Shown: piece after piece, positions 1 through 64,000 of the stretch
Numbering within the stretch: position 1 is the first letter of the stretch
How the letters are laid out: the number at the start of each line of letters is the position of its first letter
Source of the DNA: an uncultured Rhodospirillaceae bacterium
GTDB lineage: Bacteria; Pseudomonadota; Alphaproteobacteria; UBA8366
Direction of reading: 5' to 3'
Length of the DNA: 64,000 bases
Assembly: GCA_913043025.1 (NCBI GenBank)
Contig: CAJWLM010000003.1
Coordinates: forward strand, 62,001 to 126,000
Position numbers and translations under genes: made by a program
The notes under the pieces: model-generated
Database searches by the model: none
What the model was told of the DNA's origin: nothing
Seen by the model: only the letters and a program-made list of their open reading frames with translations

Positions 1-150
1 CTTTAAAATCTCAACTTCGTTTGCAAAATTGCCACAAGGCTGAAGATCGAGCACTCGCACCCGACAACCATCGGTCAGCAGTTGTTCGACCAAATGGCGG
101 CCTATGAACCCTGCTCCGCCAGTGACCAGACAAGCTTTCTGGCTTGCCAT
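1..150 (-). CDS. NAD-dependent epimerase/dehydratase, N-terminal fragment
   Basis: Only the first 50 codons are in the window; the gene runs off its left edge. The ATG is at 150. Residues 8-20 read as a beta strand followed by [11 protein letters not shown], the glycine-rich NAD(P)-binding loop of extended short-chain dehydrogenases, and the next strand ends in an acidic residue (VLDL), as expected for NAD binding. Family members epimerise or dehydrate nucleotide sugars in the cytoplasm. Substrate cannot be inferred from so short a piece. It lies just downstream of the Ldh2-family gene on the same strand (28 bases apart), so the two may be co-transcribed. Confidence 0.8.
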
Positions 151-178
151 GCGTTATGCCCCCAACAAAAATGGAAAA

Positions 179-1231
179 CTAATCTAATCCCAATTCTTTG
201 GCACATCCAAATTCGATTGCGAGCCCAGTCAATTTTTCCCACGTCGAATCCTCAACAAAAATGCCATCTTTCAACCTTTTTTCAGTCTTGAGGTGCTCAG
301 GTTCTCCGGGATAATAGACACGATCGTACCCCGGCTGAGGAGGTGTAGTATTCAAGTAGTGCGCAAACTCAGTAACCTCATTTTTAAAGGTCTCAAGATC
401 CCGAAACGCAGCAACGTTAAAACAGGACATGAAAACACCATCGTTGTGACGGCCAGAGGGATCAATCCCAAAACCCAGTCCTGGCAGCACTCCGGACATC
501 AACTCGATCATGGCAGAAAGAGCATAACCTTTATAACCCTCCGCTCCTCCGAGCGGAAGAATAGCCCCGCCTGCTCGCTGCTTGGCAGGATCAGTGGTTG
601 GGTTTCCATCACTATCGATAAGCCAACCCTCAGGAACCTGTTCACCACGGCTCAAAGCCACTTCTAATTTACCGGACGCTCCTGCGCTAGTTGCAAAGTC
701 AAAAAAGAACGGACCATCCAAATTAGATGGCATGGCTATGCAAAGCGGGTTAGTTCCAAGCCTCGTCTCGCGTCCGCCAAATGGCGCTACAGCCTTATTC
801 GATCGGCCTGAGTCCGCCGTCATAATACTGATCATGCCTTCCTTAATTGCCATCAAAGGATAGTCTGTCAGCCGCCCCACATGGCTCTGCTGGTACACAG
901 TTGTTGCCGCCACACCACACTTTTTGGCCTTTTCTATCGTAATTTCCATTGCGCGTTCTGACACAACGTACCCAAACCCCCAATTGCCGTTTATGTGGGT
1001 AGTACCATCAGTTTCACGCTCAATCACAAATGGCGCCCCTGGAACAATATGCCCATCTTTAACACGCTGAATGTATGTTGGAATCTTGATAATACCATGA
1101 GAGTCATGACCCGCTAAGTTGGAGTCAATAGAATGCCGCGCAACAATATTTGCTTCTTTGTCACTAGCTCCAGCACCTTTCAACAAAGCTATTTCAATCT
1201 CTAACAGACGATCGGCTGCTTCAACAGGCAT
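179..1231 (-). CDS. Ldh2-family NAD(P)-dependent malate/L-lactate/ureidoglycolate-type dehydrogenase
   Basis: A protein of 350 residues, the usual length for this family of NAD(P)-dependent 2-hydroxyacid dehydrogenases, which is unrelated to classical lactate dehydrogenase. The signature GHDSHG lies at residues 41-46 and a GTNPLCIAMP block sits mid-protein. I place the start at the ATG at 1231 because it is preceded by a strong GGGAGG ribosome site and because the family begins just before this point; the reading frame stays open 81 bases further upstream, but that stretch looks random. Exact substrate (malate, lactate, sulfolactate, ureidoglycolate) cannot be told from sequence alone. It shares its strand with the downstream epimerase fragment, possibly as one unit for oxidation of a hydroxyacid or sugar acid. 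Confidence 0.9.
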   Translation of the reverse strand: MPVEAADRLLEIEIALLKGAGASDKEANIVARHSIDSNLAGHDSHGIIKIPTYIQRVKDGHIVPGAPFVIERETDGTTHINGNWGFGYVVSERAMEITIEKAKKCGVAATTVYQQSHVGRLTDYPLMAIKEGMISIMTADSGRSNKAVAPFGGRETRLGTNPLCIAMPSNLDGPFFFDFATSAGASGKLEVALSRGEQVPEGWLIDSDGNPTTDPAKQRAGGAILPLGGAEGYKGYALSAMIELMSGVLPGLGFGIDPSGRHNDGVFMSCFNVAAFRDLETFKNEVTEFAHYLNTTPPQPGYDRVYYPGEPEHLKTEKRLKDGIFVEDSTWEKLTGLAIEFGCAKELGLD

Positions 1232-1348
1232 GGTTCCCTCCCATAAATCAACCCAACAAAAACATTTTAAAAACAAAACCCACTTAAGAGAATCTAATCC
1301 AAATTGCCACACCAGCGGTCAAGGCTATGTATACGAATTACTCAATAG

Positions 1349-1424
<76 letters not shown>

Positions 1425-1506
1425 ATTTTCTTCACAACCACTCCCGTTGTCGTGACCATGAAGTCTTACAAGAAGATACACATCAAAAGCAAAGAAAAGT
1501 TATGCC

Positions 1507-1845
1507 TTACGTATCATCTTTCTTGTCGTCCCCAGGGGCATCTACCACGCCCGCCAGCTCGTCGCCGCCACCAAGATCACTGGCATCTTCTAACACAGCG
1601 TCATCATTAGTGTCGTCATCCTCTAATTCTGCGTCGTCAGTGTCTTTCTTTTCTTCGTCCAAAGCAGGTTTGGAGTCTGCAGGTGCCGACCTCGATCGCT
1701 TTAGGCGCGTCAATTGTTCGGGCTCAAAACTCGACTCACATTTAGGGCAAGTGATCGGCACATTATTCAGATCATAGAAGGCTGCCCCGCAGCTTGGACA
1801 AAAGCGTTTAATTCCCCATTCAGGCTTCGCCACGTCACGCTCCAT
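1507..1845 (-). CDS. FYDLN-acid (TIGR02300-type) zinc-ribbon protein
   Basis: A protein of 112 residues. An N-terminal zinc ribbon has Cys16, Cys19, Cys33 and Cys36 with the diagnostic FYDLN at residues 23-27. From about residue 60 the protein becomes strongly acidic, a low-complexity tail of Asp and Glu. This pattern matches a small alphaproteobacterial family of unknown function, often found beside aroA, as here (divergent, 165 bases apart). The ATG at 1845 is preferred over a TTG nine codons upstream because homologues start close to the KPEWG motif. Role unknown; the basic ribbon plus acidic tail would suit a nucleic-acid or ribosome-associated protein, but that is speculation. Confidence 0.85.
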   Translation of the reverse strand: MERDVAKPEWGIKRFCPSCGAAFYDLNNVPITCPKCESSFEPEQLTRLKRSRSAPADSKPALDEEKKDTDDAELEDDDTNDDAVLEDASDLGGGDELAGVVDAPGDDKKDDT

Positions 1846-2010
1846 TCTTCTTACTATAAAGGTAGGGGCCAATTGCCATGATCAGAGCTTGGGAGCAAGC
1901 GCAAATTTCACAGATAAAATTTGCCAAAAACTATTACGGATGTCCTATTCCATGCTAGACACTGAATTCAAAGAGCTTTTTACTTCTCTTAAACTATAAC
2001 ATAAAAAAAT

Positions 2011-3348
2011 ATGAATCCTCTGATTTCTAAACCAGCAGACACCCTCAGCGGCACCTCCATTATACCTGGAGACAAATCAATATCTCATCGTGCTGTTCTA
2101 TTTAGTGCGCTTGCAGCGGGCAAAAGTGAGATCTTTGGCCTCCTTGAGGGAGACGACGTAAAGCGCACCGCTTCTGCGATTACAGATTTAGGCTGCCACG
2201 TTGACTCACAAGGTGCTGGCCGATGGATGATTGCTGGCTGCGGTATCGGCGGCTTGAGCCCTCCTAATCAAGTGCTCGATATGGGCAACTCCGGGACTGC
2301 CGCCCGTCTATTGCTGGGTGTCCTAGCAGGCTACAATTTCACGACTTTTCTTACAGGCGACAAATCACTTTGCAAGCGGCCTATGGATAGAATCACCGCC
2401 CCTCTATCCAATATGGGCGCAACTTTCACAACATCGGAGGGACGCCTTCCAATAGCAATTGCAGGTGCAGAAAGACTTTTGCCTTTGGAATATCATCTTC
2501 CTATGGCGTCAGCCCAGGTTAAATCAGCTATCTTACTCGCAGGCTTAAATGCCCCCGGCGAAACAACAGTGATAGAACCAGAACCAACACGGGACCACAC
2601 GGAGCGCATGCTTCGTCATTTTGGCGGTACGGTCGACATAAACCCCCATAAAAATGGGGGTAATTCAATTACGATAAAGGGCCAACCCGAGCTTGTGCCA
2701 GCGAAAATATCCATCCCGAGAGATTTCAGCTCAGCCGCTTTTCCAATCGTAGGAGCGCTGATATTGCCAGGCTCGAAAGTTAAACTGCCTGGGATCGGGG
2801 TAAACCAAGGCCGCATAGGCCTATTGACTACGCTACATGAAATGGGTGCGAGAATAGATTTCTCAAACAACCATGAAAATGGGTCGGAGCCAATCGCTGA
2901 CCTGACCATTCGACATAGTGAACTGCACGGAGTTGAGGTGCCAGCTAAAAGAGCTCCCTCTATGATCGACGAATTTCCTATACTTGCTATTGCAGCTGCT
3001 TGCGCAGAAGGGCCAACCACAATGCATGGACTGAAGGAGCTACGGGTTAAGGAAAGTGACCGCCTATCAGCAATAATTGATGGCCTATTGGCATCAGGCA
3101 TTCAAGCTACATCAACTCAAGATACTCTCACAATCCACGGCGTCAGTGGACGGCCTAAAGGGGGAAATGAAAATGCCATAAAAACTCATTTCGATCACCG
3201 TATCGCGATGAGTTTTTTAATACTTGGTATGTGTTCACAAAAACCAATCGTGATCGATGATGGTCGCTCCATAAATACTAGTTTTCCAAATTTTGTCGAA
3301 CTAATAAACCAAATAGGCGGAAATATTTCCGATATGGAAAATCAATGA
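2011..3348 (+). CDS. aroA: 3-phosphoshikimate 1-carboxyvinyltransferase (EPSP synthase)
   Basis: Transfers the enolpyruvyl group of PEP to shikimate 3-phosphate, the sixth step of the chorismate pathway, in the cytoplasm. The protein has 445 residues, normal for the enzyme. Visible motifs are PGDKSISHRA at residues 19-28, GNSGTAARLL near residue 95, the PEP-binding KESDRLSAI near residue 345 and DHRIAMSF near residue 395. It starts a plus-strand run; the stop overlaps the cmk start by four bases (ATGA), so the two are translationally coupled. The aroA-cmk-rpsA order is typical of Alphaproteobacteria. Confidence 0.97.
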   Translation: MNPLISKPADTLSGTSIIPGDKSISHRAVLFSALAAGKSEIFGLLEGDDVKRTASAITDLGCHVDSQGAGRWMIAGCGIGGLSPPNQVLDMGNSGTAARLLLGVLAGYNFTTFLTGDKSLCKRPMDRITAPLSNMGATFTTSEGRLPIAIAGAERLLPLEYHLPMASAQVKSAILLAGLNAPGETTVIEPEPTRDHTERMLRHFGGTVDINPHKNGGNSITIKGQPELVPAKISIPRDFSSAAFPIVGALILPGSKVKLPGIGVNQGRIGLLTTLHEMGARIDFSNNHENGSEPIADLTIRHSELHGVEVPAKRAPSMIDEFPILAIAAACAEGPTTMHGLKELRVKESDRLSAIIDGLLASGIQATSTQDTLTIHGVSGRPKGGNENAIKTHFDHRIAMSFLILGMCSQKPIVIDDGRSINTSFPNFVELINQIGGNISDMENQ

Positions 3349-3977
3349 TCATAGCAATAGACGGCCCTGCGGGCTCAGGTAAGGGGACGCTAGCGCGAGG
3401 CTTAGCTGATTCTCTCAATTACGCACATCTCGACACGGGAAAGTTATATCGATGCGTTGGGTTAGCAGTTTTATCTATTGGTAAGGACCCCGCAGACGCA
3501 GAGGCTGCACTACAAGAAGCCAAAAAATTAGACCTGCAAGACATTGATAATATTGATATTATGGGCGATACGGCGGCTAGAGCAGCTTCCAAAGTTGCTC
3601 GTTTTCAAAAAGTGCGTGATGAGCTTCTTAAACTTCAAAAAAAATTCGCAAGCAGTCCCCCGGGGGGCCGCCAAGGTGCAGTAATTGATGGCAGAGACAT
3701 TGGGACCGTAGTTTGCGCTGATGCAGATTTCAAATTTTTTATCACGGCCTCAGCTGAGGTGCGGGCGGAACGTCGTCATAAGGAGTTGCTTGCGCGCGGC
3801 GAGCCCAGTATATATGCGCGCGTCCTGAGTGATATGTTGGCACGAGACGAAAGCGATAAAACGCGATCGATTGCGCCACTTAGACCTGCCAGAGACGCAC
3901 AAGTGATTGATACATCAGAGCTCGATGCCAATACAGTATTGGCGACCGCACTGAAAACGATTAAAGCGGGTGGATAG
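3345..3977 (+). CDS. cmk: cytidylate kinase
   Basis: Phosphorylates CMP and dCMP with ATP to feed CDP and dCDP pools. It has 210 residues with the P-loop GPAGSGKGT at 7-15, the HLDTGKLYR substrate-binding segment near residue 30, and the DGRDIGTVV motif typical of the CMP kinase family near residue 115. The GPAGSGKGT loop and short length match the bacterial short form. Start ATG overlaps the aroA stop. A gap of 143 bases separates it from rpsA. Confidence 0.97.
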   Translation: MIIAIDGPAGSGKGTLARGLADSLNYAHLDTGKLYRCVGLAVLSIGKDPADAEAALQEAKKLDLQDIDNIDIMGDTAARAASKVARFQKVRDELLKLQKKFASSPPGGRQGAVIDGRDIGTVVCADADFKFFITASAEVRAERRHKELLARGEPSIYARVLSDMLARDESDKTRSIAPLRPARDAQVIDTSELDANTVLATALKTIKAGG

Positions 3978-4120
3978 GTAATCACCCAGAACGGAGTTGT
4001 TGGTTGGCAGTTGGGAAGGTATCTTCCGCTAACTGGCGACGCTAAAAATGTGTTATTAAACGTCGGTCAAATAAACCGGCATTGAGTCATCAAAAAAGCC
4101 AGAGAGGATTATCGGATATC

Positions 4121-5923
4121 ATGCCTGCAGTCGCAGCCGAGAAAGAAAGTTTTGAAGCCCTTTTAAATGAATCCCTAGGTGCATCAGACGGCCTAGAGGG
4201 GAGTGTAATCAAAGGGCTTGTCATAGCATTAGAAAATGACTTCGTCGTCGTAGATGCTGGCCTCAAGTCAGAGGGACGCGTTCCACTTAAGGAATTTAGC
4301 GCGCCAGGCCAACCGGTGGAAATCACAATTGGTGATACGGTTGAGGTTTACCTCGAACGCATGGAAAATAAAAACGGCGAAGCGGTTCTTTCCCGTGAAA
4401 AGGCTCGCCGCGAAGAAGCGTGGAGTGAATTGGAAAAAGCCTTCGAACGGACTGAGCGTGTTGACGGTGTCATATTCGGTCGAGTTAAAGGGGGATTTAC
4501 GGTTGACCTGCAAGGTGCGGTTGCATTTCTACCGGGCAGCCAGGTTGATATCCGTCCCGTTCGAGATGTTGGCCCCCTAATGGGCAACGCACAACCGTTC
4601 CAGATTCTCAAAATGGACCGTAGTCGTGGTAACATCGTAGTCTCGCGCAGGGCAGTTCTGGAAGAAAGTCGAGCGGAGCAACGCAGCGAGCTGATTGAAA
4701 ACCTGGAAGAGGGGCAAAATCTAAAGGGTGTAGTAAAAAATATTACCGATTACGGTGCCTTTATCGATCTCGGTGGTGTTGACGGTCTACTGCATGTCAC
4801 TGATATTGCGTGGCGACGGATAAACCATCCCTCCGAGGCATTAAATGTAGGCGAAACGATAGATGTGCAGGTAATTCGTTTCAACACGGAAACTCAGCGT
4901 ATTAGCCTTGGAATGAAGCAGCTTGAAGCGGACCCTTGGGATGGCGTTGATTCAAAATACCCACTCGAGGCTCTTTTCACCGGTCGGGTAACTAACATCA
5001 CTGACTACGGTGCCTTCGTTGAACTTGAGCCTGGAATAGAAGGACTTGTTCATGTATCGGAGATGAGTTGGACTAAAAAGAATATTCATCCTGGTAAAAT
5101 TGTCTCAACCAGCCAAGAGGTTGAGGTTATGGTCCTTGATGTTGATCCCAATAAACGTCGAATAAGCTTGGGCTTGAAACAATGCATAGATAATCCCTGG
5201 GCAAATTTTGCAACAAAAAATCCGACAGGAACCATAATCGAGGGCGAAATCAAAAATATTACCGAATTCGGTTTATTTGTAGGCCTGCCGGGTGAGATTG
5301 ATGGAATGGTGCACCTGTCCGATATTAATTGGGAAAAGCCTGGCGAGGCTGCGATAGCCGACTTTCAGAAGGGTGACCAAATAAAAGCAAAAGTACTTGA
5401 TATCGACACCGAAAAAGAGCGCATAAGTCTGGGAATAAAGCAGCTAAACGAGGATCCTTTCGCTGCAGGACTTTCAGAACTCAAACGTGGCACCATCGTG
5501 ACCTGCACAATCACCAAGGTCCAAGATAATGGCATTGAGGTCCAAGTTAATGACGGGATTACGGGCTTCATTCGCAGAGCCGACTTATCCCGCGATCGCG
5601 GTGAACAACGGCCTGATCGTTTTGCCGAAGGTGAGAAAATCGATGCCAAGATCACTAATATCGAGAAAGCTAGTAGGAAAGTAACCTTGTCTATAAAGGC
5701 CAAAGAGGTCGAAGAGGAAAAAGAAGCGATGGCCGAGTACGGCAGCTCTGATGCCGGCGCCTCACTTGGTGATATCCTTGGAGCAGCATTGAAATCGAAG
5801 GAAGAGGCGTCCACGGAACCCGAAACTCCCCTTGAACAAAACAGTGCCAACAATCCAAATTCTGACGACGAAGACAAACCGGAAGAAGAATCCCAGTCAC
5901 CTGAAACAGCGGAGAAGAATTAA
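4121..5923 (+). CDS. rpsA: 30S ribosomal protein S1
   Basis: A 600-residue protein with six S1 RNA-binding repeats beginning near residues 25, 114, 200, 285, 373 and 460; the third and fourth carry near-identical NITDYGAF cores. It binds mRNA on the 30S subunit and helps initiation. The C-terminal tail of about 60 residues is rich in Glu, Asp, Ser and Pro, as in other alphaproteobacterial S1 proteins. I choose the ATG at 4121, with GAGAGG about a dozen bases upstream, rather than the TTG at 4082, because known S1 proteins start roughly 25 residues before the first repeat. The upstream gap holds a small GGAAG/CTTCC hairpin (4015-4028) that could matter for autogenous control, but this is untested. 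Confidence 0.96.
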   Translation: MPAVAAEKESFEALLNESLGASDGLEGSVIKGLVIALENDFVVVDAGLKSEGRVPLKEFSAPGQPVEITIGDTVEVYLERMENKNGEAVLSREKARREEAWSELEKAFERTERVDGVIFGRVKGGFTVDLQGAVAFLPGSQVDIRPVRDVGPLMGNAQPFQILKMDRSRGNIVVSRRAVLEESRAEQRSELIENLEEGQNLKGVVKNITDYGAFIDLGGVDGLLHVTDIAWRRINHPSEALNVGETIDVQVIRFNTETQRISLGMKQLEADPWDGVDSKYPLEALFTGRVTNITDYGAFVELEPGIEGLVHVSEMSWTKKNIHPGKIVSTSQEVEVMVLDVDPNKRRISLGLKQCIDNPWANFATKNPTGTIIEGEIKNITEFGLFVGLPGEIDGMVHLSDINWEKPGEAAIADFQKGDQIKAKVLDIDTEKERISLGIKQLNEDPFAAGLSELKRGTIVTCTITKVQDNGIEVQVNDGITGFIRRADLSRDRGEQRPDRFAEGEKIDAKITNIEKASRKVTLSIKAKEVEEEKEAMAEYGSSDAGASLGDILGAALKSKEEASTEPETPLEQNSANNPNSDDEDKPEEESQSPETAEKN

Positions 5924-5962
5924 CGATCTTAAAAAGTATGAATATTTGATGTAGGAAAACCG

Positions 5963-5977
5963 TGAGCGTACAGCTCA
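5963..5977 (+). terminator. weak hairpin downstream of rpsA
   Basis: TGAGC and GCTCA form a five-pair stem around GTACA, 40 bases after the rpsA stop. A five-T run follows only after about twelve more bases, so this is at best a weak intrinsic terminator or an RNA-end-protecting hairpin between rpsA and ihfB. Confidence 0.25.
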
Positions 5978-6132
5978 TTGTGGGTTAAGTTTTTGGAGGG
6001 TGCGTTTTGGCGCAGGGCTTGACGCGGTGTGAGTGCTCTGGCACGTTTAAAGGGTATTTGGAGTTCCTTAAAAGCATAATTTTTGCTCATAAAATGACAC
6101 AAGAGCGTGCTTGTGTTGGGGGGATTTGGTAA

Positions 6133-6411
6133 ATGACAAAATCGCAATTAATTCAGCGGATGGCGGAACTTAATCCGCATCTCTACCAACGTGACGTAGA
6201 GCGAATAGTGTCAACTATCTTTGATGAGATATCGGAAGCCTTAGCACAAGGTAACAGAGTCGAGTTACGAGGGTTCGGAGCTTTTTCCGTAAAACAAAGA
6301 GATGCACGCCAAGGCCGTAATCCTCGTACGGGTGAATCAGTGCGGGTCGAGAAAAAAGCAGTGCCTTTTTTTAAAACCGGTAAGAAACTGCGCGAAATGT
6401 TAAACCAGTAA
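6133..6411 (+). CDS. ihfB: integration host factor subunit beta
   Basis: A 92-residue member of the HU/IHF family of DNA-bending proteins; it pairs with IhfA and acts on the nucleoid. The sequence starts [10 protein letters not shown] and has the beta-arm motif GRNPRTGE, whose proline intercalates into DNA, followed by the C-terminal [14 protein letters not shown] helix. Position directly after rpsA supports IhfB rather than HU. The 209-base gap upstream probably contains its own promoter, though I cannot point to a clear one. A lapA-like gene follows 43 bases downstream. Confidence 0.95.
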
Positions 6412-6454
6412 CACAAATAACTTATTAAGCGTGAGACTGCCGTAAGGGTAGGCA

Positions 6455-6820
6455 ATGCAGATTTTAAAGTGGTTCGTTGGATCGTGCTTCATGGCTGTTT
6501 GCGTGGTTTTCGCAATTTCCAACCGTAGTGAAATCACCTTACAGTTTTGGCCATTTCAGCAATCATTGTCTACTCAAGCTGGTATAATAATTTTATTGCC
6601 AACCTTCGCCGCTTTTTTATTGGGGTGCCTTTGGATGTCTGTTGGTAAAGCTGTCCTTTGGCGACGTGCTCGAGATGCAGAGAAACGGGTCAAACGCCTT
6701 CAGGCCACGCTGGAGGAAATGGAGCCACCTTTGACTCAGGATGGTACAGAAGTTATGCATACGGCTCCGGAAGATGGGTCTGTGCCCAAATCTAACCTCG
6801 CTCAATTACCACCCCGCTAA
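6455..6820 (+). CDS. LapA-domain (DUF1049) inner-membrane protein
   Basis: A protein of 121 residues with two membrane segments, about residues 4-20 and 38-60, the second followed by a basic coiled segment (RRARDAEKRVKRLQ). This is the layout of the lipopolysaccharide-assembly protein A domain family. In enterobacteria LapA works with LapB in controlling LPS synthesis, but in Alphaproteobacteria the role of these homologues after ihfB is less clear. The start has an AAGGGTAGG-like ribosome site. The C-terminal 40 residues look disordered. The next gene begins one base after its stop. Confidence 0.8.
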   Translation: MQILKWFVGSCFMAVCVVFAISNRSEITLQFWPFQQSLSTQAGIIILLPTFAAFLLGCLWMSVGKAVLWRRARDAEKRVKRLQATLEEMEPPLTQDGTEVMHTAPEDGSVPKSNLAQLPPR

Positions 6821-6821
6821 T

Positions 6822-7940
6822 ATGCCCCAGCAATTCAGCAAAGCTGCTGCTCGCTTCGTAAGTTGGTATTTTGACCGCACCCTTCCCATTTGGAGCGACC
6901 GGATAATCGACACAGCGGGTGGTGGATTTCATGAAGCCCTAGATAGTGACCTAACTGGAACTAGCATTAATGGTAAACGCATCATGGTACAAGCACGCCT
7001 ATGCTTCACATTTGCTCATGCCAGCTGTCTTGGGAAAGGTGCAAAATATCTTCCTTTAGCAAAAAGGGGACTCGAGTTCCTATTATCAAGTGCACAGAAT
7101 CCGGAAGGAGGATGGCGTCACAGGCTTACGCCTGATGGAGCACCATGTATCAATCATCAAGAATTATACGATCAAGCCTTTATAATCTTTGCTGCCGCTT
7201 GGCTTCACCGAGCGGGCATCAAAGAGGCGCGAGAAATAGCAATGTCAACCCAGGACTTTCTCGATGCCGAGATGTCTCACCCGGAAGGAGGTTTTATTGA
7301 AGCGCTCAAAAGTGACCCTGGACCAAGGCGGCAAAACCCACACATGCATCTTCTTGAAGCATATTTAGCCTGGTCGCAATTTTCTGACGATAGAATTTGG
7401 CGTGATAAAGCGGCTGAAATAATTGACTTATTTGAACGTGTTTTCTTTGTTGACGGAACTCTACGAGAATATTTTACCGATGATTGGCGGCCTATCCCAG
7501 GCGACCTTGGAAACATCACCGAACCGGGACACCACTTTGAGTGGATTTGGCTGCTACACCAATTTGCAAAAATTAATGGTAATTTATCACCAAGAACCGA
7601 CGAACTTTTAAGTTTTGTAGATTCCTTTGGGGTCGACCCCTCAACAGGTGGAGTATTTGATGAAGTCGCTGCTGACGGTGCTCTTTTAATCACAAAGCGC
7701 CGGCTGTGGCCGCAAACCGAAGCAATAAAAGCCTACCATGCCTGCTATGCTGCGGGCAGCCAAAATGCGAGTTCACGGTTAGACGCGATGTTAGAAAGTA
7801 TTTGGTTACAGCATTTTAAAGGCGAAATGATTGGTGGTTGGCGAGAACATATTGGACAACGCGGAGAACTAATCCGATCCGATAACCCGGGATCGAGCCT
7901 TTACCATATTGCTATGGCTGCGGCAGAACTCTCTCCTTGA
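6822..7940 (+). CDS. AGE family epimerase/isomerase
   Basis: A cytoplasmic protein of 372 residues resembling N-acylglucosamine 2-epimerases and mannose/aldose isomerases, which share an (alpha/alpha)6 barrel. Support comes from repeated aromatic- and His-rich helices, including QARLCFTFAHAS, LYDQAFIIFA, PHMHLLEAYLAW and EPGHHFEWIWLL, where His residues line the active site of this family. The ATG at 6822 follows the lapA-like stop by one base, which decides against an in-frame start 81 bases earlier inside that gene. The substrate is unknown; mannose or a related aldose is a reasonable guess for this subgroup. It is an unusual insert between the lapA-like gene and pyrF. Confidence 0.85.
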   Translation: MPQQFSKAAARFVSWYFDRTLPIWSDRIIDTAGGGFHEALDSDLTGTSINGKRIMVQARLCFTFAHASCLGKGAKYLPLAKRGLEFLLSSAQNPEGGWRHRLTPDGAPCINHQELYDQAFIIFAAAWLHRAGIKEAREIAMSTQDFLDAEMSHPEGGFIEALKSDPGPRRQNPHMHLLEAYLAWSQFSDDRIWRDKAAEIIDLFERVFFVDGTLREYFTDDWRPIPGDLGNITEPGHHFEWIWLLHQFAKINGNLSPRTDELLSFVDSFGVDPSTGGVFDEVAADGALLITKRRLWPQTEAIKAYHACYAAGSQNASSRLDAMLESIWLQHFKGEMIGGWREHIGQRGELIRSDNPGSSLYHIAMAAAELSP

Positions 7941-8018
7941 GGCTTTTTATCCTCTTGACTGATATGATCCTGAAATAAGAGTATTTAACAATGAAACCCA
8001 TAACCACTGAGCCGTAAT

Positions 8019-8726
8019 ATGCTAAATCCAGTATTTGTTGCTATTGACACGCCAGACTTGGAAGCAGCTCGCAAACTGGCAGTCAATCTGAGCGGGCACA
8101 TCGGAGGAATAAAGGTTGGGCTAGAATTCTTTTGTGCAAACGGAGTGGCTGGCGTGTTGGAGTTAAGCCAGCTAGGAATGCCAATATTCCTTGATTTGAA
8201 GTTTCATGATATTCCCAATACTGTCGCGGGTGCATTGCGCGGCGCAATGACAGCACATCCGTCAATTTTAAATGTGCATGCCACAGGCGGAGAGGAGATG
8301 ATGAAAACAGCTGTTGCAACGGTGGAGGAGTGTGCTGTCAAAATGAATTGCAAAAAACCCTTATTGATTGCGGTCACAATCCTTACCAGTCTCGATAGCG
8401 CAGACCTGCACATGTTGGGTTCATTTGATGCACCAAAAACACAAGTCACCCGTCTTGCAAAGCTCTCTCAGGACTGCGGGCTTGATGGTGTGGTCTGTTC
8501 AGCGTTGGAAATAAGTGCCGTCCGCAAAGTTTGTGGAAATTCATTTAAACTCATAGTGCCTGGGGTTCGCCCCGAAGGTAACGAAATGGGAGACCAGAAA
8601 CGAACATTGACACCTAAGCAAGCTATAGAAAACGGTGCTGATTACATAGTAATTGGACGCCCAATTACCTCGGCTGCAGACCCGATTGCTGCTGCACAAG
8701 CAATAAATTCGACTTTATTGATATGA
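8019..8726 (+). CDS. pyrF: orotidine 5'-phosphate decarboxylase
   Basis: Converts OMP to UMP, the last step of de novo pyrimidine synthesis. The protein has 235 residues. The catalytic DLKFHDIPN motif is at residues 59-67, containing the Asp-Lys-Asp arrangement of the active site. A phosphate-binding segment, VPGVRPEGN, and a C-terminal VIGRPIT are also present. The start ATG overlaps nothing; its stop overlaps the trpF start by four bases (ATGA), so pyrF heads the trp genes. Confidence 0.96.
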   Translation: MLNPVFVAIDTPDLEAARKLAVNLSGHIGGIKVGLEFFCANGVAGVLELSQLGMPIFLDLKFHDIPNTVAGALRGAMTAHPSILNVHATGGEEMMKTAVATVEECAVKMNCKKPLLIAVTILTSLDSADLHMLGSFDAPKTQVTRLAKLSQDCGLDGVVCSALEISAVRKVCGNSFKLIVPGVRPEGNEMGDQKRTLTPKQAIENGADYIVIGRPITSAADPIAAAQAINSTLLI

Positions 8727-9370
8727 CTACTGCTAAAATCTGTGGCCTTAACGATGCCGTAACAATGTCCGCAGCTCTCGATGGCGGGGCTAGTCATGTT
8801 GGTTTGGTTTTTTATGAAAAAAGCCCCCGGGCAGTCAAAGCGTTTGATGCCGCTGCGCTTTGCTTGCTGGCGCGTGATCGAGCCACACGTGTAGGTTTAT
8901 TTGTTAATCCTACCGATGATTTTCTCGATATCATCCTGAATGATGTAGAGCTTGACCTTATCCAACTTCACGGATCAGAATCGCCGGATAGGGTTGCAAA
9001 AATAGCATCTAGAACTGAAAAGTCTGTGATGAAAGTAATTCCTATTGCTGAAAGAAAGGATGTCAAAAACGCAGAGTCTTATTTCGAGGTCGCCGATTGG
9101 CTGCTTTTCGATGCGAAGCCACCTGATATGCTCGAAGGCGCCTTGCCCGGAGGAAATGCAATAACATTTGACTGGAAGTTATTAAGCGGAAAAGCATGGC
9201 CCCTCCCATGGATGCTTGCTGGTGGATTGTCGGCAAAAAATGTTGCCGATGCAATCAGGATCACTCGCGCTCCCGTTGTCGATACATCATCAGGCACCGA
9301 GGACTATCCCGGTTTGAAGAATCCCCATAAAATCCGTAGTTTCTTAAAAGAAGTAGAAAATTGCAAATAG
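8723..9370 (+). CDS. trpF: phosphoribosylanthranilate isomerase
   Basis: Isomerises phosphoribosylanthranilate in tryptophan synthesis. It has 215 residues with the family-opening KICGLNDA at 5-12, in which the Cys is the catalytic base, a VGLFVN strand, IQLHGSE near residue 80, and AGGLSAKNV with DTSSGTE at the phosphate-binding end. Catalytic Asp is within LLFDAK. It overlaps pyrF by four bases; trpB follows after a 105-base gap. Confidence 0.96.
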   Translation: MTTAKICGLNDAVTMSAALDGGASHVGLVFYEKSPRAVKAFDAAALCLLARDRATRVGLFVNPTDDFLDIILNDVELDLIQLHGSESPDRVAKIASRTEKSVMKVIPIAERKDVKNAESYFEVADWLLFDAKPPDMLEGALPGGNAITFDWKLLSGKAWPLPWMLAGGLSAKNVADAIRITRAPVVDTSSGTEDYPGLKNPHKIRSFLKEVENCK

Positions 9371-9475
9371 TTGCAATCACCAGCACTAAAAGTGGACTTC
9401 GCACCTATGGTGCTGTATTTACGCCGGATTCGCGGATACCTGATTCCAAACCGAAGTCAGTGAGATTGGATTAAA

Positions 9476-10687
9476 ATGGCAGAGCTTAATAGTCTACGAG
9501 CCGGCCCCAATGAGAAGGGCCATTTTGGTATTTTTGGTGGCCGATACGTCGCTGAGACGTTAATGCCGTTAATATTAGCTGTTGAATCGGCATATAACCA
9601 AGCAAAAGAAGACCCCGCTTTTCAGTCCGAATTAAACAATCTGCTATGCCATTATGCTGGACGGCCTAGCCCTCTTTACCATGCAAAGCGGCTGACCGAG
9701 CACTTTGGCGGAGCAAAGATTTATTTTAAACGTGACGAGCTCAATCATACTGGGTCTCACAAGATAAATAATTGCTTAGGGCAAATACTGTTAGCCAAAC
9801 AGATGGGGAAAAAACGGATAATTGCTGAGACCGGTGCCGGACAACATGGTGTTGCTGTAGCCACAGTAGCTGCTCTCTTTGATCTCCCTTGCGTTATTTA
9901 CATGGGAGCCACTGACGTGGAGCGTCAGCAACCCAATGTATTCCGCATGAAGCTGTTGGGAGCAGAGATCATGCCAGTGGATAGCGGCAGCAAAACACTT
10001 AAAGACGCCATGAATGATGCTCTTCGTGATTGGGTCGCCAACGTAGATGATACTTTTTATATCATTGGAACTGTGGCAGGACCTCACCCATACCCTACTA
10101 TGGTTCGTGATTTTCAGTCGATTATCGGCAATGAAACACGTAAGCAAATGCTCGCAGCCGAGGGTAAATTACCCGACACTCTCGTAGCATGCATAGGTGG
10201 TGGCTCGAATTCCATAGGGCTTTTTCACCCATTCCTTGACGAACCGTCAGTATCAATGCACGGCGTTGAGGCCGCAGGTAAAGGAATCGAGACCGGCGCA
10301 CATGCCGCCTCACTAAGTGGTGGTCGTCCGGGGGTCCTTCATGGAAACCGCACTTATCTTCTACAAGATGGTGATGGCCAAATTGCTGATGCTCACTCCA
10401 TATCCGCTGGTCTCGATTATCCGGGTATCGGGCCAGAGCATGCTTGGCTGAAGGATATCAGAAGAATAGATTATTTTTCTGCAACTGATACAGAAGCACT
10501 TGAGGCTTTCAAGCTTTGTGCGGAACTCGAAGGTATTATCCCTGCACTCGAACCAGCTCATGCACTAGCGCATACTGGAAAAATCGCACGCAAACTCCCC
10601 AAAGACCACATAATCTGCATGAATATGTGCGGTCGAGGCGATAAGGATATATTTACAGTGGCCAAACTGTTAGGCGTTGATCTATGA
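9476..10687 (+). CDS. trpB: tryptophan synthase beta chain
   Basis: Makes tryptophan from indole and serine with pyridoxal phosphate. It has 403 residues. The PLP lysine is Lys96 in [10 protein letters not shown], followed by AETGAGQHG, the carboxylate-binding loop, and GGGSNSIG, the phosphate-binding loop. Length and motifs match the TrpB1 type that forms an alpha2beta2 complex with TrpA. The stop overlaps the trpA start by four bases, consistent with coupled production of the two partners. Confidence 0.97.
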
Positions 10688-11505
10688 CGGGACGCATAGC
10701 AGCGCGCTTTCAGGCCTTAAAAAAAGAGGGGCGTCCAGGCCTTGTAACTTTCGTTACTGCGGGTGATCCTGATATTGAAACCTCACTTCATATAATACGA
10801 AAATTACCTGCCGCAGGTGCTGATATAATTGAAGTTGGCATGCCATTCTCAGACCCCATGGCGGATGGTCCTGCAATACAGGCCTCTTCACAACGCGCCC
10901 TTGCATCGGGGATGACTTTGGAAGCTACGCTGGGTCTTGTTCAAAACTTCCGGGTAAGAGACAACGAAACACCCGTTGTATTGATGGGCTATTACAATCC
11001 TATATACTCTTTCGGGGTTGAGAAATTTCTCAGAGAAACAAAAAAAGCGGGCGTTGATGGAATCATAATCGTTGACCTTCCGCCAGAGGAGGACGGCGAA
11101 CTCTGCATTCCCGCCCGAAAATCTGGATTAGACTGGATTAGACTCGCCACTCCTACCACTGACGATGAAAGATTACCGGCGGTGCTTACAAATGCGAGTG
11201 GGTTTATTTACTACGTCGCGATAATGGGCATTACCGGCACGAAATCAGCCAACCAAAAAGAGGTTCGGGCTGGTGTCAATCGACTTCGCACACAGACCGA
11301 CCTGCCAATAAGCGTTGGTTTTGGAATCAAAAATCCGGAAAGTGCTCGGGCTATTGGCGATGCTGCAGATGCCGTTGTGGTAGGTTCCGCTATTGTTGAT
11401 ATTATTTCTGCTAACCTCAGCATAAAGGGCAAACCAACACCAAAGTTGGTGGAATACGTGCTCGAATTTGTCGAAAATCTATCTAACGGGATACGGCAGA
11501 AATGA
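10684..11505 (+). CDS. trpA: tryptophan synthase alpha chain
   Basis: Cleaves indole-3-glycerol phosphate to indole, which is channelled to TrpB. It has 273 residues as a TIM barrel. The catalytic pair is visible as Glu50 in [11 protein letters not shown] and Asp61 in MADGPAIQ. The phosphate site is GFGIKNPE and VVVGSAIV. Its stop overlaps the accD start by four bases (ATGA), so tryptophan synthase is tied in translation to fatty acid synthesis, a common alphaproteobacterial order. Confidence 0.97.
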
Positions 11506-12395
11506 ATTGGCTCACAAATTTCGTTCGCCCGAAACTCAAACAGCTTGTCAAGCGAGATGTGCCAGATAATTTTTGGCGAAAATGCCCTAATTGCGAGTAC
11601 ATGATTTTTCATCGTGACCTTGAGGCCAACCTTTCAGTGTGCCAAAAATGCGGTCATCATTTGCGCCTAAATGCTAAACAGAGGCTGACAATGCTTTTCG
11701 ATGAAGGCAAATATCACCGAGTCGAATTACCAAATGTTTTGCTCGACCCCCTCAATTTTCGCGACCAAAAACGTTACACAGATCGATTGAAAGAGGCTCG
11801 TGTTAAGACATCAGAGGAAGATGCTTTAATTGTAGCTCGGGGTGAGATGAATGGCCTTCCGGTTGTAACAGCGGTGCTTAACTTTGATTTCATGGGAGGC
11901 TCTATGGGGGCCGCTGTCGGCGCCGGGCTCATTACGGCGGCACGATTAGCCGTGGCCGAAAAAACACCGCTCATTGCAGTAACCTCTTCTGGCGGTGCTC
12001 GCATGCAAGAAGGTGCAATTTCGTTGATGCAAATGCCTCGCACTGTTATTGCGGTTAGAGAAGTGAAAGAGGCAGGGCTCCCCTATATTGTTGTCTTAGC
12101 TGATCCAACAACCGGTGGCGTGACGGCAAGTTTTGCTATGCTTGGGGATATTCATATTGCTGAAAAAGGTGCTTTGATCGGCTTTGCCGGTACACGTGTA
12201 ATCGAACAAACCGTTCGTGAAACTTTGCCCGATGGTTTTCAACGTGCTGAATACCTCCTTCAACACGGCATGGTGGATATTGTTACCGAACGCTGTGATC
12301 TTCGTGACACACTAATCCGGGTAATATCTTTGCTGATGCAATCTAATAAGTTAGATGATGGAGTGCCTGCCTCTTATACACTTCGTTCTAGTTAG
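11502..12395 (+). CDS. accD: acetyl-CoA carboxylase carboxyltransferase subunit beta
   Basis: The zinc-bearing half of the carboxyltransferase that makes malonyl-CoA; it pairs with AccA. It has 297 residues. A four-Cys zinc finger is formed by Cys28, Cys31, Cys47 and Cys50. The crotonase-like core shows [22 protein letters not shown] and [11 protein letters not shown], the CoA-binding elements. It overlaps trpA by four bases, and folC begins 13 bases after its stop. Confidence 0.97.
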
Positions 12396-12408
12396 CTGGA
12401 CAAAAAAT

Positions 12409-13701
12409 ATGACCTTGGAACAGGAAACAAATAATGTCCTTAACCGACTTCAAGAGCTTCACCCAAAACAAATAGACCTTTCACTTGGTCGAATTCAAAA
12501 CCTTATGGCCCGTCTGGGGTCTCCGCAGAAGACCTTACCGCCAGTAATCCATGTTGCTGGTACTAATGGGAAAGGTTCAACTATTGCTTTTCTGAGGGCA
12601 ATTCTAGAGGCAACTGGACTGCGCGTTCACGTATATACATCACCTCACTTAGTAAATTTTATGGAGCGAATCGTCCTAGCTGGTGACGTCATCAGCGAAG
12701 ATAACCTAAACCAGGTACTTGCTGATTGCGAACGAGCGAATGCCGGAGAGCCTATAACATTCTTTGAAATCACCACTGCCGCAGCTTTTCTCGCGTTTGC
12801 AAGTGTTCCCGCCGATGTAGTTATTCTTGAGACTGGACTTGGCGGAAGGCTTGACGCAACCAACATTATCGAAAAACCAGCTTTGACCGCAATTACGCCT
12901 ATCAGCATGGACCACATGCATTTTCTTGGCAATAGCTTGAACAAGATTGCTGCCGAAAAGGGCGCAATACAAAAACATAACGTCCCGTCGGTGGTAGCAT
13001 CGCAACAAGAAATTTCTCAAAGAGTTTTATTAGCTCAAGCCCGCGAAGTTGGAACAAATATCTTCCTCTACGGGCGCGATTGGCAAGTCACAATGGATAC
13101 CGATGGCTTTGTATACCGTTCATCAAAGAGGCACCTAACATTGCCTAAACCGTCATTATACGGCGCCCACCAATTAATTAACGCGGGCTGCGCAATAGCG
13201 TGCTTAGAAAAATTAAGCCTGTTTCATATAACCGAGAAAGCCATGCGGCTTGGCCTCAAAAATACTATGTGGCCAGGCCGGTTAGAACAATTGAGGGAGG
13301 GGCATTTAGTGACCAGTTTGCCTAACGGTTGGGAACTCTGGCTTGATGGAGGACACAACGCAGGCGCCGGCGAGGCACTTCGGCAGACCTTATTAGATTG
13401 GAACGAAAAGCCGACGCACCTTATCGTTGGCATGTTAGAGACAAAACAAATTTACGATTTTCTTGCGCCTCTCGTGCCTCAAACTGAAAGCATGCATATG
13501 ATCGAAATCCCTGATGAACCAAAAACTGCAAAAGCATCTTCTCTGGCAGCTGCAGCGCAAGAACTTGGGGTACGTACCGCAATATCAGAAAATGTCCTCA
13601 ATGCAATATCAGATATAATTACTAAAGAGAAAAAGACGGCCAGAATATTGGTATGCGGATCGCTGTATCTACTTGGTCACGTCTATAAACTAAATATTTA
13701 G
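12409..13701 (+). CDS. folC: bifunctional folylpolyglutamate synthase/dihydrofolate synthase
   Basis: Adds glutamate to dihydropteroate and to folates. It has 430 residues. The ATP loop is HVAGTNGKGST near residue 50, followed by TSPHLVNFMERI, and a later LDGGHNAGAGEA segment marks the C-terminal Mur-ligase domain. The ATG at 12409 is chosen because an in-frame ATG at 12355 lies within accD and would add 18 residues with no family resemblance. Last gene of the pyrF-trp-accD run; it converges on trxA with a 43-base gap in which I see no clear terminator. Confidence 0.95.
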   Translation: MTLEQETNNVLNRLQELHPKQIDLSLGRIQNLMARLGSPQKTLPPVIHVAGTNGKGSTIAFLRAILEATGLRVHVYTSPHLVNFMERIVLAGDVISEDNLNQVLADCERANAGEPITFFEITTAAAFLAFASVPADVVILETGLGGRLDATNIIEKPALTAITPISMDHMHFLGNSLNKIAAEKGAIQKHNVPSVVASQQEISQRVLLAQAREVGTNIFLYGRDWQVTMDTDGFVYRSSKRHLTLPKPSLYGAHQLINAGCAIACLEKLSLFHITEKAMRLGLKNTMWPGRLEQLREGHLVTSLPNGWELWLDGGHNAGAGEALRQTLLDWNEKPTHLIVGMLETKQIYDFLAPLVPQTESMHMIEIPDEPKTAKASSLAAAAQELGVRTAISENVLNAISDIITKEKKTARILVCGSLYLLGHVYKLNI

Positions 13702-13744
13702 GATAACATATTTTTGAGAATTTGCGCTGACCACTGAGACAAGC

Positions 13745-14068
13745 TTATAGAAATTCCCTTATCCACTGGACAATTTGGCCTTTCGGCAACGCTCCTACTT
13801 TTGTTGAAGCAACTTCGCCGTTCTTAAAAATCATAAGCGTTGGAATTCCTCTCACACCCAGATCTGAGGGTGTTACGGGATTATCGTCTATATTAATCTT
13901 TACGATAGTGATCTCTTCGCCCATTTCCGTCGCAACCTCCTCTAAGATAGGAGTAATCATTTTGCAAGGACCACACCATTCTGCCCAAAAATCCACTAAA
14001 ACTGGCCCGGCTGCCTTCAGAACATTAGCCTCAAATTCCTTGTCGTTTACTGCTGCAATGTCAGCCAT
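13745..14068 (-). CDS. trxA: thioredoxin
   Basis: A 107-residue classical thioredoxin. The redox pair is Cys32 and Cys35 in WCGPC, followed by KMITPILEE, and the cis-proline motif is GIPTLMIF. It reduces protein disulfides in the cytoplasm. It is the last gene of a minus-strand run after addB and addA (38 bases after addA). Confidence 0.97.
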
Positions 14069-14106
14069 GAAACCTACCTCTCAAAATAATAGCTTGAAGC
14101 TTTAAC

Positions 14107-17100
14107 TTAAGGACCGGCTATAAAGGAATCAAGCTGTTCATCATTAAGCCACATAAGACATGGCTCTTCGGTCCATAAAAGAGCACACCTAACTGACCGA
14201 CCTGCCCATATACCTTGCAACAGTGCTCGATAAGCTGCCATTTGTCTTACGTAAGCTACAGGGATATTCTCCTCGGCCTTGGGTGGTAATCTAAGTGTTT
14301 TATAGTCAACCGCCAGCACTTCATCATCGCACACAACAAGGCGATCAACCTGCCCCGAAATTATCTGGGTGCCAATTTTCATATCCACTGTACCTATCAA
14401 GGGCACTTCTGCCTTTGATTGTGAACTGAACAACTTGGCAAATTGGGGGTCCTCAAGAATACCTATTACAGTCCCAGCGATGTCTATCCTTTCGTGCTGG
14501 GTCAAGCCAAAGCATTTCCGTAACAAGAAACGCTCAGTGGCGTTCGCCCGGTCTTTGGGATGAACATTTGGCAAAAACTGTAACATTCGGTGAACAAGTG
14601 TGCCACGCTGAAACCGATCGCCTGATTCTGTTATAAGCGGTGAGGAGGCAGGCGGATCCTCATCTAATCTTGATGGGACTATGGGTTTTTGGGGTATTAC
14701 TTCTTTCGGCGGTTCCCGCTGAATCCAAGAAGGTAATGCCATTAGTTCATCGTTTCCGATAGCGATATCAGCAATCTTCACGTCAGAGCGCTGTTCTGTT
14801 TGAATACGAAGCCCCTTTCCGTGCCAGCCATCTACAGCTTCGGCGCTGAAATCAAACTCTACGGCTTCGCCCAGATCTGAAAGTCCATCGCGTATAAGTG
14901 AATACCAACAATCGTCAGCTAACTTATTTCCGGTGCTGTTGTAACCACAAATATACAGCCTGTCTTCAGCCCTGGTCATTGCTACATAGAGCAGGCGTCT
15001 CTGCTCACGATCTCTTGCTTCACGCCATGCATTCCTAAGGTGGCGACTTTTCAAGGGTTCGAGTGATCTTTCCGGTGACCACAAAGGTAATGATCCGCAC
15101 CATAGAATATCATCAGTCTTTTGGGGTTTTGAAATGGTATCTGGCAATATCACAATCGGCGCCTGTAACCCTTTTGCACCATGTGCGGTCATCACGCGCA
15201 CCTCATCTACACTGCCTTGCTCCAAATCACGTTTGGTCTCTACCTCTCCTGCATCCATCCAGTGCAGAAATCCCTCCAACGAAGGAGAATGATCTTGTTC
15301 GTAACTTATTGCATGATTCAGGAATTCATCTATTGGGTCCTCACATTCTGGCCCCAACCGACGCAACATTGCCTCTCTTCCACTTCCACCTGCTGGCACT
15401 TCCGCAGATAACAAAGAGCCAAAAAGCTCGTATGGACGCTCTAGATCAGCTCTCGCCAATAGTGAAGTAAGCCAATCGGCAACCATGCGTAATAGTTCAC
15501 TCCTGCCACCACATTTTGACAATGACTCCCACAAGCTATCCGAACCGCGATTATGAGCAAGGCCATATAGGTCATATTCCTCAATACCAATTAAGGGCGA
15601 TTTTAAAATAACGGCAAGATTTAAGTCATCGTCAGGCAACAGAAGAAACCTGCCTAGGGCTATTAGGTCCATTACCGCTAGTTGTTCGCCAAGCTTCACA
15701 CGGTCAACTCCAGCAACGGGCACCTCTCGCGCCTTAAGCTCGGCCACAATTTCCTCCATAAACCCACCACGCGTGCGCAGTAGAATCATAAAATCCCCGG
15801 CTCGTATGGCGCGACCACGGGACAATAGAGTTTCACTCCCAATCAATGTTGAGATCTTAGCCGCTACCGCTTTCGCTAATCTTCGGGATGGGTTCTCCTC
15901 AGAAACTCGTTCTAATGGGGGCGACCAAGCAGGAATTGGATTGGTGGGTTCAGGGCCCAAAGGTGGCCATAACTCAACAAGCCCTGCGTCACCACGTCTA
16001 AATGCTTCGTGTGTAAGAGGTTTAACCCCCTCAACTACGCCCATCCTGGCGACATCGCGCGAAAACACCGAATCTACCGCAGCTAATACTGCGTCTACCG
16101 AACGAAAAGAAACTGACAGGTCTATGTCTTCCCATTCTCGCTGGGCTTCATAAGCCCGTGTTGCAAAATTATCGCGATATTTCCCGAACTGCTCTGGCTC
16201 AGCCCCCTGAAACCCAAAAATTGATTGTTTTATATCACCAACTGCAAATAAGGTGCGTACTTCTGTGCTTGCGCCTTCTCCAGAAAAAAATTCCTCCGCC
16301 AGCGCTTCTACTATTTGCCATTGTACAGAATTTGTATCTTGTGCTTCGTCGATCAAGATATGATCAATCCCGCCGTCGAGCTTAAAGAGCACCCACGGAG
16401 CAATACCAGCTCGAGTCAGGAGAGCACGCGCAACGTAAATTAGGTCGTTATAATCGAGCCTTACTAACCTCCTTTTTAGCCGGTCATACTCCTCAAGAAG
16501 AGCAGCACTTATGCGCAGCAGGGAGGCGGTGCATGTAGCTGTTACGACCGCCGCTATGCGCTCGCGCACTATCAATAACCTCTCTGCTTCCGATTGGAGT
16601 ATTTCCTCAAGTCCAGGATCAGTTTTTTGCGCAGTCTTAGTCAATATTTTAGACCTTACCGTCCCGGCCTTTACCCGAATGAAAATTTCGAGATACTTGT
16701 CAAAATTGGCTGCTCTCTTTTCATTACTGTCTGAAAGCCAACTGGACAATGTTTGACCGTTTTTTTTATCGGTCTTTGTTCCCTTTAGAAAAGCCTCAAC
16801 ACCCCGGGTAAGTTTATCATCATCAACCTTTTCTAACGCTTCGGCTTGGATCAATTCTACTGTTTCTACTTTTTTGACCCCAAGAAACTTGTAAATGTGA
16901 TCTATAGCATTTTGGACCCCGCCTTTCTCAAGGATACCATGAGCGAGCCTCCCACGATTTTTAATTACCTCTGAAATAAGGTCATCAAATTTCTTCTCTT
17001 GGACGTGCTGGGTCAGATGCAAAAGACATTGATTCATGACTACATCACTATCCACAGCGGCCAAAATATTATCGCGCGCACGCCGGCGTAGCTCTACAGC

Positions 17101-17592
17101 ACTTCTCTGTTCCTCCATAATCTCGAAGTGGGGTGGTATTCCGGACTCAAACGGGAAGCGTGCTATCAGTGATTGACAGAAACTATGGATGGTTTGGATA
17201 TTTAATCCTCCTGGTAAATCAAGCACTTGGGCAAAAAGACATTGAGCACGCTTCACCTCTCGGGACTTCGGCACCCTATCGAGAACCTGTCCCAATATTT
17301 CAAATAGAGTAGGAGCGCTCATAGTCGCCCATTCAGCTAGACGCTCATTTACACGATTAGCCATTTCTGCGGCAGCTGCCTTTGTGAAGGTCAAGCACAA
17401 GATATGCTCTGGTGAAGTGCCCTCAAGCAGCAGTGTCAGGACACGGTCGGTCAGGACTTTTGTTTTCCCGCTACCGGCGCTGGCCGTTAACCAAATGCTT
17501 TTTTTAGGGTTTGCCGCTCGACGCTGCAAAGCATCCGCTCTGAAGCCCTCTGCTTTAGGATCTACAATTATTTTTTTGTACCTCCCGACCAC
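14107..17592 (-). CDS. addA: double-strand break repair helicase AddA
   Basis: The UvrD-like helicase-nuclease subunit of AddAB, which resects double-strand breaks before RecA loading. It has about 1161 residues. The Walker A TASAGSGKTKV is near residue 36-46, the Walker B region LIDEAQDTNS and the VAMTRAEDRLYI motif VI are present, and the C-terminal nuclease has AVDYKT. The only canonical in-frame start is GTG at 17592, inside addB and lacking a good ribosome site upstream. A perfect GGAGGT lies just inside that start, with only ATA and ATT codons at usable spacing after it, so the true start is uncertain. The last 25 bases of addB overlap this gene. Confidence 0.94.
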   Translation of the reverse strand: MVGRYKKIIVDPKAEGFRADALQRRAANPKKSIWLTASAGSGKTKVLTDRVLTLLLEGTSPEHILCLTFTKAAAAEMANRVNERLAEWATMSAPTLFEILGQVLDRVPKSREVKRAQCLFAQVLDLPGGLNIQTIHSFCQSLIARFPFESGIPPHFEIMEEQRSAVELRRRARDNILAAVDSDVVMNQCLLHLTQHVQEKKFDDLISEVIKNRGRLAHGILEKGGVQNAIDHIYKFLGVKKVETVELIQAEALEKVDDDKLTRGVEAFLKGTKTDKKNGQTLSSWLSDSNEKRAANFDKYLEIFIRVKAGTVRSKILTKTAQKTDPGLEEILQSEAERLLIVRERIAAVVTATCTASLLRISAALLEEYDRLKRRLVRLDYNDLIYVARALLTRAGIAPWVLFKLDGGIDHILIDEAQDTNSVQWQIVEALAEEFFSGEGASTEVRTLFAVGDIKQSIFGFQGAEPEQFGKYRDNFATRAYEAQREWEDIDLSVSFRSVDAVLAAVDSVFSRDVARMGVVEGVKPLTHEAFRRGDAGLVELWPPLGPEPTNPIPAWSPPLERVSEENPSRRLAKAVAAKISTLIGSETLLSRGRAIRAGDFMILLRTRGGFMEEIVAELKAREVPVAGVDRVKLGEQLAVMDLIALGRFLLLPDDDLNLAVILKSPLIGIEEYDLYGLAHNRGSDSLWESLSKCGGRSELLRMVADWLTSLLARADLERPYELFGSLLSAEVPAGGSGREAMLRRLGPECEDPIDEFLNHAISYEQDHSPSLEGFLHWMDAGEVETKRDLEQGSVDEVRVMTAHGAKGLQAPIVILPDTISKPQKTDDILWCGSLPLWSPERSLEPLKSRHLRNAWREARDREQRRLLYVAMTRAEDRLYICGYNSTGNKLADDCWYSLIRDGLSDLGEAVEFDFSAEAVDGWHGKGLRIQTEQRSDVKIADIAIGNDELMALPSWIQREPPKEVIPQKPIVPSRLDEDPPASSPLITESGDRFQRGTLVHRMLQFLPNVHPKDRANATERFLLRKCFGLTQHERIDIAGTVIGILEDPQFAKLFSSQSKAEVPLIGTVDMKIGTQIISGQVDRLVVCDDEVLAVDYKTLRLPPKAEENIPVAYVRQMAAYRALLQGIWAGRSVRCALLWTEEPCLMWLNDEQLDSFIAGP

Positions 17593-20555
17593 TCAAGTAT
17601 GCGCTCTAAGTGTTCATAATCATTATAGTGCGGCTTGCGGCTTGGAACTGGAATTGCCTCATAGGCGGTCGCAGGGTCAGAAAATTTTTCAACTAACGTC
17701 TGAACCCCAACGAAAGCTTCCTCAATCAGTGTTTCTAAATTGTCGAACGATGTAGTCGTTCCTGCCGGATGACCTCCCCCGAGCTTCCAATAATAAAATG
17801 CGAAAACCTCCCAAATATCTTGGCCCTTTAATCCCTCAAAGCCACCATTACTAGCAATGAGCGCTTCTAATGGTAGTTGGGGAGACAGCCCATTTTGGAC
17901 CTGTTTTTTTGTCGGAGTACTGCCAGTCTTATAATCAATGATTTCTAGCCTGCCATCAGCAAACTGGTCTATTCGGTCAGCACGTGCTGTTAATTCAAAA
18001 GGGCCATTTTTCGTCTCCAAGTTTATTGAGCCCTGTATTTCGGTAAATGATTTTATCACCCCATTTACACGCACCCTTTCATATTCGACAACAAACCACT
18101 CCGCGATGCGACAAAATCGCGGCCACCAGAATGCATACACTGAAGGTCGCATGGGATGCTCACCGAAAACCTCCTCGCCAATTTTTAACAATACTTGTAA
18201 ATCAGCGGGCGGAGGCCCATCCGAGAAACGACTTATATATCGGTCGAGGATGACATGGATTATCATTCCATTTTGAGAGGCCCCGGGGTCAGCTTCAAGT
18301 GGCTCCAACTTCTTCAAATTGATAATATGGCGCGCATAGATCCCGTAGGGATCACGCATTAAAGTTTCTATCTGCGTTACTGACAATTTTTCTGGCCTAG
18401 CAGAAATAGGTGGTCTAGGTACCGGGGGACCTACCGGCTTTATAAATTTTGGCCTATCGAGCCTTGTTTGCCAATGTGTCCAATGATCTGGCGCTATCAG
18501 GCCACTACTGTTTCCCGCGGCACGGAGTACAGAATTGAGTCTGCTTAACCAACGGGTAGGCACCGTCGGAGTACCATCAACTTTTCTAGATCGGGTTAAA
18601 AATACCTCAGGGGCCGCTAACAGTTGAGTAAAATCATGTGCCGAAAGCCCTATGCGCTGTTCAGCAACCGGCAAACCAAATGAGCGGCGCATAGGGCGAC
18701 TTAGCCACGGATCGGGTTTTACTTCAAGCGGCCAATTTCCCTCATTAAGACCAGCAACAATAATGCAATCTGCTTTCTGTAACCGAGCCTCCAATGGTCC
18801 CCAAACATTTAATCTTGGATGCATCCCGTAACGCGGTCGCACAATCGTGCGCCTCATTAAGATATTCAGGACTGCTGGGTAGTGATACAGCGAAAGGTCG
18901 GAAAATACACTTGCAGAAACCCGTAAGTCGGAGAAGAAACGCGCTAATGATTCACCGCTTTCTCCAACCCAAAGTCGTTCGGCCCCCCCCCTATCTTCAG
19001 TCTGGGCTAACGCCTCTGCGACCTTAATGTGAGCCTCCACCAGCGCACTAAATGGCACTTTCCCATCTCTAAGGGAACTCATAGGGCGGCATCGGATATC
19101 GAATTCATCCAAAATATTAGCCAGTAAGCTTTTACTTGAAGCATCTAAAGACTTGCTTTCAGTAGTCTCCAGTAATGACCGAATACCTTGAATACCCGGT
19201 GCGGACCTAGGTCCTCTCAAAATTGTACGGTCCATTAACCGAATCCCTGACCGGAGTCCGGCCACAGTAAAACCAGCAGCGGTTAGTGGATGTTTTCCAA
19301 GACCTAGAAGTGCTACTGGCCCAAATTGTTCTGCTACCATTTCAGCTACCAGGCGCATGAATATTGCCGGATAAGTATCGGCTAAGGGAATACCGGCAGA
19401 GTCATCAATATTAATTTTCCAGCGTTTAAGTTCCATAGCTACGCGGCGCGCCAATCGTCTATCGCCGGTCACTAGTGCACCCGTTTTGCCTTCTACCTCG
19501 AGTTGTTTTCGCAATATAAGAGCAATAACACCCGCCTCCTCTGACTCGTTGGAACATTCGATAAGATGCAGCCCATCTGTTGGTAGAGGCTCAGATTTTT
19601 CCAGATTCTGCCAAACTGCAGTCATTGGTGCGGGACGCATTGCCTCTAAAATCAAACGGGCCCGCCGATCGCAAATACTTTGATGGCCCCAAACTGCGAC
19701 ATCTTCTCTCTTTACTTTAAGCCGTTTCAGCAACCTCGCCATCCCAAATTGTGGATGTGTAGGATCTTTTGAAATAGCTGCCCAATTCGTTTCATCGCTT
19801 AAAAGGTCTAATCCAGGCAGAATTACACGTCCCTGAGGCATCCTCGCAACCATCGCTAACAAATCAGCGGTTACAGGTATGCTGCCGGTAGAGCCAGCAG
19901 CTATGATAGGCCCAGCTGGCGGATTACTGCCCCATTGTTGAACTCTCGCATCGAGTAACCTGTTGCGCCGTTCCGCTGGTTCCAAGAAACCCAAACGTTC
20001 AACCTCTGATGGCCAATTTTCTGTAAAATCACGTAGGAAACCAAGAGTCTCCTGCCAATGCATAGCAAGCTCCTCTGGCACCAGAGCATCTAAACCAGCA
20101 AAATCAAGCCGTTCCGTTTGAACCATGTCAAGAAAGCGCGCTAACTCTATAGCCAGCAGAAGTGCTTGATCTGGGGGGGATACATGCGGAGACACTTCGG
20201 GCAAGCTTATTCTGTGACTTTGTATACGCTTTGCTAGGGACAAAATACGATAGCTATCAGGCATAGCGGGGGCAAGTTCCGCAATATCAATCCCCGTAAT
20301 GTTATCAAAAGCTAGTTCTTCTTCGTCAACATCGCCGATTGCCTGCATGGCAGGTAAAGCTGTTGGAACACCTTCACGAAGTCGTAAGAATGAATCCTGC
20401 AAGGCTCGGCACGCACGACGAGTAGGCAATAAGACAATCGTCTCCGAAAATTGACTCAGGTCTCCTTCCGTTTCGATTATCATTTGGGAAGCCAAACTGT
20501 CTAAAAAAGATTGCTCAGCCGGGATTGTAAAAATGGAGCCCTTGTGCCTAAACAT
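17568..20555 (-). CDS. addB: double-strand break repair protein AddB
   Basis: Partner of AddA: a 995-residue protein with a degenerate helicase-like N-terminal part and a C-terminal RecB-type nuclease. The nuclease core is seen near residue 895 as IIDYKTGSTPT followed by QLPLEALI. The alphaproteobacterial AddB subgroup has the N-terminal pattern ETIVLLPTRRACRAL, present here. ATG start at 20555. Its 3' end overlaps addA, and murU lies 24 bases upstream on the same strand. Confidence 0.94.
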   Translation of the reverse strand: MFRHKGSIFTIPAEQSFLDSLASQMIIETEGDLSQFSETIVLLPTRRACRALQDSFLRLREGVPTALPAMQAIGDVDEEELAFDNITGIDIAELAPAMPDSYRILSLAKRIQSHRISLPEVSPHVSPPDQALLLAIELARFLDMVQTERLDFAGLDALVPEELAMHWQETLGFLRDFTENWPSEVERLGFLEPAERRNRLLDARVQQWGSNPPAGPIIAAGSTGSIPVTADLLAMVARMPQGRVILPGLDLLSDETNWAAISKDPTHPQFGMARLLKRLKVKREDVAVWGHQSICDRRARLILEAMRPAPMTAVWQNLEKSEPLPTDGLHLIECSNESEEAGVIALILRKQLEVEGKTGALVTGDRRLARRVAMELKRWKINIDDSAGIPLADTYPAIFMRLVAEMVAEQFGPVALLGLGKHPLTAAGFTVAGLRSGIRLMDRTILRGPRSAPGIQGIRSLLETTESKSLDASSKSLLANILDEFDIRCRPMSSLRDGKVPFSALVEAHIKVAEALAQTEDRGGAERLWVGESGESLARFFSDLRVSASVFSDLSLYHYPAVLNILMRRTIVRPRYGMHPRLNVWGPLEARLQKADCIIVAGLNEGNWPLEVKPDPWLSRPMRRSFGLPVAEQRIGLSAHDFTQLLAAPEVFLTRSRKVDGTPTVPTRWLSRLNSVLRAAGNSSGLIAPDHWTHWQTRLDRPKFIKPVGPPVPRPPISARPEKLSVTQIETLMRDPYGIYARHIINLKKLEPLEADPGASQNGMIIHVILDRYISRFSDGPPPADLQVLLKIGEEVFGEHPMRPSVYAFWWPRFCRIAEWFVVEYERVRVNGVIKSFTEIQGSINLETKNGPFELTARADRIDQFADGRLEIIDYKTGSTPTKKQVQNGLSPQLPLEALIASNGGFEGLKGQDIWEVFAFYYWKLGGGHPAGTTTSFDNLETLIEEAFVGVQTLVEKFSDPATAYEAIPVPSRKPHYNDYEHLERILEWSGGTKK

Positions 20556-20579
20556 TAATTAACCCAGTGTCGAAATAAT

Positions 20580-21305
20580 TCACCGGTTGTCCACCCTAAC
20601 ATTTCTCTGTGATATATTAATTTCTACTGCCCTCAGTTCGTCGGGTGTTCCTACATGATACCATTCACCATCATGCACTTGTGCATACAGGCGGCCCACT
20701 AACTCGGCCTGATCGTATAGTGCGTTTAGTGAGAATGCCCCTTCAGGGGTGCTTTGAAATAGGCGCGGGTGCAAAATCTGAACACCTGCGAAAATGTATG
20801 GCGATACTTCTTGTTCAGTGCGCCTCCGAGCAATACCAGTACCGTCTACGTGATAATCACCGTGCCCGTTGTAAGAGGTTAGGCGAACCACTGGGTACAG
20901 TAAAAGTAATGCGTCCATTCGATTTTCATCCCATGCCATCGCCAACCGCTCTAGCGCAGGATAAGGGCCGTCAACCCAGAGCGCGTCGCTATTGATAACA
21001 AAGAAAGGACTTTGCCCAAAGTGACTTAGCGCATTCTTAACACCACCACCTGTCTCTAGGCGTTCCTTTTCATATACGGTTGTAACACGCTTGAAATTTG
21101 ATAAATGTCTACAGATCTGGTCTGATAAATAATGAGTATTAACGATGATTTGCCTGACGCCGTATTCAATGCAGTGATCAAACCCATAATTTATTAGAGG
21201 TTTTCCTAACACTTTTATCAAGGGTTTGGGACAATTCGCTGAAAGCGGCCCCATCCTAGTACCAAGGCCTGCGGCAAGTAGCATTGCTTTTTTAATTAAC
21301 GTCAC
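20580..21305 (-). CDS. murU: nucleotidyltransferase, MurU-like (N-acetylmuramate 1-phosphate uridylyltransferase)
   Basis: A 241-residue sugar-phosphate nucleotidyltransferase. The NTP loop LAAGLGTRMGPL is at residues 10-21 and the PKPLIKV substrate lysine motif follows. In Pseudomonas and Caulobacter-type recycling, MurU makes UDP-MurNAc from MurNAc 1-phosphate produced by AmgK, bypassing fosfomycin-sensitive MurA. The amgK-like gene is immediately upstream with a GTGA start/stop overlap, which fixes the GTG at 21305 as start and supports this role. A general mannose-1-phosphate guanylyltransferase label is possible on sequence alone; context favours MurU. Confidence 0.85.
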   Translation of the reverse strand: MTLIKKAMLLAAGLGTRMGPLSANCPKPLIKVLGKPLINYGFDHCIEYGVRQIIVNTHYLSDQICRHLSNFKRVTTVYEKERLETGGGVKNALSHFGQSPFFVINSDALWVDGPYPALERLAMAWDENRMDALLLLYPVVRLTSYNGHGDYHVDGTGIARRRTEQEVSPYIFAGVQILHPRLFQSTPEGAFSLNALYDQAELVGRLYAQVHDGEWYHVGTPDELRAVEINISQRNVRVDNR

Positions 21306-22306
21306 TCTCGTGTCACCGGCGTTGGAGTAATACGATACTTTTGGGGAAAATAATAATCAAACCATTTTTTGACAGGCGCCAATGCAGGATGCCTAAGGTC
21401 GGTTTCAAGCCAACGCCATACTCGAGCAATATGTTTCAGGTACTGTGGTTTTCCGTCTCTTCTATCTAATCGAGTAAAGATACCAAGAATTTTCGTGCAC
21501 CTTTGCGCACCGAGTATGGCATATGAACTCGCAAACTTATCTGGGTTTAATGTGGGGAAAGCCGATAAGTATTGAGACAACATTTGCCTACTAATTTTTG
21601 CGGGTACGTCTCTACGAGCATCTTCTAACAACGATACCAAGTCATAGCTCACAGGTCCTATAACGGCATCCTGGAAATCTAGTAAACCACACGCAGCAAT
21701 ACCGTTTCTATTATTTAATAACATTAGATTATCAGCATGAAAGTCCCGCAATACAATGCTCGACGGCACTTCTCGAGCGGTTTTAAGAGCAGTTCGCCAT
21801 GCGCTATCAAAGGCTGCTTTGTCAAGATCAGGGGTATCCGTTCCCAAGACTGCAGGCATGTACCAATCCAAACAAAGTTGAGTTTCCCTCACCAAGAGGT
21901 CGTTGTCATAGGCTGACATGGCCCCATCATCTTGGTACGCCCTATGCAAATGGATTAGAACATTAGTTGCTAGCTTGTAAAGTTCACCTTCATCAACCCC
22001 AGCCAGCAGCCTCTCTGTGTAGGTTGTGTCACCGAAATCTTCTATCAATAAAAAGCCTGCATCTATATCTGCCTCAAAAATATTTGGCGCGCTCAAACCG
22101 AGATCACGAAGCAAATTAGCGATGGTTAAAAACGCGCCTACATTTTCAAGGGGAGGGGGAGCATCCATGAACACAGCACGCTCATTTTTTTTTCTAATAC
22201 GTTCGTATCGACGATTAGAGGCGTCGCCTGCTAAGGGTGTGTGTTCTCCATCTTGCCATTTCACTCGACCCAAAAATTCATTCGCTAAAGTTTTACGATT
22301 ATGCAT
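21302..22306 (-). CDS. amgK: aminoglycoside-phosphotransferase-fold kinase, AmgK-like anomeric sugar kinase
   Basis: A 334-residue kinase. The catalytic loop VLRDFHADNLML carries the HxDN pattern and CGLLDFQDAVIG holds the metal-binding Asp. AmgK phosphorylates MurNAc and GlcNAc at the anomeric carbon in peptidoglycan recycling. The ATG at 22306 has GAGGAAACCG ahead of it and lies within the last codons of tsaE, so I prefer it to a TTG at 22321. The tsaE-amgK-murU order is typical of Alphaproteobacteria. The name rests on fold plus neighbours. Confidence 0.87.
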   Translation of the reverse strand: MHNRKTLANEFLGRVKWQDGEHTPLAGDASNRRYERIRKKNERAVFMDAPPPLENVGAFLTIANLLRDLGLSAPNIFEADIDAGFLLIEDFGDTTYTERLLAGVDEGELYKLATNVLIHLHRAYQDDGAMSAYDNDLLVRETQLCLDWYMPAVLGTDTPDLDKAAFDSAWRTALKTAREVPSSIVLRDFHADNLMLLNNRNGIAACGLLDFQDAVIGPVSYDLVSLLEDARRDVPAKISRQMLSQYLSAFPTLNPDKFASSYAILGAQRCTKILGIFTRLDRRDGKPQYLKHIARVWRWLETDLRHPALAPVKKWFDYYFPQKYRITPTPVTRE

Positions 22307-22829
22307 CGGTTTCCTCGACAAATGCTTTCACAGCATTATTCAATCGTTTTTGCCATGCGAGACCAGGGTCGAAAGAGATAATTCGAATATTTGACGGTCC
22401 TTCCTTGCCTGCCTCGAAGGACATATTGAGCCGTGAGACACCGCCTAGAGCACCAATGCTCTCAGGCCATTCGATCAAAATTATCCCCCCAGCCACAGCA
22501 GCGTCAAGGCCAAGTTCTTCCAGTTCCGAATTCGATTGAATTCGGTACAAATCATAGTGGTATATCGGAATGGCTCCCGTTTCGTAGACCTGCATCAACG
22601 TGTAAGTAGGGCTGGGCACGATCTCATCGTGATGGGTCAGAGACCGAATGAAGCCGCGCGCGAATACAGTCTTACCAATGCCGATCGGCCCCATTAGTCC
22701 TATTACATCACCGACTGTCGCTACTCTTGCAATGGATTCCGCAAGCCTTAAACTCGAAGATACGTCATCCAATTTAACCGCATCGCATGCTCCAGTGGTG
22801 TTTAACGAATGATGTTGAGCAGGTGACAT
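22299..22829 (-). CDS. tsaE: tRNA threonylcarbamoyladenosine biosynthesis ATPase TsaE
   Basis: A 176-residue P-loop protein needed with TsaB and TsaD for the t6A37 modification of ANN-decoding tRNAs. The Walker A is GPIGIGKT at 47-54, followed by VPSPTYTLMQVYE and the YHYDLYRI motif conserved in TsaE. Its last eight bases overlap the amgK start. A 323-base gap separates it from the ahcY end; relatives often have a sensor kinase there, which I do not see. Confidence 0.93.
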   Translation of the reverse strand: MSPAQHHSLNTTGACDAVKLDDVSSSLRLAESIARVATVGDVIGLMGPIGIGKTVFARGFIRSLTHHDEIVPSPTYTLMQVYETGAIPIYHYDLYRIQSNSELEELGLDAAVAGGIILIEWPESIGALGGVSRLNMSFEAGKEGPSNIRIISFDPGLAWQKRLNNAVKAFVEETDA

Positions 22830-23152
22830 TATATCCTTTTTGCATTTAACAATCAGTTAACTTGGTTTAAGGGCCACGTGCCCAGTGTACGCAACCGACG
22901 TTAAGGTCTTGCCAGATCTTATATTTATTTTATCGAACCTAAAGCGATTTACTCAAGCGGCGAAATAATTACATATCGCAGCAGCAACACCCTCAGCAAT
23001 GCCTCCCGTCTAATCACTGCATTCACTGGAGCGCGCAATAACACACATTTGTACCACTTAAAAAATTCTGCACGGACGCGCTACTTCAATAGCCATCGCG
23101 GGTAATAGGCACCAAGAAATCCGTAAGTGCTCCGCAGATTATTAGTAATATT
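22830..23152. other. gene-free interval between ahcY and tsaE
   Basis: No open frame with a start, ribosome site and coding character is present on either strand. The right edge contains the AT-rich inverted repeat at the ahcY end; the left edge must contain the tsaE promoter if that operon is independent, but no clear -35/-10 pair stands out. Confidence 0.5.
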
Positions 23153-23171
23153 CTAATATCTATAATAATCT
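23136..23171 (-). terminator. AT-rich inverted repeat at the ahcY 3' end
   Basis: AGATTATTA (23136-23144) and TAATAATCT (23163-23171) are perfect nine-base arms, with a smaller ATTAG/CTAAT pair nested inside. One arm lies in the last codons of ahcY. The stem is purely AT-rich apart from one pair and no U-tract follows, so its strength as a terminator is doubtful. Confidence 0.3.
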
Positions 23172-24448
23172 GGTTTAAACGGACCACTCTTCCCAACGCC
23201 AATGTATTCAGCCTGTTCTTCCGATAGCGAGCTCAGTTGGGCTCCCAGTTTTGACAAGTGGAGCTGAGCGACTTTCTCATCCAACGATTTGGGCAACACG
23301 TACACCTTATTTTCGTAGTTTTTATAATTTTGCCAAAGCTCGATTTGGGCTAAGACCTGATTTGAAAATGAGGCCGACATAACAAAGCTTGGATGCCCCG
23401 TCGCGCACCCCAAATTCACCAGACGACCCTCCGCAAGAACGATCAACCGTTTCCCATCAGCGAACTCAACTTCGTCGACTTGAGGCTTGATGTTGTGCCA
23501 CTTAAGATTCTTCAGATCGTTTATGGCAATTTCAGAATCGAAATGCCCAATATTACACACAATCGCACGATCTTTCATGTCTCTCATGTGGTCCAACGTA
23601 ATAACGTCTATATTCCCGGTTGTAGTAACAAAAATATCCCCGACCGGGGCTGCGGCCTCCATTGTTGTAACTTCGTATCCCTCCATGGCCGCTTGCAGCG
23701 CGCAAATAGGATCAACTTCAGTGACCAAGACGCGGGCTCCTTGGCCTCTCAAACTAATTGCCGAACCTTTTCCAACATCACCATACCCCGCCACAACAGC
23801 GGTTTTCCCAGCAAGCATTACATCAGTTGCACGCTTGATACCGTCGATGAGGCTCTCGCGACACCCATAGAGATTGTCAAATTTTGATTTTGTCACCGAG
23901 TCATTGACGTTAAATGCCGGCACCGCGAGACTGCCATTTTTCTCCATCTCGTTCAGGCGATGCACTCCAGTAGTTGTTTCTTCCGACAACCCGCGAACCT
24001 CTTTTAAAAGTTCAGGAAACTTTTCATGCATAACTATAGTGAGGTCGCCTCCGTCATCTAAAATCATATTCGGCGCCCATCCACCAGGCCCCTTGATGGT
24101 TTGATCCATACACCACCAATACTCCTCTTCCGTTTCACCTTTCCATGCAAAAACGGGTATGCCCTTCACAGCCATGGCAGCAGCAGCCTGATCCTGCGTG
24201 GAGAAAATGTTGCAAGAAGCCCAACGCACCTCTGCTCCAAGCTCTACAAGTGTCTCGATTAAAACAGCTGTTTGTATAGTCATATGCAAAGAGCCAGCGA
24301 TCCGCGCACCATCAAGAGGCTTTTTCCCAGCGTATTCCTCACGGATGGCCATTAAGCCGGGCATCTCAGTCTCAGCAATAGCAATCTCTTTACGACCCCA
24401 GTCGGCGAGCTCGATATCTGCGACCTTAAAATCATTAGACGCTGCCAT
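23153..24448 (-). CDS. ahcY: adenosylhomocysteinase (SAH hydrolase)
   Basis: Hydrolyses S-adenosylhomocysteine to homocysteine and adenosine, clearing the by-product of methylation. It has 431 residues, including the NAD-binding loop [26 protein letters not shown] with the substrate lysine, and the C-terminal KPDYYRY signature. I place the start at ATG 24448, preceded by GAGAGGTTCTT; the frame stays open upstream but homologues begin here with DFKVADI. A promoter and an upstream palindrome lie within 130 bases of the start. The usual rapZ-EIIA-HPr-ahcY order has lost the two PTS genes here. Confidence 0.97.
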
Positions 24449-24514
24449 AAGAACCTCTCTTTTATCCATAATTTTTAAAAAGGGCTTCAATTGGTTGCCC
24501 AAATCCGCTTCCCG

Positions 24515-24544
24515 TTTATACTAGCAACAATGCTAGGATATCAA
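24515..24544 (-). promoter_or_regulatory. sigma-70-type promoter of ahcY
   Basis: On the minus strand TTGATA (24544-24539) and TATAAA (24520-24515) are separated by 18 bases, close to the consensus. The spacer contains a perfect hairpin-type inverted repeat, CTAGCA/TGCTAG, at 24521-24536, which could itself be a regulator site. Predicted transcripts would have a leader of about 60 bases with no recognisable SAH riboswitch. Confidence 0.55.
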
Positions 24545-24549
24545 CAAAA

Positions 24550-24577
24550 ATATAACGATATGTTTATGTCGTTATGT
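24550..24577 (-). promoter_or_regulatory. operator-like palindrome upstream of the ahcY promoter
   Basis: Two 12-base arms, ATATAACGATAT and ATGTCGTTATGT, separated by GTTT, match each other as inverted repeats at 10 of 12 positions. The element sits six bases upstream of the -35 box. Its AT-rich GATAT core resembles what I recall of SAM/SAH-responsive ArsR-family (SahR/SamR) operators ahead of methionine-cycle genes. That link is from memory and is an inference; no such regulator is encoded in the window. Confidence 0.4.
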
Positions 24578-24934
24578 TTAGATGCGACTGACTGCATTCT
24601 GATTCTTAAAGAGGTGCTAAATGCGCTTGTATTGAAGACCAAATACTACACAAACAGTGAATTTATGAAAAAGCCACGATAGCAAAGAAAATCGCACTAA
24701 AGAAGTTACCCAAAATGGGGATAAGTTTATAAATTCGAAATACCGAATCCAAGTTGGGGTACCTGCAATTACCTGTTACTCCGTTACTTGGAGAAAGTAG
24801 TCAAGCCCACCCTCGCATGCTCAAATGTATTGCAGGTCGAAAACCTTAATAATAACAGCGCATTTTTGTCTCCGAAATACCGGCGAGCAAAAATTTTGCC
24901 CTCTATGTCATCAACTTTCTACCCCGGTTTCTGC

Positions 24935-25825
24935 CTAGAGCATATCGCTGCCAGCGTCTCGATGCATGTCACGATGTTGTAACCGGACCCGCCAATCTCT
25001 GTGTTCCAATCTTTCCGCAAGATCAACTGCCACAGATACAGATCTATGGCGACCTCCGGTGCAACCAATCGCGATGGTCAAGTAGCTCTTGCCTTCTTCC
25101 CTGTAGCGGGGAATGCAAAGGGCTAGCATTTTATCAACTGTGTTTAAATACTCAGCTATACCTGGATCTCGCATAACATAAGAACGCACCGCCTGGTCCT
25201 CTCCAGACAACGGGCGGAGCTTTTCATCGTAATGTGGATTCCTCAAAAACCGAACATCAAAGACTAAGTCTGCGTCACGAGGCAAACCGTGACGAAATGA
25301 AAATGATTTTATAAAAATTTCTGTCCCTGTACTATTGTCATATGCGAAATGCTTAGCAAGAACAACTTTCAATTCAGGTAAGCTTCGCTCAGTGGTGTCT
25401 AACACCAAGTCAGCACGATCACGAAGTCTCGATAAAAGGCGACGCTCTAGTTCAATGGAGTCTGATAGCGGACGGTCAGATGCTAAAGGATGCCGCCGAC
25501 GTGTTTCAGTGAAGCGCCGCCCGAGCACCATATCCTCACAGTCGATAAAAATTGATAGGACCTCGGCATTATGCTTGGCCTTCCAACGCTCAAGTTCATC
25601 GATTACCGTCTCAACCGAAAAACCTCGGGTCCGAAGATCCACCCCTATTGCTAATGGCCTTCCCTTGCCGAGAAGATTTTCTGGCTCAGGCTGATCGATC
25701 AGCCTGCCCAAAAATGAGAGCGGCAGGTTATCAACTGCTTCATACCCCAAATCTTCAAGGACCTTGAGTGACGCTGTGCGCCCGGCGCCAGACATGCCAG
25801 TGACTAATACAACGCGCTCTTTCAA
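24935..25825 (-). CDS. rapZ: RapZ-type RNase adapter / nucleotide-binding protein
   Basis: A 296-residue protein with the P-loop GMSGAGRT at residues 10-17 and the C-terminal phosphate-binding GCTGGRHRSV near residue 270. In Escherichia coli RapZ senses glucosamine 6-phosphate and directs RNase E to small RNAs; the alphaproteobacterial role is not established. The start is a TTG at 25825: an in-frame TAA lies two codons upstream, and the next ATG would cut into the P-loop, while GGTGAGGG precedes the TTG. Relatives sit between hprK and PTS genes, which are missing here. Confidence 0.92.
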   Translation of the reverse strand: MKERVVLVTGMSGAGRTASLKVLEDLGYEAVDNLPLSFLGRLIDQPEPENLLGKGRPLAIGVDLRTRGFSVETVIDELERWKAKHNAEVLSIFIDCEDMVLGRRFTETRRRHPLASDRPLSDSIELERRLLSRLRDRADLVLDTTERSLPELKVVLAKHFAYDNSTGTEIFIKSFSFRHGLPRDADLVFDVRFLRNPHYDEKLRPLSGEDQAVRSYVMRDPGIAEYLNTVDKMLALCIPRYREEGKSYLTIAIGCTGGRHRSVSVAVDLAERLEHRDWRVRLQHRDMHRDAGSDML

Positions 25826-26261
25826 CTGTTAAACCCTCACCTAACCTTTTTATAACGTCGTGCTCTCTATCGCGCATTACAGCTACACCACCGCAGATGC
25901 CTCAGATACTCCGGGGCACGGCCCACGGAACAGACTGACCACCAACCGGTACACATTTGACATTCAAGCTAAAATCTTAAATCAACCCAAATGCGTAGAA
26001 TCAATTGGCGAAGCTAGCATTTCTATAACACCTAGAGCCCACGGCTCAAATATTCCAAGCAACTGAAAGTATGAAAAAAAATTTGCGCATCGTCATCCAC
26101 AGTTGAATGCGCTCAGTCGGGTTTTATCAAAATGACTCTACGACCCCTTAGATTCAGAGCTTAATTGACTCTTTCGCAGCTCAAGGAGCTATTAGAAAAC
26201 TGCTTGGCCATCGCTAGCCGAGACGTTTACATGACAATACGTTAGATTTCTTTGAAGTTTT
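25826..26261. other. 436-base interval between chvG and rapZ
   Basis: No intact gene is visible. The length and place match where many Alphaproteobacteria carry hprK (HPr kinase/phosphorylase). Short HprK-like fragments are listed separately. All three minus-strand frames carry several stops. No convincing promoter for rapZ was found. Confidence 0.5.
26003..26160 (-). pseudogene. possible hprK relic lacking the P-loop
   Basis: Three short stretches occur in the order and orientation expected of HprK. LNLRGRRVILIKP (26157-26119) resembles the strand leading into the P-loop, usually GRGVLLRGP. VDDDAQ (26100-26083) resembles the VADDQ metal site. LGVIEMLASPI (26035-26003), in another frame, resembles the AGLIEMRGLGI block. 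The spacing from the second to the third fits HprK, while the region between the first and second is too short and lacks the P-loop. Stops and one frame change interrupt it. Individually each match could be chance; synteny between chvG and rapZ is the main support. Confidence 0.3.
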
Positions 26262-27956
26262 TTATTCCGCCGGGAGAACTACTATGAATCTGGCACCACT
26301 GCTTTCCCCATCATAATGACCTCGATTCTCAGCTAAAATCTTACCCCTATGCGCCTCGATTATTTGTTTTGAGATAGAAAGTCCAAGCCCGGAATGAGCA
26401 CCAAACTTCTCACCTTCAGGGCGCTCAGTATAAAACCGGTCAAAAATCGCTGATAGTTTTGATATTGGTATACCTGGCCCTTGATCTTCAATCATTACCT
26501 CAACGCAATTACCATTCTTTCTTGCTCTGACTGTAATCTTCCCATTGGGTGGACTAAAGCTAGCAGCGTTACCCAATAAGTTTCTGAATACCTGTACTAA
26601 ACGACTCTCCGAGCCTCTAACAGCAAGGCGCATACTCGGGTCTACTTCGACCTCAAACCGCGCAGAGCTAGATACAGAATTCTCTACAGCTACCAAAGCT
26701 AAAATAATACGCCCTACATCTATTGACTGCATCTCCTCACGGCTAAGCTCGGAATCAAGCCGGGACGCGTTAGAAATGTCCGTAATAAGACGATCAAGCC
26801 GTTGAACATCCTCGAGTACTATGCCCATCAGCTTTTTCTGTTGTTGGTGGTCTTTCAACCTCAAAGCTGTCTCAACGGCACTTCTGAGAGAAGTCAGAGG
26901 GTTTTTAATTTCATGGCTTACGTCAGCGGCAAACCGCTCCGTTGCATCCATACGCTCATGCAGCGCATCGGTCATTTCACGTAGCACCCGTGAAAGATCT
27001 CCAATCTCATCTCCTCGTGATGAAAAGTCAGGTATTTGTTGTGACTCTCGACCATGCCCCAAACGAACCATTTCAGCGGCGCCCGCAAGCCGCAAAACCG
27101 GTCGCGCTATAGTTCCCGCCAGATAGAGAGATAAAAGGATGGTAATAACAAGCGCCGCACCTGATACAACAATGACCTTCTGGCGAAAATCACGAATTGC
27201 AGATTCTATGTCTGTTGCGTCTTGCGATAGAAGTATCGCTCCCACGACACGCCGCACATTTTGCACGGGTACAGCTACCGACAACATCAAACCACTCTTC
27301 CCACCCATGCGGATGACGCCGACAACATTACCGGAAAATGCGCGCACGACTTCATCATAATGGTTTGCGCGAGGCAACACCTCCTCGCGATAATGGGACA
27401 GTTTTTCGCCCGATGGCAGCCAATTAATACCCCAGTCAATTAGGCCGAATGCCCAATCCCATATAATATAATTCTCTCCGCTTGGAGATAGTGATTCCAC
27501 TTGAATATCAGTTTGTTTGCTGTCGACAATCTGATCCCCATTGAGCACAAAAAGCCGTGTACGCAATTTAGGATCATCACTTAAACGCCGGATAGTGTCC
27601 CTCGCCATAAGTGGGTTGATGAATTGTCTTCCTGCATGCGTCTCGCCAACTGAAGTTTCGCCAAGTGCAGCAGCCACTAACCTACCCTTATTACCCATGA
27701 CCTCTAGTTCTGCGTCAATGAGCCCATCCCGATAAGAGTCAGAATAAAACAGGAACCCGATCGGAATTAATAACGCAACAATATTTACAGCGAGTATTCT
27801 TAATGTGAGTGGCGAGATAATGCGCTGCCGCTGACAGTTTTCTCGCCACTTTTTCAGGGACATAGTGATGGAACGAAAATAACCATTTGGTCCGTCAGCC
27901 GAGCCAGCTAGTTTATCGGAACAAAGATGTTTGGCCTTCTTAGACTTAGAAGTCAC
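26262..27956 (-). CDS. chvG: membrane sensor histidine kinase ChvG
   Basis: A 564-residue kinase with a cytoplasmic N-terminal tail, a first membrane segment near residues 52-70, a large periplasmic domain, a second segment near residues 262-282, HAMP, a dimerisation domain with the phosphorylated His348 in [14 protein letters not shown], and an ATPase domain with [16 protein letters not shown] and [10 protein letters not shown]. ChvG senses acidity and envelope state in relatives and signals to ChvI. The GTG start overlaps the chvI stop by four bases (GTGA), so the pair is coupled. Confidence 0.92.
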
Positions 27957-28651
27957 GATTGGCCATATCTATATCCTACACCATACAGTGTCTCTATCTG
28001 AGAAAAATCCGTATCAACTTCGCGAAATTTGCGTCTGAGGCGTTTTATATGACTGTCTATTGTTCTATCATCCACGTAGATACTTTCTCCATAAGCCGCA
28101 TCCATCAACTGATCCCGAGTTTTTACATGCCCCGGTCGCTGTGAAAGAGATTGCAACAAAAGAAATTCTGTTACGGTGAGTTTGATATCAACTCCATCCC
28201 AGCAACACGAATGACGTTGAGGGTCAAGCTTCAACTTCCCACGCTCAATAAGGTCTTTTGGCACGCCATCCAAAGGTTCTTCTAATAACTCAGAACGACG
28301 GAGAATTGTGCGAATTCTTTCTATCAGCAGTCGCTGAGAAAATGGCTTTTTGATGTAATCGTCTGCCCCCATACGTAGCCCTAGTACTTCATCAATCTCG
28401 TCATCTTTGGAGGTTAAAAAAATAGCCGGGATTTTCGAATTTTGCCTTAATTTTTGAAGCAATTCCATTCCATCCATCCTTGGCATTTTTATATCTAAAA
28501 TAGCAAGGTCAGGTGTATTTTTGATTAGCCCCTTGAGTGCTTCTTCTCCGTCATGAAACAGCACTACGTCATAGCCCTCTGCCTCGAGAGCCATTGAGAC
28601 CGAAGTAAGAATATTTTGGTCATCATCAACCAATGCAATTGTTTTATTCAT
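27953..28651 (-). CDS. chvI: response regulator ChvI
   Basis: A 232-residue OmpR-type regulator. The receiver has Asp9-Asp10-Asp11 and the phosphoacceptor Asp53 in [13 protein letters not shown], with Lys in IKKPF; the winged-helix DNA-binding domain ends [15 protein letters not shown] and YGVGYRYG. It is the partner of ChvG immediately downstream and regulates envelope, acid-response and symbiosis genes in related bacteria. The ATG at 28651 is preceded by AAAGGAGGT. Upstream lies the divergent interval shared with the SCO1-like gene. Confidence 0.94.
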
Positions 28652-28949
28652 TCACAACTACCTCCTTTATTTTTATACAAAGCTTGGACGGCATAGGACA
28701 TCATATTTTTAGGTCCACTTAGTATCTTTATAGCGCTGTACTTCAAAAGTTTTCCTCAGAGATAATCCTACACTAGTTGATACTGATGCCTCTGTTAGGG
28801 CGATAAAAAGGCAAAAAAATGGCATTTTCAAAGGCCTATGGAACCGCGAAGATAAAGCACTGTGATGCGGCGATTTGCCTACTGTTACGTGTCAGAAAGC
28901 ACTGTGACAATGATGCCTATTCGGACGTTCGTGAATTGTTTGGTTGGGC
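28652..28949. promoter_or_regulatory. divergent interval between chvI and SCO1-like gene, with a 12-base direct repeat
   Basis: No gene is visible in these 298 bases. The sequence AAAGCACTGTGA occurs twice in the same orientation, at 28854-28865 and 28896-28907, start-to-start distance 42 bases, which is four helical turns. Both lie 43-96 bases upstream of the SCO1-like ATG and may be paired sites for one regulator. I cannot name the regulator. Confidence 0.35.
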
Positions 28950-29582
28950 ATGAAAAATTCTATATCCTTAAAAGTCATAGGGATTTTGGTAGCCGCACTT
29001 TCTGCTATTGCTTTAGCAGCACTCGTATACTGGCACCAAATTGACAATACCAACTCAAATCCAGCGCCAAAAATTGGCTTCTTACCCGTTATAGATATTG
29101 GTGGCCCATTTGCACTTACCGATCATAATGGCTCGAAGATCACAGAGAACAGTTTTCCTGGCAAATTTTTATTGATCACATTCGGCTATACTTTTTGCCC
29201 AGATGTATGTCCAACGGGCCTCGCGAGAATAACAGCAGCACTTAACCGTCTTGGAAAGACCGCAGACTTAGTTCAACCCCTTTTTATCTCGGTAGACCCG
29301 GACCGCGATACCCCAGAGGCACTGGCAACCTACGTAACCCATTTTCATCCAAAAATGCGTGGGCTCACAGGCAACAAAGATGAAATTGATAGTGTCACCA
29401 AAACATACCGCGTATTACGCCATGTCGTAACTCAAGATGATGCCAGTGAATATTTACTCAATCATACAACGTTCTTCTATCTAGTAGCTCCCAGCGGAAA
29501 AATTGCTCGCATTTTCCGCCATGCAACAAGCGTAGATGCCCTTGCAGAGGCTATTTCTACCGAGTTAGCCAAAGAAGGTTGA
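28950..29582 (+). CDS. SCO1/SenC-family copper chaperone
   Basis: A 210-residue membrane-anchored thioredoxin-fold protein. One N-terminal membrane segment (residues 7-27) is followed by a periplasmic domain with the copper ligands Cys83 and Cys87 in FCPDVCPTG and His172 in LLNHTTFF. SCO proteins deliver copper to the CuA site of cytochrome c oxidase or act as redox sensors. Homologues called SenC lie between regB and regA in some purple bacteria; here regBA are about 12 kb away. The ATG at 28950 is preferred to a TTG two codons earlier. Confidence 0.9.
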   Translation: MKNSISLKVIGILVAALSAIALAALVYWHQIDNTNSNPAPKIGFLPVIDIGGPFALTDHNGSKITENSFPGKFLLITFGYTFCPDVCPTGLARITAALNRLGKTADLVQPLFISVDPDRDTPEALATYVTHFHPKMRGLTGNKDEIDSVTKTYRVLRHVVTQDDASEYLLNHTTFFYLVAPSGKIARIFRHATSVDALAEAISTELAKEG

Positions 29583-29701
29583 AGTTGATTAACAACATTT
29601 TCAACTATTTTATTGACCAAAATTGCAATAATTCCCAGATAAACAGCATATCAACATACCAAGAGACACATTGATATGGATTCTCTATTGATTTGAGAGC
29701 G

Positions 29702-29716
29702 GATATCACAGATATC
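29702..29716 (+). promoter_or_regulatory. paired GATATC motif upstream of pckA
   Basis: GATATC occurs twice around ACA (29702-29707 and 29711-29716), giving a symmetric element about 83 bases before the pckA GTG. It may be an operator for a carbon- or growth-phase regulator; no protein can be assigned. Confidence 0.25.
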
Positions 29717-29798
29717 TAGACCCTTAAACATGGGGAAACGTTGTTCACCAGAAAACTCGTTGTTCCGAACTACGGTGGACAATAAGAGGAGCGCCAAA

Positions 29799-31394
29799 GT
29801 GGCTACAGAAAAATTTCAGAGCTTAGATGTTCACGGTATCATCAATACAAACTCGGTTTCTTGGAACTTGGCTGCTGAGCCTCTCTATGAAGCCACCATT
29901 CGTTGCAACCAAGGCAAGTTATCTATCGGTGGGGCCTTGGTTGTTGATACCGGCAAACACACGGGTAGATCCCCGAAAGACAAATTCCTAGTTGAGGAGC
30001 ATACAAGCAAAGATAATATTTGGTGGGGCCCCGTCAACCAAAGTACGGATGAGGCCAGTTTCAAAAACCTACATCGCCGAATACTTTCCTATTACCAGGG
30101 GCGCGACCTTTATGTGCAAGATCTTTATGCCGGGGCAGAGAAAACTAATCGGCTTCGTGTGCGTGTTATCACGGACATTCCATGGCACAGCCTATTTGCA
30201 CGGAATATGTTTATCCGCCCAGCTCCTGAAGAGCTAAAGGGCTTCGAGCCAGACCTGATTATTTTACATGCACCTTACCTTCATGCCTCGCCCAAAATGG
30301 ATAATACCAATTCTGAAACTGCCATTATGATGAATTTTTCAGAGAAAACTGTGCTTATTTCTGGATCGGTATATGCGGGTGAAATAAAAAAATCGGTTTT
30401 CTCGTATCTTAATTATACCCTTCCAGCAAATGGCGTTTTACCCATGCACTGCTCAGCAAATATAGGAGTAGCAGGTGATGTGGCCATCTTCTTCGGCCTT
30501 TCCGGTACAGGTAAAACCACGCTGTCTGCCGATGGATCTCGCACTTTAATTGGCGATGATGAACACGGGTGGTCTGACGACGGGGTATTTAATTTTGAAG
30601 GTGGTTGCTACGCAAAAGTTATCAATCTGTCTAAAGAGGCAGAGCCTGAAATCTTTGCGGCATCACATCGATTTGGAACGGTGCTCGAAAATGTCGTAAT
30701 GGATCCGGACACCCGGCACCTTGATTTATTTGACGACAGTAAGACTGAAAATACCCGATCTTGCTACCCAATCGATTTTATTCCTAATACAGAACCATCA
30801 GGAATTGGAGGACAACCAAAAAATATTGTGATGCTCACAGCAGACGCATTCGGTGTTCTTCCGCCGATAAGCAGTCTTTCCGCTGATCAAGCTATGTACC
30901 ATTTTTTATCTGGTTACACAGCGCGCCTAGCTGGCACCGAAAAAGGAGTAACGGAGCCAGAGGCAACGTTTTCGACGTGTTTTGGAGCACCCTTCATGCC
31001 GCGTCATCCATCAGTTTATGCAGAAATGCTTGGTGAGAGGATAGAAAAGTCCGGCGCGAAATGTTGGTTAGTCAATACAGGTTGGTCAGGCGGAGCATAC
31101 GGCACGGGTGAAAGAATGAAGATTTCCTACACTCGGGCCATGGTCAGGGCAGCACTCGATGGTAAACTGACCGATGTCACCTTTACCCCGGACCCCCATT
31201 TTGGGGTTTTGGTCCCTAACAGCTGCCCTGATGTGCCGAAAGAGGTTTTAGACCCCCGTAACACATGGCAAGACAAATCAGCTTACGAAAAAACCGCTAA
31301 TAACTTACGTGGTAGATTTGAGGAAAACTTTAAGCAGTTTGAGGATCATGTTAGTGAAGATGTGAAAAAAGCGGGTATTTTTGCTTCCTCATAA
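29799..31394 (+). CDS. pckA: phosphoenolpyruvate carboxykinase (ATP)
   Basis: Converts oxaloacetate and ATP to PEP, ADP and CO2, the gateway to gluconeogenesis. With the GTG start at 29799 the protein has 531 residues, normal for the ATP type. Motifs are HTGRSPKDKF for oxaloacetate binding, the kinase loop GLSGTGKTTLS at 233-243, GDDEHGW for metal binding and NTGWSGGAYG. The GTG has GAGGAG seven bases upstream, whereas an in-frame ATG at 29730 has no such site and would add 23 unrelated residues. Convergent with a lipoprotein gene, sharing an inverted repeat. Confidence 0.95.
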   Translation: MATEKFQSLDVHGIINTNSVSWNLAAEPLYEATIRCNQGKLSIGGALVVDTGKHTGRSPKDKFLVEEHTSKDNIWWGPVNQSTDEASFKNLHRRILSYYQGRDLYVQDLYAGAEKTNRLRVRVITDIPWHSLFARNMFIRPAPEELKGFEPDLIILHAPYLHASPKMDNTNSETAIMMNFSEKTVLISGSVYAGEIKKSVFSYLNYTLPANGVLPMHCSANIGVAGDVAIFFGLSGTGKTTLSADGSRTLIGDDEHGWSDDGVFNFEGGCYAKVINLSKEAEPEIFAASHRFGTVLENVVMDPDTRHLDLFDDSKTENTRSCYPIDFIPNTEPSGIGGQPKNIVMLTADAFGVLPPISSLSADQAMYHFLSGYTARLAGTEKGVTEPEATFSTCFGAPFMPRHPSVYAEMLGERIEKSGAKCWLVNTGWSGGAYGTGERMKISYTRAMVRAALDGKLTDVTFTPDPHFGVLVPNSCPDVPKEVLDPRNTWQDKSAYEKTANNLRGRFEENFKQFEDHVSEDVKKAGIFASS

Positions 31395-31395
31395 A

Positions 31396-31450
31396 ACAAG
31401 CAGAATACCAGAGTTCGAAATATCTCTTATTTTCTGTTTATTCTGCTTGT
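31396..31450. terminator. long-loop inverted repeat between convergent pckA and lipoprotein gene
   Basis: ACAAGCAGAATA (31396-31407) and TATTCTGCTTGT (31439-31450) are perfect 12-base arms around a 31-base loop. The right arm includes the stop codon and last codons of the lipoprotein gene. It could stop transcription from both sides or protect 3' ends; there is no U-tract directly after either arm, so a Rho-independent role is uncertain. Confidence 0.4.
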
Positions 31451-32091
31451 AGCTTAAAGATGAGAACGGGTGGTGTCCTCGTGAGGCTCTTTATCTTCCA
31501 GACATAAACCACAGATTTTCCTGTTTGGTAAAACGAGTCCGCATTGTGCCGCAAAATCACTGCGTCAGTTTGAATACGAAAACGACCGTTTGCTTTTAAG
31601 CTTACTCTTTCCAGGGCCCTGATAAGTTCGCTATTAGGCTTGTCACCAATGACCTTTATCAACCATCTTTTTTTGATTCCCGAGTTATCCGGCACTCGGC
31701 TTATAGAAAGCATGCGAGAATTAAAGCGGATAAAGTTAAAAGAACGCTCTTTGTTCAAATTTCCATTGCGCTTGTAAGCGACCCGAAAGGTTGAATTCTT
31801 TATGTGCTGAATATGCCGGACCCGCTTTTCTGTGGAAGAGCCAGGGCCATAACCCTTATCACGTGCAAGGTCGCGTTGAATAGTCAAAACCTTCTCCGAG
31901 ACCTCACTATCATTAAGTTTCCCTAAATTAATTTCTTTGAGCAGCCCTAAGTGTGTGAGACTCCCATTATACCGGAAAATATAATTCCCACGCCGGTCTA
32001 TTTGCAACTGAGCATCAAAATCAGATGGCAGATAACATCCACAAACAAGCAAAACAACCGCTGCTGCACCAAGTCTTAATAGCCAAATCAA
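31438..32091 (-). CDS. putative lipoprotein of unknown function
   Basis: A protein of 217 residues. With a TTG start at 32091 it begins MIWLLRLGAAAVVLLVCGC, a compact lipoprotein signal ending in a VCGC lipobox, so the mature protein would be lipid-anchored in the envelope. The TTG overlaps the stop of the upstream nitrile-hydratase-like gene as TTGA, mirroring the ATGA and GTGA couplings elsewhere; a second TTG at 32106 is possible. The mature part, rich in Arg, Lys, Asn and beta-forming residues, matches no family I know. It ends in the shared hairpin with pckA. Confidence 0.75.
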   Translation of the reverse strand: MIWLLRLGAAAVVLLVCGCYLPSDFDAQLQIDRRGNYIFRYNGSLTHLGLLKEINLGKLNDSEVSEKVLTIQRDLARDKGYGPGSSTEKRVRHIQHIKNSTFRVAYKRNGNLNKERSFNFIRFNSRMLSISRVPDNSGIKKRWLIKVIGDKPNSELIRALERVSLKANGRFRIQTDAVILRHNADSFYQTGKSVVYVWKIKSLTRTPPVLIFKLQAE

Positions 32092-32372
32092 GCGATTTCC
32101 AACCAATGCTCATAGAGATCCAACACCATAGTATCCTGTGCAGGACCGGCATAATCTGACCAGACCTTAGTTTGTTGGAATCGAACTCTATATAGCGGCA
32201 ATTTGGGCCCGTCATCGTTGCCGTAAGCAAGCGCCTCTGGGTTTGAAAATGCACCGGCATAGCTCTCAACAATCCCTGTTTTGCCACGTACATAGGTAGG
32301 TGTACGGACATGTCCATCTGGATCAATCGCTAGCACTTGTACATTTTCACCGATACTGTATTTAGTTTTCAT
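32088..32372 (-). CDS. stand-alone nitrile hydratase beta-subunit-like SH3 domain protein
   Basis: A 94-residue protein covering only the C-terminal SH3-like barrel of nitrile hydratase beta subunits. Matches to the family pattern are IGENVQVLAIDPDGHVRTP, YVRGKTGIVESY, LYRVRFQQTKVW and the ending DTMVLDLYEHWLE. Full beta subunits are over 200 residues and pair with a metal-bearing alpha subunit; neither the N-terminal helical part nor an alpha gene is in the window. Functional nitrile hydration by this protein alone is unlikely. ATG start at 32372; 69 bases upstream lies a glutathione transferase gene and the lipoprotein gene overlaps downstream. Confidence 0.8.
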   Translation of the reverse strand: MKTKYSIGENVQVLAIDPDGHVRTPTYVRGKTGIVESYAGAFSNPEALAYGNDDGPKLPLYRVRFQQTKVWSDYAGPAQDTMVLDLYEHWLEIA

Positions 32373-32441
32373 TATACATCACCAAACCATCTTGAATATG
32401 ACCTCAGCATTGCTCGTCAACGCGTCCCGTGCAACCGCAGG

Positions 32442-33065
32442 TCATTGTAGGGGAATAAGGCAATGGTGGTAAGCTGGACGTTTTTTTAGCCTATCAAACC
32501 ATGACAAAAGGTTGTGCATACTATTTGCCTGTTCTGGCCGCAACTCGATCCAGCGTCTAGCATGCACACCCAACGGCACATCTCCTAAGGTAAATTTAGA
32601 GCCACTGACAAATTCTCTGTCAACCAAGTGCGTATCAAGTATATTCCAGAAGTGCGTCGCCTTTTCTGTCCCCAGCGCAACTTCTTTCATATTGCGCGTC
32701 TCCTCACTTTCTCTTACGAGGTTCCGAAAAATGAGGAACATTGGAGGATTAACTGTTGTGCTGAGCCACTCCATCCAACGATCAGCATCAGCTCGCTCTC
32801 TCGGATCATCTGGCCAAAGGGTGGTCTCGTGTCCATACTTGCAAGCCAGGTAACGGATTATGACATTCGATTCCCAGAGCACGAATCCATCGTCTATGAC
32901 TGTTGGCACCAGACCATTCGGATTCATGTCTAAATAATCTGGCTGGTCATTTTTCCCAAATTTTCCGCCTACATCCTCACGACTGTATTCAATCCCAAGC
33001 TCATCACAAACCCAGAGAACCTTCATTACATTTGAGGAAGTGTTACGCCCAAGAATTTTTAACAT
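32442..33065 (-). CDS. glutathione S-transferase family protein
   Basis: A 207-residue protein. The thioredoxin-like N-terminal domain starts MLKILGRNTSSNVMKVLW, with Ser10/Ser11 at the usual catalytic position, and has the cis-proline NGLVPTVIDDG and the glutathione-binding WESNVIIRYLA. The helical C-terminal domain contains FTLGDVPLG with the conserved N-capping Asp. Such enzymes conjugate or reduce electrophiles with glutathione; substrate unknown. The start has AAGGAATTAACT ahead of it. It sits between polA and the nitrile-hydratase-like gene on the same strand. Confidence 0.9.
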   Translation of the reverse strand: MLKILGRNTSSNVMKVLWVCDELGIEYSREDVGGKFGKNDQPDYLDMNPNGLVPTVIDDGFVLWESNVIIRYLACKYGHETTLWPDDPRERADADRWMEWLSTTVNPPMFLIFRNLVRESEETRNMKEVALGTEKATHFWNILDTHLVDREFVSGSKFTLGDVPLGVHARRWIELRPEQANSMHNLLSWFDRLKKRPAYHHCLIPLQ

Positions 33066-33174
33066 TAGTTAATTCCTTCTTTTATCATGAAAAGCACGCT
33101 TTTTTATATATCGATTGTCGGACGAGCAACTATCAGCAGAAAACAATCCACAGCAACAAGCAAAACACCATACC

Positions 33175-33208
33175 CATGCTACTAACTTTAAGAAAGGTAA
33201 GTAGCATG
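33175..33208 (-). terminator. hairpin downstream of polA
   Basis: CATGCTACT and AGTAGCATG form a perfect nine-pair stem around a 16-base loop, with CTTT/AAAG pairing inside, 44 bases after the polA stop. A separate perfect 16-base AT palindrome (33217-33232) lies between polA and the hairpin. No long U-tract follows, so termination may be partial. Confidence 0.4.
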
Positions 33209-33251
33209 CCGTAACAAATATAAATTTATATTCCGACTTTATAAACTGTTA

Positions 33252-36008
33252 TCAGTGAGCTTCATCCCAGTTATCACCAATGCCGGCCTCGACCTCCAGA
33301 GGCACGCACATTTTTACCGTTGGACCCGCAGCTCTTTCCATCACTTCAGTAATTATCTTAGCCACTTCATCAACTTCATTATTTGGCACTTCGAATAATA
33401 GCTCGTCATGAACTTGCAGTAGCATTGCTGCCTCAGATCCATGGCTCTGAAGCGCCTGCGGCACCCGAATCATAGCACGTTTAATTATATCAGCCGCTGT
33501 TCCTTGAATTGGGGCATTTATAGCCTGACGCTCTGCATAATTACGACGCATGTGATCCTTATCATTGATGCCCGGCAAATGGATGCGTCGACCGAAAAGC
33601 GTTGTAACCATTCCAGTCTTGCGACATTCGCTCTTCAAGCGCTCCATATAATCCTTGATGCCTGGGTATTTCTCGAAATAAGCATTGATATAAGACCTAG
33701 CATCTGTCTGATCGATGCCCAGCTGGCGGGCCAATCCAAAAGCGCTGATGCCATATATAATTCCAAAGTTAATGGCTTTTGCTTGGCGCCGAATTTGTGG
33801 ATCGATATCATTCAATGGAACACCGAAAACTTGAGATGCAGTCGTTGCATGAATATCAGCTCCTCCTTTAAAGGCCTGAGCTAACGAGTCGATCTCCGCC
33901 ATATGGGCGAGAACACGAAGCTCAATTTGTGAATAATCAAATGACATGAGCTTATGTCCAGGTTTCGCAACGAATGCTTGGCGAATTTTTCTGCCTTCAT
34001 TGGTCCTTATCGGGATGTTCTGTAAGTTTGGATTGGTGGACGAGAGTCGCCCGGTTTGGGCTCCTGCCATCGCATATGATGTATGGACACGCCCTGTTTC
34101 CGGATTTATTTCTTTCACTAATGAGTCTGTATAGGTACTCTTGAGCTTTGCTAGCTGGCGCCATTCAAGCACCTGCGTGGGCAAATGGTGTCCCTCTGAA
34201 GCAAGATCCTCTAGGACCTTGGCGCTGGTTTGATAGGCTCCGGTCTTAGTCTTTTTTGCGCCGGGCAAACCTAACTTTTCGAACAAAATCTGCCCAAGCT
34301 GTTTAGGAGAATTTATGTTGAAGTCTTCGCCGGCAATGGCTTTAATTTCATCTTCAAGGGCAGAGAGGCGCTTAGCCAGATCGCTACTCAATTTTATCAA
34401 TAAGCCTTGATCAACACGTATTCCGGTTTTTTCCATTTGAATAAGTATAGGAATGAGTGGACGTTCAATAGTTTCGTAAACGGTTACCATTTTTTCATCT
34501 AACAATCGCGGCTTTAAAATACGGTGCAACCGAAGCGTCAAATCAGCATCCTCAGCCGCATAGTTACAAGCTTGTTCAAGCGGCACGTAGTCGAAAGTTA
34601 CTTGTTTCTGCCCCGATCCAACTACGCTTTTATATTTTATGGTTTTGACATTCAAATGACGGTCCGCAAGCTCGTCTAACCCGTGCTTCCCTGAACCTCC
34701 CTCAAGAACAAACGAGCAAACCATTGTGTCATCCACTGGGCTAACAACTACTCCATATCTAAGTAAAATGAGAGAATCATATTTAATGTTTTGGCCAATT
34801 TTTATGAGCGATTCATCTTCTAACAAAGGCCGAAGCATATCGAGCACAAGCGACTTTGAGAGCTGTTTTAAATCTTGGTTTTGATTGAGACTGTTATTTT
34901 CAACCACACCGAGACTGCTTGGCTCTTGTAATCTCTTGTGTGCAACTGGAATATAACAAGCCCTGCCCGGGTTTACCGACAATGAAATCCCCACCAACTC
35001 AGCTTTCATTGGATTTAAAGAGGTAGTTTCAGTATCAATTGAGACCAACCCTTTTTGATAAGCTTGCTCTATCCAATCTTGGAGGGTCTGTTTGTCCTGA
35101 ACAATTTCGTAATCCACATTCTCAAAACATTCATTCTGCTCCTGTTGAGGGCTTTGTGATTCTATATTCAACCGAGAAATAATTGATTTAAAGCCCTGTT
35201 CAGTAAGAAATTGTATAGTTTTATCGCTATCAATTTGTTTCCGCGCGAATTCGGATAACGAATTTAGCACCGGAACATCTTGCTTGAGCTGCACAAGTTT
35301 ACGAGAGATGCGCGCTTGCTCAGAAAATTCAATAAGGTTTTCCCGTCGCTTTTTCTGTTTTATTTCATTGGCATGCTCTAAAAGGTTCTCAAGGTCACCA
35401 TACTCGTTAATAAGCAATGCCGCTGTTTTTACTCCGATGCCAGGAACCCCAGGCACATTGTCAACTGAGTCCCCCGCTAGAGCCTGCACCTCAACAACTT
35501 TTTCAGGCACTACACCAAATCGCTCGATCACCTCTTCCGATCTGATGAGGCGATTTTTCATAGAGTCAAACATCGATACCCGACCGCCAACCAGTTGCAT
35601 TAAATCCTTATCTGAAGACACAATCGTCACACTCGCTCCTGCCTCAGCCCCCATTTTCGCATAAGTAGCAATTATATCATCGGCCTCGTAACCCGGCATT
35701 TCTATGGCTGGTAGCCCGAAAGCCATCGTTGCCTCCTTTACCAAGTCAAATTGTGGAACTAAGTCGTCCGGTGGTGGCGGCCGATGCGCTTTATAATTAG
35801 GGAATATATCATTGCGAAAAGTTTTCCTGGCGGCATCAAAAATAACAGCTATATGATCGGCATCACTCTCTTCGACTAACTTCAATAACATCTGAGTAAA
35901 CCCGTATACGGCGTTGACCGGTGTGCCATCAGGGCGTGTCAAGGGCCTAACCGCATGGTAAGCTCGGAAAATAAAACCAGATCCATCTACTAAATACAAA
36001 CGTTCCAT
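33252..36008 (-). CDS. polA: DNA polymerase I
   Basis: A 918-residue repair and primer-removal polymerase. It has an N-terminal 5' nuclease with EADDIIATYAK and SDKDLMQLV, an intact 3'-5' exonuclease (VSIDTETTSL, GQNIKYDSL, YAAEDADLTL, so proofreading is likely) and the family A polymerase with motif A FDYSQIELRVL, the O-helix RRQAKAINFGIIYG and motif C VHDELLFEV. ATG start at 36008. A zinc-finger gene lies 30 bases upstream on the same strand and may be co-transcribed. Confidence 0.97.
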   Translation of the reverse strand: MERLYLVDGSGFIFRAYHAVRPLTRPDGTPVNAVYGFTQMLLKLVEESDADHIAVIFDAARKTFRNDIFPNYKAHRPPPPDDLVPQFDLVKEATMAFGLPAIEMPGYEADDIIATYAKMGAEAGASVTIVSSDKDLMQLVGGRVSMFDSMKNRLIRSEEVIERFGVVPEKVVEVQALAGDSVDNVPGVPGIGVKTAALLINEYGDLENLLEHANEIKQKKRRENLIEFSEQARISRKLVQLKQDVPVLNSLSEFARKQIDSDKTIQFLTEQGFKSIISRLNIESQSPQQEQNECFENVDYEIVQDKQTLQDWIEQAYQKGLVSIDTETTSLNPMKAELVGISLSVNPGRACYIPVAHKRLQEPSSLGVVENNSLNQNQDLKQLSKSLVLDMLRPLLEDESLIKIGQNIKYDSLILLRYGVVVSPVDDTMVCSFVLEGGSGKHGLDELADRHLNVKTIKYKSVVGSGQKQVTFDYVPLEQACNYAAEDADLTLRLHRILKPRLLDEKMVTVYETIERPLIPILIQMEKTGIRVDQGLLIKLSSDLAKRLSALEDEIKAIAGEDFNINSPKQLGQILFEKLGLPGAKKTKTGAYQTSAKVLEDLASEGHHLPTQVLEWRQLAKLKSTYTDSLVKEINPETGRVHTSYAMAGAQTGRLSSTNPNLQNIPIRTNEGRKIRQAFVAKPGHKLMSFDYSQIELRVLAHMAEIDSLAQAFKGGADIHATTASQVFGVPLNDIDPQIRRQAKAINFGIIYGISAFGLARQLGIDQTDARSYINAYFEKYPGIKDYMERLKSECRKTGMVTTLFGRRIHLPGINDKDHMRRNYAERQAINAPIQGTAADIIKRAMIRVPQALQSHGSEAAMLLQVHDELLFEVPNNEVDEVAKIITEVMERAAGPTVKMCVPLEVEAGIGDNWDEAH

Positions 36009-36038
36009 AATCGCCCTACCAATTTTAAAATTTTCCTC

Positions 36039-36215
36039 TTACCCACCTACCGGTGTAGCTCCAATCAACAACTTAAATTGCCTGCCGCAATAAGGGCACT
36101 CAATTTCCGTATTATCACCCATATTTAAGAAGATGCGCGGGTGTCCGGAGGCTCCGCTTCCGCCATCACAACTCACCTCCTTTGTATCTACGCGAGTTAC
36201 TTCAATTGGTTTCAT
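36039..36215 (-). CDS. small zinc-finger (zf-CHCC) protein
   Basis: A 58-residue protein. The zinc ligands Cys16, His25, Cys40 and Cys43 fit the C-x8-H-x14-C-x2-C pattern of the CHCC zinc-finger family, relatives of the complex I accessory subunit NDUFS6. In Alphaproteobacteria such small proteins are probably tied to complex I, but I have only the motif. An ATG at 36215 starts the frame; there is no other gene on the minus strand here. It precedes polA by 30 bases and diverges from the ABC transporter gene. Confidence 0.85.
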   Translation of the reverse strand: MKPIEVTRVDTKEVSCDGGSGASGHPRIFLNMGDNTEIECPYCGRQFKLLIGATPVGG

Positions 36216-36320
36216 TTACGGTACTTTCCTTCAACAGTTAATAGGCATCCATGGTTGACCACTGGTAAGCCTGGATGATAGCGAATGCCTCGCAACAATC
36301 AATTGCCTAGGAGGCACAAA

Positions 36321-37301
36321 TTGACTGACCCTAATTGCAAGCCCCCTAAGCTGGCTGTTGAGATCCACGGATTAACGAAGATCTATGCCAGTTCAAAAAA
36401 GAGGCCCACAGTTACCGCGCTAGCGGGGGTAAATCTATGCGTACCTACGGGATCTCTATTTGCTTTATTAGGCCCCAACGGGGCCGGAAAATCCACTTTA
36501 ATTAACACCCTTGGCGGACTTACAACGAAGAGCGGCGGCAGCGTTAAAATTTGGGGCATTGATATAGATAAATATCCACGGAACGCTCGCTCGGCCATCG
36601 GAATCGTTCCTCAGGAACTAAATATGGATGCCTTTTTCACTCCACGTGAATACCTGAATATGCAAGCGGGACTTTATGGGGTGCCGCCCGCGGATACCAA
36701 AACGGATGAGATTCTTGCCCGTGTGGGACTCTCTTCTGTAGCCGACTCATATGCTCGAACCCTTTCTGGTGGAATGCGTCGCCGACTCCTAATTGCAAAA
36801 GCTATGGTTCACGATCCGCCGGTTCTAGTGTTAGATGAACCAACGGCCGGCGTCGACATTGAACTGCGCGAACAGCTTTGGGAAAACATCCGCATACTCA
36901 ATCGGGGTGGGGTAACTGTACTAATCACTACCCACTATCTTGAAGAGGCTGAAAAACTTTGTGATCGTATTGCTATTATTCACAACGGAGAATTGATCAC
37001 TTCGGAAAGAAAAGAAACCCTATTGTCTCGAATTGATGAAAAAACTTTAATTATAACCACTGACCATCCGCTCGTTGCAGTACCCCCTAATCTTTTGCAA
37101 TTTTCTCCTTTACTCACTCAAAAAGGAGCGATCGTGATCAATTATAGGAAAGGCATAATTAAGGTTAACCAAATTCTGGAGGAGTTTAGGAAAGCTCAGC
37201 TAGCGATTGTTGATATAAAAAGTGAGGAAACCAATCTGGGGGATATTTTCCTACAGTTAACAAAAACCTCGCCCCATAGAAAAAAAGACCCCGCAGAATG
37301 A
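36321..37301 (+). CDS. ABC transporter ATP-binding protein (ABC-2 / drug-export type)
   Basis: A cytoplasmic ATPase with Walker A GPNGAGKST, the Q-loop IVPQELNMD, signature LSGGMRRRL, Walker B VLVLDEPTAG and switch His in ITTHYLEEAE. The YADG/NatA-like layout and about 100-residue C-terminal extension match exporters that pair with ABC-2 permeases. I choose a TTG at 36321 (326 residues) because AGGAGG lies six bases before it; an ATG at 36285 has only a weak site. No permease gene is adjacent: the next gene, overlapping by four bases, is a lipoprotein hydrolase. Confidence 0.9.
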   Translation: MTDPNCKPPKLAVEIHGLTKIYASSKKRPTVTALAGVNLCVPTGSLFALLGPNGAGKSTLINTLGGLTTKSGGSVKIWGIDIDKYPRNARSAIGIVPQELNMDAFFTPREYLNMQAGLYGVPPADTKTDEILARVGLSSVADSYARTLSGGMRRRLLIAKAMVHDPPVLVLDEPTAGVDIELREQLWENIRILNRGGVTVLITTHYLEEAEKLCDRIAIIHNGELITSERKETLLSRIDEKTLIITTDHPLVAVPPNLLQFSPLLTQKGAIVINYRKGIIKVNQILEEFRKAQLAIVDIKSEETNLGDIFLQLTKTSPHRKKDPAE

Positions 37302-38275
37302 AGAATGCCATGGGAATGGCGGCAGCACTATTATTACTAAGCGCATGTGGGCCCCGCTATATAGAACCCGGGCCTTCTTTACGTGCGGCGACTTTAAAAC
37401 AGAATAATTTTGTAATGAATGACGGCATAAAGCTTCCTTTCAGGCAATGGGGACCAAAAATTAATCCACGATTTGTTGTTCTCGCGCTTCATGGCTTCAA
37501 TGATTATTCAAACGCCTTTGAAAAACCTGCGGCCTATTGGGCCAAATTCGGTGTGACCACTTATGCCTATGATCAGCGTGGGTTTGGCGGAGCACCATTT
37601 GCTGGGCGCTGGCATGGAGCTCCGTCATTAACAGCTGACCTCACAAGGATTGCTCACATTATTCGTTTGAAACATCCAGATGTACCGCTTTTTTTGCTAG
37701 GAGAAAGTATGGGAGGTGCCGTTACTATCGCAGCATCAGCACAGAATAGTCTGCCTTTACACGATGGAATAATTCTAATAGCGCCAGCCATCTGGGGACG
37801 TGTGGTTATGCCAGCTTGGCAAGAGGCTGCGCTATGGATTTTGACCAGATTAGCACCCGGGCTCCGTGTGAGCGGTGGGGGCTTTGGGCGCAAGCCTTCC
37901 GATAACTTAAGTATGCTAAGGCAATTATCTACAGATAAAAAAATAATAAAACGAACACGCGTTGATGCTGTAAACGGCTTAGTAAATCTGATGGACATGG
38001 CTCTCTCTGGCGCTAACAGATTAAAGGGACCAGCATTAATATTGTACGGAAAACAGGAGGATATCATTCCAAGCAAAGCGCGCCTCTTTCTTAAAACGCG
38101 CTTGCCAAACGGTTCTTCTAATATCTTTATCAAGGAATATGGGAGCGGTTACCATATGCTCTTGAGAGATTTAAATGCGAAAGTTGTTTGGATCGACATT
38201 TTTGACTGGATGAAAAATCCATTGCACTCACCACAAAACGGCATGCCTGCCAAGGATTTAAACCACCCAAAATAA
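37298..38275 (+). CDS. lipoprotein alpha/beta hydrolase, lysophospholipase/monoacylglycerol lipase type
   Basis: A 325-residue protein. Residues 1-17 form a lipoprotein signal ending LLLLSAC, so the mature enzyme would be anchored in the envelope. The fold is shown by LALHGFNDYS (oxyanion region), the nucleophile elbow LLGESMGGA, the Asp region ILYGKQEDIIPS and the His in GSGYHMLLRD. The family includes PldB-like lysophospholipases and monoglyceride lipases. The ATG overlaps the stop of the ABC ATPase gene (ATGA), suggesting a shared role in lipid handling, which is an inference. Confidence 0.88.
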   Translation: MKNAMGMAAALLLLSACGPRYIEPGPSLRAATLKQNNFVMNDGIKLPFRQWGPKINPRFVVLALHGFNDYSNAFEKPAAYWAKFGVTTYAYDQRGFGGAPFAGRWHGAPSLTADLTRIAHIIRLKHPDVPLFLLGESMGGAVTIAASAQNSLPLHDGIILIAPAIWGRVVMPAWQEAALWILTRLAPGLRVSGGGFGRKPSDNLSMLRQLSTDKKIIKRTRVDAVNGLVNLMDMALSGANRLKGPALILYGKQEDIIPSKARLFLKTRLPNGSSNIFIKEYGSGYHMLLRDLNAKVVWIDIFDWMKNPLHSPQNGMPAKDLNHPK

Positions 38276-38331
38276 CCGTAGTAAAACTAGCTAGCATAGT
38301 ATTGAAGATTGCCGTAGTTTCTTGCTTTTAA

Positions 38332-38408
38332 GCGCCCGTAGCTCAGCTGGATAGAGCGACGCCCTCCGGAGGCGTAGGTCAGGGGTTCGAATCCTCTCGG
38401 GCGCGCCA
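38332..38408 (+). tRNA. tRNA-Arg (anticodon CCG)
   Basis: Seventy-seven bases with encoded CCA. The acceptor arm is GCGCCCG/CGGGCGC, the D arm is GCTC/GAGC, the anticodon stem ACGCC/GGCGT encloses CTCCGGA with CCG as anticodon, and the T arm contains GTTCGAAT. It reads CGG codons. A six-pair hairpin AGAGAG/CTCTCT (38469-38490) lies 60 bases downstream and may mark the transcript end. No integrase or att repeat is visible beside it. Confidence 0.96.
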
Positions 38409-38604
38409 TTGAGTAAAATATTCGCGCAACCACTGTACAAACTGCCCTGATTAATAACCTAGAACCCAAGAGAGTTACGCTTTGCTCTCTATGTAGCCCT
38501 GACCTATACAACCTGACACATTGACGACAAGTGGTCGAGACCTGTACTGAATAGTCGAAATAAATTTTTTATCTCGTGATTAATCATTATCGGAAGTGCC
38601 TATT

Positions 38605-39123
38605 ATGAAATTAAATATTGGTGGATCAACTCCAGCGGCCGATTGGAAAAATATGCACCCAAGCGGGAGTGCCGATGTCGATTATAAGGGCGACTTTGGG
38701 AATCTCGGTCAGTTCTCAAATGATTCATTCGATATAATCTATAGCTGTCACCTATTACAGCGTTGCGGTTACAAAGAAGAAATACCGCAGGCACTCGAGG
38801 AATGTCTTCGCATTCTTAAACCAGGTGGTGAGCTTATGGTCAGCGTGCCCGATATGGCTGCACTTTGCATACTATTTGTTCATGAAAAGATAACTCCCGA
38901 CCACCAGTGGCATTTAATGCGCATACTATTTGGCGGCGAAGTTGATGAAGACGATTTTAATGCTACCGGGTTCACCGCTGATTTTTTGGGAAGTTTTCTC
39001 ACGGACGCTGGGTTTGAAAACATCAAATGTATCGACGACTTTGGGCTTTTTGATGATGCAAGCCAGGAAAAACTTAATGGGATTTCTGTTAGCCTCAATA
39101 TGAGGGCTCTAAAACCGGTCTAA
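38605..39123 (+). CDS. SAM-dependent methyltransferase-like protein (COG4627 type)
   Basis: A 172-residue protein with the Rossmann-type methyltransferase pattern FDIIYSCHLLQR, ALEECLRILKPGGELMVSVPD and a LTDAGFENI strand. The opening MKLNIGG corresponds to the family's LNIGCG; the second glycine-cysteine pair of motif I is altered, which may weaken SAM binding. COG4627 proteins are often linked to surface glycan synthesis. The ATG at 38605 is preferred to a GTG three codons upstream. It converges on hldE, 98 bases away. Confidence 0.75.
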   Translation: MKLNIGGSTPAADWKNMHPSGSADVDYKGDFGNLGQFSNDSFDIIYSCHLLQRCGYKEEIPQALEECLRILKPGGELMVSVPDMAALCILFVHEKITPDHQWHLMRILFGGEVDEDDFNATGFTADFLGSFLTDAGFENIKCIDDFGLFDDASQEKLNGISVSLNMRALKPV

Positions 39124-39221
39124 TCACCCATAAGGCATTTATCATTCAATATGGAAACTTGATCAATGATGTGCGCAAAATGGTTGGGGACTTGGCACTC
39201 AAATCGGCTCAATTAGTCTTA

Positions 39222-40697
39222 CTAAATCTTTTTACCCTCAAGTTTCTCGATAGTACTCGTCGTGCTATGACCAGGCAGTATGTCCGCCAGCAACACTTCA
39301 CCCCCCCAATTTGCTACTAAATCGCCCCCGACGACATCTTTAAGCTCATAATCAGAACCTTTGATAAGAACGTCCGGCCTCAATGTTTCAATTACTGCAA
39401 GTGGTGTTGCATCATCAAATAATATCACCAAATCGACGTCAGCGAGCGAAGCCAATACTTGTGCTCTGCTCGATTCACTCTGCACGGGCCTATTTTCACC
39501 TTTCAGTTGCCGCACAGACCGGTCACTATTAAGGCCAACAATCAGTCGATCGCAGGTTTTTTTAGCTTGAGAAAGAAGTGAAATGTGCCCCGGATGGAGC
39601 AGGTCGAAGCAGCCATTGGTGAAGCCGCAGCGTAATCCTTTCGCCCTCCAAGAAGCTATTTTATTGGAAGCCTCGTTCAGCGCTGAAATCTTGAGTTCAG
39701 ATCCCATCAGAGCAGTCTCATGCAAGGCTGAAAGAATTTCTGATATATGGACAACTGCAGTGCCATTTTTACCAACAACAATTCCAGCTGCAATATTGGC
39801 GAGAGCAGCTGCCGTTTTGAGATCTGCACCGACATCAAGTGCAACCGCCACTATCGCCACCACCGTATCACCAGCGCCGGAAACATCAAATACTTCTCGC
39901 GCGCGTGCTTTTAAGTGAGTAGCCTCTTCCATCGTTACAAGGCTCATACCTTGTTCGCTTCGTGTGGCAAGAACGGCCTTTACGCCTGCGTTCTGGATTA
40001 TGTGACGTGCGGCTGCGACAACTTCACTATCGCAGTTTATGGGCATGCCACTCGCTCTACCTAACTCTTGAAGATTCGGCGTTATCAAGTCAGCGCCACG
40101 GTAAATATCAAAAAAGTTACCTTTTGGATCAATTATTACCTTTGTGTCATTTTGCTTAGCTATATTAATCAAGATACCAATTAGGTCAGCCCCTAAAACA
40201 CCCTTTCCGTAATCAGAAAGAACAAGAACGCCATTTCTTTTCGAAAGCTCTTTCCGGACGGCTGATTCAATTGCACCTGAGGTGTTTTCTGTTACGGGCG
40301 ATGTCACTTCTCGATCAGCTCGCAACAGTTGCTGCCGAGCTGCAAGGTATCTGGACTTAACAGTCGTGAGGCGATTCTCTTCAAAAACTAATTTTGCCGA
40401 AAGATTATCCTGCGCCGTAAGTAAATTTTCAACAGAGAGTCCTGGTTCATCATCACCAACAACGGAGATGAGGCGAGCAGCTGCACCCAACGCCGCTATA
40501 TTGCGAACCACGTTCCCTGCCCCCCCAAGCATGGCTGTCTCTGTATCAACCTCAAGCACAGGAATTGGCGCTTCTGGTGATAATCGGGTTACCTGCCCCT
40601 CAAAAAATCGGTCCAACATTACATCTCCAACACATGTGATGTTCCCTGCACTGAGCTTTTCAAGAAGTCCATTTAAGGAAAACAGGTCAAACACCAT
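39222..40697 (-). CDS. hldE: bifunctional heptose 7-phosphate kinase / heptose 1-phosphate adenylyltransferase
   Basis: A 491-residue fusion that makes ADP-glycero-manno-heptose for lipopolysaccharide. The N-terminal ribokinase-type domain (to about residue 330) has VGDVMLDRF, GGAGNVVRNIA and the catalytic DVSGAGDTVVAIV. The C-terminal nucleotidyltransferase has FTNGCFDLLHPGH and a VGLNSDRSVRQLKG motif. The full-length two-domain form implies heptose-containing LPS. It lies 21 bases after regA on the same strand. Confidence 0.95.
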   Translation of the reverse strand: MVFDLFSLNGLLEKLSAGNITCVGDVMLDRFFEGQVTRLSPEAPIPVLEVDTETAMLGGAGNVVRNIAALGAAARLISVVGDDEPGLSVENLLTAQDNLSAKLVFEENRLTTVKSRYLAARQQLLRADREVTSPVTENTSGAIESAVRKELSKRNGVLVLSDYGKGVLGADLIGILINIAKQNDTKVIIDPKGNFFDIYRGADLITPNLQELGRASGMPINCDSEVVAAARHIIQNAGVKAVLATRSEQGMSLVTMEEATHLKARAREVFDVSGAGDTVVAIVAVALDVGADLKTAAALANIAAGIVVGKNGTAVVHISEILSALHETALMGSELKISALNEASNKIASWRAKGLRCGFTNGCFDLLHPGHISLLSQAKKTCDRLIVGLNSDRSVRQLKGENRPVQSESSRAQVLASLADVDLVILFDDATPLAVIETLRPDVLIKGSDYELKDVVGGDLVANWGGEVLLADILPGHSTTSTIEKLEGKKI

Positions 40698-40718
40698 TAT
40701 GCATAATCCATTCGATGC

Positions 40719-41273
40719 CTAATTTCGCGGAGCATGCTTATTAAGAATGCGCTGAAGTGTGCGCCGATGCATTTTTAGCCGCCGCGCTGTCTCGGACACA
40801 TTGCGGTTACATTGCTCATAAACTCGCTGAATATGTTCCCACCGAACTCGATCAGCTGACATTGGGTCTTCCGGCGGCAATGGTAGCGGCCGTTCCGTTT
40901 CCAAAAGAGCCGCAGCAATTGCATCGGCATCTGCCGGCTTTGGAAGGTAGTCAACCGCTCCGGCCTTTACTGCCTCAACGGCAGTGGCTATATTTCCATA
41001 GCCTGTGAGAATAACAATCCTTGTCTCAGCACGACCCTCACGCAGCGCCTTTACTACTTCTAAACCATTGCCGTCTTCTAATCTCAAATCAACGATCGCG
41101 TAAGCTGGTGGGCGTTGAGCGGCTAATTCTATTCCTTGAGCGACACTATCAGCTACCTCGGGTAGAAAGTTACGCTTCTCTAGTGCTCGAGCTAATCGAT
41201 TTCGCAGTGGAGCATCATCGTCCACTATGAGAAGTGTCCTGTCTGCGGGTAATCCGGCTGTGAATTCCTTCAC
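40719..41273 (-). CDS. regA: redox response regulator RegA/ActR/PrrA
   Basis: A 184-residue regulator. The receiver carries the acidic pocket VDDD (18-20) and phospho-Asp62 in AIVDLRLEDGNG, with Lys in YLPKPAD. The C-terminal Fis-type helix-turn-helix NVSETARRLKMHRRTLQ is almost diagnostic for RegA/ActR/RegR, global regulators of respiration, nitrogen and carbon fixation genes under low oxygen. The GTG start overlaps the regB stop as GTGA. hldE lies directly downstream. Confidence 0.94.
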   Translation of the reverse strand: MKEFTAGLPADRTLLIVDDDAPLRNRLARALEKRNFLPEVADSVAQGIELAAQRPPAYAIVDLRLEDGNGLEVVKALREGRAETRIVILTGYGNIATAVEAVKAGAVDYLPKPADADAIAAALLETERPLPLPPEDPMSADRVRWEHIQRVYEQCNRNVSETARRLKMHRRTLQRILNKHAPRN

Positions 41274-42592
41274 TTTTTTTCTCCATCCATAGAATCTTGA
41301 AACAGAATAGCGCGTGTCCAGCTAATCTCAACCTTTCCGCCATTCTGATTGCTGAAACTTAAATTTGCGCCAGTGCGTTTTAACAACGTTTGCGCAATAA
41401 AGATGCCGAGACCCAGATTCTCTCCGGTAGCACTGCGGGTCGATATATACGGCTCACCAATCATTGCAAGAACCGATGCTCTAAACCCGGGCCCATCATC
41501 GCGCACTACTAGCCAAACAGTTTCTTTATCCCAATTTAAATCAAGCCATACCTTACTGTGCGCAAATTGAATAGCATTCTGAATAAGATTTCCTAGACCA
41601 TGCACCATTTCTGGACCATAGGGAAGGTATGGCTCCTCTCCAATAGCATTCTCTTGAATGTTGACAGAGACATCAATTGTGCCGGATCCATGGGAAGCAC
41701 GGGCAGTTTCAACTAGCGCTGAGAAGGGCAACCGCTCGAAAGGACCTGATGCAGAGGCCTCCGGCGCTTGTGCAAGACCAGTGATTATATGACGACACCG
41801 CTCAGACTGACTTAATAATAGTTGAACGTCTTCAGCGATGGGGCTGTTAGCCGGAATCTCTTTCGACAGCTCGTTGGCAACCACAGTTATTGTAGCCAAA
41901 GGAGAGCCTAGTTCATGAGCTGCCGCTGCGGCTAAACCGCCCAAAGCCGAGACCCTCTGCTCACGCGCCAGAGAAGTTTGTGTGGCAGCTAACGCCTCCC
42001 ACATGCGCCTCGCTTCCTCCGAGACAGACCATACATAAGTCGCAATGAAAACTACTGCTACGGCGAGAGCCGTCCAGATTGCTAATCGATAGGTCGGTTG
42101 GAGTTCAATCGGTGAACCACTCCAAGGTAGAGGTAAGTGATGCTGTCCTAAGAGCGAGATACAGACCACAGCCAACACTATCAAACCAATGGTCGCGCCG
42201 CGAGATAAGATCGTCGCAGACACCATTGCTGGAGCAATTATAAGGATAACAAATGGATTAGCGAGGCCTCCGGTTAGAAAAAGCAAAACGCTAAGTTGTA
42301 AAACGTCAAACCCAAGCAATAAAAACACTTCTCGCTCTGTAAGCCGACGCCGCCCACGACCTCGGCTTGCCAATACTAGGTTGGATGAAACAAGACCGAA
42401 TATTGCTCCGAAGCATGGAATTAAAGGTAACTCGAAACCTAGCCCAAAAAAAACCAATAAAACTGTCGCAGTTTGGCCTGCTGCCGCCACCCATCGAAGC
42501 AATATAAGCGTGCGCAGATGAACCTGCCCGCCTTGTATTACACTCAGACCAGTCCGCGTACTCTCATCGCTCTCTTTTGTACGCCTAAACAT
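41270..42592 (-). CDS. regB: redox sensor histidine kinase RegB/ActS/PrrB
   Basis: A 440-residue membrane kinase with about six membrane segments in residues 25-190. It has the quinone-binding heptapeptide GGLANPF at 108-114, the phosphorylated His226 in AAHELGSPLA, and Cys266 in SQSERCRHII, the position of the redox-active Cys265 of Rhodobacter RegB. The ATPase domain shows NLIQNAIQFA and DDGPGF. Both redox inputs therefore look intact. It overlaps regA by four bases and diverges from an ABC transporter operon 77 bases away. Confidence 0.95.
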   Translation of the reverse strand: MFRRTKESDESTRTGLSVIQGGQVHLRTLILLRWVAAAGQTATVLLVFFGLGFELPLIPCFGAIFGLVSSNLVLASRGRGRRRLTEREVFLLLGFDVLQLSVLLFLTGGLANPFVILIIAPAMVSATILSRGATIGLIVLAVVCISLLGQHHLPLPWSGSPIELQPTYRLAIWTALAVAVVFIATYVWSVSEEARRMWEALAATQTSLAREQRVSALGGLAAAAAHELGSPLATITVVANELSKEIPANSPIAEDVQLLLSQSERCRHIITGLAQAPEASASGPFERLPFSALVETARASHGSGTIDVSVNIQENAIGEEPYLPYGPEMVHGLGNLIQNAIQFAHSKVWLDLNWDKETVWLVVRDDGPGFRASVLAMIGEPYISTRSATGENLGLGIFIAQTLLKRTGANLSFSNQNGGKVEISWTRAILFQDSMDGEKK

Positions 42593-42669
42593 CTTCTAAC
42601 CCTTGCAGCGAGTAAATAAATTTTGAGCTCTTGCTTTTAGCACTGTAGGCCAACCATATTAAACTAATC

Positions 42670-43419
42670 ATGGCAGACAAACTCATTATATCAGTCTCGG
42701 AGCTTTCGAAAAAGTTCGGTGATGTTCGTGCGGTCGATAACATATCTTTCGATGTTAAAGAAAACTCGGTCATCGCCCTATTGGGAGCCAACGGCGCTGG
42801 AAAAACAACCACCATAGCTATGCTATTGGGCCTGCTGGTGCCCTCATCAGGTAAAATATCAATATTTGGTATTGATATGCTCAAGAACCGCTATTCTGCA
42901 CTTTCACGTATCAACTTTTCTTCACCCTACGTCGACCTCCCCCAACGATTAAGTGTATATCAGAACCTGAAAGTTTATTCCCAGCTTTACGGTATCTCAA
43001 ATGAAAAAGAACGCATAAGCGTTTTAGCAGATGACCTACGGCTCAATGATTTACTCCATAGAAAGTATGGAACTTTGTCTGCTGGTCAGCGAACACGTGT
43101 GATGCTGGCGAAATCATTATTAAACAATCCCGAGCTACTTTTGCTGGATGAGCCTACCGCTAGCTTGGACCCCGATAGTGCAGACTGGATACGGCACTAT
43201 CTTTGCAACTACCGTGAACAGACCGGTGCAGCCATAATGCTCGCAACCCACAACATGCAAGAGGTTGAGAGATTATGTAATCAAGTTCTGATGATGCAGG
43301 GAGGTCGTATAACCGACGCTGGTACTCCCTCTGAGCTCATTGAGGCACATGGTCGCGATAGTTTGGAGGAGGTTTTTTTAGCCGTTGCTCGCAAAGCGCC
43401 CCCACAAGGAATGAAGTAA
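42670..43419 (+). CDS. ABC transporter ATP-binding protein (ABC-2 type)
   Basis: A 249-residue ATPase with Walker A GANGAGKTTT, signature LSAGQRTRV (a variant of LSGGQ), Walker B ELLLLDEPTASLD and switch His in LATHNMQE. NodI/CcmA-like exporters have this arrangement. The permease gene follows with its ATG overlapping the stop by one base, so this is a complete two-gene exporter. The substrate is unknown. Promoter elements would lie in the 77 bases shared with divergent regB. Confidence 0.92.
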   Translation: MADKLIISVSELSKKFGDVRAVDNISFDVKENSVIALLGANGAGKTTTIAMLLGLLVPSSGKISIFGIDMLKNRYSALSRINFSSPYVDLPQRLSVYQNLKVYSQLYGISNEKERISVLADDLRLNDLLHRKYGTLSAGQRTRVMLAKSLLNNPELLLLDEPTASLDPDSADWIRHYLCNYREQTGAAIMLATHNMQEVERLCNQVLMMQGGRITDAGTPSELIEAHGRDSLEEVFLAVARKAPPQGMK

Positions 43420-44237
43420 TGCAAGGAATATTTAAAAATATAAAAGATTCACTTGGCCGCATTCGGGGGTTAGTACTGCGGTACGTTTATCTGATAAAGG
43501 GCTCGTTGCCTCGTCTTTTAGAATTAGCATATTGGCCGAGCATACAGCTCGTACTCTGGGGGTTTATCTCCCAATTCTTTCTTACCCAGTCATCTGTACT
43601 AGCAGAAGCAGCAGGCATTCTAATAGGAGCTGTATTGTTATGGGACGTTCTATTTCGTGGCCAGTTAGGCTTTTCAATTTCGTTTTTGGAAGAGCTGTGG
43701 TCTCGCAATTTAGGCCATATTTTCGTTACACCACTTCGACCGTATGAGTTTATTTTAGCACTGATGTGCATCAGCTTGATCAGGGTTCTAATAGGGGTTA
43801 GCCCAGCGATAATGCTGGCGATTCCACTCTATCATTTTTCAATATTTGACCTCGGCCTTCCGCTTCTTGCATTTTTCACGAACCTGCTCATTTTTGGCTG
43901 GGTAATAGGTTTATTTGTGACCTCTTTACTTCTGCGCTTTGGGGTTGGAGCCGAGAGTCTGGCATGGGCGCTAATTTTTTTGATAGCGCCTGTCAGTGCG
44001 ATTTACTATCCCGTTTCAATACTACCTAATTGGCTCCAATGGATTGCATGGACACTTCCTCCTGCGCACGTTTTTGAAGGAATGCGCGCAATATTAACTC
44101 AGGATCATTTCGAAAAGACACTTCTTCTGAGTGCCTGTGCTTTAAATTTTGTCTACCTGCTCATTTCCTGCATGGTTTTCCTTTACAGCTTTAACGCGGC
44201 GAGGCGCGAGGGGCGCTTATTGCAGATTGGAGAATAA
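43419..44237 (+). CDS. ABC-2 type transporter permease
   Basis: A 272-residue membrane protein with about six predicted segments, including LAYWPSIQLVLWGFISQFF, and the GVGAESLAWALIFLIAP segment of the ABC-2 permease family near residue 180, followed by PVSAIYYPVSILPNWLQ. It partners with the ATPase just upstream. Family members export polysaccharides, lipids or drugs. Its stop is only seven bases from the cobT stop on the opposite strand. Confidence 0.9.
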   Translation: MQGIFKNIKDSLGRIRGLVLRYVYLIKGSLPRLLELAYWPSIQLVLWGFISQFFLTQSSVLAEAAGILIGAVLLWDVLFRGQLGFSISFLEELWSRNLGHIFVTPLRPYEFILALMCISLIRVLIGVSPAIMLAIPLYHFSIFDLGLPLLAFFTNLLIFGWVIGLFVTSLLLRFGVGAESLAWALIFLIAPVSAIYYPVSILPNWLQWIAWTLPPAHVFEGMRAILTQDHFEKTLLLSACALNFVYLLISCMVFLYSFNAARREGRLLQIGE

Positions 44238-44243
44238 ACAAAA

Positions 44244-45311
44244 CTAAAGTTTTTCGTTCACATTTGCCTCCTTAAAACTTGCCATGCCAGTGTGGCAAGC
44301 CACCGCACCCTTGAGAATTGCAAGAGCCATAACTGCGCCCGAAGCTTCGCCAAGCCGCATGTTAAGGTCTAAGAGAGGTGCTTTTCCGAGAAAATCAAGG
44401 AGCATGGAATGGGCAGGCTCTGCCGATAGGTGCCCGACAATACAATGATCCAGTGCAGTGCTGTCTATTTTGTGCAACACGGCCGCCGCAGCCGTTGCAA
44501 CATAACCATCTAATATCACCGGGACCTTTCCGATACGAGCTGCCGTTACTGCACCGGAGATTGCCGCTAATTCATGCCCCCCAAGCCGGCGCAAACACTC
44601 CAAAGGATCGTCGAGATGTGACCGATGAAGAGCCACTCCTTTACTCACCACCTCAACCTTGCGCTCAAGGGCCGTTTTATCGATGCCAGTACCAGTCCCG
44701 GTCCAATCTTGAGGGGCACCCCCAAATAAGGCACAGGATAGCGCGGCTGCGCTCGTCGTATTACCGATCCCCATCTCACCAATACATATGACATCAACCC
44801 CGTCCTCGACCGCCATCATGCCGTAAGCCATAGCACTCGCACATTCAGCTTCGGAGAGGGCTGGTGACTCAGTAAAATCGTTTGTAGAATGATCCAGCGC
44901 CATCTCATAAACACGAAGCTCCGCATCATAACGCTTACAAAGCTGGTTAACCGCCGCACCACCAGATCGAAAATTTGCCACCATTTGTTGGGTTACATCA
45001 GCAGAGAAAGCTGAGATTTGGTGCCGTGTAACACCATGGTTTCCGGCAAAAACAGCAACTCGCGGTCTCTCAAGACGCGGAGGATGACGGCCCTGCCACG
45101 CACAGAACCATTGGTTTAGGGTCTCTAAGTGCCCTAACGCTCCAGACGGTTTGGTCAAAATTGACTCATGAACCATCGCACGCTCCATGGCCTCCTCATC
45201 CGGACCGGGAAACCGCTTTATTATATCACGCATTTCTTGCAGACTATTGGCGGAGGCTTGATTCATTGTAAAATCCAACGAAATCTGTGCATCTGAGATA
45301 AAGGCTGACAT
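44244..45311 (-). CDS. cobT: nicotinate-nucleotide-dimethylbenzimidazole phosphoribosyltransferase
   Basis: Activates the lower ligand of cobalamin by making alpha-ribazole phosphate. It has 355 residues with FAGNHGVTRH, the EMGIGNTTSAAAL motif near residue 180, and VILDGYVATAAAA near residue 265. The C-terminal catalytic Glu region LLDLNMRLGEASGAV is present. It is divergent from cobS with only 35 bases between the start codons. No cobalamin riboswitch is visible. Confidence 0.95.
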   Translation of the reverse strand: MSAFISDAQISLDFTMNQASANSLQEMRDIIKRFPGPDEEAMERAMVHESILTKPSGALGHLETLNQWFCAWQGRHPPRLERPRVAVFAGNHGVTRHQISAFSADVTQQMVANFRSGGAAVNQLCKRYDAELRVYEMALDHSTNDFTESPALSEAECASAMAYGMMAVEDGVDVICIGEMGIGNTTSAAALSCALFGGAPQDWTGTGTGIDKTALERKVEVVSKGVALHRSHLDDPLECLRRLGGHELAAISGAVTAARIGKVPVILDGYVATAAAAVLHKIDSTALDHCIVGHLSAEPAHSMLLDFLGKAPLLDLNMRLGEASGAVMALAILKGAVACHTGMASFKEANVNEKL

Positions 45312-45346
45312 ATTAACTCAACCTCAACAATGAATATGTGTTTATC

Positions 45347-46222
45347 ATGACCAAACAACAAGACTCACAAGAAAATGATCTCAATACAAATACCGTTCTT
45401 GATCGTAAAGAAAATGACACATCTTCGAAGAATAGCGGAGAAACGCACCGGAATTTGGGGCAGACTATTCTACTCGACCGTCGTATTGGCGATCTACTAT
45501 TAGCTACACGTTTTTTCACTCGCCTGCCCGTACCGATTGATAGCGAAACGGAACGAAGACCATTGGCAGAGTCAGCGTGGGCGTTTTCACTTGTAGGTTG
45601 TATTATAGGTACCGTAGGCGGCGTTACTGCTTTTCTAGCTTCCGACCTTCCATCATATGCAGCAGCACTTCTAGCCGTTGCAGCAATGTGTGCCCTTAGC
45701 GGCGGTCTACATGAAGACGGACTTGCCGACTGTGCTGATGGAATGTGGGGCGGCGCAAGTCCGCAACAGAGACTCACAATAATGCGTGACAGCAAAACTG
45801 GCGCTTTCGGCGTAATCGCACTTGTCACAGTACTAAGTCTGAAGGCAGCTGCAATTGCTAGTTTATTGAGTGTCGGCGGAGAGTTGGCGGCAGCACTTGC
45901 AATCGTTGCGGCTGCAAGTGCCTCGCGAGGACTTTTACCAATAGCAATGAGAGCCTTTCCTGTTGCCTCAGAAACGGGTCGAGCTGCTGAAGCGGGAAGC
46001 CCCAAAACTCAAGATGTTATCGCCGGAGGCATAATTAGTATACTCATCGCATTCACTATGATTGGCTTTAACACAAGCATTAACGGACTTATCGTAGGCA
46101 GTTTGTTAGCGGGGGGGTTAGGATATCTGGCAGTAAAGCGCTTCGGTGGGCATACTGGCGACGTATTGGGCGCACAACAGCAAATCCTGGAGACTGCTAT
46201 TTTGTTAGCAGCCACCCTTTAA
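45347..46222 (+). CDS. cobS: adenosylcobinamide-GDP ribazoletransferase (cobalamin synthase)
   Basis: An integral membrane enzyme of about 291 residues that joins adenosylcobinamide-GDP and alpha-ribazole. The family start DLLLATRFFTRLPVP, the acidic metal site GGLHEDGLADCADGMWGG and the late GGHTGDVLGAQQQ motif are clear. An extra 40 residues precede the family start; they are hydrophilic and rich in Asn, Asp and Thr. An ATG at 45347 is used, with a GTG three codons earlier and a TTG at about codon 41 as alternatives. None has a strong ribosome site. Confidence 0.93.
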   Translation: MTKQQDSQENDLNTNTVLDRKENDTSSKNSGETHRNLGQTILLDRRIGDLLLATRFFTRLPVPIDSETERRPLAESAWAFSLVGCIIGTVGGVTAFLASDLPSYAAALLAVAAMCALSGGLHEDGLADCADGMWGGASPQQRLTIMRDSKTGAFGVIALVTVLSLKAAAIASLLSVGGELAAALAIVAAASASRGLLPIAMRAFPVASETGRAAEAGSPKTQDVIAGGIISILIAFTMIGFNTSINGLIVGSLLAGGLGYLAVKRFGGHTGDVLGAQQQILETAILLAATL

Positions 46223-46240
46223 AAAGTTTGTGGGGGTTAG

Positions 46241-46870
46241 ATGGAGACAATTGTTACTAGATGGTGGTGGATCAGGCATGCGCCAGTCTTTAATCCTAGC
46301 AACATAATTTATGGCCAGATGGATCTAGATGCTGATGTGTCAAATTCCAAAACTTTTAAGCGTTTAGCGAGAATATTACCATCTGACTCCGTTCTTTTTA
46401 CGTCAGACCTGAAACGCACGGTGTTAACTGCTGAGGCGATAGCGCGGGCGGGCGCTAGCCTGCCAAAGGCTATCAAGGAACCGGCCCTTCGTGAGCAAAA
46501 TTTCGGCATTTGGCAGGGAAAACAACGAGACAAACTTGTCGATACTTTCAACAATAAGAGGCATAAATTTTGGATAGCGCCTGCTTTTGAAAGGGCGCCA
46601 GAGGGCGAGAGCTTTGCAGATGTAATGGCCAGGGTTGCACCTGCGATCACAAACATAACAACCAATTATGCGGGAAATGATATTATTTGTGTGTCACATG
46701 GTGGGACAATACGTGCCGCAATAGCCATTGCCCTTGGGCTTGGTCCGGAAAAAGCTCTATCGATAACGGCCGCGAACTGCAGCCTTACTCGGCTTGCCCA
46801 TATTACTGACAGAAAGTCAAATGCCGGAGTATGGAGCATTGAAATGATAAACTTCGATCCGTCCATATAA
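46241..46870 (+). CDS. cobC: histidine phosphatase, probable alpha-ribazole phosphatase
   Basis: A 209-residue enzyme of the phosphoglycerate-mutase-like phosphatase family. The phosphorylated His is in WWIRHAPVF near residue 10 and the second His in ICVSHGGTIRAA; an Arg-Glu acid site lies in REQNFGIWQGK. Its place 18 bases after cobS suggests it removes phosphate from alpha-ribazole 5'-phosphate in cobalamin synthesis. The symbol rests on context; other histidine phosphatases have the same motifs. GGGGGTTAG precedes the start. Confidence 0.8.
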   Translation: METIVTRWWWIRHAPVFNPSNIIYGQMDLDADVSNSKTFKRLARILPSDSVLFTSDLKRTVLTAEAIARAGASLPKAIKEPALREQNFGIWQGKQRDKLVDTFNNKRHKFWIAPAFERAPEGESFADVMARVAPAITNITTNYAGNDIICVSHGGTIRAAIAIALGLGPEKALSITAANCSLTRLAHITDRKSNAGVWSIEMINFDPSI

Positions 46871-47172
46871 TATGCCTGCAAAAAGAATGGCCTTGATCCT
46901 CACATTATACAAAAAAAGCTAATGAACGTAGCACTGCTAACTTGTGGCCTGATGTAAGAGCAAAAATATTTATCTAAATTTTTAATAATTACTTTAGGCT
47001 CAAAGCCAAAACCTACAAAATAAGTCAGCTTTAACAGAGAAAATTGCAACCGCAAATTATGTACATTTCTTCCCATAACCGTCACGTGTTATTCCATTTT
47101 AGTGTTAAAGACGAATTAAAGATCTCGCTCTAGTCAAAAATTCGGGTGATATTATCGAAGGAGTTTATTCAC
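46871..47172. other. gene-free interval downstream of the histidine phosphatase
   Basis: About 300 AT-rich bases without a credible gene on either strand. It must carry the transcript end of the cobS-cobC unit and the promoter of the SYLF-domain gene. I see only a short GGCT/AGCC hairpin near 46996-47006 and no clear -35/-10 pair. Confidence 0.4.
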
Positions 47173-47856
47173 ATGAAAGCCATTGTCCCAATAGTAGTTA
47201 TCGCGATAGCGTTTATTTTCCCACTACCCCAAACCACATTAGCTGGCATGGAAGAAGACCAGCTAGTCTCAAAAGCACATTTCACGATTCAACGAATGGC
47301 GAAAGATAAGAATGTCGGACCAGACGTCCGAAATATCATTCAGCGCGCCAAGGCTGTAATGATTTTCCCTAATGTTTTAAAAGGAGCATTTTTTATTGGC
47401 GCAGAGGGAGGAAATGGTATTTTAATGGCAAAGGACTCTAATGAAAACTGGGGATACCCTGCTTTTTTTACCATGGGTTCAGCGAGTTTTGGGCTACAGT
47501 TCGGTGGCCAGTCTCAAGAAATTCTGTTGCTAATAATGTCAGATCGAGGCTTGGCTTCAATACTTCAAAATGAGGTTAAACTTGGCGGTGATCTCAGTGT
47601 AGCAGCTGGTCCAGTAGGCGTTGGCGCTGGGGCCGCCACTACTACAAACTTGAGCGCAGACATATATTCGTTTTCCCTAAATCAGGGTGCATTTGTAGGC
47701 GCTAGCGTTGAGGGAGCATTAATTCATCCGAGACAATCAAAAAACAAATCTTACTATGGAAGCGAGAAAGCAACAGCAGAAGAGATAGCTCTTAAAGGTC
47801 GATATCAAAATGTCCAGGCTAATGCTTTGCGCTCGTCACTGCGAAATTTACGCTGA
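47173..47856 (+). CDS. secreted SYLF-domain (YSC84-like) lipid-binding protein
   Basis: A 227-residue protein. The ATG at 47173 follows GAAGGAG and starts a signal peptide, MKAIVPIVVIAIAFIF to TTLAG (about 25 residues), so it is exported. The SYLF domain is recognised by AKAVMIFPNVLKGAFFIGAEGG, the GGQSQEILLLIMSD region and GAGAATTTNLSADIYSFSLNQGAFVG. SYLF proteins bind phosphoinositides in eukaryotes; the bacterial role is not well defined. An in-frame GTG at 47146 has no ribosome site. It converges on cobD and the two overlap by nine bases at their ends. Confidence 0.87.
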   Translation: MKAIVPIVVIAIAFIFPLPQTTLAGMEEDQLVSKAHFTIQRMAKDKNVGPDVRNIIQRAKAVMIFPNVLKGAFFIGAEGGNGILMAKDSNENWGYPAFFTMGSASFGLQFGGQSQEILLLIMSDRGLASILQNEVKLGGDLSVAAGPVGVGAGAATTTNLSADIYSFSLNQGAFVGASVEGALIHPRQSKNKSYYGSEKATAEEIALKGRYQNVQANALRSSLRNLR

Positions 47857-48849
47857 CCACCCCCAACCTAGAGCCAGCCAAAGCGCCAAAATTAGAAGGC
47901 CATTCAAGCAACAAGCAGCAACAAACAAATTAAGGGAGTGCTTTATATCAGTTGGCAATAATTCAAACCTACCATTTCCTATCCACACACCCTCCCTTAA
48001 ACCACCTTCGTAAATGCGTGGGCCCCCGAGTGCGTAGTTAAGCGCTCCTGCCATCGCGGCCTCAGGCCAGCCAGCGTTGACGGAGGGATGTTTCGATGCG
48101 TCATTCAGAATAAAACGAACAGCTCGCAGGGGATTACCTCTCTGAGACACACACGCGGCAACGATAATGAGAAGCGCGGCAAAACGCGCGGGAATCCACA
48201 TTACTACGTCATCTAGTCTCGCAGCTACTCGACCGAACATATTGTATCGCTCATTGCGGTAGCCAATCATACTGTCCATGGTATTAACCGCCTTGCAGAA
48301 AAAGAGACCTGGAAGCCCGAAAATCAGGTACCACAAAACCGGAGCTACCACACCGTCGGCAAAATTTTCTGCCAGCGACTCTATAGCAGCCCTTGATATG
48401 CCTCCTCTATCAAGATCCGCTGTATTGCGCCCAACTATATGGGCAACGGTTCTGCGGCCCGCCTCTATCCCGTTTTTTTCAAGTGCTATACTTACCGAAC
48501 GGACGTGGTCATATAAGCTTCGTTGGGCCACAAGAAAGGCAATTAATATTAATTCCAAAACCCAAAGGCTATATAGCGCTATAAACACGTGCAGGACCCA
48601 GCCTATGATAATTACGATGATTGCAATGACTACCGTCAGCAAAGCTCCCCGTGCCAAACGCGCTAAGTCGCCGAAACTGTTATGATTAAGTTTACGCTCA
48701 CAAAAGCTTATTACATTACCCAGAAGTGATATTGGATGCGGTATCATTTTAAATATTAAACGCGGGTCGCCTAAAAACACGTCTAATAGCAGCGCCAGCG
48801 CTAAAAGAAGAGCACGATCCGAAAAGACATCAGTAGCCCAGAGCTTCAT
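47848..48849 (-). CDS. cobD: adenosylcobinamide-phosphate synthase
   Basis: A 333-residue membrane protein (CbiB in the anaerobic naming) that attaches the aminopropanol arm to cobyric acid. Signature parts are LDVFLGDPRLIFKMIPHPI near the N terminus, SLAENFADGVVAPVLWYLI near residue 160 and VNTMDSMIGYRNERY near residue 190. About five membrane segments are visible. It is divergent from the RNase-H-like conserved gene (64 bases) and converges on the SYLF gene. Confidence 0.94.
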   Translation of the reverse strand: MKLWATDVFSDRALLLALALLLDVFLGDPRLIFKMIPHPISLLGNVISFCERKLNHNSFGDLARLARGALLTVVIAIIVIIIGWVLHVFIALYSLWVLELILIAFLVAQRSLYDHVRSVSIALEKNGIEAGRRTVAHIVGRNTADLDRGGISRAAIESLAENFADGVVAPVLWYLIFGLPGLFFCKAVNTMDSMIGYRNERYNMFGRVAARLDDVVMWIPARFAALLIIVAACVSQRGNPLRAVRFILNDASKHPSVNAGWPEAAMAGALNYALGGPRIYEGGLREGVWIGNGRFELLPTDIKHSLNLFVAACCLNGLLILALWLALGWGWSA

Positions 48850-48913
48850 TAATTATTATACGTTTAATTCAGAATTTGCCTTTTAAAGCGTCTTGAACGG
48901 AATTTATACCTAA

Positions 48914-49810
48914 ATGCGTTTTGATGAATATATCACAGTTGACTGGAGTTCTGCTAGTTCACCTCAGATAGGGCCAAACAGCATCTGGATCTGTACCTTC
49001 ACATGCCGTCCAGAGGAACCGCAGAAAAGTAAACTTTACAATATACCAACCCGAGCAGCGGCAACAGAGTGGCTCAGAGGCCATCTTTGTACCTCTGTCC
49101 AAGCTGGCAACCGAATTCTTGTTGGATTTGACTTTCCATTCGGTTATCCCGCGGGAACTGCCTCAGCTCTCGGCATGCGGGGACCACAATGGAGGAATAT
49201 ATGGCGTCTATTATTTAACGGTCTTTCGGACAACCAGAAAAATGAAAATAATCGCTTTGATCTCGCAGAGAAGCTTAATCAGCAGATTACCGGCGAAGCC
49301 TTTCCATTCTGGGGAAATGTACGTGATGAAAAGCGAAAATACTTACTACGCCGAGGACGCCGTCCACATGAGCAAAATGATGTCGCAGAACGACGCTTAG
49401 TCGAACAACTTGTACCGAGCGCTCAGCCTGTATGGAAATTAGCAGGGGTGGGTTCGGCAGGCAGTCAAGCACTTACTGGAATACCTGCAGTGTGGTCGTT
49501 ACGCTTTGACCCTCACCTCACCGGGAAAACACGAATTTGGCCATTTGAAACGGGTCTGCGCATCGAGCCTTCCGCTCGAATAATAATGGCAGAGATCTAT
49601 CCATCAATCTTCCCTCTTCGCCCCATCAAGGGAAAACCAAAAGATGCCGCACAAGTAACCGCTGCAGCACGGGCCTTAGCTATCGCAGACAGTAACAATC
49701 AGATTGATTCGCTTTTTGTTGGACGTTCCGATTTAAAAAAAGGGGATAAAAAAATCATAGAAACCGAAGAGGCATGGATTTTAGGAGTTTCAGACCATTT
49801 CAAAAAATGA
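48914..49810 (+). CDS. conserved alphaproteobacterial protein, possible RNase-H-like (DUF429-related) fold
   Basis: A 298-residue cytoplasmic protein without signal or membrane segments. MRFDEYITVDWSSAS at the start, VGFDFPFGYP near residue 77 and IMAEIYPSIFP near residue 225 look like the acidic strands of an RNase-H-like nuclease fold as in DUF429 proteins. Homologues, as I remember them, are labelled loosely as molybdopterin guanine dinucleotide synthesis proteins, but nothing here shows that function. It lies among cobalamin genes. The start has no strong ribosome site. Confidence 0.6.
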   Translation: MRFDEYITVDWSSASSPQIGPNSIWICTFTCRPEEPQKSKLYNIPTRAAATEWLRGHLCTSVQAGNRILVGFDFPFGYPAGTASALGMRGPQWRNIWRLLFNGLSDNQKNENNRFDLAEKLNQQITGEAFPFWGNVRDEKRKYLLRRGRRPHEQNDVAERRLVEQLVPSAQPVWKLAGVGSAGSQALTGIPAVWSLRFDPHLTGKTRIWPFETGLRIEPSARIIMAEIYPSIFPLRPIKGKPKDAAQVTAAARALAIADSNNQIDSLFVGRSDLKKGDKKIIETEEAWILGVSDHFKK

Positions 49811-49880
49811 CTGGTATATGCAGTTACAGGCTGTACATTCAGACTTCTATTTTTAATTTTTTTAAAAAATGCGGGGAAAA

Positions 49881-50219
49881 ATGGATTTTCGCGACCTTGA
49901 TGCCCTTCATACCGCACATGACCTGCTCATCGAGATACATGATATTAGTCAGTCATTTCCCGCTGACAATCAGTTTACTTTGGGTGATGCAATTTGTACC
50001 ACAGCATTGGAAATACCAGCAATTCTAGCTGAAGGATGCGGCCAAGAAAACGATTGCGCATTGAAAAAATCGATTTCGAAAGCCACTGGTCTGACCTCTA
50101 GACTCGAATACTTCATATTGGTTGCGGGTCAACTTGGCATTGTTGACGAAGACAGCTTGGCTGATTTAAGCCGCCTTATCGAAGCACTTAAAATCGAACT
50201 CAATAAATCCTCTGCCTAA
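49881..50219 (+). CDS. four-helix-bundle protein (S23 rRNA intervening-sequence protein family)
   Basis: A 112-residue helical protein. Its opening MDFRDLDALHTAHDLLIEIHDI, the middle ALEIPAILAEGCGQEN and SRLEYFILVAGQLGIVDED match the S23/four-helix-bundle family, whose usual pattern is FxDLEVWQxA..SIPSNIAEG. These were first seen inside 23S rRNA intervening sequences; this copy is far from any rRNA gene. The ATG at 49881, preceded by GGGGAAAA, is preferred to one at 49869. Function unknown. Confidence 0.75.
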   Translation: MDFRDLDALHTAHDLLIEIHDISQSFPADNQFTLGDAICTTALEIPAILAEGCGQENDCALKKSISKATGLTSRLEYFILVAGQLGIVDEDSLADLSRLIEALKIELNKSSA

Positions 50220-50221
50220 GG

Positions 50222-50935
50222 TCATTTGCTTGATCCAACCTGGCGCAATAATCTTACTATTTCCTGATTACGCTGCATTTGGGCCCAGTCTAGGGGACTA
50301 CGTCCCGTATAATCACGGATCAATAAATCTGCATTATTATCAAGAAAAAGTTGAACCAGTTGTATGTGACTATCTTTTATCGCCATCATCAATGGTGTCA
50401 AACCCTCTTTATTCTGACGGTTCGGGCTAGCCTTCTCACCCAGTAGGAGTTGCGCAATTTCATACTCTCCAAGTTCGGCCGCCCAGCTTAAGGCTGTTCG
50501 ACCGAAATCATCCGTGATATCTGGCCGCGCACCGAACTTTATTAGAGTTTCAACGATATCAAAATGTCGACCAATAGCTGCCATAATTAAGGGCGTGCGC
50601 CCGTCTTCCGAAAATTTTACATTCGGGTCGGCGCCTGATTTCAAAAGATAGTCTACAGACTGCCAATCACCTTGCCGTGCCGCCCCAAAAAGGGGACTTA
50701 AACCTACCTTCTTTAATTTCATTCCCAATTGCGCTTGGGCTTCAGATAAAGAGATTGTAAATGTACTACATGTTATCATCACCAGACTTAAAGCCGCGAC
50801 AACACTCAAAATCCAAGAATTGGTTCGAAAACGGCCTATTTCTAGGGCGCAATTTCGACCTCGTTTTGAGAGAAAAGAAAGAAACCAACCGTAAATAAAA
50901 TTACTGGTTACTCGTTTTCTATTTACACCTAACAT
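50222..50935 (-). CDS. ankyrin-repeat protein with an N-terminal export signal or anchor
   Basis: A 237-residue protein. A basic N-terminal stretch is followed by a hydrophobic segment (about residues 42-62) ending ISLSEAQAQ, which could be a signal peptide cut near AQA or an anchor. Then come four to five ankyrin repeats, for example PLFGAARQGDWQSVDYLLKS, ADPNVKFSEDGRTPLIMAAI and ARPDITDDFGRTALSWAAEL. A later start would give a cleaner signal but no good codon is apparent. Ankyrin domains bind partner proteins. It converges on the four-helix-bundle gene with two bases between. Confidence 0.8.
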   Translation of the reverse strand: MLGVNRKRVTSNFIYGWFLSFLSKRGRNCALEIGRFRTNSWILSVVAALSLVMITCSTFTISLSEAQAQLGMKLKKVGLSPLFGAARQGDWQSVDYLLKSGADPNVKFSEDGRTPLIMAAIGRHFDIVETLIKFGARPDITDDFGRTALSWAAELGEYEIAQLLLGEKASPNRQNKEGLTPLMMAIKDSHIQLVQLFLDNNADLLIRDYTGRSPLDWAQMQRNQEIVRLLRQVGSSK

Positions 50936-50963
50936 TCTTTTGCACTCCCAAGAGCGTACTTAG

Positions 50964-52298
50964 ATGTTAAAATATACCATGAAAAAAAAATCTTCTGGCC
51001 TAATCATAGCCGCACCCGCGAGCGGGACCGGTAAAACTATTATAACACTTGGACTAATTGGTGCGTTGAAAAACAATGGCTATGTTGTAGCTCCGGCAAA
51101 GGTTGGGCCTGATTACATAGACCCAAGCTATCTAGCTGCTGCGGCTGATATGCCTTGCCTAAACCTTGATCCGTGGGCAATGAGGTTGGATACCATTGCA
51201 GGCCATTGTTTTAACCTCTCCAAAGCAGCGCCACTCATAATCTGCGAGGGCGTAATGGGATTATTTGATGGCACGACCGATGGCAAAAATTCTACCGCTG
51301 ATCTCTCAGCAACAACGGGTTGGCCTGTAATTTTGGTTGTAGATGTGAAGGGGCAGGCAGCTTCCGCAGCGGCAGTGGTGAGAGGTTTCGCAAACCATCG
51401 GAGTGATTTTAACTTGTGTGGAGTGATATTCAATCGCATCGGCGGCAAAAAACATCGCCAATCTATATCTATCGCCATGAAAGAAACCCTCCCAAATATG
51501 CCAATTTTAGGTTTTGTGCCAAAGACTGTTGGCATGCAACTGGCGGAACGGCATTTGGGTCTGGTTCATGCGTCTGAACAAGGCCAGATATTAGAATTTC
51601 TGTCCGCAGCAAGTGAACTTATAGCAAACAACATTGATCTGAGGTGTCTCGCCAATCTCGCTCAAGAAACAAGCATCAAAATGCACGAGCAAAAGCCAGC
51701 TCTGGCCCCACTCGGGCAAAATATCGCGATTGCGAGGGACGCAGCATTTTCATTCGTATACGACTCGCTTTTAAACGATTGGCACAATCAAAATGCTGAG
51801 CTCTCGTTCTTTTCACCTCTTGCCAATGAGAGGCCCTCGAAGTATGCAGATGCAGTTTACTTGCCTGGTGGATACCCCGAGTTGTATGCAGAGCAACTTG
51901 CCGATAATAGAGATTTTCATGCAGGACTTCTATCCGCTTCAACAAAAGCCTTTGTTTATGGCGAATGTGGCGGTTTTATGGTACTCGGAAAGACCATAAT
52001 TGACGGATGTGGTAATGGCCACCAAATGTCAGGTCTTTTGCCACTCGAGAGTAGTTTTGCAGACCCTAAATTACACTTAGGTTACCGTGAGGTAAAGAGC
52101 TGCTCAGATACCCCCCTCGGTTCCACGGGGAAAAGGTTCCGCGGACACGAATTTCATTACTCCACCGCGAAAATACTTGATCCAGCCTCTAGAAAGCTAT
52201 TTTGCTGCACCGACTCCACCCAAAAAAACGAGGGATCTTCCGGCCTTATCTCAAATAACGTCGCAGGCTCATTTATTCATCTGGTAGATGAGGCTTAG
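50964..52298 (+). CDS. cobB: cobyrinate a,c-diamide synthase
   Basis: A 444-residue enzyme using glutamine and ATP to amidate cobyrinate or hydrogenobyrinate. The N-terminal ATPase has IIAAPASGTGKT near residue 14, CEGVMGLFDGT and VILVVDVKGQA; the C-terminal glutaminase domain has the active-site Cys in FVYGECGGFMVLG. Length matches CobB/CbiA. An ATG at 50964 is used; another at 50979, before a run of lysines, is equally possible. It completes the window's set of cobalamin genes. Confidence 0.94.
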   Translation: MLKYTMKKKSSGLIIAAPASGTGKTIITLGLIGALKNNGYVVAPAKVGPDYIDPSYLAAAADMPCLNLDPWAMRLDTIAGHCFNLSKAAPLIICEGVMGLFDGTTDGKNSTADLSATTGWPVILVVDVKGQAASAAAVVRGFANHRSDFNLCGVIFNRIGGKKHRQSISIAMKETLPNMPILGFVPKTVGMQLAERHLGLVHASEQGQILEFLSAASELIANNIDLRCLANLAQETSIKMHEQKPALAPLGQNIAIARDAAFSFVYDSLLNDWHNQNAELSFFSPLANERPSKYADAVYLPGGYPELYAEQLADNRDFHAGLLSASTKAFVYGECGGFMVLGKTIIDGCGNGHQMSGLLPLESSFADPKLHLGYREVKSCSDTPLGSTGKRFRGHEFHYSTAKILDPASRKLFCCTDSTQKNEGSSGLISNNVAGSFIHLVDEA

Positions 52299-52303
52299 AA
52301 AGA

Positions 52304-52768
52304 ATGGCTCCCTTCTGGAAACGTAAAAAATTATCCGATATGTCAGTGGCAGAATGGGAAGCTATTTGCGATGGGTGCGGATCCTGTTGCCTACATAAAA
52401 TACAAGACGTGGAGACCGGCGATATTGCATTTACTAACGTAGCCTGCCGCCAACTCGATCTTGAAACTTGTAAGTGTTCTGATTACTGCCGACGTGAGCA
52501 TAATGTGCCAGATTGCATAAATCTAAACCGCCATAACATTCGGAAACTCGAATGGTTACCAAGTACCTGCGCCTACCGATTGCTGGATGAAGGTAAGGAG
52601 CTATTTTGGTGGCACCCCCTAGTATCAGGTGATCCAGAAACAGTTCATGCGGCAGGAATATCTGTACGCGGAAAAGGTATTTGTGAGGATGATGTCGAGG
52701 ATATGAAAGATTACATAGAAAAATGGCTTATAAAAGCAGTAGATCCTGTAAATCAAAATGACAGATAA
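52304..52768 (+). CDS. YcgN-family cysteine cluster protein
   Basis: A 154-residue protein with the pattern CDGCGSCCLHK near residues 22-32, further cysteines in ETCKCSDYCRREHNVPDC and STCAYRLL, and the closing KDYIEKWLIKA, all as in the YcgN/UPF0260 family. The Cys-rich pattern suggests a metal or iron-sulfur site; function is not known. It lies six bases after cobB and overlaps the next gene by 11 bases, so the three may form one transcript. Confidence 0.88.
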   Translation: MAPFWKRKKLSDMSVAEWEAICDGCGSCCLHKIQDVETGDIAFTNVACRQLDLETCKCSDYCRREHNVPDCINLNRHNIRKLEWLPSTCAYRLLDEGKELFWWHPLVSGDPETVHAAGISVRGKGICEDDVEDMKDYIEKWLIKAVDPVNQNDR

Positions 52769-53453
52769 AATCATTGCACAGAAAGATTATGAAAGCTCTT
52801 TAATGATCCGCCATGCAGCAAACGCAAAGCGCATATCACTGAAGATCGATGCCACAATCCGACGAGGTGTTCTCGTACTACCACCGAATATTTCTGAACA
52901 GGAGGGGCTGGAATTTGCGAAAAAAAATAAAAAATGGCTGAATGAGCAGATCGCACGCCTTCCACCTTTAGTACCCTTTCATGATGGAGTGTCGATCCCT
53001 TTCCGAGGCAAACAGCTTATTGTCCGACATGGTGGGACCACGCGCGGTTTAGTCGCATTTGAACGAGATCAATTGATAGTTTTTGGAAGGCAAGAACATT
53101 TTCAGCGACGGTTAACAGACTGGTTAAAAGATCAAGCTCGATGCGAAATTGGTCGACTGGTTACCGACAAGTCATTAACTATCGGTTACAAGGCAGGACG
53201 CATTTCCATACGAGATCAAAAAGGACGATGGGGGAGTTGTGCCTCTAATGGTAATTTAGCCTTCAGTTGGCGCCTCATTATGGCGCCTGATTTTGTTCTT
53301 GACTATGTTGTCGCACACGAAGTGGCACATTTGGCCGAGCATAATCATTCTCGCGCGTTTTGGAATATTGTTAGGGCTCTTACAAACCATACAGACCGCG
53401 GGCGCATTTGGCTTAAGCACGAAGGCCTTCAACTACACCGCTATGGAAAATGA
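52758..53453 (+). CDS. YgjP-like zinc metallopeptidase domain protein
   Basis: A 231-residue protein of the M48-related YgjP (DUF45, SprT-like) family. The zinc motif HEVAHLAEHNHS, with HExxH and a third ligand His, lies in the last 50 residues, preceded by RWGSCASNGNLAFSWRLIMAP, a strong family marker. An N-terminal all-beta region precedes it. YgjP proteins are predicted zinc proteases with unknown substrates. The gene converges on the penicillin-binding protein gene with nine bases between. Confidence 0.9.
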   Translation: MTDKIIAQKDYESSLMIRHAANAKRISLKIDATIRRGVLVLPPNISEQEGLEFAKKNKKWLNEQIARLPPLVPFHDGVSIPFRGKQLIVRHGGTTRGLVAFERDQLIVFGRQEHFQRRLTDWLKDQARCEIGRLVTDKSLTIGYKAGRISIRDQKGRWGSCASNGNLAFSWRLIMAPDFVLDYVVAHEVAHLAEHNHSRAFWNIVRALTNHTDRGRIWLKHEGLQLHRYGK

Positions 53454-53462
53454 AATTAGTTT

Positions 53463-55169
53463 TTAATTTTTTGCAATGACACCAGGTAATCGTCGGTATG
53501 GAAGGTCTTGGTGCACATCCTCCATTATCACTTTCCAAAGTTGTGCCGGCAATGAACCACCCGTGAGACCCTTGGTTGGTTGGCCATTGTCGTTACCCAT
53601 CCAAACACCTGTAACATAATGACCTGTATATCCAATGAACCATGCGTCACGATAGCCCTGAGTAGTTCCGGTTTTCCCAGCAGCGGGTGGCCTGATTCGT
53701 GCCGCTTGTCCCGTGCCCCAATCCACGGCCGCATACAAGAGATCATTTATCAGCTTTACATCTCGATCGGCTACCACTTGGGTCGATATCCCTCTAGGCC
53801 GACTATATATTATGCGGCCGTCTGGTGTGGTTATTTTTTTAATGCCGAATGGCTCAACTGCGCGCCCAGCATTTGCAAATGTTGCATAAGAGGCAACTAG
53901 TTCCGATAGCCGCATTTCATAAACACCGAGGGCCAGTGATGGCTTAACCCCAAGCTTACTGGTAACACCAAGCCGCCGCGCCACTTGAATAACTTTATCA
54001 CGGCCAACCTTTTCCGCCAGCGCCACCGCAATAGCGTTGGAAGAACGCGCAACACCCTCACGCAATGTCATAGGCCCCAAATGCCGGCGGTTATGATTAC
54101 GCGGTTTCCAACCCTGCACTGCAATTGGCATATCTCTAACACGCTGATCCGGTAATATCCCACTTTCCACGGCAGCGAGATAGATAAATAGTTTAAATGC
54201 AGAACCCGGCTGTCTCCGGGCTTGGATGGCGCGATTGAATTGACTGAAGTCGTAATTGCTTCCACCTACCATCAAACGGATGGCGCCATTGGGCGATAGA
54301 GTTAGAACTGCTACTTGATCCGCTCGTTTCTCTTTCGCAAAACTCATAACTGCAGAAGTATATTTTTCTGCGGCCCTCTGCAACTTTGGGTTGAGAGTTG
54401 TATGGATTATAACATCATGATCGAAACCGCCTAAAAACCCTTCTGCCTGACGCAAAACCCAATCTGCGAAATAACGGGCCCCAGAACGTGCCATTTTTTT
54501 ATTCACAGTGGCCACTGATTGACGAAATTGAGTGTGCGCTGCTTGCTCCGACAACCAACCAACAGCAATCATGTTTCGCAGAACCTGGTTCGCACGCGCG
54601 GCCGCACGTCTTGGATACACGATAGGATTATAACGACTCGGCGCCTTCAACAACCCCACAATTACCGCCGATTCGTAAAGCTCAAGCTCACTCGATGATT
54701 TTCCAAAATAATACCTAGCCGCTGCATCCACACCATAAAGACCCGCTCCGAAGTAAGCTCGGTTGAGGTAAATTGTGAGTATTTCGTCTTTAGTAAAACG
54801 ATATTCGAGCCAGAAAGCCAACAATGTCTCACGGATTTTTCGCGATAACGTGCGCTCCTGTGTCAGGAATAAATTCTTTGCTAATTGTTGAGTGATGGTA
54901 CTACCACCCTGAAGAATACGACCTGCATTCAAATTTCGGCCCAGTGCTCTGAAGATACCGATAAGGTCTATACCCAAATGTTTGTAAAAGCGCCTATCTT
55001 CTGTTGCCAATAAAGCATTAGGTATTACCCGTGGCATATTTTTCAAAAGAACCGGTTTCCCATGCCGGTTTCCAAACTGAAAAATAGGGCTTCCATCAAC
55101 AGCTACAATTCTGACTTCTGCTTTCCTATAGGAAGCTTTCTCCAAATTCGTAATATTTGGCAAGCTCAT
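53463..55169 (-). CDS. class A penicillin-binding protein, catalytic frame (transglycosylase-transpeptidase)
   Basis: The open frame has 568 residues. Transglycosylase motifs are EDRRFYKHLGID, GGSTITQQLAKN, RKIRETLLAFWLE and LNRAYFGAGLYGV. The transpeptidase has the acylated Ser in GSAFK, the SSN triad element in ARSSNAIAV and KTGTTQG. It polymerises and cross-links peptidoglycan. The ATG at 55169 has no ribosome site and lies within what should be the membrane anchor; a basic tail and the rest of the anchor are encoded upstream but out of frame (see 55170-55297). A full protein would have about 611 residues. Confidence 0.9.
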   Translation of the reverse strand: MSLPNITNLEKASYRKAEVRIVAVDGSPIFQFGNRHGKPVLLKNMPRVIPNALLATEDRRFYKHLGIDLIGIFRALGRNLNAGRILQGGSTITQQLAKNLFLTQERTLSRKIRETLLAFWLEYRFTKDEILTIYLNRAYFGAGLYGVDAAARYYFGKSSSELELYESAVIVGLLKAPSRYNPIVYPRRAAARANQVLRNMIAVGWLSEQAAHTQFRQSVATVNKKMARSGARYFADWVLRQAEGFLGGFDHDVIIHTTLNPKLQRAAEKYTSAVMSFAKEKRADQVAVLTLSPNGAIRLMVGGSNYDFSQFNRAIQARRQPGSAFKLFIYLAAVESGILPDQRVRDMPIAVQGWKPRNHNRRHLGPMTLREGVARSSNAIAVALAEKVGRDKVIQVARRLGVTSKLGVKPSLALGVYEMRLSELVASYATFANAGRAVEPFGIKKITTPDGRIIYSRPRGISTQVVADRDVKLINDLLYAAVDWGTGQAARIRPPAAGKTGTTQGYRDAWFIGYTGHYVTGVWMGNDNGQPTKGLTGGSLPAQLWKVIMEDVHQDLPYRRLPGVIAKN

Positions 55170-55297
55170 GGCCGCAAAAAGAAGACCCCCTAATATCGCT
55201 GTTGTGCTCCAAAATAATAGCCGCGTTACATGGGACTGATATCGCCAGCGATTTTTTTTTTACCAACAAAACGGCTTTTTTTACTTTTGCGTGCCAT
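55170..55297 (-). other. displaced 5' segment of the penicillin-binding protein gene, with a ten-A tract
   Basis: From an ATG at 55297 the minus strand encodes MARKSKKSRFVGKKK, then a run of ten A (55252-55261). After the run, the frame that continues into the catalytic gene reads NRWRYQSHVTRLLFW, then STTAILGGLLFAAM, a basic segment followed by a membrane anchor. In the sequence as given the two are out of register; one extra A would join them into a normal class A protein. The cause may be a sequencing or assembly error, polymerase or ribosome slippage, or a real frameshift. Confidence 0.75.
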
Positions 55298-55417
55298 TAC
55301 AATTCTTTCGAAGGATACAATTGTTTCGAAGTCGACATGAAATATCGGGTCTCAAATGCGACGTTGGAGACATGCCCTGGCCTCGTTTATATTCCATTAG
55401 ACAGCAGAGGATGCGAA

Positions 55418-55918
55418 CTACCGTATGGTTTCTTTTGGATACAGACCCCAAAGGCCCTTTCGGCGTATCCAGCCTTCATGGTCTCGAACGGAAACATAAC
55501 ACCAATCTAAATCGCATCTTTTAACAAGGACAATCATTTTAGTTGAAAGTCTAGCGATTGCGGGAGCACTATCGCTGGGCCGGCGACGCATGGTTTGTTC
55601 AACTCCGGTGAGTATTAAACTTCTTTTGTACTCGAGCATAGCACGGTGGACCCATCCTTCACCTCCTTCCCAATCACGTATTTTCCTCCATGTATCGTAT
55701 TGTGCAATGACCTCTATAGGTGCGTGCCGCTGAACAAACTTCCATTTTACTGGATACCGAACTCCTGGCCCTGCTCGAACATTTACGTCATTTGCTCGTA
55801 TGGAAGCAAAGCGCTGAACGAGTTTGCCTTTCTTGGCTTTTTGTGCGGACACCACAACTGGATTAACGATAACTATTAAACTAGCGAGCAAAAGATAAAA
55901 AAGGCTTTTTAAAAACAT
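55418..55918 (-). CDS. exported SH3-domain protein
   Basis: A 166-residue protein. Residues 1-25, MFLKSLFYLLLASLIVIV to VSAQ, form a signal peptide, so it is secreted to the periplasm. Two bacterial SH3 repeats follow: VNVRAGPGVRYPVKWKF with a GWVHRAML end, and a second ending GWIRRKGLWGLYP. Such domains bind cell-wall peptides. An ATG at 55948 would add ten residues; the one at 55918 fits the signal better. It lies upstream of the penicillin-binding protein gene on the same strand, 120 bases away, which agrees with a wall-related role. Confidence 0.85.
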   Translation of the reverse strand: MFLKSLFYLLLASLIVIVNPVVVSAQKAKKGKLVQRFASIRANDVNVRAGPGVRYPVKWKFVQRHAPIEVIAQYDTWRKIRDWEGGEGWVHRAMLEYKRSLILTGVEQTMRRRPSDSAPAIARLSTKMIVLVKRCDLDWCYVSVRDHEGWIRRKGLWGLYPKETIR

Positions 55919-56026
55919 CTTCAACAACCCAAAATATGACACACCCATAAAAAAGCTATTCTTTGTATAACATGTAATATATTTGCAAACTGCAATGTTC
56001 GCGCCGCTTAACTAGTGAAGACCCAG

Positions 56027-57397
56027 ATGATTAATATAAGACCATTAGCAATTGAAATTCCTTATCGCGAGCCTGTAATTGCCTTTTCTCCTTTTGCAGC
56101 CAGCCCACATTCTATTTTCCTTGATTCACCAGAAGGCCTGGGCCGCTACGCCTATTTTGCGCCGGTTCCAGAAGCGCTAGAGGTAGCGACAGTAAACGGT
56201 TCAGAAAATCCTTGGGACCGAATTAATGATCGATTAAATAATATAACTCTAGACCCGATCGACAATTTACCACCATTTCAAACTGGAATTGTAGGATATT
56301 TGGGATATGAAATGGGTAGACACCTTGAACGCGTTCCACCCTCCCCGGCAGACGGAACAACCCTTCCAGAAATGATTGTCGGAGCATATCATCTTATAGC
56401 AGCTTTTGACACCAAAGCCAAAAAAGCTTGGGTGATTGCTACCCCAACTCCTGGGAAAAGCGCGAGTTACACTGCTTGCCGTGCATCCACCTTTGCAGAA
56501 GTGATTGCCAATGGATCAAAAAACTTACCAGAACCGATAGTGCCATCTGGGAAATGGGAGCCGGATTTTGTCAAAACTAAATACAACGCAAAAATTGAAG
56601 CGGTAATTGAATACATCAAAGCAGGTGACATTTTTCAAACAAACTTAACACAACGGTTTTGTATTTCTCGACCAGCGGGAATCTCAGCTTTTGAGTTATA
56701 TCTTATACTCCGTGCCAGGAACCCTGCTCCCTTTGCTGCATACATTAACTGCGGCCAAGGAAGGGCTGTCCTATCGGCATCACCAGAAAGATTTTTAAAG
56801 CTGGAAGCTGACGGCTCAGTTTTAACTGAACCGATTAAAGGCTCACGCCCAAGGGGGGCAGACCCTGAGGCAGATCATCGATTAGCAACTGAGCTGAGAT
56901 TAAGCGAAAAAGACATGGCAGAGAACCTCATGATTGTGGATCTGCTTAGAAATGATCTTTCTAAGGTCTGCGAGATTGGGTCGGTGATGACACCGTCATT
57001 ATTTAAACTTAAAAGTTTTGCCGAAATGCACCACCTAGTATCGACAGTTACCGGTAAACTGAAAAAAAACGAAAATTCTATTTCCCTTATGAAAGCATGC
57101 TTTCCTGGAGGGTCGGTCACAGGCGCGCCTAAAATTCGTGCTATGGAAATTATTCATGAACTTGAGTCCACACGACGAGGGCCTTATTGCGGTGCCATCG
57201 GTTGGTTTGGCTACAACGGAGCCATGGACTCGAGTATTGTAATACGTACATTGATTGTTGAGCGGAACTCTATCATAGCTCAGGCTGGAGGAGGCATTGT
57301 GGCAGACTCTTCTCCCGAGCTCGAATATGATGAAACTCTGCATAAAGTGCGCGCACTACTGAGATGTCTAGATCCGGAGGATCATAGCGGGTTGTGA
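56027..57397 (+). CDS. pabB: aminodeoxychorismate synthase component I
   Basis: A 456-residue chorismate-using enzyme that makes 4-amino-4-deoxychorismate for folate. It has no glutaminase domain. Key motifs are GDIFQTNLTQRF, PIKGSRPRG near residue 272, IVDLLRNDL, PGGSVTGAPK and a closing GGGIVADSSPE. PabB rather than TrpE is favoured by pabC immediately downstream, with a GTGA overlap, though the enzymes are alike. An ATG at 56027 is used; a GTG at 56015 is possible. Confidence 0.9.
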   Translation: MINIRPLAIEIPYREPVIAFSPFAASPHSIFLDSPEGLGRYAYFAPVPEALEVATVNGSENPWDRINDRLNNITLDPIDNLPPFQTGIVGYLGYEMGRHLERVPPSPADGTTLPEMIVGAYHLIAAFDTKAKKAWVIATPTPGKSASYTACRASTFAEVIANGSKNLPEPIVPSGKWEPDFVKTKYNAKIEAVIEYIKAGDIFQTNLTQRFCISRPAGISAFELYLILRARNPAPFAAYINCGQGRAVLSASPERFLKLEADGSVLTEPIKGSRPRGADPEADHRLATELRLSEKDMAENLMIVDLLRNDLSKVCEIGSVMTPSLFKLKSFAEMHHLVSTVTGKLKKNENSISLMKACFPGGSVTGAPKIRAMEIIHELESTRRGPYCGAIGWFGYNGAMDSSIVIRTLIVERNSIIAQAGGGIVADSSPELEYDETLHKVRALLRCLDPEDHSGL

Positions 57398-58197
57398 AAT
57401 TTTGGTTTAATGGTGAAATTTTCGATTCTGAAGACAAAGTTATTGCAGTGAATGACCGGGCCTTTATGCTTGGCGACGGATTATTTGAGACTGTTTTAGC
57501 TAGAGATAGCGTCCCACTGCGCCTCTCCGCTCATTTACAGCGACTTAGACAAGGAGCAGAATTGATTGAGTTGCAAATAGGTGTCAATAATGACCAGTTA
57601 TCCGCTGCCTTTGCTTTAGTTTTAGACGCGAATAAGGTAAACAAAGGCGTGCTACGCCTCACTGCCAGTCGAGGAACTTGCGAACGCGGTCTCTTACCTT
57701 CCCCCCAAAATGAGCCATGTTTGGCAATAACAGTTGCCCCGGTGCCCCCCTTCAAAGGTGAGGCAAACGCGATTATCGCTACCAGTTTCCGAAGGGATGA
57801 ATTATCTCCTCTTTCGCGATGCAAAACGCTTAGCTATCTCGGTAATATTGTTGCCCGCCAAGAGGCAGAGAGCCAGGGAGCAAATGAAGCTTTATTGCTT
57901 AATACGCAAAAACGTTTAGCGGAAGCGACAATATCCAATCTTTTCCTAGTGGTTGGTAATCGAATTTTGACTCCTCCTGTCACTGACGGCGCTCTGCCTG
58001 GAACAATACGCGGCGTAATCCTCGCCGAATTCGGGGCGGAAGAAAAGGAATTGCCGGTAAATACACTTGATCGAGCAAGCGAGGGTTTTCTCACTAACAG
58101 CCTCGGGATACGGCCGTTGCTGCAGGTCGATGGGAAGACTATTGGAAACGGGACAATCGGACCAATAACGTCACACCTTATGAGCGTTTTACCCTGA
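57394..58197 (+). CDS. pabC: aminotransferase class IV, probable aminodeoxychorismate lyase
   Basis: A 267-residue PLP enzyme of fold type IV. The internal lysine is in SRCKTLSYLGNIVARQEA and the cofactor-binding NLFLVVGNRILTPPVTDGALPGT segment is clear. PabC releases pyruvate to give 4-aminobenzoate; a D-amino-acid or branched-chain aminotransferase would look similar, but the overlap with pabB decides. The GTG start (57394) overlaps the pabB stop and is preceded by CCGGAGGATC. It converges on the ThiF gene, 12 bases apart. Confidence 0.88.
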   Translation: MKFWFNGEIFDSEDKVIAVNDRAFMLGDGLFETVLARDSVPLRLSAHLQRLRQGAELIELQIGVNNDQLSAAFALVLDANKVNKGVLRLTASRGTCERGLLPSPQNEPCLAITVAPVPPFKGEANAIIATSFRRDELSPLSRCKTLSYLGNIVARQEAESQGANEALLLNTQKRLAEATISNLFLVVGNRILTPPVTDGALPGTIRGVILAEFGAEEKELPVNTLDRASEGFLTNSLGIRPLLQVDGKTIGNGTIGPITSHLMSVLP

Positions 58198-58209
58198 CAT
58201 TAAGTATTA

Positions 58210-59004
58210 TCACACACGCAACGAAACTATAGTAGGGGAAGAACCACAAAGGTTACAACCATCCTCACGCTTCACTTTAAGTTTGGTAAAACGCCCATCC
58301 AGCCCATTGTAAAGAACTAATTTCCCAGACAACCCTTCACCTATTCCAAGAAGTTCTTTTATAGCTTCGGTCGCCTGCAAGGATCCCATAACTCCCGCAA
58401 CTGCGCCGAAAATCCCGGCTTGCTCGCAGCGCGGCACAGTTCCAGGTGCAGGCGGACTTGGAAATAAACAACGATAACAGGGGTTTTTATCCCCCGGAAC
58501 AAAGGGTTTAAAAGTAGACAACTGTCCTTCAAAACGAAGCAATGCAGCAGAAATAAGGGGTCTCTTAGAAAAAAAACATGCGTCGTTCAGTAAATAACGC
58601 GTGGTGAAATTATCCGAACCGTCAACAACTAAATCAAAGTTGTTTATCAAGTCTCTCGCATTATTATTTGTCAATCTCATTCGGTAGGTTTCAACAACGA
58701 CTTCTGGATTTAGCTCAAAAATTGCTTCTCGAGCACTCATCACCTTGGCCGTACCTACAACCTCCTCACCGTGGATTATCTGCCGTTGCAGATTACTTAA
58801 TTCAACCTTATCAAAATCAACCACGCCTATCGTACCAACCCCAGCTGCAGCAAGGTAAAGCAGTACTGGAGATCCTAGACCACCGGCTCCCACAACAAGA
58901 ACCCGAGAGGCCAAAAGTTTCTCCTGACCCTGTACCCCCACTTCGGCAAGTGCGGTATGACGTGCGTAACGCTGTTTTTGGGCTTCATTGAGATTTGTCT
59001 CCAT
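58210..59004 (-). CDS. ThiF/MoeB/HesA-family adenylyltransferase
   Basis: A 264-residue E1-like enzyme that adenylates the C terminus of small ubiquitin-like sulfur carriers. The ATP loop is VLVVGAGGLGSPVLLYLA near residue 35, followed by DFDKVELSNLQRQI; the zinc pair cysteines are in CYRCLFP and CNLCG. MoeB, ThiF and HesA cannot be told apart here. It has no rhodanese domain. The gene follows cysK by three bases, which suggests sulfur transfer as a shared theme. Confidence 0.9.
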   Translation of the reverse strand: METNLNEAQKQRYARHTALAEVGVQGQEKLLASRVLVVGAGGLGSPVLLYLAAAGVGTIGVVDFDKVELSNLQRQIIHGEEVVGTAKVMSAREAIFELNPEVVVETYRMRLTNNNARDLINNFDLVVDGSDNFTTRYLLNDACFFSKRPLISAALLRFEGQLSTFKPFVPGDKNPCYRCLFPSPPAPGTVPRCEQAGIFGAVAGVMGSLQATEAIKELLGIGEGLSGKLVLYNGLDGRFTKLKVKREDGCNLCGSSPTIVSLRV

Positions 59005-59007
59005 AAA

Positions 59008-59979
59008 TTAGAGCTCATCAAATAGTTGTGTTGAGAGATAACGTTCCGCAAATGAGGGCAATATAACGACAACCCGTTTTTTTATCATTTCAGCTCTCCC
59101 ACATATTTCAGTAGCAGCCGCCAAAGCAGCTCCTGATGAAATCCCAACAGGAAGTCCTTCAAGCCGCGCGGCTTGTCTTGCAGAAACAAATGCGGTTTCA
59201 CTAGCAATAGTTATAACCTCATCAATTAGAGACTGGTCAAGAATCGGAGGGACAAATCCAGCCCCAATACCCTCAATCCTGTGACTACCAGGTGCTCCAC
59301 CCGAAAGCACAGCGCTATCTTCCGGTTCAACGGCGATGATCTTTATTTCTGGATTACGAGCTTTTAATACACGCCCGCAGCCTGTCAATGTGCCTCCGGT
59401 GCCTACGCTTGACACAATCACATCAACCGACCCGTCTGTATCTGTCCATATCTCTTCGGCTGTTGTACGGGCATGAATGTCAGTGTTAGCCTCGTTATGA
59501 AACTGCTGAGGCATTATTGCGTTTGAATTATTTTCTATGAGTTGTTCAGCACGACGAATCGCGCCCTCCATGCCATCTTCAGCGGGCGTCAATTCAAGTT
59601 CTGCGCCCAGCAATTTTAACATTTTTCTCCGTTCAACTGATTGCGATTCGGGCATCGTTAAAATCAAACGGTAACCTTTCCTTGCGGCGGCAAAAGCAAG
59701 CGCTATTCCAGTGTTACCTGAGGTTGGCTCAACAATAATGCTCTCGGGATTGAGTCGGCCATCAGCTTCAAGCGCTGAGAGCATTGCAATACCTATGCGA
59801 TCTTTTACGGAACCCATTGGGTTGAAAAACTCGAGTTTCGCTAGCAGATCCGCACCAAGACCTTTTTCCTCAGTAATACGTGAAAGCCTCACCAGGGGGG
59901 TTGCGCCAATAGTATCTAGGATAGAATCGTAAATACGGCAGCGGGCCTCAACGACGGGCGATGATTTTCTGTTCGACAT
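59008..59979 (-). CDS. cysK: cysteine synthase A
   Basis: A 323-residue PLP enzyme making cysteine from O-acetylserine and sulfide. The PLP Lys lies in NPMGSVKDRIG near residue 55, with PTSGNTGIALAFAA and SVGTGGTLTGCGR. The frame is open for 80 codons upstream, into the Rrf2-family gene's neighbourhood, but the family begins at the ATG at 59979. An Rrf2-type regulator gene lies 97 bases upstream on the same strand, suggesting direct control of this gene. Confidence 0.93.
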   Translation of the reverse strand: MSNRKSSPVVEARCRIYDSILDTIGATPLVRLSRITEEKGLGADLLAKLEFFNPMGSVKDRIGIAMLSALEADGRLNPESIIVEPTSGNTGIALAFAAARKGYRLILTMPESQSVERRKMLKLLGAELELTPAEDGMEGAIRRAEQLIENNSNAIMPQQFHNEANTDIHARTTAEEIWTDTDGSVDVIVSSVGTGGTLTGCGRVLKARNPEIKIIAVEPEDSAVLSGGAPGSHRIEGIGAGFVPPILDQSLIDEVITIASETAFVSARQAARLEGLPVGISSGAALAAATEICGRAEMIKKRVVVILPSFAERYLSTQLFDEL

Positions 59980-60076
59980 AGCCCTGCGTTTAATATGCTT
60001 CAAAGATTTACGCGCATTTGTTTTCACACTTTGAACCATATCCCCCAAGGGGTGATTTTCCCATGAAAAATTTGGG

Positions 60077-60523
60077 CTAGATGGCAAAATCCATTGTTGC
60101 CTTTTTAGATTGCTGAATCCCGGCCGAACGAGCTTGGGAACAAAGATCTTCAATGCTGAGAGCATCAAGCTTTTTAAGATAGTCCTCCTGAAGTTCCTGC
60201 CAAATTGGGGTGAGAACACTACGACCGATATCTGACTGAACTGGCGCCTCTAATAGGCCGCCATCGAGTTCGGCAATGAGCCTTGCTATTTCCCCAACGA
60301 AAATTCGTCTCCGCTCACGAGCCAAACGATAACCTCCCCGCGGTCCTCGTACGCCCCGCAATATCCCAGCACGGACCAAATACTGCAAAACCTGTTCGAG
60401 ATAACGGCACGGGATACCCTGTCTATTTGCTATTTCACTTCGTTGCACTGGCCGGTCGGACGTAGTGTATGCAATGTACAGAACCGCTTCTACGGCAAAT
60501 ATCAATTTACGCGTTACCTTCAT
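60077..60523 (-). CDS. Rrf2-family transcription regulator
   Basis: A 148-residue winged-helix protein starting MKVTRKLIFAVEAVLYIA, with RYLEQVLQYLVRAGILRGVRG as recognition helix region and GPRGGYRLAR as wing. The three close cysteines that hold an iron-sulfur cluster in IscR are absent, so it is more like CymR, the cysteine-metabolism repressor. cysK lies just downstream. The ATG at 60523 replaces an upstream frame extension that runs into dut. Confidence 0.87.
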   Translation of the reverse strand: MKVTRKLIFAVEAVLYIAYTTSDRPVQRSEIANRQGIPCRYLEQVLQYLVRAGILRGVRGPRGGYRLARERRRIFVGEIARLIAELDGGLLEAPVQSDIGRSVLTPIWQELQEDYLKKLDALSIEDLCSQARSAGIQQSKKATMDFAI

Positions 60524-60527
60524 AGAT

Positions 60528-60983
60528 TTAGCTCTGAGTACCAGTCGAACCAAATCCACGTTCGCCACGAGCCGTATCGGGCAATTCGGCTGTCTCATTC
60601 CACGAAACTTGGTTTACAGGCGCGATTATCATTTGAGCAATACGCATTCCGTATTCAATTAGGATAGCCTTATCGCCATGGTTTATTAGTATGACACTTA
60701 TTTCGCCGCGGTAGTCAGCATCAACCGTTCCTGGCGAATTGAGGACGGTGACCCCGTTTTTATGCGCTAGTCCTGAACGCGGGCGTATCTGGGCCTCGTA
60801 ACCATTAGGCAAAGCTATAGCAAGTCCAGTGGGTATCAAGATACGTGAGCCAGGGTAAAGTTCCATGGGTGAGTCAATTGCAGCCATCAGGTCTACCCCT
60901 GCACTGCCGGGAGTAGCGTATTTGGGCAGTGGTAATCCCGATCCATTTGGAAACCGCTTTATGGCAACTGTTAGTGAGTTCAT
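60528..60983 (-). CDS. dut: deoxyuridine 5'-triphosphate nucleotidohydrolase
   Basis: A 151-residue trimeric dUTPase. The five family motifs are seen: [32 protein letters not shown] with the catalytic Asp, [12 protein letters not shown] and the C-terminal [10 protein letters not shown]. It hydrolyses dUTP to dUMP and limits uracil in DNA. Its ATG overlaps the coaBC stop by four bases, and the Rrf2 gene starts five bases after its stop. Confidence 0.96.
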
Positions 60984-62194
60984 GCTGCTTTAAAGAATGC
61001 GGCGACACGGTCTGCTATGGTGCGGGCTGCAGCTACTTTGCTCATACGTACCCAATTTTCAACGGAAGTCGCCTGCACCAAATGCAACTCATTATCTTCT
61101 CCTCCAAATATTCCCTTAGATTCAGAAACATCGTTTGCCAGAATCCAATCACAACCTTTTCGGATACGCTTATCAATGGCATTTTCCACAACATCTTCGG
61201 TTTCAGCAGCAAACCCCACCACTAACGCTGGACGCTTGTTGTCGTCACGCTTCGCAAGCGCAGCTAAAATATCAGGATTTTTTTTAAGATTAATAACCTG
61301 CTTATCATCTTCGGACTTTTTGATTTTATGATCGACTTTCTCTGCAATCCCCCAGTCAGCAACAGCCGCCGCGCATACCGCAATGTCAACGGGAAGTGCT
61401 AACTCACACGCCTTTAGCATATCAACAGCTGATTTCACATGCACTGTTTCAACCCCCGCCGGGTCCGCTAGCGCTACCGGACCGCATATCAGGGTAGTTT
61501 TTGCTCCAAGAAGGGCTAATGCACTCGCTACAGCATGCCCTTGTTTTCCTGATGAATGATTAGCAATGTAGCGTACCGGATCAATCGGCTCATGCGTTGG
61601 ACCACTGGTCACTAGCGCCCGACGACCCGCTAGAGGCAAATCAATATTACCTTTACTCAATATAGACCCGACTTTTCTCACTATTTCATCAACGTTAGCC
61701 ATGCGACCTTCGCCAAACTCACCACAAGCCATTGAGCCCTTGTTTGGACCAACTTGAAACACCCCACGCCCTAGGAGAGTTTTCAAATTAGCACGCGTCG
61801 CGTCATGATCCCACATGCGCACATTCATCGCTGGAGCTATCATAACGGGTTTGTTTGTAGCTAAAATTGTAGTGGTCGCCAAATCATCAGCTATACCGGC
61901 CGCCATTTTTGCAAGAATATTAGCTGTGGCCGGCGCCACTAACAACAAATCTGCCTCACGAGAAAGCCGTATATGCCCCATCTCCACCTCATCTGTAAGT
62001 GAAAACAAGCCATCGTATACTTTTTGCCCTGATAATGCTGCCAATGAGAGCGGCGTCACGAATTCCGAACCGCCTTGTGTGAGCAAACATGTAACACTGC
62101 AACCACTTTCTCGAAGCCGCCGAACCAAATCTGGAGTCTTATAAGCCGCAATTCCACCGGGAATAATCAGTAGTATACGTTTTTCACTGGACAA
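60980..62194 (-). CDS. coaBC: bifunctional phosphopantothenoylcysteine decarboxylase/synthetase
   Basis: A 404-residue fusion catalysing two steps of coenzyme A synthesis. The flavoprotein decarboxylase half has [27 protein letters not shown] and CGEFGEGRM with the active Cys. The synthetase half has [30 protein letters not shown] and [10 protein letters not shown]. No ATG lies near the family start; the TTG at 62194 with GAGG about ten bases ahead is the best choice. It overlaps dut by four bases. Confidence 0.94.
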
Positions 62195-62383
62195 AGCTCG
62201 GAGCCTCGAAAATTGAACGACCGCCGCAATCTACAGTGTATGAGTGTTAATAGGAAATATATTTTTTCAAAAGCCGTTTTTATACACTAGCACAGACCCA
62301 AAAAATCAATATTATTGAAATAGTAATAACTTTTTGTAAATTTATATTTAATAATTTAAATAAATATGTAATAAAAGTTGTTT

Positions 62384-63934
62384 TTACTGTGATTTTAACA
62401 AATATCCTAAAATAAATGAGGCTGCAGAGAAAGTTATTATTACGGCGGCAGAAACGGGAAGCCGAAACCTATGACGAAGACTAGAAACCACAGACCAAAA
62501 CTGCCCTTTATCTGTCTGACCTCCAGCATTTTCCTCTGCACGCTGTATCAGCGCATCAACTCGTGCAACCAAGTGGGGCAATCGAAGGCAAAGCGATGAA
62601 AACTCTTCTACCCCCCCCAAAAACCTAGCTTGCGGACCACGATTCCGTCTCATCCAACCCTCAATCAGTGGTCGAGCTAAAATCCAGATGTTTGAATCCG
62701 CATCGAGCTTGCGGCCTACCCCTTCTGCAACCAACATATTCTTTTGCAACAGAAGAAGTTGCGGCTGAACCTCCATCTGAAAGTCCTCTGCCGTCCTAAA
62801 TAATCGAGCTAAGAGACCCGCGATTGATACCTGGTTCAATGGACGATCAAAAAGTGGCTCAGCAACCGCGCGCAAAGATAAAGCAAAAGCATCGCGTGAC
62901 TGACTAGCCGGAACCAAACCTGCATCAAAATGGATGTCTGCTACCCTTTTATAATCTCTCTGCAAGAAGGCCATCAACATATCCGCCAGATAGAACCGGG
63001 TCGCTTGGTCAAGACGTCCCATAATTCCAAAATCTACCGGTACCAGCGTGCCTTCAGGAGTAACAAACATATTTCCGGGATGCATATCCCCATGGAAAAA
63101 GCCATCCCGAAACACCTGTTGAAAAAAGACTCCGGCAGAATTCTTTAAAATCTCACGGCGATCGAGGCCTAACTGGCTGATTTTCTCTACATCGTCAATG
63201 CGAATACCATCAATCCACTCGATGGTAAGCACTCGTTCACTGGTTCGATTCCAATCAACTTCAGGTACTTTGAACCCAACATCGCTTGCTGTAGCTAATG
63301 CTAATTCCGACGCCGATGCAGCCTCCAACCTCAGATCCAATTCAGTATGCACTATCTCCTTAAAGCGATCTACAACCGCCTTTGGCTTGTAACGAGCAAA
63401 ATTTGGCAGCATCAGTTCAACAGTGTTGGCCAACCAAATGAACAGATCAAGATCTTTAGCAAAAGCGGCCTCGACATCAGGTCGCAAAATTTTAACGGCG
63501 ACTAATTGCCCGTCAATCGTCTCAGCTGAATGAACCTGCGCTATCGATGCTGCGGCTACTGGTTTAGGATTAAAATGCCTAAATATTTTCTCAACTTTGT
63601 CACCCAGCTCTCGCTCAAGGGTTTCTATTGCTAGGGAGCCATCAAATGCCGGCATATTGTCTTGTAATAGGGCAAGATCATCCGCCGCCTTGTCGCCAAT
63701 AAGATCTGAACGAACGGCTAATGTTTGCCCAAATTTTACAAAACTCGGACCTAGTTCTTGAAGGGCTTCAGCCAAACGTTGGCCGAGCCCGCCTGGCTGA
63801 TCCCTGCGTCGAAACAAGAAAATGATAGCCCGCACGAAAATTGATTGTCTCTCTGAAGACGGTAAAACATCGTAACGACCGAGAACGCGTAGAATACGGA
63901 TCAAACGGAAACTGTTTACGACCAATTTTAACAT
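62384..63934 (-). CDS. ubiB: ubiquinone biosynthesis protein UbiB
   Basis: A 516-residue atypical kinase/ATPase of the ABC1/ADCK family, needed for ubiquinone synthesis in the inner membrane. The KxGQ motif FVKFGQTLAVR near residue 70, VAVKILRPDV, HGDMHPGNM and VPVDFGIMGRLD are present. A C-terminal membrane helix, VIITFSAASFILGYLL, anchors it. The gene follows ubiE, 15 bases away, as in many Alphaproteobacteria, and coaBC follows after a 189-base AT-rich interval with no visible gene. Confidence 0.95.
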   Translation of the reverse strand: MLKLVVNSFRLIRILRVLGRYDVLPSSERQSIFVRAIIFLFRRRDQPGGLGQRLAEALQELGPSFVKFGQTLAVRSDLIGDKAADDLALLQDNMPAFDGSLAIETLERELGDKVEKIFRHFNPKPVAAASIAQVHSAETIDGQLVAVKILRPDVEAAFAKDLDLFIWLANTVELMLPNFARYKPKAVVDRFKEIVHTELDLRLEAASASELALATASDVGFKVPEVDWNRTSERVLTIEWIDGIRIDDVEKISQLGLDRREILKNSAGVFFQQVFRDGFFHGDMHPGNMFVTPEGTLVPVDFGIMGRLDQATRFYLADMLMAFLQRDYKRVADIHFDAGLVPASQSRDAFALSLRAVAEPLFDRPLNQVSIAGLLARLFRTAEDFQMEVQPQLLLLQKNMLVAEGVGRKLDADSNIWILARPLIEGWMRRNRGPQARFLGGVEEFSSLCLRLPHLVARVDALIQRAEENAGGQTDKGQFWSVVSSLRHRFRLPVSAAVIITFSAASFILGYLLKSQ

Positions 63935-63949
63935 AATCTCAACAAGTTG

Positions 63950-64000
63950 TTAAACTCGCCAAGCGGAATGCAAGGCAACCACGCCACTAGACAAATCGCG
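63950..64000 (-). CDS. ubiE: ubiquinone/menaquinone methyltransferase UbiE, C-terminal fragment
   Basis: The last 16 codons and stop of a minus-strand gene that continues beyond the window. They end LSSGVVALHSAWRV, close to the UbiE C-terminal pattern NLxxGVxALHxGW. Position immediately upstream of ubiB supports UbiE. Confidence 0.8.
   Translation of the reverse strand, partial: RDLSSGVVALHSAWRV

Follow-up and report, generated by a model that had tools for sequence, protein, structure and literature searches.

Runs of at least nine A residues make bacterial RNA polymerase slip, an A9 case being dnaX of T. thermophilus (PMC1088944), and insertions outnumber deletions in homopolymer slippage in measured transcriptomes (PMC5574713). 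In the bacterial "pseudo pseudogenes" with 9A/9T tracts described by Baranov et al. (2005, PMC1088944), the ORF is broken at an A run prone to slippage, homologues in other species form one ORF, and the tract differs in length from one homologue to the next. In the tssM1 gene of Citrobacter rodentium an A11 tract lies ahead of a premature stop, and the full-length protein needs slippage; this template gives rise to transcripts with 10-15 A and to 20-25% frameshifting, and both products are functional (PMC4256274).

A class A penicillin-binding protein (PBP) gene in the window, i.e. the whole stretch of 64,000 nucleotides of alphaproteobacterial DNA that was analyzed, shares the features listed above for the cases of Baranov et al., and resembles tssM1 in having an A run ahead of a premature stop, with a full-length product which would need slippage. 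Unlike the cases of Baranov et al., the PBP gene is out of frame in several congeneric copies, which fall into two phases, and its break comes within the first 15 codons, so that the unslipped product is negligible. In tssM1 slippage was measured and both products function, whereas for the PBP gene slippage is predicted from the sequence. A literature search for class A PBPs with transcriptional slippage or phase variation, many journals lying outside it, returned no earlier case. The kind itself is already known (Baranov 2005; Citrobacter tssM1), and a class A PBP seems to be a new addition to it.

Long A runs are scarce in this genome: its 3.08 Mb contain nine of at least 10 residues, whereas a first-order Markov model with the composition of the window predicts about 43. 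This approximately five-fold scarcity would fit with such sites being avoided. Buchnera and Blochmannia are AT-rich endosymbionts. Transcriptional slippage has been reported at homopolymeric runs in their cellular genes (cited in PMC5009743), which is a further likeness; unlike them, the window has 46% GC, and long A runs are depleted. A/T runs of at least nine are only mildly depleted in the genome (92 seen, about 133 expected), which marks a sharp length threshold relative to the runs of at least 10. As a separate observation, two A10 tracts lie 7 bases apart in the congener G002 (G002:C4:159645-159671, L077) with no long ORF across them, and a single A10 at G000:C26:22729 in the window's own genome is related to this double tract.

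Read directly on the minus strand, the gene begins with an ATG at 55297-55295, followed by the twelve codons MARKSKKSRFVG, the A10 tract at 55261-55252, TCGC and then TGGCGATAT. The frame opened by this ATG terminates at TAA 55228-55226. The catalytic frame, running from 55247 (TGGCGATAT; WRYQSHVTRLLFWSTTAILGGLLFAAMSLPN...) to the stop at 53465-53463, is one base out of phase with it, and the membrane anchor lies 3' of the A10. Upstream, the catalytic frame is closed by a TAA at the tract's 5' edge, and no ATG, GTG or TTG was found in that frame ahead of ATG 55169. An alternative start 3' of the tract was rejected, the first in-frame candidate being this ATG near the end of the helix, where it would cut the helix, as the preliminary description had said of the anchor. 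That description had also placed between 55170 and 55300 an A10 which parts the start and basic tail from the anchor and catalytic frame, and had given about 611 aa for the product with one added A; the interval and the figure (12+4+1+594) are both correct. The DNA-level frame break at the A10 of the PBP gene is thus confirmed.

Table 1. Features of the PBP locus and its upstream neighbor
Feature	Position	Strand	Remarks
Frame-0 ORF MARKSKKSRFVGKKKIAGDISPM, 23 aa, basic tail, TAA end	55226..55297	-	Start and 12 codons MARKSKKSRSVS common to congeners
A10 tract (T10 on + strand), frame-change point	55252..55261	-	G001, A10 (both copies); G002, A9
Membrane-anchor helix core LFWSTTAILGGLLFAAMSL, catalytic frame	55161..55217	-	Mean hydropathy 1.67; homologous helix in 42/42 relative loci
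Class A PBP catalytic-frame part, 594 codons and stop, transglycosylase and transpeptidase domains	53463..55247	-	
First in-frame ATG 3' of tract	55167..55169	-	Start there would remove most of helix; TTG in G002
Upstream gene, bacterial SH3-domain protein, signal-like N-terminus (PF06347, PF08239)	55418..55948	-	Context only

The catalytic frame matches PF00912 (transglycosylase, E 1.1e-63) and then PF00905 (transpeptidase, E 5.3e-30), which is the domain order of class A PBPs, and its match to TIGR02074 (570 bits against a cut-off of 508.75) assigns it to the PBP1A family. A basic stretch and a hydrophobic helix stand ahead of the catalytic part in all 42 relative loci, a few of which are the same locus fetched twice, and 38 of them have an in-frame start ahead of the helix. 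The remaining four are the two G001 copies of this gene, each fetched twice. The proposal that the upstream frame is irrelevant, homologues normally lacking the tail and anchor, was rejected given the universal anchor; the earlier assignment of the basic tail and anchor to the gene was borne out by their in-frame position in one congener and 37 further relative loci. In the window both are encoded one frame apart across the A10 (in G002 they are in frame), and their presence in the window's protein would depend on slippage.

The tract was compared among three genomes of the genus, namely that of the window (G000), G001 and G002, which supplied four gene sequences. G002 carries A9-CGG and an intact single ORF of 610 aa. 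G001 carries two distinct copies (L034 and L035) on different contigs, both with A10-TGG and one base too long, and the window, with A10-TCGC, would need one more base to reach the next in-frame length. Three of the four copies are therefore out of frame at the tract, with the window and G001 in opposite phases. The preliminary description had held that 11 A in close relatives would mark a sequencing error; the relatives instead have A9 in frame or A10 in the other out-of-frame phase. The 12 codons 5' and 594 codons 3' of the tract are of equal length in all four copies, and the break therefore lies each time at the tract or a base or two 3' of it; a compensating second indel was rejected on the same ground. 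Alignment of the window with G001 places the length difference just 3' of the shared A10T, and it therefore need not be an A. The copies L034 and L035 are 98.2% identical from codon 31 on (about 1.8% apart). They belong to near-identical PBP-region copies on contigs C6 and C48, separate contigs of one MAG, which suggest two co-assembled strains or species. A pattern scan of viral contigs for further congener copies found none.

Between the two G001 copies Ks was 0.048 and Ka 0.009. Of the codons with a single change, 18 were synonymous and 12 nonsynonymous, whereas neutrality predicts a synonymous fraction of 0.314 (P = 1.2e-3); the test used the observed transition bias and assumes that both lineages have been out of frame ever since their split. 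When pairwise counts were split over three branches, Nd/Sd was approximately 0.52 for the window, 0.30 for the first G001 copy and 0.52 for the in-frame G002, with neutrality at about 3.1; the window branch is silent on how long that copy has been out of frame. Among the congeners, Ka in the anchor region was approximately double that elsewhere in the gene; in two in-frame pairs from other genera the factor was about 1.8. No stop or second indel was found in the 594 catalytic codons of any of the four copies. The catalytic part of the two out-of-frame G001 copies shows purifying selection, and the gene looks to be maintained despite the break.

The reading that we favor, with a probability of about 0.58, is that an otherwise maintained class A PBP gene has a real break in its frame at an A tract of variable length, and that RNA polymerase slippage would supply some in-frame mRNA (a "pseudo-pseudogene"). 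An A run of at least nine sits at the break, slippage would restore one ORF, and a one-ORF homologue is present in G002 and in other genera. Replication slippage probably lets the tract length, which differs as described, drift between species. RNA polymerase slippage on the A10 would then produce a mixed mRNA pool with a minority of in-frame length, and from this minority the cell would make some anchored, full-length PBP (about 611 aa). Unslipped mRNA would give rise to the 23-aa peptide only, the net effect being lowered expression. It was previously suggested that the gene could make two products; since the unslipped product is this short peptide, attenuated expression rather than a second functional protein is the probable outcome. 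Slippage in either direction could serve, +1 in the window and -1 or +2 in G001. Rescue in G001 may be weaker than in the window because a one-base loss or two-base gain is needed there, while insertions dominate slippage. A second complete bifunctional PBP of approximately 825 aa (G000:C18) is encoded in the window's genome, and loss of the interrupted PBP could therefore be tolerated.

The likeliest alternative, which we nevertheless consider unlikely, is a phase-variable or mixed population in which frequent replication slippage flips the tract, the assemblies having caught the OFF or majority length while other cells are ON. The genome has another class A PBP, replication slippage can occur on a tract as long as A10, and tract length and phase do differ between species, the two G001 copies sharing A10. 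Three of the four sequences would be OFF, however, an enzyme of the cell wall is not what is typically found among phase-variable surface antigens, and mutS, which lowers homopolymer indel rates, is present in G000 and G002. Loss of mismatch repair as the cause was rejected, mutS being intact in these two genomes and its absence from G001 being uninformative at 84% completeness. Within the window, a C9 at 18983-18991 and a C8 at 62611-62618 lie inside intact minus-strand ORFs of 995 and 516 codons; they are potential slippage or phase-variation sites, currently in frame.

It is rather doubtful that the genus keeps the A tract as a device which lowers expression or creates cell-to-cell noise, with RNA polymerase slippage setting a small, variable dose of the full-length PBP. 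That the copies are recent true pseudogenes, the tract having inactivated a dispensable PBP and decay having yet to show, is improbable: the second bifunctional enzyme speaks for it, but the two G001 copies (Ks about 0.05) share the break yet show purifying selection, and the catalytic codons are free of stops and further indels in every copy.

A simple homopolymer error had been named as the main alternative; it would have arisen when the window was sequenced or assembled. The genome is a draft of 65 contigs, and homopolymers are the usual site of such errors, but the genome has four further A10 tracts in genes, and all of them keep frame. Of 30 sampled A9 tracts, 22 are spanned by a single ORF of at least 120 codons, and the split pattern was seen in none of the 30; a few of the spanning ORFs end soon after the tract, and homologue comparison is not part of this count. 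Among the 12 other homopolymers of at least eight residues in the window, 11 are in a spanning ORF and one is without a long ORF. With other genic homopolymers in frame and two G001 copies disrupted at this very tract, the error explanation is weakened, and an isolated error in the window is decidedly improbable. Programmed ribosomal frameshifting on A AAA AAA is highly improbable: ribosomes slide on A runs (PMC4363877) and the phase of the window suits a -1 shift, but G001 needs the opposite shift, no Shine-Dalgarno-like stimulator stands upstream, and the slippery A run is followed by no stimulatory stem or stable downstream fold (z +1.23).

Genes of the pseudo-pseudogene kind favored here are usually annotated as frameshifted pseudogenes or cut to a later ATG, and in the present case a protein begun at the later start would lack the membrane anchor. 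With A9 in frame and A10 out of frame in two phases, the congeners offer a compact natural experiment in moderate-GC bacteria on the extent to which RNA polymerase slippage protects a gene against frameshift mutation.
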